A program made the translations under genes and the position numbers. Source: Phaeospirillum sp. (GTDB lineage: Bacteria > Pseudomonadota > Alphaproteobacteria > Rhodospirillales > Magnetospirillaceae). Taken from it: 35,379 bases of DNA. Positions 1-35,379 of this stretch are shown piece by piece (within the stretch, counting starts at the first letter, position 1; each line of letters opens with the position of its first letter). The notes beneath the pieces are model-generated. The model was not told the origin of the DNA. It made no database searches and saw only the letters and a list, made by a program, of their open reading frames with translations. The stretch spans positions 1 to 35,379 of the forward strand of contig JAVBXM010000015.1 of assembly GCA_030824585.1 (NCBI GenBank). Direction: 5' to 3'.

Positions 1-26
1 AACCCCCGCGAAAGCGGGGGTTTTTC
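1..26 (+). terminator. Rho-independent terminator
   Basis: A 7-bp GC stem (3-9 with 14-20) closes a GAAA tetraloop and is followed by five T residues (21-25). The two A residues at 1-2 can pair with the first T residues, so it may act in both directions. It would end a gene lying left of the window. Confidence 0.85.
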
Positions 27-42
27 GTCGGGGCCGGCCGGT

Positions 43-150
43 CTGCCATCCCGAGCGCACGCGAGGGATCTCGTCCTGGAACCGCATTGCCATTTCGGCA
101 CCAATGCTCCGGGCGGAGATCCCTCCTCCCGTTGGCCGTCGGGATGACAG
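43..150. repeat. Palindromic dispersed repeat (REP/MITE-like)
   Basis: Nested inverted arms are visible. The outer arms are around 43-53 and 138-150 (CCATCCCGA against TCGGGATGAC, imperfect). The inner arms GAGGGATCTC (63-72) and GAGATCCCTC (116-125) match perfectly over 10 bp. No gene is seen inside. Outer arms of the same TGTCATCC/GGATGACA type border the repeat at 25045-25133, which suggests a family of dispersed elements. The family assignment is inference. Confidence 0.5.
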
Positions 151-160
151 GCTGAAATCC

Positions 161-484
161 CTACTTGATGGCCGAGCAGTTGACCTGGGCCAGGCGCTTC
201 CACTGGGCCGGCTTGGCGCCCTTGCCCACCGAGGTCATGTCGATGATGTGGGCCTGGAACACCCGCGCCTGATGGGGACGCACCAGCCGGCACATGGCGG
301 CGCCATACTGCTCCCACGACAGCATCTCGTTCTTGACCACCACGTAGAGATTGCCCCGGTCGTCGATGGAGGTGTCCAGCACCTTGGGCTGGGCACGCAC
401 CGCCGCGATGGCGGAGGCCTGGTCGGCCCGGGCGTCCGGGACGGCCAGCAACAGCAGGCACAGGGCGGCGAATACAGGGCGCAT
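161..484 (-). CDS. Small secreted protein of unknown function
   Basis: This is a 107-aa protein that I do not recognise. Residues 1-20 form a typical Sec signal peptide: MRPVF, a Leu/Ala-rich core, then ARAD with likely cleavage after Ala. The mature part is about 87 residues, is basic near its C-terminus, and has two cysteines that could form a periplasmic disulfide. The ATG at 484 was chosen because the signal peptide begins there and a GGAGAG ribosome binding site lies just upstream; a longer reading frame reaches 508. It starts 13 bases after the anmK stop on the same strand, so the two are probably co-transcribed. A link to cell-wall recycling is only positional. Confidence 0.7.
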   Translation of the reverse strand: MRPVFAALCLLLLAVPDARADQASAIAAVRAQPKVLDTSIDDRGNLYVVVKNEMLSWEQYGAAMCRLVRPHQARVFQAHIIDMTSVGKGAKPAQWKRLAQVNCSAIK

Positions 485-497
485 GGAAGCTCTCCAC

Positions 498-1565
498 TCA
501 CAGGGCATGATGACGGCCGCCGGTCTGGGGGACGGGTACGCCGGTGGTCTCGGGATAGGTCAGCACCTTGCCGGCCAGGGAACGCACCGCCAGGAAGGCG
601 AAGGCCTGGGCCTCCAGCGCGTCGCCGTTCCAGCCCACCGCCTCCACCGGCTCCACCGGGGCGGACAGGGCGCGGGCCAGGGATTTCATCATCTCGGGAT
701 TGTGCCGCCCGCCGCCGGTGACCAGCCAGCGCTTGACCGGACGGGGAAAGCTGTAGGCGGCCAGGGCCACCGAGGCGGCGGTGAAGGCGGTCAGCGTCGC
801 CGCCCCATCCTCGGGGGTGGCGCCCTTGACCAGTTCCCAGGCCAGGGCGTGGAACTCGTCGCGGTCCAGGGATTTGGGCGGCGGACGGTCAAAATAGCTG
901 TGATGCAGGAAGGCCTCGACCGCGTCGCGCAGCACCCGCCCACCGGCAGCCAACTGGCCGTCCACGTCCACCGGCCGGCCGGTATGGGCCTGGGCCCAGT
1001 CGTCCAGCAGGGCGTTGCCCGGCCCGGTGTCGAAGGCCAGCAGCGAGCCATCCTCGGCGATCCACGTCACATTGCCGACGCCTCCCAGGTTGAGGACGGC
1101 CAGCGGCGCCTCGAGGCGAGCGGCCAGGGCGCGGTGGTAGACCGGCACCAGCGGCGCCCCCTGTCCCCCGGCGGCCACGTCGGCCGAGCGAAAGTCGTTG
1201 ACCACCGCGATGCCGATCTCGGCGGCCAGCAAGGCGCCGTCGCCGATCTGCCATGTGCGGCGCTCATGGGGGGCGTGCAGGATCGTATGGCCGTGAAAGC
1301 CGGCCACCGCCACCGAGCCGGCGGCGATGCCATGCCCGGCCAGGAAGTCGCGGACCACCCGGGCATGGAACAGGGTCAACTGGCGCTCCACCTCGGCCAC
1401 CGGGCCGTTGCCGCCCAGCACGCCCATCAGGGCCAGCCGCTGCTCCGCGTCGTAGGGGATCGTGGCGGCCGGCCCCAGACGGCTCACCGTCTCGCCGTCG
1501 GTGTCCACCAGGGCGATATCCACCCCGTCGAGCGAGGTTCCGCTCATCAGCCCCAACGCCAGCAT
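498..1565 (-). CDS. anmK: Anhydro-N-acetylmuramic acid kinase AnmK
   Basis: AnmK phosphorylates and opens 1,6-anhydro-MurNAc recovered from peptidoglycan turnover, giving MurNAc-6-phosphate in the cytoplasm. The 355-aa product has the family hallmarks: the N-terminal nucleotide-binding loop [12 protein letters not shown] (residues 5-16), [10 protein letters not shown] in the middle, [12 protein letters not shown] shortly after, and VTGGGRHN towards the C-terminus. Length is usual for AnmK (about 360-370 aa). The ATG at 1565 is preferred because a GGGGGG tract lies 5 nt upstream and the conserved loop begins almost at once. An upstream in-frame ATG at 1595 would add 10 residues with no homology signal. 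It is divergent from tyrS, and a small secreted protein follows it. Confidence 0.93.
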
Positions 1566-1642
1566 TGCGTCCCCCCGATTGTCGCGATCACCCATTTGTG
1601 ATAAACGAGCGGCCTCTTCCCAGCAAGCCGAACGGGCATCCC

Positions 1643-2890
1643 ATGACCAGCCTCAAGTCCGATTTCCTGCGTATCGTCACCGAACGCGGCTACATGCACC
1701 AGTGCACCGACCTGGAAGCGCTGGACAAGCGCCTGACCGAGGGATGCCAGGCGGCCTATATCGGCTTCGACTGCACCGCCACGTCGCTGCACGTCGGCGG
1801 GCTGATGCAGATCATGCTGCTGCGCTGGTGGCAAAAGACCGGGCACAAGCCCATCGTGCTGATGGGCGGCGGCACCACCCGCATCGGCGACCCCACCGGC
1901 AAGGACGAATCGCGCAAGATGCTGACCGACGAGGTCATCGCCGCCAACATGGCGGGCATCAAGACGGTGTTCACCAAGTACCTGAGCTTCGGCGAGGGTG
2001 CGACCGACGCCATGATGGTCAACAACGCCGACTGGCTGGACAAGCTGAACTACATCGACTTCCTGCGCGATTACGGCCACCACTTCACCATCAACCGCAT
2101 GCTGACCTTCGATTCGGTCAAGCTGCGGCTCGAGCGCGAGCAGCCGCTGACCTTCCTCGAATTCAACTACATGCTGCTGCAGGGCTACGACTTCGTCGAG
2201 CTGTTCCGCCGCAACAAGTGCATCCTGCAGATGGGCGGCTCGGACCAGTGGGGCAACATCATCAACGGCGTCGAGCTGGGCCGCCGCGCCGATCAGGCCG
2301 AGCTGTTCGGCCTGACCAGCCCGCTGCTCACCACGTCCTCGGGCGCCAAGATGGGCAAGACCGTCAACGGCGCCGTCTGGCTGAACGACGACATGCTGAG
2401 CGCCTGGGAATTCTGGCAGTACTGGCGCAACACCGAGGACGCCGACGTGGGCCGCTTCCTCAAGCTCTACACCGAGCTGCCGCTGGACGAAATCGCCCGG
2501 CTGGAGAAGCTGCAGGGCGCCGAGATCAACGAGGCCAAAAAGGTCCTTGCCAACGAGGTCACCCGCCTGTGCCACGGCGATGCCGCCGCCCAGCAGGCCG
2601 CCGAGACGGCGCGCAAGACCTTCGAGGAGGGCGTCGCCTCCACCGACCTGCCGACCATCGAGATTCCGGCCGCCGAACTGGCGGCGGGCCTTCCCGCCTA
2701 CGCCCTGTTCGTCCGCGCCGGCCTGGCCGCCTCCAACGGCGAGGCCAAGCGCCTGCTCAAGGGCGGCGGCGGCAAGGTCAACGACCAGGCGGTGGACGAG
2801 GCCCGGCCGGTGGGCAGCGCCGACCTCAGGGACGGCAGCGTCAAGCTGACCGCCGGCAAGAAGCGCCATATCCTGGTGAAGGTCGTCTGA
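1643..2890 (+). CDS. tyrS: Tyrosyl-tRNA synthetase
   Basis: This class I aminoacyl-tRNA synthetase charges tRNA-Tyr in the cytoplasm. The 415-aa protein has the Rossmann catalytic domain with a HIGH-type motif HVGG at residues 50-53, the tyrosine/AMP-pocket segment [11 protein letters not shown], and the KMSKS-type loop in the form KMGKT (236-240). A C-terminal S4 RNA-binding domain (about 350-413, [14 protein letters not shown]) follows. The ATG at 1643 was chosen because it begins the usual [13 protein letters not shown]-terminus; the reading frame stays open upstream but that part resembles nothing. A perfect 22-bp hairpin lies just downstream. The gene is divergent from anmK. Confidence 0.96.
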
Positions 2891-2893
2891 AAG

Positions 2894-2944
2894 GCGGGCG
2901 AGGCGCCGGCGCTCCGTCACGTGGAGCGCCGGCGCCTCGCCCGC
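2894..2944. terminator. Long perfect hairpin between convergent tyrS and cyaY
   Basis: A perfect 22-bp inverted repeat (2894-2915 with 2923-2944) has a 7-nt loop. It starts 3 nt after the tyrS stop and ends 4 nt before the cyaY stop on the opposite strand. There is no T-run on either side, so it is a very stable RNA hairpin in both transcripts. It probably acts as a bidirectional terminator or 3'-end stabiliser. Confidence 0.75.
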
Positions 2945-2948
2945 GATC

Positions 2949-3254
2949 TCACACCACCACGCCGATCTCGGCCAGCAGCAGGCCCAGCAGCTCGATCTCG
3001 GCATTGCGGGTCGAAACCCAGCGCTCGCCCCTCCAGGCGAAATGGTGGGCGCCGCTCTTGGGCGACGACAGCCAGATTTCGCGGTTGGGCGAGTGCTTGT
3101 TGATGACGTACTGGCCGATACCCGGCAGGGTCAGGGTCAGGATGCCCGCGTGCAGATCCGCCTCGGCATCGTCCATGGCGTCCTCGACCGCGTCTCCGAT
3201 GCGCTTCAGCAGCGGATCGGCAAGGCTGGCGAAACGGCTTTCATCGAGACTCAT
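2949..3254 (-). CDS. cyaY: Frataxin-like iron-sulfur assembly protein CyaY
   Basis: CyaY is the bacterial frataxin, which binds iron and modulates the IscS/IscU machinery in the cytoplasm. The 101-aa product has the family layout: an acidic N-terminal helix (DAVEDAMDDAEADL, about 21-34), then a beta-sheet with the diagnostic GQYVINKHSPNREIWLSSP (about 47-65), and GAHHFAW. Length is normal for the family. The ATG at 3254 has an AGGT-type ribosome binding site just upstream. It converges on tyrS and is divergent from rpmE. It may help supply clusters to the Fe-S-rich proteins in the window, but nothing in the sequence ties it to them. Confidence 0.9.
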   Translation of the reverse strand: MSLDESRFASLADPLLKRIGDAVEDAMDDAEADLHAGILTLTLPGIGQYVINKHSPNREIWLSSPKSGAHHFAWRGERWVSTRNAEIELLGLLLAEIGVVV

Positions 3255-3318
3255 CGGGTACCTCCGGGCTAAGGGGAGCGGATGCTAACCCGAATTCCTC
3301 TCCCGGGTGAAGGACCGC

Positions 3319-3347
3319 TTGCGCACCGTCCTAGTTTTGGCTATATA
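3319..3347 (+). promoter_or_regulatory. Candidate sigma-70 promoter of rpmE
   Basis: TTGCGC (3319-3324) and TATATA (3342-3347) are separated by exactly 17 bp and lie about 30 bp ahead of the rpmE start. The spacing is ideal; each box is a partial match to the consensus. Confidence 0.5.
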
Positions 3348-3376
3348 CGCGCCTTCGATTTGCGGAGCTTCAGGCT

Positions 3377-3610
3377 ATGAAGGACAACATTCATCCCGAC
3401 TACCACGAGATCAACGTGGTGATGACGGACGGCACCGAGTACAAGACCCGGTCCACCCTGGGTAAGGCTGGCGACACCCTGCGCCTGGATATCGACCCCA
3501 AGTCGCACCCGGCCTGGACCGGCGTGCACCGCATGGTCGATACGGCCGGCCAGCTCGCCAAGTTCAAGAAGCGCTTCGACGGTTTCGGCATCAAGTCGAC
3601 CAATTCCTAA
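3377..3610 (+). CDS. rpmE: 50S ribosomal protein L31, zinc-independent form
   Basis: L31 is a small protein of the large ribosomal subunit that bridges to the small subunit. The 77-aa sequence begins [19 protein letters not shown] and contains the family segments RSTLGK, LDIDP.SHPAWTG and KFKKRF. There are no cysteines, so it lacks the Cys zinc site of the classical form; cysteine-free L31 of this kind is known from other alphaproteobacteria. The ATG at 3377 is preceded by GGAG about 10 nt upstream. It is monocistronic, with a candidate promoter at 3319-3347 and hairpins downstream. Confidence 0.96.
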
Positions 3611-3681
3611 GATGGATTGGGGATGCCGGATTGGCTCCAGCCATCCGGCACTTGCCTGCGCTAAGTTATCAGACTGCACGA

Positions 3682-3704
3682 TCGGCCGGCTTATTGCCGG
3701 CCGA
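3682..3704 (+). terminator. Hairpin downstream of rpmE
   Basis: A perfect 9-bp stem (3682-3690 with 3696-3704) has a TTATT loop. It is preceded by an imperfect inverted repeat at about 3623-3650 (TGCCGGAT ... ATCCGGCA). Neither is followed by a clear T-run, so terminator function is likely but not certain. Confidence 0.5.
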
Positions 3705-3817
3705 AAGTGTTTGCTGTGGACTTCTTGACGTTCAGCGGGTAGAGCAAATTTTTAATGAGGGAGCTGCCATACTCCCTGCCCGATTTGTAAATGAAGCCAG
3801 ACGGTGATTGGGCGGAC

Positions 3818-5557
3818 ATGATCATCGTTCATTTCGAAGTCTACGTCATGGAAGGCCGGGGGTGGATGCTGCACGCACGCTTCCCGCGGCTGGAGCGTGA
3901 CGAGGCTGTCCGCGAGGCCAAGGAACTGGAAAGCACCCTTGGCGTGCGCACCAAGGTGCTGCGCGAAACCTACAACACCGACACCAATGTGTTCGACGAG
4001 GTAGAGGTCTACCTGTCCGGCCACAACATCCAGCCCAAAAAAAGCGCCGCGGTCGGCCAGGGCGGTGGTGGCGGTGGCGGCAGGGGAGGCGGCAAGGAGC
4101 GCGACACCGCCAGGGGAGGCGGCAGCGCCAAGACGGCCGCCGCCAAGCGGGCGGCCCGGGCGCGGGCCAGCGGCCCCAGCATGGGCGCCGGCGCGGCCAT
4201 CTTGCGCCTGACGATCATCTTGCTGGTGGCGTCGGGCCTGGGCCTGGGGGCGCTGCGCATGGTGCCGTCGGCCATCGTCTTCCTCTATGATTACGGCTAC
4301 CGCATCACCCCCGACGAGTACGGGCAGGTGCTGGTCGTCGTCTTCGGCCTGGTCTTCCTGATGACCGCCGTGCCGCTGGGCCTGCGCTTCATGCCGCGCA
4401 ACGCCAACATCCAGTTCAACCGCGCCGCCCCGGCCGCGCCGCCGCCCCGGCCCCAGCCGTCCGAGGCGGTAAAGAAGTCCCTGAACAAGCTGGCCAAGAA
4501 GGCCGAGGCGGAGATGATCCCCGAAACCTGGGGCGACGAGCCCGAGCCGGAGCCGGAACCCGCGCCGCCGCCGGCCGAGGAGGAGCCCCCGCCGCTGTCC
4601 GGCCCGGCCGAGGAACCCTCGCCCGACGCCGCCGCCGTGGATTCTCTGCCGACCACTCCGGTCCTCGAGGCCACCACGAAGGTCACCGACCGTTTCGTGG
4701 ACAAATCCATGGAGATCGTCCGTCAGGTGGCGCCAAGCACCGACAAGTACACCACCTTCGGCCTCAACCTGTTCATGGCGGGCGCCGTCCAGGCCATCGC
4801 CCGCAGCCGGAAGCTGGATTCAAGCGGACAGCGCAAACTGCTGAAATCCATCATCGAGAAGCTGGGCACCCCCGGCGACCTCGCCGCCGTCTTCTACGAC
4901 AAGGTGCCGGAATACATGTCCGAGCAGCGCTATGCCCGCATGTTCGAATCCGGCAAGTCGGCCATGGAATCATGGTCGGAGGGCGACGAAGGCACGCCGA
5001 TGATCAAGCTCCAGACCTCGCTCAAGGACTGGAACAAGCCGGCCACGGAGAAGAAGCCGTCCCTGATGACGGTGATGTTCACCGACATGGTGGGCTCCAC
5101 CGACCTGACCCAGGCGCGCGGCGATCAGGCCGCCCAGGAGATCGTGCGCAAGCACAACGCCATCGTGCGCACCGCGCTGACCCAGTTCGCCGGGCGCGAG
5201 GTCAAGCATACCGGCGACGGCATCATGGCGTCCTTCGCCTCGGCCGCCAACGCGGTGGAGGCCACCGTCCAGATCCAGCGTCAGGTCACCGCCCACAACG
5301 AGAAGCAGCCCAACCTTCCCCTGCATCTGCGCATCGGGCTCAATGCCGGCGAACCCATCCAGGAAGAGGACGACCTGTTCGGCTCCACGGTCCAGTTGGC
5401 CGCCCGCGTCTGCGCCGCCACCGAGTCCGACCAGACGCTCTGCACCCAGGTGGTCAAGGACCTCGCCGCCGGCAAGGGAACCTTCACCGACGGCGGCATG
5501 CACGCCCTGAAGGGCTTCCGCGACAAGTTCCAGCTCTGGGAAGTGATCTGGCGCTAG
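3818..5557 (+). CDS. Membrane-bound class III adenylate/guanylate cyclase
   Basis: This predicted 579-aa membrane cyclase would make a cyclic nucleotide. The N-terminal ~65 residues form a small alpha/beta module I do not recognise. A Gly/Lys/Ala-rich linker, two transmembrane helices (about 125-150 and 170-190) and a Pro/Glu-rich linker follow. The C-terminal catalytic domain (about 410-579) has the metal aspartates in FTDMVGST (D423) and HTGDG (D467), Lys463 at the adenine-selecting position, and the transition-state Arg530. The usual Asn of the N-x-x-A-A-R motif is Gln (Q526). The start at 3818 is preferred because GGGCGG lies just upstream; an in-frame ATG at 3791 would add 9 residues and has no ribosome binding site. 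cAMP is the more likely product, but this is inference. Confidence 0.85.
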   Translation: MIIVHFEVYVMEGRGWMLHARFPRLERDEAVREAKELESTLGVRTKVLRETYNTDTNVFDEVEVYLSGHNIQPKKSAAVGQGGGGGGGRGGGKERDTARGGGSAKTAAAKRAARARASGPSMGAGAAILRLTIILLVASGLGLGALRMVPSAIVFLYDYGYRITPDEYGQVLVVVFGLVFLMTAVPLGLRFMPRNANIQFNRAAPAAPPPRPQPSEAVKKSLNKLAKKAEAEMIPETWGDEPEPEPEPAPPPAEEEPPPLSGPAEEPSPDAAAVDSLPTTPVLEATTKVTDRFVDKSMEIVRQVAPSTDKYTTFGLNLFMAGAVQAIARSRKLDSSGQRKLLKSIIEKLGTPGDLAAVFYDKVPEYMSEQRYARMFESGKSAMESWSEGDEGTPMIKLQTSLKDWNKPATEKKPSLMTVMFTDMVGSTDLTQARGDQAAQEIVRKHNAIVRTALTQFAGREVKHTGDGIMASFASAANAVEATVQIQRQVTAHNEKQPNLPLHLRIGLNAGEPIQEEDDLFGSTVQLAARVCAATESDQTLCTQVVKDLAAGKGTFTDGGMHALKGFRDKFQLWEVIWR

Positions 5558-5626
5558 AATCCGCCTGAGTTTGGTGGAATCGACGCCTCTCTTCGTCACC
5601 CTCGGGCTTGGCCCCAGAGTCCATGG

Positions 5627-5649
5627 ATGGCCGGGTCAAGCCCGGCCAT
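5627..5649. repeat. Short inverted repeat downstream of the cyclase gene
   Basis: A 9-bp perfect stem (5627-5635, ATGGCCGGG, with 5641-5649, CCCGGCCAT) has a TCAAG loop. It lies in the gap between the convergent cyclase and rcdA genes. It resembles short extragenic palindromes common in alphaproteobacteria and may work as a bidirectional terminator. Confidence 0.5.
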
Positions 5650-5680
5650 GACCAGTGAAAGGGAGCGCTTCCGCCGAAGA

Positions 5681-6082
5681 TCAGTGCAGCACCCGCTGGA
5701 CCAGCATCTCCTCCAGCCGCGCCACCCGGACGTAAAGGCGGTAGGAGCGGTCCATCAGGCTGCGCAGGTGATTGGGCAGGGTCTCGTCGCCGCTGAAGCT
5801 CTCGTCCAGGCAGACGTCGGCCCCCGACAGCCGGCATTCGTCGCGGAGCGCCTCCTCGGCCTCCACCTCGCCCTCGTGCACGGCCCGCTGGAGCATCAGC
5901 CAGGCCATCACCTGGGTCAGGCGCGAGGTGACCCGCATGGCCTCGCAACTCATGCGCAGGCCGATCATCCCCCCCACCCTCTCGCGCTCGCGGCGCTCGG
6001 CAAAAGCCAGATAATTGCGGGCCTCGACCATCAAGGTCATGGTCTCGTCGTAGGTCCTGCGAAAAAAAGCGGGCTGGGGCAT
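5681..6082 (-). CDS. rcdA: RcdA/DUF1465 family ClpXP adaptor-like protein
   Basis: In Caulobacter, RcdA is an adaptor that works with CpdR to deliver substrates such as CtrA to the ClpXP protease. The 133-aa product fits this helical family. It has an N-terminal FFRRTYDETMTLMVEARNYL helix (about 6-25), then MRVTSRLTQVMAWLMLQRAVHEGE in the middle, and LPNHLRSLMDRSYRLYVRVARLEEM at the C-terminus. It ends soon after the last helix, so the disordered tail seen in Caulobacter RcdA is short or missing. The ATG at 6082 is chosen for its GGAGAAAA ribosome binding site; the frame is open upstream to 6184 with low-complexity sequence. The family call rests on remembered similarity. The role in this organism is inferred. 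Confidence 0.75.
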   Translation of the reverse strand: MPQPAFFRRTYDETMTLMVEARNYLAFAERRERERVGGMIGLRMSCEAMRVTSRLTQVMAWLMLQRAVHEGEVEAEEALRDECRLSGADVCLDESFSGDETLPNHLRSLMDRSYRLYVRVARLEEMLVQRVLH

Positions 6083-6250
6083 GCGCTTTTCTCCATACCA
6101 ACGCCCGTTCGTCGCGGCGGCAACAACGGCCAGCGAACTTGGCCCATGCCCTCCTAAGGTGACACTTCCGCCGCCCGACTTCAACCGTTGCCTTGCCGAA
6201 ATTACTTTCCGTTACAGAGGATTCCCGGTCATTCCGTGGGGGTATAGCCA

Positions 6251-6330
6251 CATATTTCAGAAAATATGAAGTGAAAATTTACATAAAATTTTATGTGTGA
6301 AGTCCGTCACGGAAAAATGATCAATATAAT
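6251..6330 (+). promoter_or_regulatory. AT-rich palindromic promoter region with CRP/FNR-like site
   Basis: In otherwise GC-rich DNA this stretch is AT-rich. It holds a 7-bp inverted repeat CATATTT/AAATATG (6251-6257 with 6262-6268) and a perfect 16-bp palindrome ACATAAAATTTTATGT (6281-6296). It also has TGTGA-N6-TCACG (6296-6311), close to the CRP consensus TGTGA-N6-TCACA, and a perfect -10 box TATAAT (6325-6330). No -35 box is evident at the usual distance, as expected for an activator-dependent promoter. The CRP-like site would cover the -35 region. Function is inferred. Confidence 0.45.
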
Positions 6331-6375
6331 AATAAGATAAAGCCAGATGTTAACTTCTTACCCGGCTGGTCCATC

Positions 6376-6570
6376 ATGCGCTACGTCATCAACGAATCAT
6401 TCGACAAGAGTGAAATCAACCGCTGCTTCGAAGCGGACATCTGCCCGACCATCGGTAAGGCACTACGGACCCGAAGCGGCAAATGGTATCGCATCCAAGA
6501 TGTCGCCTGGTACCGCGACCCCTTCGATCATCATCCCAACATCCGCGTTCTGCTGGCGCGCATCCAGTAA
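6376..6570 (+). CDS. Orphan 64-aa hypothetical protein
   Basis: This is a short ORF I do not recognise. The product is soluble, mixed-charge and rich in aromatic and Arg residues (for example KWYRIQDVAWYRDPF). It has two cysteines (near residues 17 and 23) and no signal peptide or membrane helix. It is supported by a promoter-like AT-rich leader with a TATAAT box about 50 bp upstream and by a strong terminator directly downstream. The ribosome binding site is weak (GGCTGG before the ATG). A non-coding RNA or leader transcript from the same promoter is an alternative. Confidence 0.5.
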   Translation: MRYVINESFDKSEINRCFEADICPTIGKALRTRSGKWYRIQDVAWYRDPFDHHPNIRVLLARIQ

Positions 6571-6583
6571 AACAAGGAACGCA

Positions 6584-6630
6584 AAAGGGCGGCATCCCCG
6601 GCCAGCCGCGGGGATGCCGCCCTTTGGTTT
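6584..6630. terminator. Strong bidirectional terminator
   Basis: A perfect 16-bp stem (6584-6599 with 6610-6625) has a 10-nt loop. It is followed by GGTTTT on the + strand and preceded by A residues, which read as T on the - strand. It lies between the 64-aa ORF (+) and the end of the tup operon (-), so it can serve both. Confidence 0.88.
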
Positions 6631-6641
6631 TCCCGGGCGCC

Positions 6642-7502
6642 TCACAGACCCGGCGGCCGCACCTTGGCTCCGGCATTGGCGAAAAACAGCGGCGCGCCGT
6701 ATTCGGCCCGGCCGAACTCGGCGATCAATCCCTGCGCCTCGTCGCCCACCAGCCAGTCGGCGAAGCGCTGGGCTCCGGCGGCGTTGGCCTTGGGGAAGCG
6801 TTCGGGATTGGTGCGGATGACGGCGATGAAGTTGAACAGATCGGGGTGGTTTTCGACCAGCAGGGCCAGGGACAACTTGGCCTTGAGAACCAGCCAGGTG
6901 GCACGGTCCATCAGCACGTAGGCGCCACGCTCGTCGGCGTGGCGAAGCGTGGGACCGTTGCCGCTGGCGCCCTTCTCGAACACCTCGTACCAGACGCCCT
7001 GGGGCTGCAGCCCCGCCTTGTCCCACAGGGCTTTTTCCGCCACATGGGTCCCGGAATTGTCGCCCCTGGTCACGAAGCGGGCCCCGGCCTCGGCGATGCG
7101 CCGCAATGCCGCCTTGGGATCATCCATCCCCTTGACGCCGGCAGGGTCCGACGCCGGCCCCAGCAGGACGAAGTCGTTGTACATGACGTCGCGGCGATCG
7201 ATGCCGAAGCCATCGGCCATGAACTTCTTTTCCAGGGACAGGGCGTGGACCATCACCAGGTCGAACTCGCCCCGCTTGGACATCTCCAGGGTGGCGCCGG
7301 TTCCCGCGCCGACGAAGCGCACCACCACGCCGGTGCGGGCGTGGAAGGCCCTGGCCAGAGCGGGCACGATACCGGCGTCGATGGGGCCGATGGTGCTGGC
7401 CAGCAGCACCACCTCGGACGGCTCCGCCGCCCCCGCCCCGCCCATTGCCCCGGCCGTGGCCGCGGCGCCGAGCGCCGTGCCGAGAAACGTTCTGCGATTC
7501 AT
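6642..7502 (-). CDS. Second TupA-like oxyanion-binding protein with Tat signal
   Basis: This 286-aa periplasmic substrate-binding protein is a paralogue of the TupA encoded directly upstream. Residues 1-26 look like a Tat signal (NRRTFLG, then an Ala/Gly-rich core), unlike the Sec signal of its neighbour. It shares long stretches with the paralogue, such as GFGIDRRDVMYNDFV, GPASDPAG and TRGDNSGTH. The first binding segment reads LASTIGPIDAGIV in place of LASTTSTEQSGLF, so the TTS-type oxyanion loop typical of TupA is lost. It may bind another oxyanion or bind tungstate differently. The start at 7502 has a GGGGAGGG ribosome binding site, 14 bases after the stop of tupA. It is the last gene of the operon, ahead of the terminator at 6584-6630. 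Confidence 0.85.
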   Translation of the reverse strand: MNRRTFLGTALGAAATAGAMGGAGAAEPSEVVLLASTIGPIDAGIVPALARAFHARTGVVVRFVGAGTGATLEMSKRGEFDLVMVHALSLEKKFMADGFGIDRRDVMYNDFVLLGPASDPAGVKGMDDPKAALRRIAEAGARFVTRGDNSGTHVAEKALWDKAGLQPQGVWYEVFEKGASGNGPTLRHADERGAYVLMDRATWLVLKAKLSLALLVENHPDLFNFIAVIRTNPERFPKANAAGAQRFADWLVGDEAQGLIAEFGRAEYGAPLFFANAGAKVRPPGL

Positions 7503-7516
7503 GCCGCCCTCCCCGT

Positions 7517-8326
7517 CTACTTGGCGTCGCCGAAGAACAACTGCTCGCCGTCGATCTTGAACGAGGCGATGGCCGCCTGCCCCTTGGGACCGGTCAGCCA
7601 CAGGTGCCAGGCCTTGGCATCGGCGACCTTGACCGCCTTGTGCTTCTCGGGATTGACCAGGATCGAGCCATAGGGATTGAATAGGGCGCGGTCGCCCTCC
7701 ACCAGGATGGCCAGGGACTGGCGGTTCTTGAAGCTGGCCCAGGTGCCGCGATCGGCCAGGGCATAGGCGTTCATGCCCGCCGCCGTGTTGAGCGTCGGCC
7801 CCATGCCGGCGCCCAGTTCGCGGTACCAGCCGCCGCCGGCCTTCACATCCACCTCGGCCTTCTTCCACAGGCGCAACTCGCTGCGATGGGTGCCGGAATC
7901 GTCGCCGCGCGAGGCGAAGGGCGCCTTGGCGACGGCGATCTTGGCGAAGGCGGCGACGGCATCCTTGCCGCCCTTGATGCCGGCGGGATCGGATGCCGGC
8001 CCCACCACGACGAAGTCGTTGTACATCACGTCGCGGCGGTCGATGCCGAAGCCCTCGGCCACGAACTTGTCCTCGCCGGCCCGGTCGTGGACCAGCAGGG
8101 CGTCGGCGTCGCCGCGCTCGCCCAGCTTGAGGGCCTGACCGGTCCCCACCGCCACCACGCGCACCTCGATGCCGGTCTCCGCCTTGAAGGCCGGCAGCAG
8201 ATGGCCGAACAGCCCCGATTGCTCGGTGGAGGTGGTGGAGGCCAGGGTGATGAAGCGCTCCTCGGCCCCGGCGGGGGCCACGGCCAGTGAAAACAGCGCC
8301 ATGGCGGCAAGCAGCAGACGTTTCAT
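7517..8326 (-). CDS. tupA: Tungstate-binding protein TupA
   Basis: This is the periplasmic tungstate receptor of a TupABC ABC importer. The 269-aa precursor has a Sec signal peptide (MKRLLLAAMALFSLAVAPAGA, cleavage near residue 21). Directly after it comes the TupA signature LASTTSTEQSGLFG, whose Thr/Ser side chains are the expected oxyanion ligands. GTGQALKLGERGDADALLVHD, YNDFVVVGPASDPAG and SRGDDSGTH follow, all usual for the family. The ATG at 8326 has a GAGGAGG ribosome binding site that includes the last bases of the tupC stop, so translation is probably coupled. Gene order tupB-tupC-tupA differs from the common tupABC order. Tungstate over molybdate is inferred from family membership. 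Confidence 0.9.
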   Translation of the reverse strand: MKRLLLAAMALFSLAVAPAGAEERFITLASTTSTEQSGLFGHLLPAFKAETGIEVRVVAVGTGQALKLGERGDADALLVHDRAGEDKFVAEGFGIDRRDVMYNDFVVVGPASDPAGIKGGKDAVAAFAKIAVAKAPFASRGDDSGTHRSELRLWKKAEVDVKAGGGWYRELGAGMGPTLNTAAGMNAYALADRGTWASFKNRQSLAILVEGDRALFNPYGSILVNPEKHKAVKVADAKAWHLWLTGPKGQAAIASFKIDGEQLFFGDAK

Positions 8327-8340
8327 GGTCCAGATCCTCC

Positions 8341-9069
8341 TCAACAAACCAGTTCACCGGCCAGGAAAGCCCTGGCCTGGGCCGATTTCGGCCCCTTGAA
8401 GAATTCCGCCGCCGGGGCGTGCTCCACCAGGCGGCCATGGGACAGGAACACCACCTCGTCGGCCAGACGGCGGGCTTGGCCCAGGTCGTGGGTGGTCATG
8501 ACGATCTTGGTGCCCGAAGCGTGGAACTCCTGCACCGCCATCTCCACCGACAGGGCGGCGGCGGGGTCCAGCGCCGAGGTGGGCTCGTCGAGGAACAGCA
8601 CATCCGGCCCGGCGGCCCAGGCCCGCGCCAGGGCGAGGCGCTGCTGCTCGCCGCCCGACAGCACCCGCGCCGGGCGCGGGGCCAGCGGGGCAAGGCCGAA
8701 ACGCTCCAGCGCCTCCATGGCCAGCGGGCCACGACGCCGCCACGGCACCCCGCGCAAGGCCAGGACGTAGCGGACATTGGCCACCGCCGAACGGCGCAGC
8801 AGCACCGGGCGCTGGAACACCATGGCCTGACGGCGGCGCACCGGCTCGCCCTCGGCCGCGCCGCTCCAGCGGACGGAGCCGGCGCTGGGGGTCAGCAATC
8901 CATGGCACAGGCGCAGCAGCAGGCTCTTGCCCGCCCCGTTGGGGCCCAGAATCACCGTGCGCACCCCGGCCTCGAGGCGCAGGGAAATATTGTCCAGCAA
9001 AGCCCGCTCGCCGGCGGCAAAGCCGACCCGGTCCAGTTCCAGCGGCAAGATGGTGTCCGGCGCCCTCAT
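8341..9069 (-). CDS. tupC: Tungstate ABC transporter ATP-binding protein TupC
   Basis: This is the cytoplasmic ATPase subunit that powers the importer. The 242-aa product has all ABC motifs: Walker A GPNGAGKS (about 42-49), the Q-loop in MVFQRPVLLRRSAVANV, the signature LSGGEQQRLALARAW, Walker B VLFLDEPTSALDP, and the switch histidine in MTTHDLGQARRLAD. The ATG at 9069 overlaps the tupB stop as ATGA, a sign of translational coupling. Its own stop overlaps the tupA ribosome binding site. QRPVLLRRSAVANV is characteristic of the tungstate/molybdate-like branch of these ATPases. Confidence 0.93.
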   Translation of the reverse strand: MRAPDTILPLELDRVGFAAGERALLDNISLRLEAGVRTVILGPNGAGKSLLLRLCHGLLTPSAGSVRWSGAAEGEPVRRRQAMVFQRPVLLRRSAVANVRYVLALRGVPWRRRGPLAMEALERFGLAPLAPRPARVLSGGEQQRLALARAWAAGPDVLFLDEPTSALDPAAALSVEMAVQEFHASGTKIVMTTHDLGQARRLADEVVFLSHGRLVEHAPAAEFFKGPKSAQARAFLAGELVC

Positions 9070-9770
9070 CCCATCCTCCGCCGGGCCCACTGGCCCATCA
9101 GGAACACCCCCGCATTGACCAAGGTCACCAGGGCGATGAGGATCAGGCCCAACCCCATGGCCAGCGGCAGGTCGCCCTTGCTGGTTTCCAGAGCGATGGT
9201 GGTGGTCATGGTCCGCGTTACCCCCTTGATGTTGCCGCCGACGATCATCACCGCCCCCACCTCGGCGGCGGCGCGGCCGAACCCGGCCAGGATGGCGGTC
9301 AGCAGGCTGAAGCGCCCATCCCACAGCAGGGTGACCAGCCGCCCGACCCCGGACACGCCCAGCGAACGCAATTGCTCGCCGTATTCCTCCCACAGGTCGG
9401 CCACCACCTGCCGGGCCAGGGCGGCGACGATGGGCAGGACGAGAAGGGTCTGGGCCATCACCATGGCGGTGGGGGTGAACAGCAGCCCGGCCTCGCCCAG
9501 CGGCCCGGCGCGGGACAGCAACAGATAGACCCCCAGGCCCACCACCACCGGCGGCAGCCCCATGAAGGCGTTGAGCATCACCACCACGGCGCCGCGCCCG
9601 GGAAAGGCCGACAACGCCAGCACCGCCCCCAGCGGCAAGCCGATCAGTCCGGCCAGCAGCACCGCCAGCCCCGATACCTGCACCGACAGCCGCACGATGC
9701 CCAGCATCTGCGGATCGAGGGTCAGAACGAGATCAAGGGCCACCGACAGGGCCTGGGACAGATCGGACAT
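9066..9770 (-). CDS. tupB: Tungstate ABC transporter permease TupB
   Basis: This is the integral membrane subunit. The 234-aa protein has about five or six hydrophobic segments (near residues 25-50, 58-82, 92-115, 140-165 and 198-222). The cytoplasmic coupling EAA-like region reads SLGVSGVGRLVTLLWDGRFSLLTAILAGFGRAAAEVGAVMIVGGN, where GFGRAAAEVGAVMIVGGNI is typical of TupB. The ATG at 9770 has an AAGGCG ribosome binding site. It is the first gene of a four-gene operon (tupB, tupC, tupA and a second tupA-like gene), divergent from rimO. The 161-bp gap to rimO must hold both promoters, but I could not identify a convincing ModE or other metal-responsive box in it. Confidence 0.92.
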   Translation of the reverse strand: MSDLSQALSVALDLVLTLDPQMLGIVRLSVQVSGLAVLLAGLIGLPLGAVLALSAFPGRGAVVVMLNAFMGLPPVVVGLGVYLLLSRAGPLGEAGLLFTPTAMVMAQTLLVLPIVAALARQVVADLWEEYGEQLRSLGVSGVGRLVTLLWDGRFSLLTAILAGFGRAAAEVGAVMIVGGNIKGVTRTMTTTIALETSKGDLPLAMGLGLILIALVTLVNAGVFLMGQWARRRMG

Positions 9771-9931
9771 TTCGCGCCTTTTTCTGTCCTATTGTGCATT
9801 CTTTCCTGATCGTTGTTAAGAAATGGATACATTGCGCAAAGGTCGCAAGGGGGGCCGGGGCGCAAAGCTTGCTTTTCGCCACCGATATCCGCTAAGTCAC
9901 GGCAATTCCTGACAGCAAGCGCGGTTTCCCC

Positions 9932-11278
9932 ATGACTCAGACGAACCCCAAGGTCGGCATCGTCAGCCTCGGCTGCTCCAAGGCCCTGGTGGATTCCGAG
10001 CGCATCCTGACCAAGCTGCGGGCCGAGGGCTACGACATCTCGGGCAGCTATGACGGCGCCGACGTGGTGATCGTCAACACCTGCGGCTTCCTGGATTCCG
10101 CCCGCGCCGAATCGCTGGAGGCCATCGGCGAGGCCCTGGCCGAGAACGGCAAGGTCATCGTCACCGGCTGCATGGGCGGCGACGAAAAGGCCATCCGCGC
10201 CGCCCACCCCTCGGTGCTGGCGGTCAGCGGCCCCCACCAGTACCAGGCGGTGGTCGAGGCGGTGCACGCCGCCATCCCGCCGCTGCACGATCCCAAGCTG
10301 TCGCTGGTGCCGCCCGAGGGCCTGCACCTGACGCCGCACCACTACGCCTACCTGAAGATTTCCGAAGGCTGCAACAACAGTTGCTCGTTCTGCATCATCC
10401 CCGACATCCGCGGTCCGCTGGCGAGCCGCCCGGCCGCCGACGTGCTGGGCGAAGCCGAGCGCCTGGCCGAGGCCGGCGTCCGCGAGCTGCTGGTCATCTC
10501 CCAAGACACCAGCGCCTACGGCCTGGACCTGCGCCACGCCGAAAGCACCTGGCGCGGCAGGCCGGTGCGCGCCCACCTTACCGATCTGGCCTCGGCGCTG
10601 GGCGAACTGGGCATCTGGATCAGGCTGCACTACGTCTATCCCTACCCCCATGTGGACGAGATCATTCCGCTGATGGCCGAGGGCAGGATCCTTCCCTACC
10701 TGGACATCCCGTTCCAGCACGCCAGCCCCCAGGTGCTGAAGGCCATGCGCCGCCCGGCCAACCAGGAGAAGGTGCTGGGCCGCATCCGCTCGTGGCGCGA
10801 GACCTGTCCCGACCTGACGCTCCGCTCCACCTTCATCGTCGGCTTCCCCGGCGAGACCGACGACGATTTCGAGGCGCTGCTGGAATGGCTGGACGAGGCC
10901 CAGTTGGACCGGGTCGGCTGCTTCAAGTACGAGGACGTCAAGGGCGCCCCCGCCAATGCCTTCGCCGATCAGGTGGACGAGGACGTCAAGGAGGAGCGCC
11001 ACCAGCGCTTCATGGAGGCGGCCCGCCAGATCGCCGACGAGCGCGGGGCGCGCAAGGAAGGCACCCGCATCGAGGTGATCGTCGACGAGGTGGACGAGGA
11101 AGGCGCCATCGGCCGCTCCAAGGCCGACAGCCCCGAGGTGGACGGCGCGGTGTTCATGAACGGCGAGACCGACCTCAGCCCCGGCGATCTGGTGATCGTC
11201 GAGGTGGAGGCGGCCGAGGATTACGACCTGTGGGGCGACGTGGTGGAACGGCTGCCGCCGCCCCGCCCGCGCCGCTGA
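9932..11278 (+). CDS. rimO: Ribosomal protein S12 methylthiotransferase RimO
   Basis: RimO is a radical-SAM enzyme that methylthiolates a conserved aspartate of ribosomal protein S12. The 448-aa protein has the N-terminal UPF0004 domain with its cluster cysteines ([25 protein letters not shown]). The radical-SAM core has CNNSCSFC (C147, C151, C154), and a C-terminal TRAM-like region starts around residue 380. The FLDSA and [10 protein letters not shown] forms separate RimO from the tRNA enzyme MiaB. Length matches the family. The ATG at 9932 begins the conserved [10 protein letters not shown]-terminus. The enzyme carries two [4Fe-4S] clusters. It is divergent from the tup operon, and the neighbours give no functional link. 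Confidence 0.95.
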
Positions 11279-11331
11279 GGACGCCGCCGGTCGGGCCCGA
11301 TCTAAATTATACCTTATTCACATTCGTGATT

Positions 11332-11350
11332 TTATCGCGTCATGCGATAA
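11332..11350. repeat. Inverted repeat upstream of the histidine kinase gene
   Basis: A perfect 7-bp inverted repeat TTATCGC/GCGATAA (11332-11338 with 11344-11350) with a 5-nt spacer lies in AT-rich DNA between rimO and the next gene. It could be an operator for the kinase gene or a weak terminator for rimO; there is no T-run. Confidence 0.4.
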
Positions 11351-11380
11351 TTGCCGGCGGCCGCATGGGGATCGCCGATA

Positions 11381-12745
11381 TTGACGCACACCAGCCATAG
11401 CACCTTTGCCTCTTCGCCGCGCGCCCTGGCGATCCTCGGTTCGGACGGCACCCTGGCCCATGTGGGCGACACCCTGTGCCGGGCGCTGGGCTTGGCGGAA
11501 GCCCGGCTGGTCGGCAGCCGGCCCGGCTGGGTCGACGGCCCCGACAGTACCCACACCCCCCTGCCCGACGGCCAGATTCTGGTGGAACTCGCCCCCGAGG
11601 CGGAGACCCGGCTGCGCGACAGCCTGCGCGTCAATGTCGAGATGCGGGCGATCATCGAGAATACCTTCGAATTCATCGGTCTGCTGTCCCCCGACGGGCG
11701 GCTGCTGGACGCCAACCGTACCGCGCTGGCCTTCATCGGCCTGGATTCCATCACGCCGATCCTGGGCGTCCACTTCGCCGAAACCCCGTGGTGGGAACAT
11801 TCCCCCGAGGAGCGCGCCATGCTGCGCGACGCGGTGGCCCGGGCGTCGGTGGGGGAGTTCGTGCGGTTCGAGACCACCCACGTCGATGCCGACGGCGGCA
11901 TCGCCTATGTGGACTTCTCGCTCAAGCCGGTGCCCGATCACGACGGCAATATCCTCTTCCTGGTGCCGGAAGGCCGCGACATCACCCAGCGCAAGCGGGC
12001 CGAGGCCGCCCTGGTCTCCGCCAAGCAGGAGGCCGAGGCCGCCAACCGGGCCAAGTCGCAGTTTCTCGCCACGGTCAGCCATGAACTGCGCACCCCGCTC
12101 AACGCGGTGATCGGCTTTTCCGAGGCCGTCCTGGCCGGGGCGGTCGGCACCATGAATCTCGATCGCTATCTGGAATACATGGACCTCATCCATTCCGCCG
12201 GAATGCACCTGCGCGCCCTGATCGAGGACATCTTGGACGTGTCGCGCGTCGAGGCGGGCCGCACCGAACTGGACGAGGACGAGGCCGACCTCGCCGAGCT
12301 GATCCGCACCACCGCCCGGCTGCTGGAGCACAAGGCCGCCGTCACCGGCGTGGACCTGGTGGTGGACATCGACCCCGGGCTGCCCCGCATGCGCCTCGAC
12401 CCGCGACGCATACGGCAAGTCCTGCTCAACCTGACGGGCAACGCCCTCAAGTTCACGCCCGGCCCCGGTTCGGTGACCATTTCCGCCTTCCCCGGCCCGG
12501 ACGGCGTCGAGATCGCGGTGAGCGATACCGGCATCGGCATCGCCCCCGAGCACCACGCCAAGGTCTGGCAGGCCTTCTACCAGGCGGATTCGTCGCTGTC
12601 GCGCCGCCATCAGGGCTCCGGCCTGGGGCTGGCCATCGTTCGCCACTTCGTCGAGGCCCACGACGGCACCGTCTCCCTCGACAGCGTTCCGGGCCAGGGA
12701 ACCCGCATCGCGGTCACGCTGCCCACCTCGCGCGTCGTCGCCTAA
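11381..12745 (+). CDS. PAS-domain sensor histidine kinase
   Basis: This soluble two-component sensor kinase has 454 aa. The N-terminal ~85 residues look like a degenerate PAS-like region. A PAS domain follows at about 87-205 (IENTFEFIGLLSPDGRLLDANRTAL ... VPEGRDITQRKRAE). Next come a short coiled linker and the HisKA domain with the phospho-acceptor in SHELRTPLNAVIGF (H234). The ATPase domain has N box NLTGNALKF, G1 DTGIGIAPEH and G2 GSGLGLAI. No transmembrane segment is seen. The TTG at 11381 is preferred because GGGGA lies 9 nt upstream; an upstream TTG at 11351 would add 10 residues. No response regulator is adjacent, so it is an orphan kinase with an unknown signal. Confidence 0.88.
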   Translation: MTHTSHSTFASSPRALAILGSDGTLAHVGDTLCRALGLAEARLVGSRPGWVDGPDSTHTPLPDGQILVELAPEAETRLRDSLRVNVEMRAIIENTFEFIGLLSPDGRLLDANRTALAFIGLDSITPILGVHFAETPWWEHSPEERAMLRDAVARASVGEFVRFETTHVDADGGIAYVDFSLKPVPDHDGNILFLVPEGRDITQRKRAEAALVSAKQEAEAANRAKSQFLATVSHELRTPLNAVIGFSEAVLAGAVGTMNLDRYLEYMDLIHSAGMHLRALIEDILDVSRVEAGRTELDEDEADLAELIRTTARLLEHKAAVTGVDLVVDIDPGLPRMRLDPRRIRQVLLNLTGNALKFTPGPGSVTISAFPGPDGVEIAVSDTGIGIAPEHHAKVWQAFYQADSSLSRRHQGSGLGLAIVRHFVEAHDGTVSLDSVPGQGTRIAVTLPTSRVVA

Positions 12746-12815
12746 CCAAAGTCAAATACCAAACTTCAACGCTTGGTTATTCTCCCTGAGCAACAGCCAC
12801 TCAGAGGAGGCACTC

Positions 12816-12956
12816 ATGCGCAATTCCGACAATTCCGCTAAGGCTTTTCCCGCCCGCCTGTGGCGTCGCGTCGCCGTCCAGGCCGCCTACCTGCTGGCGG
12901 TGGGGGCAAGCTTCACCCTGGCCCTGGCCGCCGGCATCACGCTGCTGGAGGGGTGA
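12816..12956 (+). CDS. 46-aa single-pass membrane protein
   Basis: This is a small ORF with a very strong ribosome binding site, GAGGAGG (12804-12810), 5 nt before the ATG. The product starts with a polar, basic segment (MRNSDNSAKAFPARLWRR) and continues with one hydrophobic helix (about residues 20-43, Ala/Leu-rich), ending LLEG. The positive residues before the helix predict an N-in, C-out topology. I recognise no family. It lies 70 bases after the histidine kinase stop and ends 16 bases before the end of the convergent ParA-like gene. It may be co-transcribed with the kinase or be a stand-alone stress or regulatory peptide. Confidence 0.65.
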   Translation: MRNSDNSAKAFPARLWRRVAVQAAYLLAVGASFTLALAAGITLLEG

Positions 12957-12972
12957 CGGATACGGCCCGTCG

Positions 12973-14007
12973 TCAGATGGGCATGTACATCCAGCGGCCG
13001 AGGGCGTAGCCGACGCAGCCGCCCAGCAGGATCAGCATGATCCCGACGCCGATCTTCCAGCGCAGGTCGGAAACCTCGGGCAGGATATCCACCGTTTCGG
13101 CCAGTTGTTCGTCCCAGTTGGGGCCGGGCACCGGCCCCGGTTCCATGGGCGGCGATTGGCGGACGGGGGGCAGTTCCTCTTCCTCCTCGTCCGGCACCTC
13201 TCCGGTCGCCGGGCTCCTGGCGGCGGATGGGCCGCGCGGCTCCAGCATGTGGGACTCGACGAAATCGGCCAGATGAGCATAGGCCTTGGCCGCCGGACTT
13301 TCCGGATCGAGAATCACCAGCGGCAGGTCGCGCGCCGCCGCCTCCACCACCTTCATGTCGCGCGGTACCCGCACCGGCAGCACCCGCCCGCCGAACGAGG
13401 CGGTGACCGCGTCGGTGATGCGGTGCATGACGTCGCTGTCCTCGGTCATGGTGAACAGGATGCCCATGGTCTCGAGGGTACGGTTGAAATGGGTGCGCAC
13501 CCGCTGGATGTTCCACCACGCCTTGTGCAACCCGTCCAGGGCCAGCGGCGCCGGCACCACCGGCAGGATCACCACGTCGGCGGCCACCGCCGCGTTGACC
13601 GACAGGATGCCGAAGGCCGGCGGGCAATCGATCACCACCACGTCCACGTCGGCCGGCGTGCTTTCCAGGGCGCGTTCCAGCACGTATTGCGGCTCGGGCT
13701 TGACGGCGATCTCCACGTCGGCCCACGACAGATCGTCGGACCCGGCGATCAGACGCAGATTGGGATAGGGCGTGGCGCGCGAGGCGTGGCTCACGTCCAC
13801 CTCGCCGCGCAGCAGCTGATAGGCGCCGGTGGCCGCCGGAGCGGTCAGCCCGACGCTGGTCGAGGCGTTGCTCTGGGCGTCCAGGTCGATCAGCACGACC
13901 TTGCGCCCCAGCTCGGCCAGACAGACCGCCAGATTGACGCTGGTGGTGGTCTTGCCGATGCCGCCCTTCTGGTTGAACACCACCATGATCCTGGGCTTGG
14001 CGCTCAC
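12973..14007 (-). CDS. ParA/MinD-like ATPase with C-terminal membrane anchor
   Basis: This is a deviant-Walker P-loop ATPase of the ParA/Soj group, 344 aa. The N-terminal ~245 residues carry the deviant Walker A KGGIGKTT (about 15-22), Walker A' in LIDLDAQSNASTSVGL, and Walker B VVVIDCPPAFG. A Pro/Glu-rich linker follows (about 250-310, with a DEEEEE run) and then a single C-terminal transmembrane helix (about 317-340) ending near the terminus. Such a tail is not normal for ParA. The GTG at 14007 is chosen because GGAGG lies 7 nt upstream; an ATG at 14013 sits too close to that site. No parB is adjacent, so a chromosome-partitioning role is doubtful. Positioning of a membrane complex is a guess. 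Confidence 0.88.
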   Translation of the reverse strand: MSAKPRIMVVFNQKGGIGKTTTSVNLAVCLAELGRKVVLIDLDAQSNASTSVGLTAPAATGAYQLLRGEVDVSHASRATPYPNLRLIAGSDDLSWADVEIAVKPEPQYVLERALESTPADVDVVVIDCPPAFGILSVNAAVAADVVILPVVPAPLALDGLHKAWWNIQRVRTHFNRTLETMGILFTMTEDSDVMHRITDAVTASFGGRVLPVRVPRDMKVVEAAARDLPLVILDPESPAAKAYAHLADFVESHMLEPRGPSAARSPATGEVPDEEEEELPPVRQSPPMEPGPVPGPNWDEQLAETVDILPEVSDLRWKIGVGIMLILLGGCVGYALGRWMYMPI

Positions 14008-14103
14008 CGTCATTCCTCCCGCAAAATCCGCAAGGGACAATAACCATCCCCCGGGGCCAGCCGCAACCTTCGCCCTGTAATCGGCTGTTGTCGAGCCAAA
14101 GGA

Positions 14104-14589
14104 ATGTCCCTATACTCCGGCCCCGTGAGCCAGCCATACTTCGACATAATTCGCTTGATCGAGCGCCTGCACAGACATTTCCTCGATGTCTTGCGTACGG
14201 AATTGCGTCGTCTGACCATCGAAGACATCAACGCCGTCCAGGCCTTGCTTCTCTACAACATCGGCGAGAACGAGGTGGTCATTCGCGACCTCAAGGACCG
14301 CGGCTACTATCAGGGCTCCAACGTCTCCTACAACATCAAGGCGCTGACCGAGTGCGGTTACTTGATGCAGGAACGCTCCACCCACGACCGCCGCTCGGTT
14401 CGCCTCAAGCTGACCGACAAGGGTCTGTCCCTGTGCAATTCCATCCGCAAGCTGCAGGATGATCTGGCCGGGGTGCTGGGCGGCGACGAGAAGACGGCGG
14501 CCCAGCTGGACACCACGCTGGAGACCATGCAGCGCCTCGAGCGCACCTGGACCGATTTCGTCCATTACGGCCGCATCCGCAGCCTTTAA
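14104..14589 (+). CDS. MarR-type winged-helix transcriptional regulator
   Basis: This is a 161-aa predicted DNA-binding regulator. The central part has the winged-helix arrangement: LTIEDINAVQALLLYNIGENEVVIRDLKDRG (about 38-68), a recognition helix in GSNVSYNIKALTECGYL (about 71-87), and the wing ERSTHDRRSVRLKLTDKG (about 90-107). Flanking helices would form the dimer interface. It resembles the LdtR-like branch of MarR found in alphaproteobacteria. It is divergent from the ParA-like gene across a 96-bp gap and lies 76 bp ahead of purB on the same strand. GGA sits directly before the ATG at 14104, too close to be ideal; a GTG at 14125 is an alternative start. The ligand and targets are unknown. 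Confidence 0.85.
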   Translation: MSLYSGPVSQPYFDIIRLIERLHRHFLDVLRTELRRLTIEDINAVQALLLYNIGENEVVIRDLKDRGYYQGSNVSYNIKALTECGYLMQERSTHDRRSVRLKLTDKGLSLCNSIRKLQDDLAGVLGGDEKTAAQLDTTLETMQRLERTWTDFVHYGRIRSL

Positions 14590-14665
14590 TTCCCCACATC
14601 CACTTTAATCCGGGCCGCCTTCGTGCTATTTCCGCCTCCTTGCGTTGTTAAGGAGGCCTCGCGCC

Positions 14666-15979
14666 ATGATCCCCCGCTATTCCCGCGCTGAAATGACCAA
14701 GATCTGGGAGCCGGAAAACCGCTTCCGCATCTGGTTCGAGATCGAGGCCCACGCCTGCGACGCCCTGGCCGAGATCGGGGTGATCCCCAAGGAATCCGCC
14801 CGCATCATCTGGGAGAAGGGCGACAAGCCCTATACCCCCGCCCGCTCGGCGCGCATCGACGAGATCGAGGCCGAGACCAAGCACGACGTCATCGCCTTCC
14901 TGACCGAGCTGGCCGAGCATATCGGCCCCGAGTCCCGCTTCGTGCACCAGGGCATGACCTCGTCCGACGTACTGGACACCTGTCTCAACGTGCAGTTGAC
15001 CCAGGCGGCCGACATCCTGCTGGCCGACCTGGACCGGGTGCTGGCGGCGCTGGAGAAGCGGGCCTTCGAGCTGAAGGACGTGGTGTGCATGGGCCGCTCC
15101 CACGGCATCCATGCCGAGCCGGTGACCATGGGCCTGAAGTTCGCCACCTTCCACGCCGAATTCCAGCGCAACCGCCGCCGGCTGAAGTCGGCGCGCGAAG
15201 ACATCGCCACCTGCGCCATCTCGGGCGCCGTGGGCACCTTCGCCAACATCGATCCCCGGGTCGAGGAGCACGTGGCCGCCAAGCTGGGCCTCAAGCCCGA
15301 GCCGGTCTCCACCCAGGTGATCCCGCGTGACCGCCACGCCCAATTCTTCGCCACGCTGGGCGTCGTCGCCAGTTCGGTGGAGCATCTGGCCATCGAAATC
15401 CGCCATCTGCAGCGCACCGAAGTGCGCGAGGCCGAGGAATACTTCTCGCCCGGCCAGAAGGGCAGCTCGGCCATGCCCCACAAGCGCAATCCGGTGCTGA
15501 CCGAAAACCTCACCGGTCTGGCCCGCATCGTGCGTGGCATGGTGATCCCGGCCATGGAGAACGTGGCGCTCTGGCACGAGCGCGACATCTCCCACTCCTC
15601 GGTGGAGCGCATGATCGGCCCCGACGCCACCGTCACCCTGGACTTCGCGCTGAACCGCCTGGCCGGCGTGGTCGAGAAGCTGGTGGTCTATCCCGACGCC
15701 GTCGAGAAGAACCTCAACCAGCTGGGCGGGCTGGTGTTTTCGCAGCGCGTCCTGCTGGCGCTCACCCAGGCGGGTATGAGCCGCGAGGACAGCTACAAGG
15801 CGGTGCAGCGCAACGCCATGAAGGTGTGGCTGGAATCCGCCAATTTCCTCGACCTGCTCAAGGCCGATGCCGAGGTTGCCGCCAAGATTCCGGCGCGTAC
15901 CCTGGAGGAGCTGTTCGACCTGGGCTACCACACCAAGCACGTGGACACTATTTTCAAGCGCGTCTTCGGCCGCGCCTGA
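14666..15979 (+). CDS. purB: Adenylosuccinate lyase
   Basis: PurB catalyses two fumarate-releasing steps of purine synthesis, SAICAR to AICAR and adenylosuccinate to AMP. The 437-aa product shows the fumarase/aspartase superfamily signatures: TSSDVLDT (about 94-101), GRSHGIHAEP with the catalytic histidine, and the flexible loop GSSAMPHKRNP (266-276) with the catalytic serine. The short C-terminal domain contains MKVWLESANFLDLLKAD. The ATG at 14666 has AGGAGG 9 nt upstream (14651-14656). A longer frame reaches 14645 without such a site. The GC-rich inverted repeat shortly downstream could terminate the transcript. Confidence 0.96.
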   Translation: MIPRYSRAEMTKIWEPENRFRIWFEIEAHACDALAEIGVIPKESARIIWEKGDKPYTPARSARIDEIEAETKHDVIAFLTELAEHIGPESRFVHQGMTSSDVLDTCLNVQLTQAADILLADLDRVLAALEKRAFELKDVVCMGRSHGIHAEPVTMGLKFATFHAEFQRNRRRLKSAREDIATCAISGAVGTFANIDPRVEEHVAAKLGLKPEPVSTQVIPRDRHAQFFATLGVVASSVEHLAIEIRHLQRTEVREAEEYFSPGQKGSSAMPHKRNPVLTENLTGLARIVRGMVIPAMENVALWHERDISHSSVERMIGPDATVTLDFALNRLAGVVEKLVVYPDAVEKNLNQLGGLVFSQRVLLALTQAGMSREDSYKAVQRNAMKVWLESANFLDLLKADAEVAAKIPARTLEELFDLGYHTKHVDTIFKRVFGRA

Positions 15980-16260
15980 TGCGAGCCCGGCCGTGCCGCG
16001 CCCCCCGGCCGGGGGCGGCATGGCCGGAGCGCAATGCCGCCCCGAGCCTTTCGCCCCTGTCACCCCCATGGACAGAGTGCGACCTCTGGGCTAATAATCC
16101 CAGATAGTATTCAAGGGATTCAAACGGTACCCGCCGCCACCGCTCCACCTCACCCGCTTCCCCCTGGCGCTCCCGCGTGGGCGATGGGTCGCGCCGTGAG
16201 GGACGAACAGGCTCCGACGGATAACCGCCCCTGCAACTTGATACGGGTACCCTGCGCATC
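15980..16260. other. Intergenic gap between purB and the glucan synthase gene
   Basis: A 281-bp gap with no convincing gene. It starts with a GC-rich imperfect inverted repeat (about 15990-16020, GCCG(CG)CCCCC against GGGGGCGGC) that may terminate purB. A 6-bp inverted repeat TCTGGG/CCCAGA (16085-16090 with 16099-16104) follows in slightly more AT-rich sequence where the promoter of the next gene may lie. No clear ribosome binding site is seen before the ATG at 16261. Confidence 0.4.
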
Positions 16261-18915
16261 ATGCGTCTTTCCGGCTTCGTGGTCCTGCTCCTGATCGTTC
16301 TGGGCAATCTCGGCTTCTGGGCGATGATGAATCGTCCCCAAAGCGGCCTGCCCTGGTCCGGCACCCTCAACAGCGTCTCGTTCAGCCCGGGACGTGCCGA
16401 CGACGATCCCACCATCGTGCGCCGGCTGCCCTACATGGACGAATGGCTGCTGCCGACCCGGGCCGAGATGGACGAGGATCTGGCCATGCTGGCCGGCAAG
16501 GTCCACCAGGTCCGCACCTATTCCACCCTGGAAGGCCTGGACCAGGTGCCGGAGCTGGCCGCCAAGTACGGCCTGAAGGCCCTGCCCGGCGCCTGGCTGG
16601 ACGAGCGCCTGGGCCGCAACGAGGTGGAGATCGCCAACATCATCCGTATCGCCCGGGACAATCCCAACGTCGACCGGGTGATCATCGGCAACGAAAACCT
16701 GACGCTGCACCGCCTGACCCCGGAGCAGATGATCCGCTACCTGCGCAAGGTGCGCGCCGCCCTGCCCGACCGGGTCAAGATCAGCACCGCCGAGGCCTGG
16801 GCCATCTGGCTGGACTATCCCGAACTGGCCCGGGAAGTGGATTTCATCACCATCCACACCCTGCCCTTCTGGGAGCCCGGCGGCGTTCCCATCGACAACG
16901 CGCTGGATTTCTCCAAGCGCATGGTCCGCGACGTCACCGCCCAGTACCCCGACAAGCCCATCTTCATCGGCGAAGTCGGCTGGCCGTCGGCCGGGCGCAA
17001 TTACGGCCTGTCCGAGCCGTCGCTGGTCAACCAGGCCATGTTCTTGCGGAACTTCGTCAACTGGGCCCACGAGGAGAAGCTCGACTACAACATCGTCGAG
17101 GCCTTCGACCAGCCGTGGAAGGTGAACCTGGACAACACCGCGTCGGAAAAGCACTGGGGCATCTACACCGTCGACCGCCAGCCCAAGTTCAGTTGGATCG
17201 GCCCGGTGCTGGAGTTCGAGGAATGGCCGGTCCAGGCCATCACCGCCACCCTGATCGCCCTGCTGCCCGTGGTGTGGTTCCTGGGCAAATGGAAGACCCT
17301 GCGCCTGCCGGGCAAGATCTTCTTCGCCCTGCTGGTGCAGTTCGCCTCGACGCTGTTGATCTGGACCATGTCCACCCCGGTGATCCGCGACGTGTCGCCC
17401 GGCACCGGGCTGATGCTGGGACTGATGCTGCCCGCCCAGTTGCTGTTGCTGATCGTCGTGCTGATCGCCGGCATCGAGGTGACCGAACTGACCTGGGCCA
17501 GTAAGTTCAAGCGGCGCTTCACCGCCCTGCCGCCCGATCAAATCAAGCGCTTCCCCAAGGTTTCCATCCACCTGCCGTGCTACAACGAGCCGCCGGCCAT
17601 GGTGAAGCTGACCATCGATTCCCTGATGGCGCTGGACTACCCCGATTTCGAGATCATCGTGCTGGACAACAACACCAAGGACCCCAAGGTCTGGGAACCG
17701 GTGAAGGAATACTGCGAGTCCCTGGGCGAGAACGTGAAGTTCTACCATCTCGCCCCCTGGCCGGGCGCCAAGGCCGGCGCCCTGAACTTCGGGCTCACCG
17801 TCACCCATCCCGACGCCGAGATCATCGGCGTGGTGGATTCCGACTATATCGTGGACAAGAACTGGCTGCGCGGACTGGTGCCCTATTTCGAGAACCCCAA
17901 GGTCGGCCACGTCCAGGCGCCCCAGGATCACCGCGAATGGGAACACGACCTGTTCAAGGAAATGATCAACTGGGAATACGCCGGGTTCTTCGACATCGGC
18001 ATGGTGTTCCGCAACGAGGCCGACGCCATCATCCAGCACGGCACCATGACCATGGTGCGCAAGAAGACGCTGGAGGATGCCGGCCGCTGGGGAGAGTGGT
18101 GCATCGTCGAGGACGCCGAACTGGGCCTGCGCATGATGAAGGCCGGCTACCAGTCGGTCTACGTCCAGGACCGCCTGGGCCACGGCCTGGTGCCCGATTC
18201 CTTCATGGCCTACAAGAAGCAGCGCTTCCGCTGGGCCTATGGCGCGGTGCAGATCCTCAAGGCCCACTGGCGCTCGCTGATCCCCTTCAAGCAGACGGGC
18301 CTGACCACCGGCCAGAAGTACCACTTCGTCGCCGGCTGGCTGCCGTGGTTCGCCGACGCCTTCTACCTGCTGTTCGCCGTGGCGTCGCTGGCCTGGTCGC
18401 TGGGGATGATCGTGGCGCCGCGCTATTTCAGCACGCCGCTGCCCTTCTTCACCCTGCCCACCGTCGGCGTGTTCGTGGCGAAGATCTTCCACCACTTCTT
18501 CCTCTACACCACGCGGGTGAATTGCGGCCTGAAGCGCCGGTCCCTGGCGGCCATCGCCGGCATGGGGCTGACCTATTCCATCGCCTGGGCCATGTGGCAG
18601 GGTATCTTCACCAAGTCGACGCCCTTCATGCGCACCCCCAAGATGGCCAACAAGGCGGCCTTCACCCAGGGTTTCCTGATGGCGTCGGAAGAGGCCACCC
18701 TGGCCCTGCTGCACTACGTCGCCGCCATCGCCGTGCTGGTCCCGCGCAACAACTTCACCGACCCGGACGTGCGCATCTGGTCGCTGACCCTGGTGGTCCA
18801 GGCCATGCCGTTCCTGGCGGCCCTGGTGGCTTCGCTGATCAGCGTCATGCCCTCCCAGGGACCGGAGATGCCGGCCCACAGCCACAGCAACGCCAAGCCC
18901 GAGGCGGCGGAGTAG
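16261..18915 (+). CDS. GH17-GT2 fusion, beta-glucan synthase/transglycosylase (NdvB/NdvC-like)
   Basis: This 884-aa inner-membrane protein fuses a glycoside hydrolase family 17-like domain to a processive family 2 glycosyltransferase. An N-terminal membrane helix (about 1-22) is followed by the periplasmic GH17-like domain (about 55-320), with the acid/base in GNENL (E145) and the nucleophile in GEVGWPS (E238). Two or three membrane helices (about 325-415) come next. The cytoplasmic GT2 domain (about 434-690) has PCYNEPP, VVDSDY (D526, D528), VEDAELG and QRFRW (Q654-W658). C-terminal membrane helices complete it. Similar fusions in Bradyrhizobium and Pseudomonas make or remodel beta-1,3- and beta-1,6-linked glucans, sometimes cyclic periplasmic ones. 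The linkage made here cannot be read from sequence. Confidence 0.9.
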   Translation: MRLSGFVVLLLIVLGNLGFWAMMNRPQSGLPWSGTLNSVSFSPGRADDDPTIVRRLPYMDEWLLPTRAEMDEDLAMLAGKVHQVRTYSTLEGLDQVPELAAKYGLKALPGAWLDERLGRNEVEIANIIRIARDNPNVDRVIIGNENLTLHRLTPEQMIRYLRKVRAALPDRVKISTAEAWAIWLDYPELAREVDFITIHTLPFWEPGGVPIDNALDFSKRMVRDVTAQYPDKPIFIGEVGWPSAGRNYGLSEPSLVNQAMFLRNFVNWAHEEKLDYNIVEAFDQPWKVNLDNTASEKHWGIYTVDRQPKFSWIGPVLEFEEWPVQAITATLIALLPVVWFLGKWKTLRLPGKIFFALLVQFASTLLIWTMSTPVIRDVSPGTGLMLGLMLPAQLLLLIVVLIAGIEVTELTWASKFKRRFTALPPDQIKRFPKVSIHLPCYNEPPAMVKLTIDSLMALDYPDFEIIVLDNNTKDPKVWEPVKEYCESLGENVKFYHLAPWPGAKAGALNFGLTVTHPDAEIIGVVDSDYIVDKNWLRGLVPYFENPKVGHVQAPQDHREWEHDLFKEMINWEYAGFFDIGMVFRNEADAIIQHGTMTMVRKKTLEDAGRWGEWCIVEDAELGLRMMKAGYQSVYVQDRLGHGLVPDSFMAYKKQRFRWAYGAVQILKAHWRSLIPFKQTGLTTGQKYHFVAGWLPWFADAFYLLFAVASLAWSLGMIVAPRYFSTPLPFFTLPTVGVFVAKIFHHFFLYTTRVNCGLKRRSLAAIAGMGLTYSIAWAMWQGIFTKSTPFMRTPKMANKAAFTQGFLMASEEATLALLHYVAAIAVLVPRNNFTDPDVRIWSLTLVVQAMPFLAALVASLISVMPSQGPEMPAHSHSNAKPEAAE

Positions 18916-18940
18916 CCCATCCCGCCCCGCCGGACGGATC

Positions 18941-18970
18941 AAGGCCCGCACGGCTGGTGCGGGCCTTTTT
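18941..18970 (+). terminator. Rho-independent terminator of the glucan synthase gene
   Basis: An 11-bp perfect stem (18941-18951 with 18957-18967) has a GGCTG loop and ends in a run of five T residues (18966-18970). It lies 25 bp after the stop codon. Confidence 0.92.
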
Positions 18971-19074
18971 GCTCCTCCATCACATTTTGCGATGCGACCT
19001 GACATTTTACGGGCTGGCGCCGCAATGCGGCACCTGCTATCCGTACGTATTGCTACGAACAATACGTTAGGTGT

Positions 19075-21060
19075 ATGCCCATGCTCGCTTCGTTTCGCCG
19101 TCGCATCGCCACCCTCGGCATCGTTCCCCGGATCATGGCCTTGTCCGTGTCCGGCGTCCTTCTGCTGGGACTGAGCGTCACGCTGCTCAGCCGGGCACTG
19201 CTGTATGCCAGCGCCGCCGAAGCGGCGCGCGAACGGGTCGACACCAACATGAAGGTGGCCTGGGACGCCCTGAAGGCCAAGGGAGCCACCTTCACCGTCG
19301 CCGACGGCAAGCTGCAGGCCGGCGACCACGTGCTTAACGGCAATTTCGAAGTGGTGGACAAGGTCAAGGCGCTGGTGGGCGGCACCGCCACCGTGTTCAT
19401 GGGCGACACCCGCGTCACCACCAACGTCATCAAGGCCGACGGCGGCCGGGCGGTGGGAACCCAACTGGCCAAGACCGCCGCCTATGATTCGGTCTTCAAC
19501 CGCAAGACCCCGTTCCGCGGCGAGGTGGAAATCCTGGCCGAACCCTACATGACCGCCTACGACCCCATCGTGGACGCCGGCGGCAACGTCATCGGCGTGC
19601 TGTACGTGGGCATCAAGAAGGCGGAGTTCCTGACCGCCGCCAACAACACCCTGCAGATGGTGGTGGGCACCACCGTGCTGGTGGGATTGATGACCATCGT
19701 GCTCAGTTGGACCATCGCCAAGCGCAGCCTGGCCCTGCCGCTCAAGCGGAGCATTTCCGCCATGCGGGAACTGGCCGACGGCAATCTCGACGTGGAAATC
19801 CGCCAGACCAGCCGCCAGGACGAGATCGGCGAGATGATCCGGGCGCTGGAGGTGTTCAAGGAAAACGGCCTGGCCCGCCGCCGCCTCGAAGCCGCCCAGG
19901 CCGCCGAACAGACCGCCCGCAACCGCCGCCAGGAAGCCATCGAGCGCCTGACCGCCGATTTCAACACCAGCGTCTTCGCCGTGCTGAAGGGCGTTACCGC
20001 CTCGGCCCACCAACTGCGCGATTCGGCCCAGTCCATGACCTCGGTGGCCGAGGACACCTCGCGCCAGTCCACCGTGGTGGCCGCCGCCGCCGAGCAGGCC
20101 TCGGTCAACGTGGAGACGGTGGCCGCCGCCGCCGAGCAACTGGCCGCCTCCGAACAGGAGATCGCCCGGCAGGTCGCCACCTCCACCGAGATTTCGCACC
20201 GCGCCTCCGAGGAGGCCGATCGGGTCAACGGCATCGTCCTGTCCCTGTCGGAAGCCACCAGCCGGATCGGCAACGTGGTGCAGCTGATCAACGACATCGC
20301 GGCGCAGACCAACCTGCTGGCGCTCAACGCCACCATCGAGGCGGCCCGGGCCGGCGATGCCGGCAAGGGCTTCGCGGTGGTCGCGGGCGAGGTCAAGCAT
20401 CTGGCCACCCAGACGGCACGGGCCACCGAGGACATCGTCACCCAGATCAACTCGGTCCAGGCGGTGACCCGCGACGCGGTCAGCGCCATCGGCGGCATCG
20501 GCCACACCATCTCCAGCATCACCGAAAGCGCCTCGGCCATCGCGGCGGCCGTGGAGGAGCAGACCGCCGCCACCGGCGAGATCGCCCGCAACGTCCAGGA
20601 GGCGTCCAGCGGCACCCGCGAGGTCACCGCCTCCATCACCCTGGTCAACGAGGGGGCCGCCACCACCGGCGGAGCCGCCCACCAGTTGCTGGGCACCGCC
20701 GACGAACTGTCGAAGCAGTCGGACCAGTTGGCGTCCGAGGTGTCGGACTTCCTGTCCGCCATCAAGACGGCCGGCGACCGCCGCCACAGCCAGCGCCGCC
20801 AGTGCCGGACCCCCATCGTCGTCCAGGCCGGGTCCGCGCCCCGGGCGACCGTCACCATGGTGGACGTTTCCAGCGACGGCTGCCGCGTCGAGGCCTCGCT
20901 GCCGCAGCCGGTGGGAACCGTGGTGGAAGTCACCATCGACAGCGTTCCGGTGCGAGCCCGCATCGTCGGGTCGGAAGGCAACTTCACCCGCTTCCAGTTC
21001 GCCCTTGACGCCGCCACCCAGGGCCGCCTGGAAGGCACCCTGACCCATCTGGCGGCCTGA
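19075..21060 (+). CDS. Methyl-accepting chemotaxis protein with Cache-type sensor and PilZ domain
   Basis: This is a 661-aa transmembrane chemoreceptor. The first helix (about 17-42) is followed by a periplasmic Cache-like sensor (about 45-195), with the typical [16 protein letters not shown] and [14 protein letters not shown] segments. A second helix lies at about 200-222 and a HAMP domain at about 220-275. The long signalling domain has the hairpin tip around [19 protein letters not shown]. The C-terminal ~90 residues (569-661) form a PilZ domain with its c-di-GMP signature RRQCR and DVSSDG. Azospirillum Tlp1 is a known chemoreceptor with the same C-terminal PilZ. The receptor probably adjusts motility according to c-di-GMP. 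No che genes are adjacent. ATG 19081 is a second possible start. Confidence 0.93.
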
Positions 21061-21360
21061 GGCTGACCGCCGCCCCCTGCGGGGGGCGGCCCCTCCGGCG
21101 GCCGGCAAACAACACGCAACACGCGACATTGCATATCTGTGCGTCTTTTACGGAAAAGACGCACAAAAGCGCGCTTAGCCGCACTATTCCTTTCTTTGAT
21201 GCCCCGCAAGCCCATCTCGTGCTAAGATATCCCCGGTTGCAAAATCAGGGATCGGCAAGAAACGGACTGGCCGACGCCATGCCGGCGGCCCACGGTTTCG
21301 TCGCCTCGACCGGTCCCGCCGCGCGCCCTCCCCGGGCGCGCCCCGGAGGGGAGTCGACGG
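21061..21360. other. Intergenic region upstream of the aor cluster
   Basis: A 300-bp gap without a convincing gene. A 9-bp GC hairpin (21069-21077 with 21082-21090) just after the chemoreceptor gene has no T-run. The 12-bp palindrome at 21138-21165 is listed separately. A TAAGAT (-10-like) box lies about 130-135 bp before the polyferredoxin start, without a -35 box at standard spacing. I found no clear FNR, NarL, sigma-54 or molybdenum-cofactor riboswitch signature. Confidence 0.4.
21138..21165. promoter_or_regulatory. 12-bp perfect inverted repeat upstream of aor
   Basis: TGTGCGTCTTTT (21138-21149) and AAAAGACGCACA (21154-21165) form a perfect 12-bp inverted repeat around ACGG. It lies 195 bp before the first aor gene and is not followed by a T-run on the + strand. 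On the - strand it is followed by ATATGC, which also lacks a T-run. A regulator-binding operator or an RNA hairpin after the chemoreceptor gene are both possible. Confidence 0.5.
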
Positions 21361-21840
21361 ATGCAGAAATCATTGCTCATTCAACCGGTCAAGTGCACCG
21401 GCTGCCGCCAGTGCGAGATGGCCTGCTCGTTCGAGAAGGAGCGCAGCTTCAACCCGTCCAGGTCGCGCATCCGCGTCTTCGACATCCATTCCGAGGCTCG
21501 CTTCGTTCCCTACACCTGTACCCAGTGCGCCCAGGCCTGGTGCCTGCAGGCCTGCCCGGTGGACGCCATCAAGATCGATGCGGCCACCAAGGCCAAGGTG
21601 GTCAACGATAACCTCTGCGTGGGCTGCAAGGTCTGCACCATCGCCTGTCCCTTCGGCACCATCAACTACGTCGCCGACAGCGGCAAGGTGGCCAAGTGCG
21701 ACCTGTGCGGCGGCGATCCGGCCTGCGCCAAGGCCTGTCCCACCGGGGCGATCACCTACGTGGACGCCGAGCAGACCGGCTACGACAAGATGCGCGCCTG
21801 GGCGGTGAAGACCGACACCCAGTCGCATACCCACGCTTGA
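21361..21840 (+). CDS. aorA: Polyferredoxin subunit of tungsten aldehyde oxidoreductase
   Basis: This 159-aa electron-transfer protein has sixteen cysteines arranged for four [4Fe-4S] clusters: CTGCRQCEMAC (C12-C22), CTQC with C-x3-CP further on, CVGCKVCTIACP, and CDLCGGDPACAKACP. It resembles the DmsB/HycB group and AorA of Aromatoleum aromaticum, whose naming is followed here. There is no signal peptide, so it acts in the cytoplasm. It would carry electrons between the tungsten subunit and the FAD subunit. The ATG at 21361 has GGAGGGGAG just upstream. It is the first gene of the aor cluster, and the catalytic subunit gene starts 16 bases after its stop. Confidence 0.9.
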   Translation: MQKSLLIQPVKCTGCRQCEMACSFEKERSFNPSRSRIRVFDIHSEARFVPYTCTQCAQAWCLQACPVDAIKIDAATKAKVVNDNLCVGCKVCTIACPFGTINYVADSGKVAKCDLCGGDPACAKACPTGAITYVDAEQTGYDKMRAWAVKTDTQSHTHA

Positions 21841-21856
21841 TTGAGAGGGCCTGGTC

Positions 21857-23707
21857 ATGAGCTGGACTGGCAAGTTTCTCCGCATCGATCTCACCAAGGG
21901 CACCGTCGGGACCGAGGAGCTGAACCGCGAATGGGCGCGGCAGTACCTGGGGCAGCGGGGCCTGGCCACCAAATACTTCGCCGAGGAAGTCGACCCCAAG
22001 GTCGATCCCCTGTCGCCGGCCAACAAGATGATCTTCACCACCGGGCCGCTGACCGGCACCGCCGCATCGACCGGCGGGCGCTATTCGGTGGTGACCAAGG
22101 GGCCGCTGACCGGCTGCATCGCCTGCTCCAATTCCGGCGGCTTCTTCGGCAACGAGCTGAAGAACGCCGGCTGGGACATGATCATCGTCGAGGGCAAGTC
22201 GCCCAGGCCCGTCTACCTCTCCGTCGAGAACGAGACCGTGGAGATCAGGGACGCCGCCGAGTTCTGGGGCAAGACGGTGTGGGAGACCGAGAACGGCCTG
22301 AAGGCCAGGCACCAGGACCCCATGCTGCGCGTCGCCTCCATCGGCGCCGCCGGCGAGAAGGGCGCGCTCTACGCCTGCATCGTCAACGACATGCACCGCG
22401 CCGCCGGGCGCTCGGGCGTCGGCGCGGTGATGGGCTCCAAGAATCTCAAGGCCATCGCGGTGCGCGGCACCAGGGGCGTGACGGTCAAGGACCCCGACCG
22501 CTTCATCAAGGCCACCATCGAGCAGAAGAAGGTGCTGGCCGACAACGCCGTCACCGGCCAGGGCCTGCCCAAATACGGCACCCAGGTGCTGATGAACGTC
22601 ATCAACGAGATCGGCGCCTTGCCCACGCGGAATTTCCGCGACGTGCAGTTCGAAGGCGCCCACAAGATCTCGGCCGAGGCCATGCACGAGCCGCGCGTCA
22701 CCGACGGCAAGGCCAATCTGGCCACCAACGGAGCCTGTTTCGGCTGCACCATCGCCTGCGGCCGCATCTCGCGCATGGATGCCGGCCACTTCTCCATCGC
22801 CACCCGGCCCCAGTACAAGGAGCCGTCGGGCGGCGTGGAATACGAGGCGGCCTGGGCGGTGGGCGCCGATTGCGGCGTCGACGACCTGGAGGCCTGCACC
22901 TTCGCCAACTTCATGTGCAACGAGCACGGCTTCGATCCCATCTCCTTCGGCTCGACCCTGGCGGCGGCCATGGAGATGTACGAGATGGGTGTCCTGACCA
23001 GGGAACACACCGGCGGCATCGAACTGAAGTTCGGCTCGGCCGAGGCCCTGGTGAAAATGGCCGAACTGACCGGCAAGGGCGAGGGGTTCGGCGTGGAACT
23101 GGGCCTGGGTTCGCGGCGGCTATGCGCCAAGTACGGCCACCCCGAGCTGTCCATGACGGTCAAGAGCCAGGAATTCCCCGCCTATGACCCGCGCGGCATC
23201 CAGGGCATGGGGCTGACCTACGCCACCTCCAACCGTGGCGCCTGTCACCTGCGTTCCTACACCGTGGCGTCGGAAGTGCTGGGCATCCCCTTCAAGAGCG
23301 ATCCCCTGGCCACCGAGGGCAAGGCGGCCCTGGTCAAGGCGTTCCAGGACGCCACGGCGGCCTTCGACGCCTCGGGTATCTGCATCTTCACCACCTTCGC
23401 CTGGAGCCTGGAGAACCTGGCGCCCCAACTGGATGCCGCCTGCGAGGGCGAATGGACGCCCGACGTCCTCCTCGAGGTGGGCGAGCGCATCTGGACCCTG
23501 GAGCGCCAGTTCAATCTGGCGGCCGGCATGACGGCGGCGGACGACACCTTACCCAAGCGCCTCTTGAAGGACGCCGCCAAGACCGGCCCGGCCAAGGGGC
23601 TGGCCTCGGGCCTGGACAAGATGCTGCCCGAATACTACCAGTTGCGCGGCTGGACGCCCGACGGCGTGCCGACCGCCGATACCTTGAAGCGCCTGCATCT
23701 GGCCTGA
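21857..23707 (+). CDS. aorB: Tungsten-dependent aldehyde:ferredoxin oxidoreductase, catalytic subunit
   Basis: The enzyme interconverts aldehydes and carboxylic acids on a bis-pyranopterin tungsten cofactor with a nearby [4Fe-4S] cluster. The 616-aa product begins with the family sequence MSWTGKFLRIDLTKG. It has the cofactor-binding segments GPLTGTAASTGGRYSVVTKGPLTG, SGGFFGNELKNAGWDMI and GRSGVGAVMGSKNLKAIAVRG. Cluster cysteines are C294, C297, C301 (CFGCTIAC) and C509 (GIC), a layout like that of the Pyrococcus enzyme. Length is normal. The ATG at 21857 has GAGAGGG upstream. Together with the polyferredoxin and FAD subunits it matches the Aromatoleum-type AOR, which can reduce NAD and also acids. 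The physiological aldehyde is unknown. Confidence 0.94.
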   Translation: MSWTGKFLRIDLTKGTVGTEELNREWARQYLGQRGLATKYFAEEVDPKVDPLSPANKMIFTTGPLTGTAASTGGRYSVVTKGPLTGCIACSNSGGFFGNELKNAGWDMIIVEGKSPRPVYLSVENETVEIRDAAEFWGKTVWETENGLKARHQDPMLRVASIGAAGEKGALYACIVNDMHRAAGRSGVGAVMGSKNLKAIAVRGTRGVTVKDPDRFIKATIEQKKVLADNAVTGQGLPKYGTQVLMNVINEIGALPTRNFRDVQFEGAHKISAEAMHEPRVTDGKANLATNGACFGCTIACGRISRMDAGHFSIATRPQYKEPSGGVEYEAAWAVGADCGVDDLEACTFANFMCNEHGFDPISFGSTLAAAMEMYEMGVLTREHTGGIELKFGSAEALVKMAELTGKGEGFGVELGLGSRRLCAKYGHPELSMTVKSQEFPAYDPRGIQGMGLTYATSNRGACHLRSYTVASEVLGIPFKSDPLATEGKAALVKAFQDATAAFDASGICIFTTFAWSLENLAPQLDAACEGEWTPDVLLEVGERIWTLERQFNLAAGMTAADDTLPKRLLKDAAKTGPAKGLASGLDKMLPEYYQLRGWTPDGVPTADTLKRLHLA

Positions 23708-23712
23708 AGCTC

Positions 23713-23743
23713 AGGGGGGCGACCTTGAGGCGCGCCCCCCTTT
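23713..23743 (+). terminator. Intra-operon hairpin between aorB and the first FAD subunit gene
   Basis: An 8-bp GC stem GGGGGGCG/CGCCCCCC (23714-23721 with 23733-23740), extended by an A-T pair, is followed by TTT. It lies 6 bp after the aorB stop. It could attenuate read-through or protect the upstream mRNA, which would leave less of the FAD subunit relative to aorAB. Confidence 0.55.
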
Positions 23744-23763
23744 CGGTCGAGAGGAATGAACTG

Positions 23764-25032
23764 GTGCATCACGTCATCGTCGGAGCCGGCCCCGCGGGGG
23801 TGACGGCCGCCGAAACCATCCGCGAGCTGGAGCCCGAGGCCGCCATCACCCTGGTGGGCGACGAGCCTGAGGCCCCCTATTCCCGCATGGCCATTCCCTA
23901 TCTGCTGATCGGCAAGATCGGCGAGGAGGGCACCTGGCTGCGCAAGGGCCCCAACCACTATGAACGGCTGGGCATCACCCTGATGCCGGGCAGGCGCATG
24001 ACCGGCCTGGACCCTGTCGCCCGGCGCATCGGCCTGGAGGGCGGCGAGACCCTGGCCTATGACCGCCTGCTGTTGGCCCTGGGCGCAAGGCCGCTGCGCC
24101 CGGCCATCGAGGGGCTGGACCTGCCGGGCGTCCACACCTGCTGGACCCTGGCCGACGCGCGCCAGATCGCGGCAGGGGCGGTACCCGGCTCCCACGTGGT
24201 GCTGATGGGCGCCGGCTTCGTCGGCACCATCGTGCTGGAGGCCCTGGCGCTGCGTCAGGTCAGCCTGACCGTGGTGGAGATGGGCGACCGCATGGTGCCG
24301 CGCATGATGGACGAGGTGGCGGGCGGCATGCTCAAGCGCTGGTGCGAGGCCAAGGGCGTCAAGGTCCTGACCGGTACCAGCATCCGCCGCATCGCCAAGG
24401 CCCTGGTCCCGGCCGCCGAGGCCCGCGATTCCCTGGTGGTGGAACTGTCCGACGGCTCCATCCTGCCCGCCCACGTGGTGGTGGTGTCGGCGGGCGTGCG
24501 CTCCAACACGGAGTCCGTGGCTGCCTCGGGCATCGGGCTCGGCAACGGCATCCTTGTCGACGACCACATGCGCACCAGCCTACCCGACGTCTATGCGGCG
24601 GGCGACGTGGCCCAGGGCCGCGACTTCATGAGCGGCGAGGCCCATGTGCACGCCATTCAGATCACGGCCGCCGCCCATGGCCGCATCGCCGCCTACAACA
24701 TGACCGGCCGGGACCAGGCCTATCACGGGTCGCTCAACATGAATGTGCTGGACACGTTGGGACTGATCACCTGTTCGTTCGGTTCCTGGCAGGGCAATGG
24801 CGGCGATTGCGCCCGGCTGGTGGACCAGACGGGCTTCCGCTATCTCCGCCTGGAATTCGACGGCACCGGCGACGTGGTGATCGGTGCCCAGGCGGTGGGC
24901 ACCACCGACCATGTGGGGGCGCTGCGCGGCCTGATCCAATCCAAGCGCCGCCTGGGCACGGCGGTAAAGGAGCAGTTGATGGCCGATCCGACCCGCTTCA
25001 TGGCCGGATTCGTCCAGACCCTGCATCGTTGA
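23764..25032 (+). CDS. aorC: FAD/NAD(P)-dependent oxidoreductase, AorC-type subunit
   Basis: This 422-aa flavoprotein of the pyridine nucleotide-disulfide reductase fold has an N-terminal FAD-binding GAGPAG (about 7-12). A second dinucleotide motif GAGFVG lies near residues 151-156, and the FAD-closing YAAGDVAQG near 279-287. A C-terminal domain of about 110 residues follows. It likely passes electrons between NAD(P)H and the polyferredoxin. The GTG at 23764 is chosen because AGGA lies 8 nt upstream; an ATG at 23756 nearby is out of frame. It follows aorB by 56 bp, with a hairpin between them. The protein downstream is a clear paralogue, so which of the two is the main AOR partner is open. 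Confidence 0.87.
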   Translation: MHHVIVGAGPAGVTAAETIRELEPEAAITLVGDEPEAPYSRMAIPYLLIGKIGEEGTWLRKGPNHYERLGITLMPGRRMTGLDPVARRIGLEGGETLAYDRLLLALGARPLRPAIEGLDLPGVHTCWTLADARQIAAGAVPGSHVVLMGAGFVGTIVLEALALRQVSLTVVEMGDRMVPRMMDEVAGGMLKRWCEAKGVKVLTGTSIRRIAKALVPAAEARDSLVVELSDGSILPAHVVVVSAGVRSNTESVAASGIGLGNGILVDDHMRTSLPDVYAAGDVAQGRDFMSGEAHVHAIQITAAAHGRIAAYNMTGRDQAYHGSLNMNVLDTLGLITCSFGSWQGNGGDCARLVDQTGFRYLRLEFDGTGDVVIGAQAVGTTDHVGALRGLIQSKRRLGTAVKEQLMADPTRFMAGFVQTLHR

Positions 25033-25044
25033 GTGTCTTCGTTT

Positions 25045-25133
25045 CCTGTCATTCCGGGGCAAAGCCGAGGAATCTCCGCCTGATCCGGCATTCCCAAACC
25101 GGAAGCCCTCGCCCGAGGGCTCAGGATGACAGG
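25045..25133. repeat. Palindromic dispersed repeat inside the aor cluster
   Basis: The 122-bp gap between the two flavoprotein genes holds an imperfect palindrome with outer arms CCTGTCAT (25045-25052) and ATGACAGG (25126-25133). An inner hairpin GCCCTCG/CGAGGGC is also visible (about 25105-25120). The arm type matches the element at 43-150. It looks like an inserted dispersed repeat and could separate expression of the two genes. Confidence 0.5.
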
Positions 25134-25154
25134 CCAGATAGAGGGGGAAGCGCC

Positions 25155-26405
25155 ATGGCTCGTCGCTACGTCGTCGTCGGAGGCGGTCCGGCCGGAGTGG
25201 TCGCCGCCGAAACCCTGCGCCGCCAGGACGCGACCGGCTCGGTCACCCTGGTGTGCGGCGAACCGGGGCCGCCCTATGCCCGCATGGCCATCCCCTACGC
25301 CATGTCCGGCAAGATCGACGAGGCCGGCACCTGGCTGCGCAAGGAGTGGGACCATTACGAGGCCCTGGGCATTCAACTGCTGCACGACCGGGTGGCCAAG
25401 GTCGATCCCGACGCCCGGCGGGTAGTCCTGGCCGGTGGGGGGGAGCTGCCCTATGACGCGCTGCTGATCGCCACCGGTTCGTCGCCGGCCCGGCCGCGCA
25501 TTCCCGGCCTGGATTTGCCCGGCGTACAATCCTGCTGGACGCTCGAGGACCTGCGCCGCATCGATCCGATGCTCCGCCCCGGACGGCGGGTACTGTTGCT
25601 GGGCGCCGGCTTCGTGTCGTGCATCATCTTGCAGTCCCTGGTCCAGCGCGGCGCCAAGGTGACGGTGAGCTGCGGCTCGTCGGGCCGCATGGTGCGTTCC
25701 ATGATGGACGAGACCGCCGGCGGCATGATCATGCGCTGGTGCCGCGCCAAGGGCGTCGAGGTCCTGACCGCCGGGCGGCCCACCGCCATCGAACGGCGGG
25801 AAGCCGGCCTGCGGGTGACGCTGGATTCCGGCCAGAGCGCCGAGGCCGATCTGGTGATCGTCGGCACCGGGGTCAGGACCAATACCGCCTTCCTCCAGGG
25901 CTCCGGCATCGCCGTCGAGGACGGCATCGTGGTCGACCGGTACCTGCGGACCAGCGTGGACTCCATCTGGGCGGCGGGCGACGTGGCCCAGGGCTTCAAC
26001 TGCTGCACCGGCCTCCGGGAGGTCCATGCCATCCAGCCCACCGCCGTGGAGCACGGCCGCGTCGCGGCGCTGAACATGAGCGGCACGCCCACCGAGTTCG
26101 GCGGCTCGCTGTCCATGAACACACTGGAGACCCTGGGCCTGATCTCCTGCTCGTTCGGCCAGTGGATGGGCAGGCAAGGCGGCGAGCAGGTGCGCGTGGT
26201 CGACCAGGAACACTTCCGCTATCTTCGCCTGGAATTCTTCGACGGCCGCCTGGTGGGAGCCAACACGGTGGGCATGACCAACGAGATCGGCATCATTCGC
26301 GGCCTGATCCAGACCAGGGTGCGGCTGGGCGGGTGGCTGGACCGCCTGAAGCGCGACCCGTCACGGCTGGCCGAGGCCTATGTGGCCTGTGCGCAGGGGG
26401 TCTAG
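25155..26405 (+). CDS. Second FAD/NAD(P)-dependent oxidoreductase of the aor cluster
   Basis: This 416-aa flavoprotein is homologous along its length to the preceding one; MAIPY, GTWLRK, LDLPGV.SCWTL, GVRTNT and AAGDVAQG are shared. The FAD motif is intact (GGGPAG, about 8-13). The second dinucleotide motif reads GAGFVS where the paralogue has GAGFVG, so nucleotide binding may differ. The ATG at 25155 has GAGGGGGAAG upstream. The stop is followed after 3 bases by the MoaD-like gene, so those two are tightly linked. It may replace or pair with the first flavoprotein in the AOR complex, or accept a different electron donor. Similarity to other NAD(P)H-dependent ferredoxin or nitrite reductase-type flavoproteins is general. 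Confidence 0.88.
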   Translation: MARRYVVVGGGPAGVVAAETLRRQDATGSVTLVCGEPGPPYARMAIPYAMSGKIDEAGTWLRKEWDHYEALGIQLLHDRVAKVDPDARRVVLAGGGELPYDALLIATGSSPARPRIPGLDLPGVQSCWTLEDLRRIDPMLRPGRRVLLLGAGFVSCIILQSLVQRGAKVTVSCGSSGRMVRSMMDETAGGMIMRWCRAKGVEVLTAGRPTAIERREAGLRVTLDSGQSAEADLVIVGTGVRTNTAFLQGSGIAVEDGIVVDRYLRTSVDSIWAAGDVAQGFNCCTGLREVHAIQPTAVEHGRVAALNMSGTPTEFGGSLSMNTLETLGLISCSFGQWMGRQGGEQVRVVDQEHFRYLRLEFFDGRLVGANTVGMTNEIGIIRGLIQTRVRLGGWLDRLKRDPSRLAEAYVACAQGV

Positions 26406-26408
26406 GCC

Positions 26409-26663
26409 TTGGCCAAGGTGACGCTCAAGCTGTTCGCGCTGCTGGGACGCCACCTCCCCCCCGGCTCGGTGGCCAACGCCACCGAGGTGGAGATTCCCGA
26501 CGGCTCCGACATCGGCGCCCTGATCGCCCGCTTCGCCCTGTCGGAAAAGGACTGCCATCTGGTGCTGCTCAACGGCGCTTTCGTGCCGCCCGATTCCCGC
26601 ACCTCCACCCGCCTCTCCCCCGGCGACACGGTCAGCATCTGGCCGCCCATTGGTGGGGGGTAA
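26409..26663 (+). CDS. MoaD/ThiS-like sulfur carrier protein
   Basis: This is an 84-aa ubiquitin-fold protein of the MoaD/ThiS family. It starts KVTLKLFALLGRHLPP, has DIGALIARFAL and LVLLNGAFVPPDS in the middle, and ends PGDTVSIWPPIGGG. The terminal glycines are what the family needs for adenylation and thiocarboxylate formation. It ends one Gly after the usual GG. In the aor cluster it may supply dithiolene sulfur for the tungsten cofactor. It starts with TTG at 26409, 3 bases after the preceding stop, with GGGGG about 9 nt upstream; a GTG at 26418 is an alternative. Its stop overlaps the start of a 32-aa ORF (TAATG). Confidence 0.85.
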   Translation: MAKVTLKLFALLGRHLPPGSVANATEVEIPDGSDIGALIARFALSEKDCHLVLLNGAFVPPDSRTSTRLSPGDTVSIWPPIGGG

Positions 26664-26761
26664 TGATGCGGGGGACGATGACGGACGGGGAAAACCCTTT
26701 CCAGCCGCCATTGAGGCGGCGGCCAAGCGGGCGGAGACCCGCGCCCGGCGAGGGACAATGA
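26663..26761 (+). CDS. Possible 32-aa translationally coupled peptide
   Basis: This short ORF starts inside the MoaD-like stop codon (TAATG) behind a GGTGGGGGG ribosome binding site. It ends with TGA overlapping the ATG of the next gene (ATGA). The product is mostly polar and Arg/Pro-rich (PFQPPLRRRPSGRRPAP) and matches nothing I know. The overlap on both sides suggests a translated coupling element, with or without a functional peptide. Chance is possible in such GC-rich DNA. Confidence 0.4.
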   Translation: MMRGTMTDGENPFQPPLRRRPSGRRPAPGEGQ

Positions 26762-27027
26762 CAAGGGAGCGCGTCACCTCCATGGGGCTGGACGAGTTCC
26801 GCCGCCACCTGCCGCTTGCCCTGCGCGGCCACGCCTATCGCTGGGCCGACGAGCGGAGTCTGGTGGTCGAAGGCGGCGTGGGCATCACGGTGGATGTACT
26901 GCCACCGCTGGTCCTGTCGGGCCTGCTGAGCCTGCCCCGCCTGCGCATCGCCTTTGCCTTCGCCGAGGGCGACGGCGCCGCCTTCCTGGCCGCCTGGGAC
27001 CGGGCGTTTCAGCGCGGCGGGGGTTGA
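26758..27027 (+). CDS. Small protein of unknown function at the end of the aor cluster
   Basis: This 89-aa protein has no family I recognise. It begins MTRERVTSMGLDEFRRHLPLAL. It continues with a beta-rich segment (HAYRWADERSLVVEGGVGITVDVLPP) and a hydrophobic LSGLLSLPRLRIAFAF, and ends WDRAFQRGGG. It has no signal peptide, membrane helix or cysteines. The ATG at 26758 overlaps the stop of the 32-aa ORF as ATGA; an internal ATG at 26782 is an alternative start. The C-terminal Gly-Gly-Gly is curious next to a MoaD-like gene. Position makes a role in AOR maturation or cofactor insertion likely, but this is inference. It converges with the second MoaD-like gene 9 bp away. Confidence 0.65.
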   Translation: MTRERVTSMGLDEFRRHLPLALRGHAYRWADERSLVVEGGVGITVDVLPPLVLSGLLSLPRLRIAFAFAEGDGAAFLAAWDRAFQRGGG

Positions 27028-27036
27028 CGGCCCCAA

Positions 27037-27399
27037 TCACACCACGGGCGCGCCAAAGCCCCAGGAATAGGGTACCGGCCCGGACAGCGCCACCTCGTCG
27101 CCGTCGTCCAGTTCCCGTTCCAGGTTGACCGGGGCGCCGAGCTGGCGGGTGACGTCCTTGCCGTTGACCAGCACCAGGAAAATCTTGTTCACCGGCACGC
27201 CGAACCTTGCCACCAGATCGCCGATCACCGTCCCGGCCGGGACCTCCAGGGATTGGGGTCCGCTGCCGCCGGCATAGGGGGACAGGCTGTTGAACATCTT
27301 CAGCCGGATGGCGATGGTCGGCGCCTCGCCCGAATTGTCGCCCATACCGCGATCTGAAATGCCCATTTCCCGGCGCGGATCGGTATTCGGATGATTCAT
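27037..27399 (-). CDS. MoaD/ThiS-like protein with a non-Gly-Gly tail
   Basis: This 120-aa protein has a ubiquitin-like core at about residues 28-108 (IAIRLKMFNSLSPY, VPAGTVIGDLVARFGV, KIFLVLVNGKDV, ELDDGDEVALSGPVPYS). It lacks the terminal Gly-Gly; the chain runs on to end WGFGAPVV. The N-terminal ~25 residues are polar and low in structure. It cannot form the usual thiocarboxylate unless the tail is trimmed. It lies convergent to the aor cluster and may serve the same cofactor or be a structural subunit. The ATG at 27399 has only a weak GGATAAAG site; ATG 27366 is a possible shorter start. The 171 bp upstream hold nothing I recognise. Confidence 0.8.
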   Translation of the reverse strand: MNHPNTDPRREMGISDRGMGDNSGEAPTIAIRLKMFNSLSPYAGGSGPQSLEVPAGTVIGDLVARFGVPVNKIFLVLVNGKDVTRQLGAPVNLERELDDGDEVALSGPVPYSWGFGAPVV

Positions 27400-27570
27400 G
27401 TTCTTTATCCAAAGGTTCCGGAGGCAGCGCCGATGATTGCCCGATCGGTCCCGTGATGGAAAGGAGATTCCAGGCGGCCATCGCCGTCCCGCACCGGATG
27501 GACCGGCAATCGGGTGCCGAGGCCGCCGGGTTCTTCGAGCATGCCCCGGCCACCCCGCTGGATTGCTGTG

Positions 27571-30003
27571 CTATGCAGGCTCCCGCCCCGCCAGGAAGGC
27601 GGGCACGTCGCCGGCCGGCATGGGCCGCGCGTGGAAGAAGCCCTGGACGCCCTCGCAGCCCAGGACGCGAAGGAAGTCCATGTGGGCCTCGGTCTCCACC
27701 CCCTCGGCCACCACGCTGAGGCGCAGCCGGTGGGCCATGGCGATGATCGCCTCGGCGATGGCCATGTCGTTGAGGTCCCCGGGGATGCCCTGGATGAAGG
27801 CGCGGTCGATCTTCAGCCGCTGGATCGGCAGGCTTTTCAGGGAACTGAGGCAGGAATAGCCGGTGCCGAAATCGTCGATGGCCAGGGTGACCCCCAGCCG
27901 CTTCAGGGCGTGCAGGGTGGCGATGCACTCATCCTCGTTCTGCAGCATGCTTTCGGTGATCTCGATTTCCAGGCGGTCCGGCGAGATGCCGGTATGGGCC
28001 AGGGCCCCTTCCACCGCCCGCAGCAGGCGGCCGTTGCGCATCTGCTGGGCCGAGGCGTTGACCGCCACCCGAAGCGGCGGCAGGCCGGCGTCCTGCCAGG
28101 CGCGGATCTGGCGGCAGGCCTCGGCCACCACCCAATCGCCGATATCGATGATGAAGCCGCCCCGCTCGGCCGCCGGAATGATTTCAGCCGGGCCGAGCAA
28201 TCCCCGGCCGGGATGGCGCCAGCGGATCAGGGCCTCGACGCCCTCCACCCGGCCGGTCTCCAACCCTATCTGGGGCTGGTAGAACAGCACCAGTTCGTCC
28301 TCGGCCAGGGCGCGGCGCACGTCCTTGTCCGACGCCGCCGCCAGGATCACCCGTTCGGTCATCTCCCTGGTGTAGAAGGCGTAGCCGTTCCGCCCGGTCT
28401 CCTTGGCGGCATACATGGCGGTATCGGCGGCCTGGATCAGGCTTTCGCGCGTCTGGCCGTCGTCGGGAAACAGGCTGATGCCGATGCTGGCCGAGGTGGC
28501 CAGCTCGCGGCCGCCCACCATGATGGGCAGGGTCACCGCCGCGCGGATCTTCATGGCCACGGCGGCGATGTCGTCGGGGCTTTCCGCCTGTTCCAGGATC
28601 ACCATGAACTCGTCGCCCCCCAGCCGCGCCACCGTGTCCTCGGCCCGCACCGCGCCGCGCATGCGCTGCGCCACGGTCTTGAGCACCGTGTCGCCGACGC
28701 TGTGCCCCAGGGTGTCGTTGATGCGCTTGAAGTAGTCCAGGTCGACGAACAGCACGGCCAGGGCCCGCCGGTCGCGGCGGCAACGTTCCATGGCGTGGTC
28801 AAGCCGGTCGGCGGCCAGCAGCCGGTTGGGCAGGTCGGTGAGCGGGTCGTAGTGGGCCAGATGCTGCAGCCGCTCCTCGGCGGCGCGGATGGCCGTCAGA
28901 TCGGTGAAGGCCGCCACGTAGTGGACCACGCTGTCGCGCTCGCTGCGCACGGCGGCGATGTTCATCAGCAGCGGCAGGGACTCGCCATCGCGGTGCCGCG
29001 ACGCGATCTCACCCCGCCAGCGGCCGCCCTGGCTCAGGGCCTCCATGATCTGCCCGTGCAGTTCGGCGGGCTGCACCCCGTCCTCGAGCATATGCGGGCG
29101 ACGCCCCAGCAACTCCCCCTCGTCATACCCGGTAATGGCGCAATAGCCGGGATTGACGGTCACCACCCGCAGCAGGGGATCGAGGATCAGCAGGCCGTCG
29201 CGGGTCGCCTCGAACACGGTCAGCGCCTGGCGCTGGCGATCCTCGGCGGCCTTGTGGTCGCTGACGTCCTGCAGCACGCCGATGATGCGCTGCGGCCGCT
29301 CGGCCCTGGGCGGGATGGATTTGCCCTGGGCGCGCAGCCAGCGCACGCTGCCGTCCGAGCGGATGCCGCGGAATTCCACCTGCAGGGGCGAGGTCTCGTT
29401 CAGCAGGCGCTCGTAGGCCCTGGCCAGCACCACCCGGTCGTCCTCGACAACATGGTCGAGAAAGCGGTCCAGGCTGCCGGCGAAGCCGCTCCCGGTATAG
29501 CCGAACACCCGTTCGATATGCCCGGCACGCACGATGCGGCGCGACTGGGCGTCCACCTCCCAGGCCCCCATGCCGGCGGCATCCAGGGCCAGGGTCAGGT
29601 GCTCCTCGCTGTCGCGCAGCGCTTCCTCTACGCTGCGGCGCTCCAGGGCCATCTGGATGGTGGCGTGCAGTTCGCGCTCGGAGAACGGCTTGAGCAGGAA
29701 GCCGAACGGCTTGGTGGCCCGCGCCCGCGCCAGGATGGCTTCCTCGGAATAGGCGGTCAGGTAGATCACCGGAATGTGCAGATCGGCGGGCAGCCGCGCC
29801 ACCGTCTCGATGCCGTCAAGATCGCCCTCGATATGGATGTCCATCAAGATCACGTCGGGCTTCAGAGTCTGGATCTGCCGCAGGACCTGCTCGCCGGACG
29901 AGGCGATGAACACCACGTCGTAGCCCAGCTTCAGCAATTGATGCCGCAGATGAAGGGCGACGATCCGCTCGTCCTCGACCACCATGATCTGTATCGCGGG
30001 CAT
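27571..30003 (-). CDS. Response regulator with PAS-PAS-GGDEF-EAL output
   Basis: This is an 810-aa c-di-GMP enzyme controlled by phosphorylation. In order it has a receiver domain (about 4-120) with the acidic pocket EDE and phospho-acceptor D55 (LMDIHIEG), two PAS domains (about 135-262 and 270-388), and a GGDEF domain (about 400-555) with intact RLGGDEF. The EAL domain (about 570-795) has intact EALIRW, NASAQQM, EITES and DDFGTGYS. Both catalytic motifs look active, so the net effect on c-di-GMP cannot be predicted. The ATG at 30003 has GAAGGA about 9 nt upstream; a GTG at 30024 overlapping the kinase stop would add 7 residues. It lies directly after a histidine kinase gene, its probable partner. 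Confidence 0.92.
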   Translation of the reverse strand: MPAIQIMVVEDERIVALHLRHQLLKLGYDVVFIASSGEQVLRQIQTLKPDVILMDIHIEGDLDGIETVARLPADLHIPVIYLTAYSEEAILARARATKPFGFLLKPFSERELHATIQMALERRSVEEALRDSEEHLTLALDAAGMGAWEVDAQSRRIVRAGHIERVFGYTGSGFAGSLDRFLDHVVEDDRVVLARAYERLLNETSPLQVEFRGIRSDGSVRWLRAQGKSIPPRAERPQRIIGVLQDVSDHKAAEDRQRQALTVFEATRDGLLILDPLLRVVTVNPGYCAITGYDEGELLGRRPHMLEDGVQPAELHGQIMEALSQGGRWRGEIASRHRDGESLPLLMNIAAVRSERDSVVHYVAAFTDLTAIRAAEERLQHLAHYDPLTDLPNRLLAADRLDHAMERCRRDRRALAVLFVDLDYFKRINDTLGHSVGDTVLKTVAQRMRGAVRAEDTVARLGGDEFMVILEQAESPDDIAAVAMKIRAAVTLPIMVGGRELATSASIGISLFPDDGQTRESLIQAADTAMYAAKETGRNGYAFYTREMTERVILAAASDKDVRRALAEDELVLFYQPQIGLETGRVEGVEALIRWRHPGRGLLGPAEIIPAAERGGFIIDIGDWVVAEACRQIRAWQDAGLPPLRVAVNASAQQMRNGRLLRAVEGALAHTGISPDRLEIEITESMLQNEDECIATLHALKRLGVTLAIDDFGTGYSCLSSLKSLPIQRLKIDRAFIQGIPGDLNDMAIAEAIIAMAHRLRLSVVAEGVETEAHMDFLRVLGCEGVQGFFHARPMPAGDVPAFLAGREPA

Positions 30004-30020
30004 GGGCGGGAATCCTTCCG

Positions 30021-31067
30021 TCACCGTTGGATGGGAAAGCGCAGCCGGAACCGGGTCGGCGCCGTCCGTTCGATCCGGACGCTCCCCCCCAGTTGATCGG
30101 CAAGCAGGCAGACGAGTTGCAGGCCCAGCGTGGCGGCGTTCTCCACGTCCAGGTCGGGCGGCAGGCCGACGCCGTCGTCGGATACGCTGAGGTCCACCTG
30201 ATCATCCTCGCCACAGGCCAGGGCCACCCAGATGCCGCCGCGCCGAGCGCCGGGAAAGGCATGTTTGAACACGTTGGTGACCAGCTCGTTGACGATCAGG
30301 CCGCAGGGTATGGCGGTGCTGAGCGGCAACTGGACGTCCTTGACCTCGAGGGACAGGGCGATGCGGTTGGAATCCAGCCCGTAAGAGGCCACCAGGGTGG
30401 GGATCAGGGAATCGAGGAAGGCGGCGAAATCCACCCGCGCGAAATCCTTGGACTGGTACAGGGTCTGGTGGATCAGCACCATGGAGCGGATGCGGCTCTG
30501 GCTGTCGCGCAGCATGCCGGCGACGGTGGGGTCGTCCAGCTTGGACAGTTGCAGGTCGAGCAGGCTGTCGACGATCTGCAGGTTGTTCTTGACCCGATGG
30601 TGGATCTCGCCCAGCAGGATCTCCTTCTCCCGCAGGGCCGCCCGGATCTTCTCCTCCTTCTGCTTGCGGTCGGAGATGTCGACAATGGCCGACAGCACCA
30701 TGGGACCGTCCTCGGTGTCGATGGGGTTGAGGCCGATCTCCACCGGGAATTCGCTGCCGTCCTTGCGCCTTGCGTTGAGGTCGCGCCCCGCTCCCATGGG
30801 CCGCGAGCGGGGATCGGCGGTGAAGGTGGCGCGCAGACCGGGATGGGCATGGCGGAAACGGTCGGGAACCAGGATTTCCATCGACTGGCCCAGCATTTCA
30901 TCGCGGGTATAGCCGAACACCCGCTCCGCCTGGGCGTTGACCATCTCGATCAGCCCGGCGGCGTTGACCATCACCATGGCGTTGGGGGCCGCCTCCACCA
31001 CCCGGCGGAAGCGCTCCTCGCTCTTGCGCAAGGCCGTGTCAGCCGGCATGTCTCGGCTTTCCGACAC
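30021..31067 (-). CDS. PAS-domain HisKA_2 sensor histidine kinase
   Basis: This is a 348-aa soluble sensor kinase. A PAS domain (about 18-135; APNAMVMVNAAGLIEMVNAQAERVFGYTRDEMLG) precedes the HisKA_2 dimerisation domain with EIHHRVKNNLQIV, where H156 is the likely phospho-acceptor. The ATPase domain has GLIVNELVTNVFKHAFP and DDGVGLPPD. The form IHHRVKNNLQ identifies the HisKA_2/HWE-related class. No membrane segments are seen. A GTG at 31067 with AAGGG 8 nt upstream is preferred; an ATG at 31049 is an alternative. The stop touches the start region of the REC-PAS-PAS-GGDEF-EAL gene, so the two form an operon and very likely a kinase-regulator pair. Confidence 0.9.
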   Translation of the reverse strand: MSESRDMPADTALRKSEERFRRVVEAAPNAMVMVNAAGLIEMVNAQAERVFGYTRDEMLGQSMEILVPDRFRHAHPGLRATFTADPRSRPMGAGRDLNARRKDGSEFPVEIGLNPIDTEDGPMVLSAIVDISDRKQKEEKIRAALREKEILLGEIHHRVKNNLQIVDSLLDLQLSKLDDPTVAGMLRDSQSRIRSMVLIHQTLYQSKDFARVDFAAFLDSLIPTLVASYGLDSNRIALSLEVKDVQLPLSTAIPCGLIVNELVTNVFKHAFPGARRGGIWVALACGEDDQVDLSVSDDGVGLPPDLDVENAATLGLQLVCLLADQLGGSVRIERTAPTRFRLRFPIQR

Positions 31068-31159
31068 TCCATGGACCCTTCACATCTGCGCCCATTCCCA
31101 AGGGGAGAGATGGTCACGGCCGCAATCGGGCACAATGGGGTCCAACCCTTAGAGCGGCA

Positions 31160-31177
31160 TGCGCCAAATCTGGCGCA
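31160..31177. terminator. Hairpin downstream of the GntR gene
   Basis: A 7-bp perfect stem TGCGCCA/TGGCGCA (31160-31166 with 31171-31177) with an AATC loop lies in the 176-bp gap between the GntR gene and the kinase gene. A second GC hairpin (GCCGCC/GGCGGC) is close by. There is no clear T-run on the - strand. Confidence 0.4.
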
Positions 31178-31243
31178 CACCGCGACCAGCCGCCACCAAG
31201 GCGGCGGACAAGGCCCGGAGGGCGGTGGAGCAGATGAACCCGG

Positions 31244-31906
31244 TCAGGGCAAGATGGATTGCGGCAGGCTCCGAAGCGCCTGGTCCCGGGCCATCAGGAC
31301 GAAAGCCCGCATATGGCGCCGCGCGGCGCGGCCGTTGCCGGCCACCATGGCCCGGATGGCCTCCGCCTGCCCCGCTTCGCCATGGACCGGCCATTCCTCG
31401 GCGGCCTTGCCCATCAGCCGCCAGTACGGCAGCAGGCGGCAGCGGATGGTCGCGCCGGCCTCCGACAGCAGCCGGTTGCCGCAGATATTGAACAGAATGG
31501 AAAACAGGTCGTTCTCGCTGCCGGTTCCCGCCGGCACCGCGGCATGCGACCACTCCCGCTCGGCCAGCGTCCAGCGCGAAGCCTCGCCGCGCGCCACCGC
31601 GAGGCCGGCGCAGGCGGCCGACACTTCCGCCAGGGCCTCGAACAGCTCCAGCATGATGGCGCGCTCCAGCCGGACCACGTTGCCGCCACGGTTCTTCTCG
31701 AAATGGGCCAGCCCCAAGGCGCCCAGATGCCGGAACGCCTCGCGCACCGGTGTCCGCGAGCACCCCAGCCGGGCGGCGATCTTCACCTCGCACAGCTTTT
31801 CGCCCGGCAACAGCCGGCCGGCGACGATGTCATCGATAAGCTGCTGCCGGACCCACTCCGCCGCCGATAGCTCCGTAGGGTCCTTGGGCCTGTGCACCCG
31901 GGTCAT
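31244..31906 (-). CDS. GntR/FCD family transcriptional regulator
   Basis: This is a 220-aa regulator of the FadR/VanR branch. The N-terminal winged helix (about 12-80) contains the typical GRLLPGEKLCEVKIAARLGCSRTPVREAFRHLGALGL. The C-terminal all-helical FCD domain (about 90-205) has AEVSAACAGLAVARG, FSILFNICGNRLL, and a late His region (RRHMRAFV), where metal-ligand or acid-binding residues usually sit. The ATG at 31906 is chosen because homology starts there; the frame is open to 32032 with cysteine-rich sequence that looks non-coding. The palindrome TTGTATACAG upstream is a likely binding site. No adjacent catabolic operon is visible, so the target is unknown. Confidence 0.88.
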   Translation of the reverse strand: MTRVHRPKDPTELSAAEWVRQQLIDDIVAGRLLPGEKLCEVKIAARLGCSRTPVREAFRHLGALGLAHFEKNRGGNVVRLERAIMLELFEALAEVSAACAGLAVARGEASRWTLAEREWSHAAVPAGTGSENDLFSILFNICGNRLLSEAGATIRCRLLPYWRLMGKAAEEWPVHGEAGQAEAIRAMVAGNGRAARRHMRAFVLMARDQALRSLPQSILP

Positions 31907-32019
31907 GCCATTCGTGCCTAATCCAATCCTTCCGCCAAGTATCGCGACACGTTTTGCGAGTTTTTCACCACAAATCTGCGCAACGCAACGGATACATAGC
32001 CATAGATTGCATGCTGAGA

Positions 32020-32029
32020 TTGTATACAG
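32020..32029. promoter_or_regulatory. Candidate GntR operator
   Basis: TTGTATACAG contains the perfect palindrome TGTATACA (32021-32028). It lies 115 bp upstream of the GntR start in a more AT-rich stretch. FCD-type GntR regulators commonly bind TTGTATACAA-like sites, so this may be an autoregulatory operator. Confidence 0.5.
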
Positions 32030-32138
32030 CAAGCACTTTGCGCGTTATGAAGAAAGCAATCGGCTACCCACGAGTCAGAGCCCGTGGATGGCCGATAAAT
32101 CGGCAATCCATATCCATACTTTCTCGGCGATGGGTAGG

Positions 32139-33869
32139 TCAGGCGGGGCCGGAAGCAACCCTGGAGCGCAAGGCCTCGGCGATACGCGCGATGGGGACTT
32201 CCCACCCCGACGGAGCCTTCCGGCGGAACAGGCGGAAGGCGGGATACCACTCGGAGGTCTCCCCCTCCATGAGCCAGCGAAAATCGGGCACGGCCGGCAG
32301 CAGCAGCCAGACCGCCTTGCCCAGGGCACCGGCCAGATGCACCACCGCGGTATCGACCGAGATGATCAGGTCCAGGTCCTTCAGCATGGCGGCGGTATCG
32401 CAGAAATCGGCGCAGAGGTCGGCGGCCTCCACCAGCTTGTCGAGGGGCGGCCGTCCCAGCCGGGGCATCACCGCGCCGCGCTGCAGGGAGTAGAAGGTCG
32501 CCCCCGGCACGTCGAGGATGGGATCGAGCATGCGGGCGGGGATCGAACGGTTCCAGTCGTCGCCGTGGGTGGGCCGCCCGGCCCAGGCCAGGCCGACCCT
32601 GAGGCTTCCCGCCGGAGCCTCGGGCAGCCGCACCTGCCCCCCCTTGGGAACCGAGAGATAGGGCGGCGCCATCGGCATGAGCCCGCCCAGCAAGCCGGGC
32701 AGCGACAGCAGCGTCAGCGCCTTGTCGAAGCCCGGCAGCGGACCGGCCTCTCCCACCACCTGATCCAGGCCGGGAGCGGTCTCCATCAGGCGGACCAGTT
32801 CGGGCTGGCAGGCCAGCACCACCTTGGTGACGCCGCGCGCCTTCAGCAGCGGGACATAGCGGATGAATTGCAGTGTGTCACCGTAGCCCTGTTCCGCCTG
32901 CAGCAGCAGCGTGCCGCCGGCCGGCAGGTCAGGCGGCAAGGCCTCGCCCTTCCAGGCGCGGTCGGTCAGGTAGGCCGGCAGGTTGGGATGGTCGCGCCAG
33001 CGCCACTCGTATTCCCGCCACCCCTCTTCCATCCGGCCGGACAGCAGCAGGTTGAGGGCAAGGTTGGTGTGGAACTTGGCGCCGTCGGGGTTGATCTGGA
33101 TGGCGCGGCGATAGGCGGCATCGGCCTCGTCCAGCCGCCCCTGGCGATGCAGGGAATTGCCCAGGTTGCTCCAGGTCTCGCCCCCCCTGGCGCCCAGGGC
33201 CAGGGCCCGGCGATGGCAGGTCTCGGCATCCTCCGCCCGCGCGGTGCCCAGCAGGGCATTCCCCAGATTGTCCTGAATGGCCGCCGAATCGGGGCGGATC
33301 AGCGAGGCCGAGCGGATCATGGCCACCGCCTCCTCGCGCCGTTCCAGACGTTCGAGCGCCACCCCCATGTTGTTCAGCATGTCGGCGGGGCTGGGGTCGG
33401 CGGCCATGGCTGAGGCGGTGCGGTAGAGGCCGATGGCATCCTCGTATTGCTTGCGCGCCATCAGCACGCCGGCCAGGGCGTTCAGCGGGCAGGGATCGCG
33501 CGGCATCAGGCCGCAGGCCCGACGCAGGGCATCGACCGCCGCCTGGGCCTGATCGGGCACCAGGGACAGCACCTCGCCGAGATGCATCCAGGCCGATCCC
33601 AGATTGGGGTCGAGCTGGACGGCCCGCTCCAGGCTGGCCCGCGCCTCGGCCATCTTCTGGGTTCGGGCCCGCACCAGTCCCAGGGCGGCATGGGCTCCGG
33701 CCAGGCCCGGCGCCAGTTCCACCGCCCGCTCGGCGGCGGCGGCGGCGGCATCCAGGGCGCCCAGGCGCACCCGCATCACGGCAAGGCGCGACAGGATTTC
33801 CGGCTCACCGGGCATCCGCTCGGCCAAACGGGCCAGAAACCGCTCGTCTTCCACATCCAAGCCAGCCAT
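32139..33869 (-). CDS. TPR-repeat protein with glycosyltransferase-like C-terminal domain
   Basis: This is a 576-aa, probably cytoplasmic protein. The N-terminal ~290 residues are tetratricopeptide repeats of about 34 aa each (for example AHAALGLVRARTQKMAEARASLERAVQLDPN and TWSNLGNSLHRQGRLDEADAAYRRAIQINPD). The C-terminal ~270 residues resemble a GT-B glycosyltransferase of the heptosyltransferase/GT9-like type, with LLLQAEQGYGDTLQFIRYVPLLKARG, GLAWAGRPTHGDDWNRSIP and DLIISVDTAVVHLAGALGKAVWLLLP. Such TPR-GT proteins occur in polysaccharide or protein-glycosylation loci. No acceptor is evident. The ATG at 33869 is preceded by GGTGGGTGGA; a GTG at 33878 is possible. It is divergent from the TolC-like gene. 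Confidence 0.87.
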   Translation of the reverse strand: MAGLDVEDERFLARLAERMPGEPEILSRLAVMRVRLGALDAAAAAAERAVELAPGLAGAHAALGLVRARTQKMAEARASLERAVQLDPNLGSAWMHLGEVLSLVPDQAQAAVDALRRACGLMPRDPCPLNALAGVLMARKQYEDAIGLYRTASAMAADPSPADMLNNMGVALERLERREEAVAMIRSASLIRPDSAAIQDNLGNALLGTARAEDAETCHRRALALGARGGETWSNLGNSLHRQGRLDEADAAYRRAIQINPDGAKFHTNLALNLLLSGRMEEGWREYEWRWRDHPNLPAYLTDRAWKGEALPPDLPAGGTLLLQAEQGYGDTLQFIRYVPLLKARGVTKVVLACQPELVRLMETAPGLDQVVGEAGPLPGFDKALTLLSLPGLLGGLMPMAPPYLSVPKGGQVRLPEAPAGSLRVGLAWAGRPTHGDDWNRSIPARMLDPILDVPGATFYSLQRGAVMPRLGRPPLDKLVEAADLCADFCDTAAMLKDLDLIISVDTAVVHLAGALGKAVWLLLPAVPDFRWLMEGETSEWYPAFRLFRRKAPSGWEVPIARIAEALRSRVASGPA

Positions 33870-33910
33870 TCCACCCACCCGAAATTGGAACCACGGAGCG
33901 CTTAAGCCGA

Positions 33911-33939
33911 TTCACAAAATAGATAATTCGGTGTATATC
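33911..33939 (+). promoter_or_regulatory. Candidate promoter of the TolC-like gene
   Basis: TTCACA (33911-33916) and TATATC (33934-33939) are spaced by 17 bp in an AT-rich stretch 26 bp before the GTG start. The -35 box matches the sigma-70 consensus at 5 of 6 positions and the -10 box at 4 of 6. Confidence 0.45.
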
Positions 33940-33965
33940 AGAGCCGTACATTGGGGGCTAGTCGC

Positions 33966-35379
33966 GTGCAGATGCTGGGGGATACCGTCATTAGGGCACA
34001 GAAGCTCAGGTCTTGGGCTTTAATTACCACCATCCTGGCCAGTTCCTGGACGCCGGCCGCGGCCGGTACGCTGGAGGACGAGATGCGCGACCTGGTCGCC
34101 AATCATCCCCAGATCCAGGCCAAGATAAAGGGGGTGAGCTCTGCCGACGAAGGTATCCGCGGCGCCCGCTCCGGCTATCTGCCGAGCGTGAAGTTCTCCG
34201 GCGACCAGGGCCATGAATACGTCGACAATCCCGACCGGCGCGGCACCCAGGGCAAGCCGTTCATGGACAAGCGCAACACCACCGGCCTGACCGTCACCCA
34301 GAAGATTTTCGACGGCTTCTCCACGGATTCCCAGGTGGAATCGGCCAAGACCAGCCGGCGCATTTCCGAATCCGACCTGCGCAGCACCCGCCAGGCCACC
34401 CTGCTGGAAGGCTCCATCGCCTATCTGGACGTCATGCGCACCACCAAGCTGGTGGCTCTGTCGCGCGAGAACGAGCGCAAGATCGCCGAGCAGCAGAACC
34501 TGGAGGACGAACGCGTCAAGAAGGGATCAGGCATCGCCTCGGACGTGCTCCAGGCCAAGCAGCGCCTGCAGGTGGCCAAGGAACGCCGCGTCAATTACGA
34601 AGGCCAGTTCCATGCCGCCGTCGCCAAGTACACCCAGGTGTTCGGCCACGCGCCCGATGTGGCGGCGCTGTCCGACCCGCCGCTGCCCCTGGACCTGATT
34701 CCCGAGACCCTGGACCTGTCGCTGGAGGCGGCGGAAAAGGACAATCCCTCGCTGGAATCGGCGACCAGCACCATCAATCTGACCGCCGACAAGCGCAACA
34801 TCGCCGAGGCCGGCTATTGGCCGACCCTCGATCTGGTCGGCAAGGCCGATTACGAGCACGGCAAGAACGCCACCGTCGGCGTGCGCCGCGACTGGTCGCT
34901 GATGCTGGTGGCCAGTTGGGAGCTGTTCTCCGGCTTCAAGACCGACGCCACCGTCGCCCAGGCGTCGTGGGACCATGGGGCAAGCAAGGACAACCGCTTC
35001 CACACCAGCCGCAAGATCGCCGAGCAGGCCCGCGTCGCCTGGCACAAGCTGCAGACCGCCCGCCAGCGCCTGGACCTGCTGGAAAACGCCGCCGTCCTGG
35101 CCGAGGAGGTCTGGACGGCGACCATGAAGAAGCGCGAGGCCGGAAAGGCCACCGTCACCGAGGTGCTGGACGAGGAAACCCGCATCAACGATGCGCGGAT
35201 CAACTATACCGGCGCCTATTACGATATGTACCAGGCGTCCTACGAGCTGCTGACCGCCATGGGCCGCCTGGAGGTGGACAACCTCAGCCGGGCCAAACCC
35301 GCCAGTTCCCTGGATGTCTCGCCACTCAGGTCGGTGGAGTACACCTACCCCAAGGATCAGGCGCCCAAGCCCCAGGCCG
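33966..35379 (+). CDS. TolC-family outer membrane protein (partial)
   Basis: This gene is open through the right edge, with 471 codons visible and the C-terminus missing. TolC-type proteins form the outer-membrane channel of efflux pumps and type I secretion systems. The first ~32 residues form a signal peptide (hydrophobic ALITTILASSW, then TPAAAG). The mature part has the family pattern: EDEMRDLVANHPQIQAK, GYLPSVKFSG, GLTVTQKIFDGF, a long alpha-helical heptad-like region, and a second copy with AEAGYWPTLDLVGKADY and ASWELFSGFKTDA. The GTG at 33966 has GGGGG 8 nt upstream (33953-33957); an ATG at 33972 is an alternative. Whether it belongs to a secretion or an efflux operon depends on genes beyond the window. 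Confidence 0.9.
   Translation, partial: MQMLGDTVIRAQKLRSWALITTILASSWTPAAAGTLEDEMRDLVANHPQIQAKIKGVSSADEGIRGARSGYLPSVKFSGDQGHEYVDNPDRRGTQGKPFMDKRNTTGLTVTQKIFDGFSTDSQVESAKTSRRISESDLRSTRQATLLEGSIAYLDVMRTTKLVALSRENERKIAEQQNLEDERVKKGSGIASDVLQAKQRLQVAKERRVNYEGQFHAAVAKYTQVFGHAPDVAALSDPPLPLDLIPETLDLSLEAAEKDNPSLESATSTINLTADKRNIAEAGYWPTLDLVGKADYEHGKNATVGVRRDWSLMLVASWELFSGFKTDATVAQASWDHGASKDNRFHTSRKIAEQARVAWHKLQTARQRLDLLENAAVLAEEVWTATMKKREAGKATVTEVLDEETRINDARINYTGAYYDMYQASYELLTAMGRLEVDNLSRAKPASSLDVSPLRSVEYTYPKDQAPKPQA

Follow-up and report, generated by a model that had tools for sequence, protein, structure and literature searches.

A tungsten aldehyde oxidoreductase cluster of Phaeospirillum sp. with tandem AorC-type flavoproteins, one of them carrying a proposed NADP(H)-type coenzyme site

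Organization of the aor cluster

The window analysed here (the whole stretch of 35,379 nucleotides from Phaeospirillum sp.) contains an aor cluster, with all its genes on the + strand, formed by aorA, aorB, two tandem AorC-type flavoprotein genes (FAD1 and FAD2), a ThiS/MoaD-like gene and a small ORF (Table 1). Open reading frames, Pfam and NCBIfam scans and matches to the AOR structure 8c0z bear out what a preliminary description had read from the DNA, i.e., an Aromatoleum-type core of polyferredoxin, aldehyde oxidoreductase and FAD subunit, with two homologous flavoproteins back to back.

Table 1. Features of the aor cluster, with positions in the window
Feature	Position	Strand	Description
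aorA	21361..21840	+	159-aa polyferredoxin, four Cys clusters, C-terminal helix segment; Fer4 families (Pfam)
aorB	21857..23707	+	Tungsten aldehyde oxidoreductase large subunit, 616 aa; AFOR_N and AFOR_C (Pfam)
FAD1	23764..25032	+	Canonical AorC, putatively NAD-type; open frame, GTG start likely at 23764
FAD1 dinucleotide-binding segment GAGFVGTIVLEALALRQVSLTVVEMGDRMVPRMM	24208..24309	+	Aligned with further AorC sequences and with Lpd and Gor of E. coli
Interspersed repeat in the FAD1-FAD2 gap	25040..25140	+	Nine further partial copies in its own genome
FAD2	25155..26405	+	AorC paralogue, 416 aa, rebuilt dinucleotide site, proposed NADP(H) type
FAD2 dinucleotide-binding segment GAGFVSCIILQSLVQRGAKVTVSCGSSGRMVRSMM	25602..25706	+	Ser at the third Gly, no Glu, Arg-Ser for Pro-Arg, one inserted residue
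ThiS/MoaD-like gene	26409..26663	+	ThiS family PF02597, 40.2 bits
Small conserved ORF	26758..27027	+	3' of the ThiS gene

The subunits of a class III WOR (AorABC) can be recognized one by one. The best PDB match of aorB is 8c0z_A (977 bits across 615 residues), and its two AFOR domains are those of the large subunit, the assignment resting on domains and homology and the metal itself being predicted. The sequence of AorA holds 16 motif cysteines, that is, the four [4Fe-4S] motifs of the small subunit, and its best PDB match (8c0z_C, 237 bits) extends through the C-terminal helix segment, which the structure paper links to filament formation (PMC10413684). As for the FAD subunit with an NAD(P) domain adjoining aorB, both FAD1 and FAD2 correspond to it.

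The ThiS/MoaD-like protein probably takes part in tungsten-cofactor assembly, in the manner of aorD/E, and a homologue is present in 65/80 named AOR loci. The small ORF, without a match in the Pfam and NCBIfam scans, has a homologue in 35 of the same 80 (the best 80 of 323 loci from the named-contig scan, a selection in which close relatives of the window's genome may be missing). The interspersed repeat lies outside the mechanism proposed below: its RNA fold is no better than that of shuffles (z -0.84), and no match in the window rose to the gathering score of an Rfam family.

Two members of the AorC family

FAD1 and FAD2 share 50% identity across an alignment of 405 columns, and both find their best PDB match in the AorC of the A. 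aromaticum structure (8c0z_E), with 405.5 and 405.8 bits, respectively. The AlphaFold2 model of FAD2 (pLDDT 93.5, TM 0.95 against 8c0z_E) predicts an intact fold. Among NCBIfam models, PadH (NF045765) scores best for both (253.8 bits for FAD1 and 291.8 bits for FAD2), below its curated cut-off of 475, and proteins above that cut-off are encoded elsewhere in the genome. Could FAD2 serve another enzyme instead? The genome has a second AFOR gene (locus L034), with a TPP-enzyme gene, a FUSC-type exporter gene and an IclR regulator as neighbours and without an AorA or AorC match beside it, and it is an unlikely partner.

The dinucleotide site of FAD2

The site of FAD1 is canonical, with GxGxxG, an acidic residue after beta-2 and an Arg, and keeps Gly153, Glu171 and Arg179 of AorC, the last of which is assigned to the NAD phosphates in the structure paper (PMC10413684). 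Conservation, from which AorC contacts were judged here, is nearly complete at these residues in canonical AorC (n=85, FAD1 included): Glu171 in 85/85, Arg179 in 84/85 and Gly153 in 81/85. The A. aromaticum AorC, whose enzyme is described as reducing NAD+ and not NADP+ (PMC6365974, PMC9295118), also has the canonical site. All three residues are missing in the FAD2 proteins of all eight genomes: the third Gly is replaced by Ser or Ala, the Glu is lost and 'PR' becomes 'RS'. The motif of every FAD2 reads GxGxxA/S instead of GxGxxG, and its beta-2 is not followed by an acidic residue. These counts leave out a wrong ORF (L139), a gene broken in its contig (L104), exact duplicates and twice-fetched loci (L037-L040); matches under 300 bits were dropped from site and conservation comparisons, and those under 150 to 250 bits from locus surveys.

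A set of 80 canonical AorC sequences (FAD1 left out) gives 90 columns with a conservation of 95% or more, of which 15 fall in the dinucleotide segment. The eight FAD2 proteins jointly depart at five of the 90, four of them in that segment (Fisher p 0.0024), and two relatives from another family (f61) depart at seven, six of them there (p 5e-5); for FAD1 the figures are three and one (p 0.43). Because the departures of FAD2 and the f61 proteins concentrate in this segment, the coenzyme site looks changed and the rest of AorC looks kept.

Such a change might reflect loss of pyridine-nucleotide binding, with FAD2 passing electrons to ferredoxin, flavodoxin or a quinone-linked partner, or merely nucleating filaments. 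The absence of both the Glu and the phosphate-binding Arg179 and the residue inserted in the FAD2 loop speak for this alternative, which we nevertheless consider rather unlikely, since a loop released from its function would be expected to diverge, whereas the FAD2 loop is more conserved than the remaining protein and retains GxGxxS/A. Across the eight genomes, 31/37 segment positions (150-186) are invariant, versus 213/379 elsewhere in FAD2 (p 0.0006). Pairwise dN/dS is 0.13-0.44 for FAD2, higher on the whole than for aorB (0.09-0.19). A decaying FAD2 pseudogene was rejected on the basis of these dN/dS values and of the stronger constraint on the segment.

Comparison with glutathione reductase

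In which direction has the site changed? The NADP to NAD switch of E. coli glutathione reductase (A179G, A183G, V197E, R198M, K199F, H200D and R204P; PMC5817062) offers a reference, and six of its positions (183 left out) were compared in a gapless alignment, the MAFFT alignment having shifted the glutathione-reductase loop. FAD1 agrees with E. coli lipoamide dehydrogenase, on the NAD side, at 5/6 positions, and FAD2 at 0/6. Position 204 is Arg in all eight FAD2 proteins (Arg181 of FAD2, the sole new positive charge at the site), position 179 is Ser and not Ala in 7/8, and positions 198/199 are not basic, the R198/K199 pair being replaced by small residues and a one-residue insertion. The f61 proteins have four glutathione-reductase letters (A179, V197, R198 and R204), with R198 and R204 together in both; this exact match to an NADPH-dependent enzyme is a further argument against loss of nucleotide binding.

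Scans of ten isolated domains (4/85 canonical, 4/8 FAD2 and both f61) agree with this direction: the best glutathione-reductase model ranks below the lipoamide-dehydrogenase model, or is unlisted, in 4/4 canonical domains, and ranks above it, or the latter is unlisted, in 6/6 FAD2-type domains. The top-scoring models for the FAD2 domain are still those of NADH-dependent enzymes (PadH, AndAa, HcaD and NorW), because they are closer relatives overall. Single changes are not diagnostic, since 7/85 canonical sequences share one or two of the six glutathione-reductase letters and the third Gly is Ala in 12/165 Glu-bearing AorC. Taken from the sequences, the change in FAD2 appears to run from NAD to NADP.

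A further reading is that FAD2 uses both coenzymes, or still NAD, and that the tandem provides gene dosage or regulatory redundancy with the same partners. NADPH use may be only partial when just the acidic residue is gone: in the NADH oxidase of S. mutans, removing it (D192A/N) is reported to bring some NADPH activity with NADH still preferred, and the 193R/194H variant to use both coenzymes (PMC3995211). The NADH enzymes at the top of the FAD2 family scores point the same way. We regard this reading as improbable, given several coordinated changes at one site in all eight genomes and in two further families, and given the three genomes of the order, described below, with one AorC of each type, each by its own aorB.

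Distribution and origin

The tandem order is found in 5/17 genomes of the genus, two of them single-contig (G039 and G044), and is therefore no assembly accident. The preliminary description would have been contradicted by a second flavoprotein that belonged to an unrelated family or was absent from the AOR clusters of close relatives. What was found is an AorC-family protein in all eight AOR-bearing genomes of the genus, five with tandem pairs and three with FAD2 as the sole AorC found beside aorB; it is instead the canonical FAD1 that is missing in 3/8, although one of these genomes (G045) is 79% complete and may hold FAD1 elsewhere. Beyond the genus, the FAD2-type site recurs in two other families (f262 and f61), reaching 14/179 of the AorC sequences collected. 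Six genomes of the order have two AorC genes at separate places, three holding one of each type, each beside its own aorB, and three holding two canonical ones. In three genomes of one of these two families, the AorC types are divided between two separate AOR loci, each type with its own AorAB. When the order, the class and the phylum were searched, scoring covered the top 4 or 5 candidates of each genome, and the class and the phylum were represented by samples.

FAD1 groups with the canonical AorC of two genomes of the same family (G008 and G033) and of locus L041 (SH-aLRT 97), and FAD2 is placed elsewhere. A recent tandem duplication of aorC in the genus is not favoured, and FAD1 plus FAD2 as one clade is not rejected by the AU test (p 0.217, and p 0.256 in a second test). 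A single clade of all 14 FAD2-type sequences is compatible with the data (p-AU 0.67, slightly better than the free quick search), as it was in an earlier 32-row test, and convergence is therefore not claimed. Since the f262 and f61 proteins may share a common origin with FAD2, they are not independent replicates of its site.

Proposed alternative caps for one enzyme

The explanation that we prefer, with a probability of roughly 0.64, is one Aromatoleum-type AorAB with alternative flavoprotein caps, FAD1 for NAD(H) and FAD2 most likely for NADP(H), coenzyme specificities that we infer from sequence. AorA and AorB would form one AOR with two interchangeable caps. From the tungsten centre, where the aldehyde is oxidized, electrons would flow through the iron-sulfur wire of AorA to the FAD of FAD1 and on to NAD+, or in reverse; FAD2, its FAD site kept, would dock at the same wire end, its remade pocket most likely accepting NADP(H). 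Because the solved filament has a single AorC at one end (PMC10413684), both proteins are expected to compete for that end, and with one cap per filament the FAD1:FAD2 ratio would set the yield of NADH versus NADPH from aldehyde (or H2) oxidation. The docking of FAD2 on AorAB, its use of NADP(H), the competition and the physiological purpose are all what we infer.

Regarding the architecture, the preliminary description had offered two possibilities. That of alternative AOR complexes with different electron partners agrees with an AorC framework that is shared and a pyridine-nucleotide site that seems to differ in the direction from NAD to NADP, with FAD2 as the sole AorC found beside aorB in three genomes of the genus, and with the separate AorAB for each type in the other family. 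That of one hetero-complex carrying out electron bifurcation or confurcation could appeal to two flavoproteins in one apparent operon, and we judge it very improbable: genes like WorA, WorB and WorC, with which class IV is defined and which the bifurcating enzymes described in PMC13328260 carry, were not found among the seven ORFs scanned in the cluster (21361-27399), the filament structure, as described, has AorC once, as an end cap, and three genomes have FAD2 alone beside aorB.

If FAD2 takes NADPH, a single enzyme could supply two different pools of reducing power in the cell, and the tandem pair would be a direct way into the interchangeability of caps and the partitioning of electrons between two pyridine-nucleotide pools. 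AOR of this type has been studied for the H2-driven reduction of acids and NAD+, the characterised enzyme being described as lacking NADP+ use (PMC9295118), and FAD2, if it does provide an NADP-type cap that fits this wire, would extend AOR to NADPH. A bolder, tentative extension, possible rather than probable, is a dual-currency tungsten enzyme whose AorAB nanowires, capped by an NAD-type or an NADP-type AorC, turn aldehydes or H2 into NADH or NADPH by cap swap; were both caps to join connected filaments, the wire would also be a transhydrogenase between the pools, and an 'AorC-P' subclass, seen up to now in three families, would have FAD2 as its founder.

Comparison with known systems

The closest counterpart is AorABC of Aromatoleum aromaticum EbN1 (class III WOR, 8c0z), which shares with this cluster the aorA-aorB-aorC order, the C-terminal helix segment of AorA, AorB, the NAD site of FAD1 and the MoaD-like genes that follow. 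It has one AorC, with no NADP+ activity reported, and the cluster described here adds FAD2 with its remade site. A link of AOR to NADPH is not new as such, since a viologen-accepting NADPH oxidoreductase has been reported with the AOR of Moorella thermoacetica (Strobl 1992, as cited in PMC6365974). Compared by description, that enzyme is coupled to NADPH by a partner oxidoreductase, like the proposed FAD2 system; its AorC shares only 34% identity with that of A. aromaticum, and the enzyme is reported to branch separately (PMC6365974). PadH, the NADH-linked subunit of phenylglyoxylate dehydrogenase, resembles both flavoproteins as their best, sub-threshold model. The bifurcating class IV WOR (WorLSABC) has the WorL/WorS-type core in common with this cluster, in which its WorABC module was not found. 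Finally, glutathione reductase, an NADPH enzyme, shares GxGxxA/S, the lack of the acidic residue and the Arg at 204 with FAD2; unlike it, FAD2 has no R198/K199 pair and carries a Ser-rich loop with one extra residue, and the likeness implies no redox disulphide role.

Composition of the aor cluster

As read from ORF, Pfam and NCBIfam scans, the aor cluster holds genes for AorA (159 aa) and AorB (616 aa), a pair of flavoproteins of the AorC type (FAD1 and FAD2), a member of the ThiS family and a small ORF whose product may be a maturation factor. AorA, AorB, FAD1 and FAD2 alike have the solved AOR of Aromatoleum aromaticum (8c0z) as best PDB match, with the AorA alignment extending through the C-terminal segment tied to filament formation in the structure paper (PMC10413684). 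FAD1 and FAD2 are 50% identical and equally near to the AorC of that structure (8c0z_E), which bears out the preliminary description of an aor core with two homologous flavoproteins back to back. In the other four genomes with the pair, the two genes are only 17-69 bp apart.

Coordinates of the aor cluster and of other features discussed in the text
Feature	Sequence	Position	Strand	Remarks
aor cluster	window	21361-27027	+
FAD1	window	23764-25032	+	AorC-type flavoprotein
Interspersed repeat	window	25040-25140		separates FAD1 from FAD2; nine further partial copies in own genome
FAD2	window	25155-26405	+	AorC-type flavoprotein
Small ORF	window	26758-27027	+	after thiS; no assigned family; homologues in 35/80 named AOR loci
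Convergent ORF	window	27037-27399	-	120 aa; no Pfam match
Second AFOR-family gene	L034 (G000:C78, own genome)	4070-6010		31% identical to aorB
Canonical AorC of G996	L186	6839-8086		thiS-like gene also at this locus

Homologues of the convergent ORF adjoin the AOR cluster in G039, G043, G044 and G045 and occur in 9 of the 80 named AOR loci, with the locus of G045 itself counted among the nine; this ORF lacks a C-terminal Gly-Gly.

The dinucleotide site of the second flavoprotein

In the numbering of the A. aromaticum AorC, canonical sequences (FAD1 counted among them) carry Glu171 in 85/85, Arg179 in 84/85 and Gly153 in 81/85 cases, and the alignment gives FAD1 this usual site (GAGFVG...VVEMGDRMVPRMM), whereas FAD2 reads GAGFVSCIILQSLVQRGAKVTVSCGSSGRMVRSMM and all three residues are lost in 8/8 FAD2. 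Arg41, Met42 and residue 294, which have been named for FAD binding and electron transfer (PMC10413684, where 294 is given as Gln in the legend of the figure but as Glu in the text), are retained throughout the 95 rows that were compared. An unbiased test by column agrees with this: all FAD2 depart together in 5 of 90 strongly conserved columns, 4 of which fall among the 15 conserved columns of the dinucleotide segment (p 0.0024). The predicted structure of FAD2 is confident (pLDDT 93.5) and finds 8c0z_E as its top match in the PDB (TM 0.95); its structural matches also include BphA4 variants changed at Glu175, presumably the equivalent of the acidic residue of AorC.

The rebuilt site is proposed to be of the NADP(H) type. 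The AOR of A. aromaticum is reported to reduce NAD+ and not NADP+ (PMC6365974, PMC9295118), and class III WORs in general are written with NAD(P)+ (PMC13328260). The reference is the classical NADP-to-NAD redesign of E. coli glutathione reductase (A179G, A183G, V197E, R198M, K199F, H200D, R204P; PMC5817062), of which six positions were compared, leaving out 183. FAD1 has the letter of E. coli lipoamide dehydrogenase at 5/6 of them and that of glutathione reductase at 0/6; FAD2 has the former at 0/6 and the latter at R204, position 179 being the glutathione reductase Ala in 1/8 and Ser in 7/8, and two relatives from family f61 have glutathione reductase letters at 4/6. However, 7/85 canonical AorC also share one or two of these letters, which counts against the NADP reading. 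That reading is in line with how ten isolated domains score against profiles, although NADH-linked relatives (e.g., PadH and HcaD) remain top-scoring for FAD2.

Distribution and history

Within the genus, aorB is present in 8/17 genomes and FAD2 in 8/8 of these. Five (the own genome, G039, G040, G043 and G044) have the tandem pair, with FAD1 between aorB and FAD2, and three (G041, G048 and G045, the last only 79% complete) have FAD2 alone beside aorB. In an rpoB tree of 16 genomes, from which G045 is absent for want of an rpoB match, all five genomes with the tandem fall into one clade (100/100) together with one that lacks AOR. Elsewhere in the family, 3/38 genomes (G008, G009, G033) have a match, in every case one canonical AorC that adjoins aorB.

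In a survey of AOR loci for one versus two AorC copies, the tandem was found in the five genus genomes. No intact pair occurs among the best 80 of 323 named AOR loci, 67 of these 80 having an AorC match. The one double match among them (L104) is a broken gene. Nine of the 13 loci with no match (L044, L048, L049, L050, L051, L055, L062, L084, L087) hold aorA and aorB without an adjoining AorC-like match, the other four being cut by contig ends.

Across the order, 85/317 genomes have AorC and 11 have two copies, 5 in tandem and 6 at separate places. Among the latter, three genomes of family f262 (G990, L184+L183; G991, L180+L181; G992, L185+L182) have one FAD2-type and one canonical locus, each beside aorB, and no thiS homologue was found in their fetched FAD2-type loci. 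In G838, G877 and G996 both copies are canonical; in G996, no aorA or aorB match lies within the 14 kb fetched around the L186 copy, and the other copy sits elsewhere in the genome at L187, an AOR locus that also contains aorA and aorB. G989, also of f262, has a single, FAD2-type AorC. Matches occur in 19/385 genomes of the class sample and 4/398 of the phylum sample, with two only in the own genome, and the Glu is kept in 165/179 AorC collected and lost in 14 (8 genus, 4 f262, 2 f61), counts from overlapping samples that are uneven as a census.

In a tree with AorC homologues, as the preliminary description had proposed, FAD1 clusters with the canonical AorC of G008, G033 and L041 (support 97), and FAD2 stands apart. 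Holding all 14 FAD2-type sequences as one clade is compatible with the data (p-AU 0.67), and this site may have arisen once or more than once; FAD1 may have been gained beside an older FAD2 or lost in the single-copy lineages. Selection on FAD2 is purifying (dN/dS 0.13-0.44; FAD1 0.09-0.27; aorB 0.09-0.19). The changed segment is the better conserved part of FAD2, with 31/37 positions invariant against 213/379 elsewhere in the protein.

Proposed function and comparison with known systems

The solved filament has one AorC with AorAB units stacked on it, the FAD of AorC lying opposite FS4 of the proximal AorA (PMC10413684), FS4 being a cluster of that subunit. Given one AorC per stack, two AorC variants would be alternative caps, the electron partner being presumably NAD(H) for FAD1-capped wires and NADP(H) for FAD2-capped ones. 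Bifurcation by a hetero-complex of both flavoproteins, the other architecture initially considered, finds no backing, as Pfam and NCBIfam scans of the cluster did not find the subunits it would need.

Around the second AFOR-family gene of the own genome lie genes for a TPP enzyme, a FUSC-type exporter and an IclR regulator. Two PadH-type flavoproteins of this genome exceed the NF045765 cut-off (G000:C10, L035; G000:C60, L036); a ferredoxin-like ORF lies close to each of them, so that they may belong to two 2-oxoacid oxidoreductase clusters.

A gene-neighbourhood paper of 2006 had already listed AOR together with MoaD and a pyridine-disulphide oxidoreductase, and the bacteria it gives include Magnetospirillum (PMC1779556). 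Among the literature matches listed, no second or NADP-type AorC was seen in titles or abstract openings. An NADPH-linked AOR is reportedly known from Moorella (work cited in PMC6365974), and therefore this kind of activity has been heard of before; what appears to be new is the presence of two coenzyme types in tandem on one AorAB.
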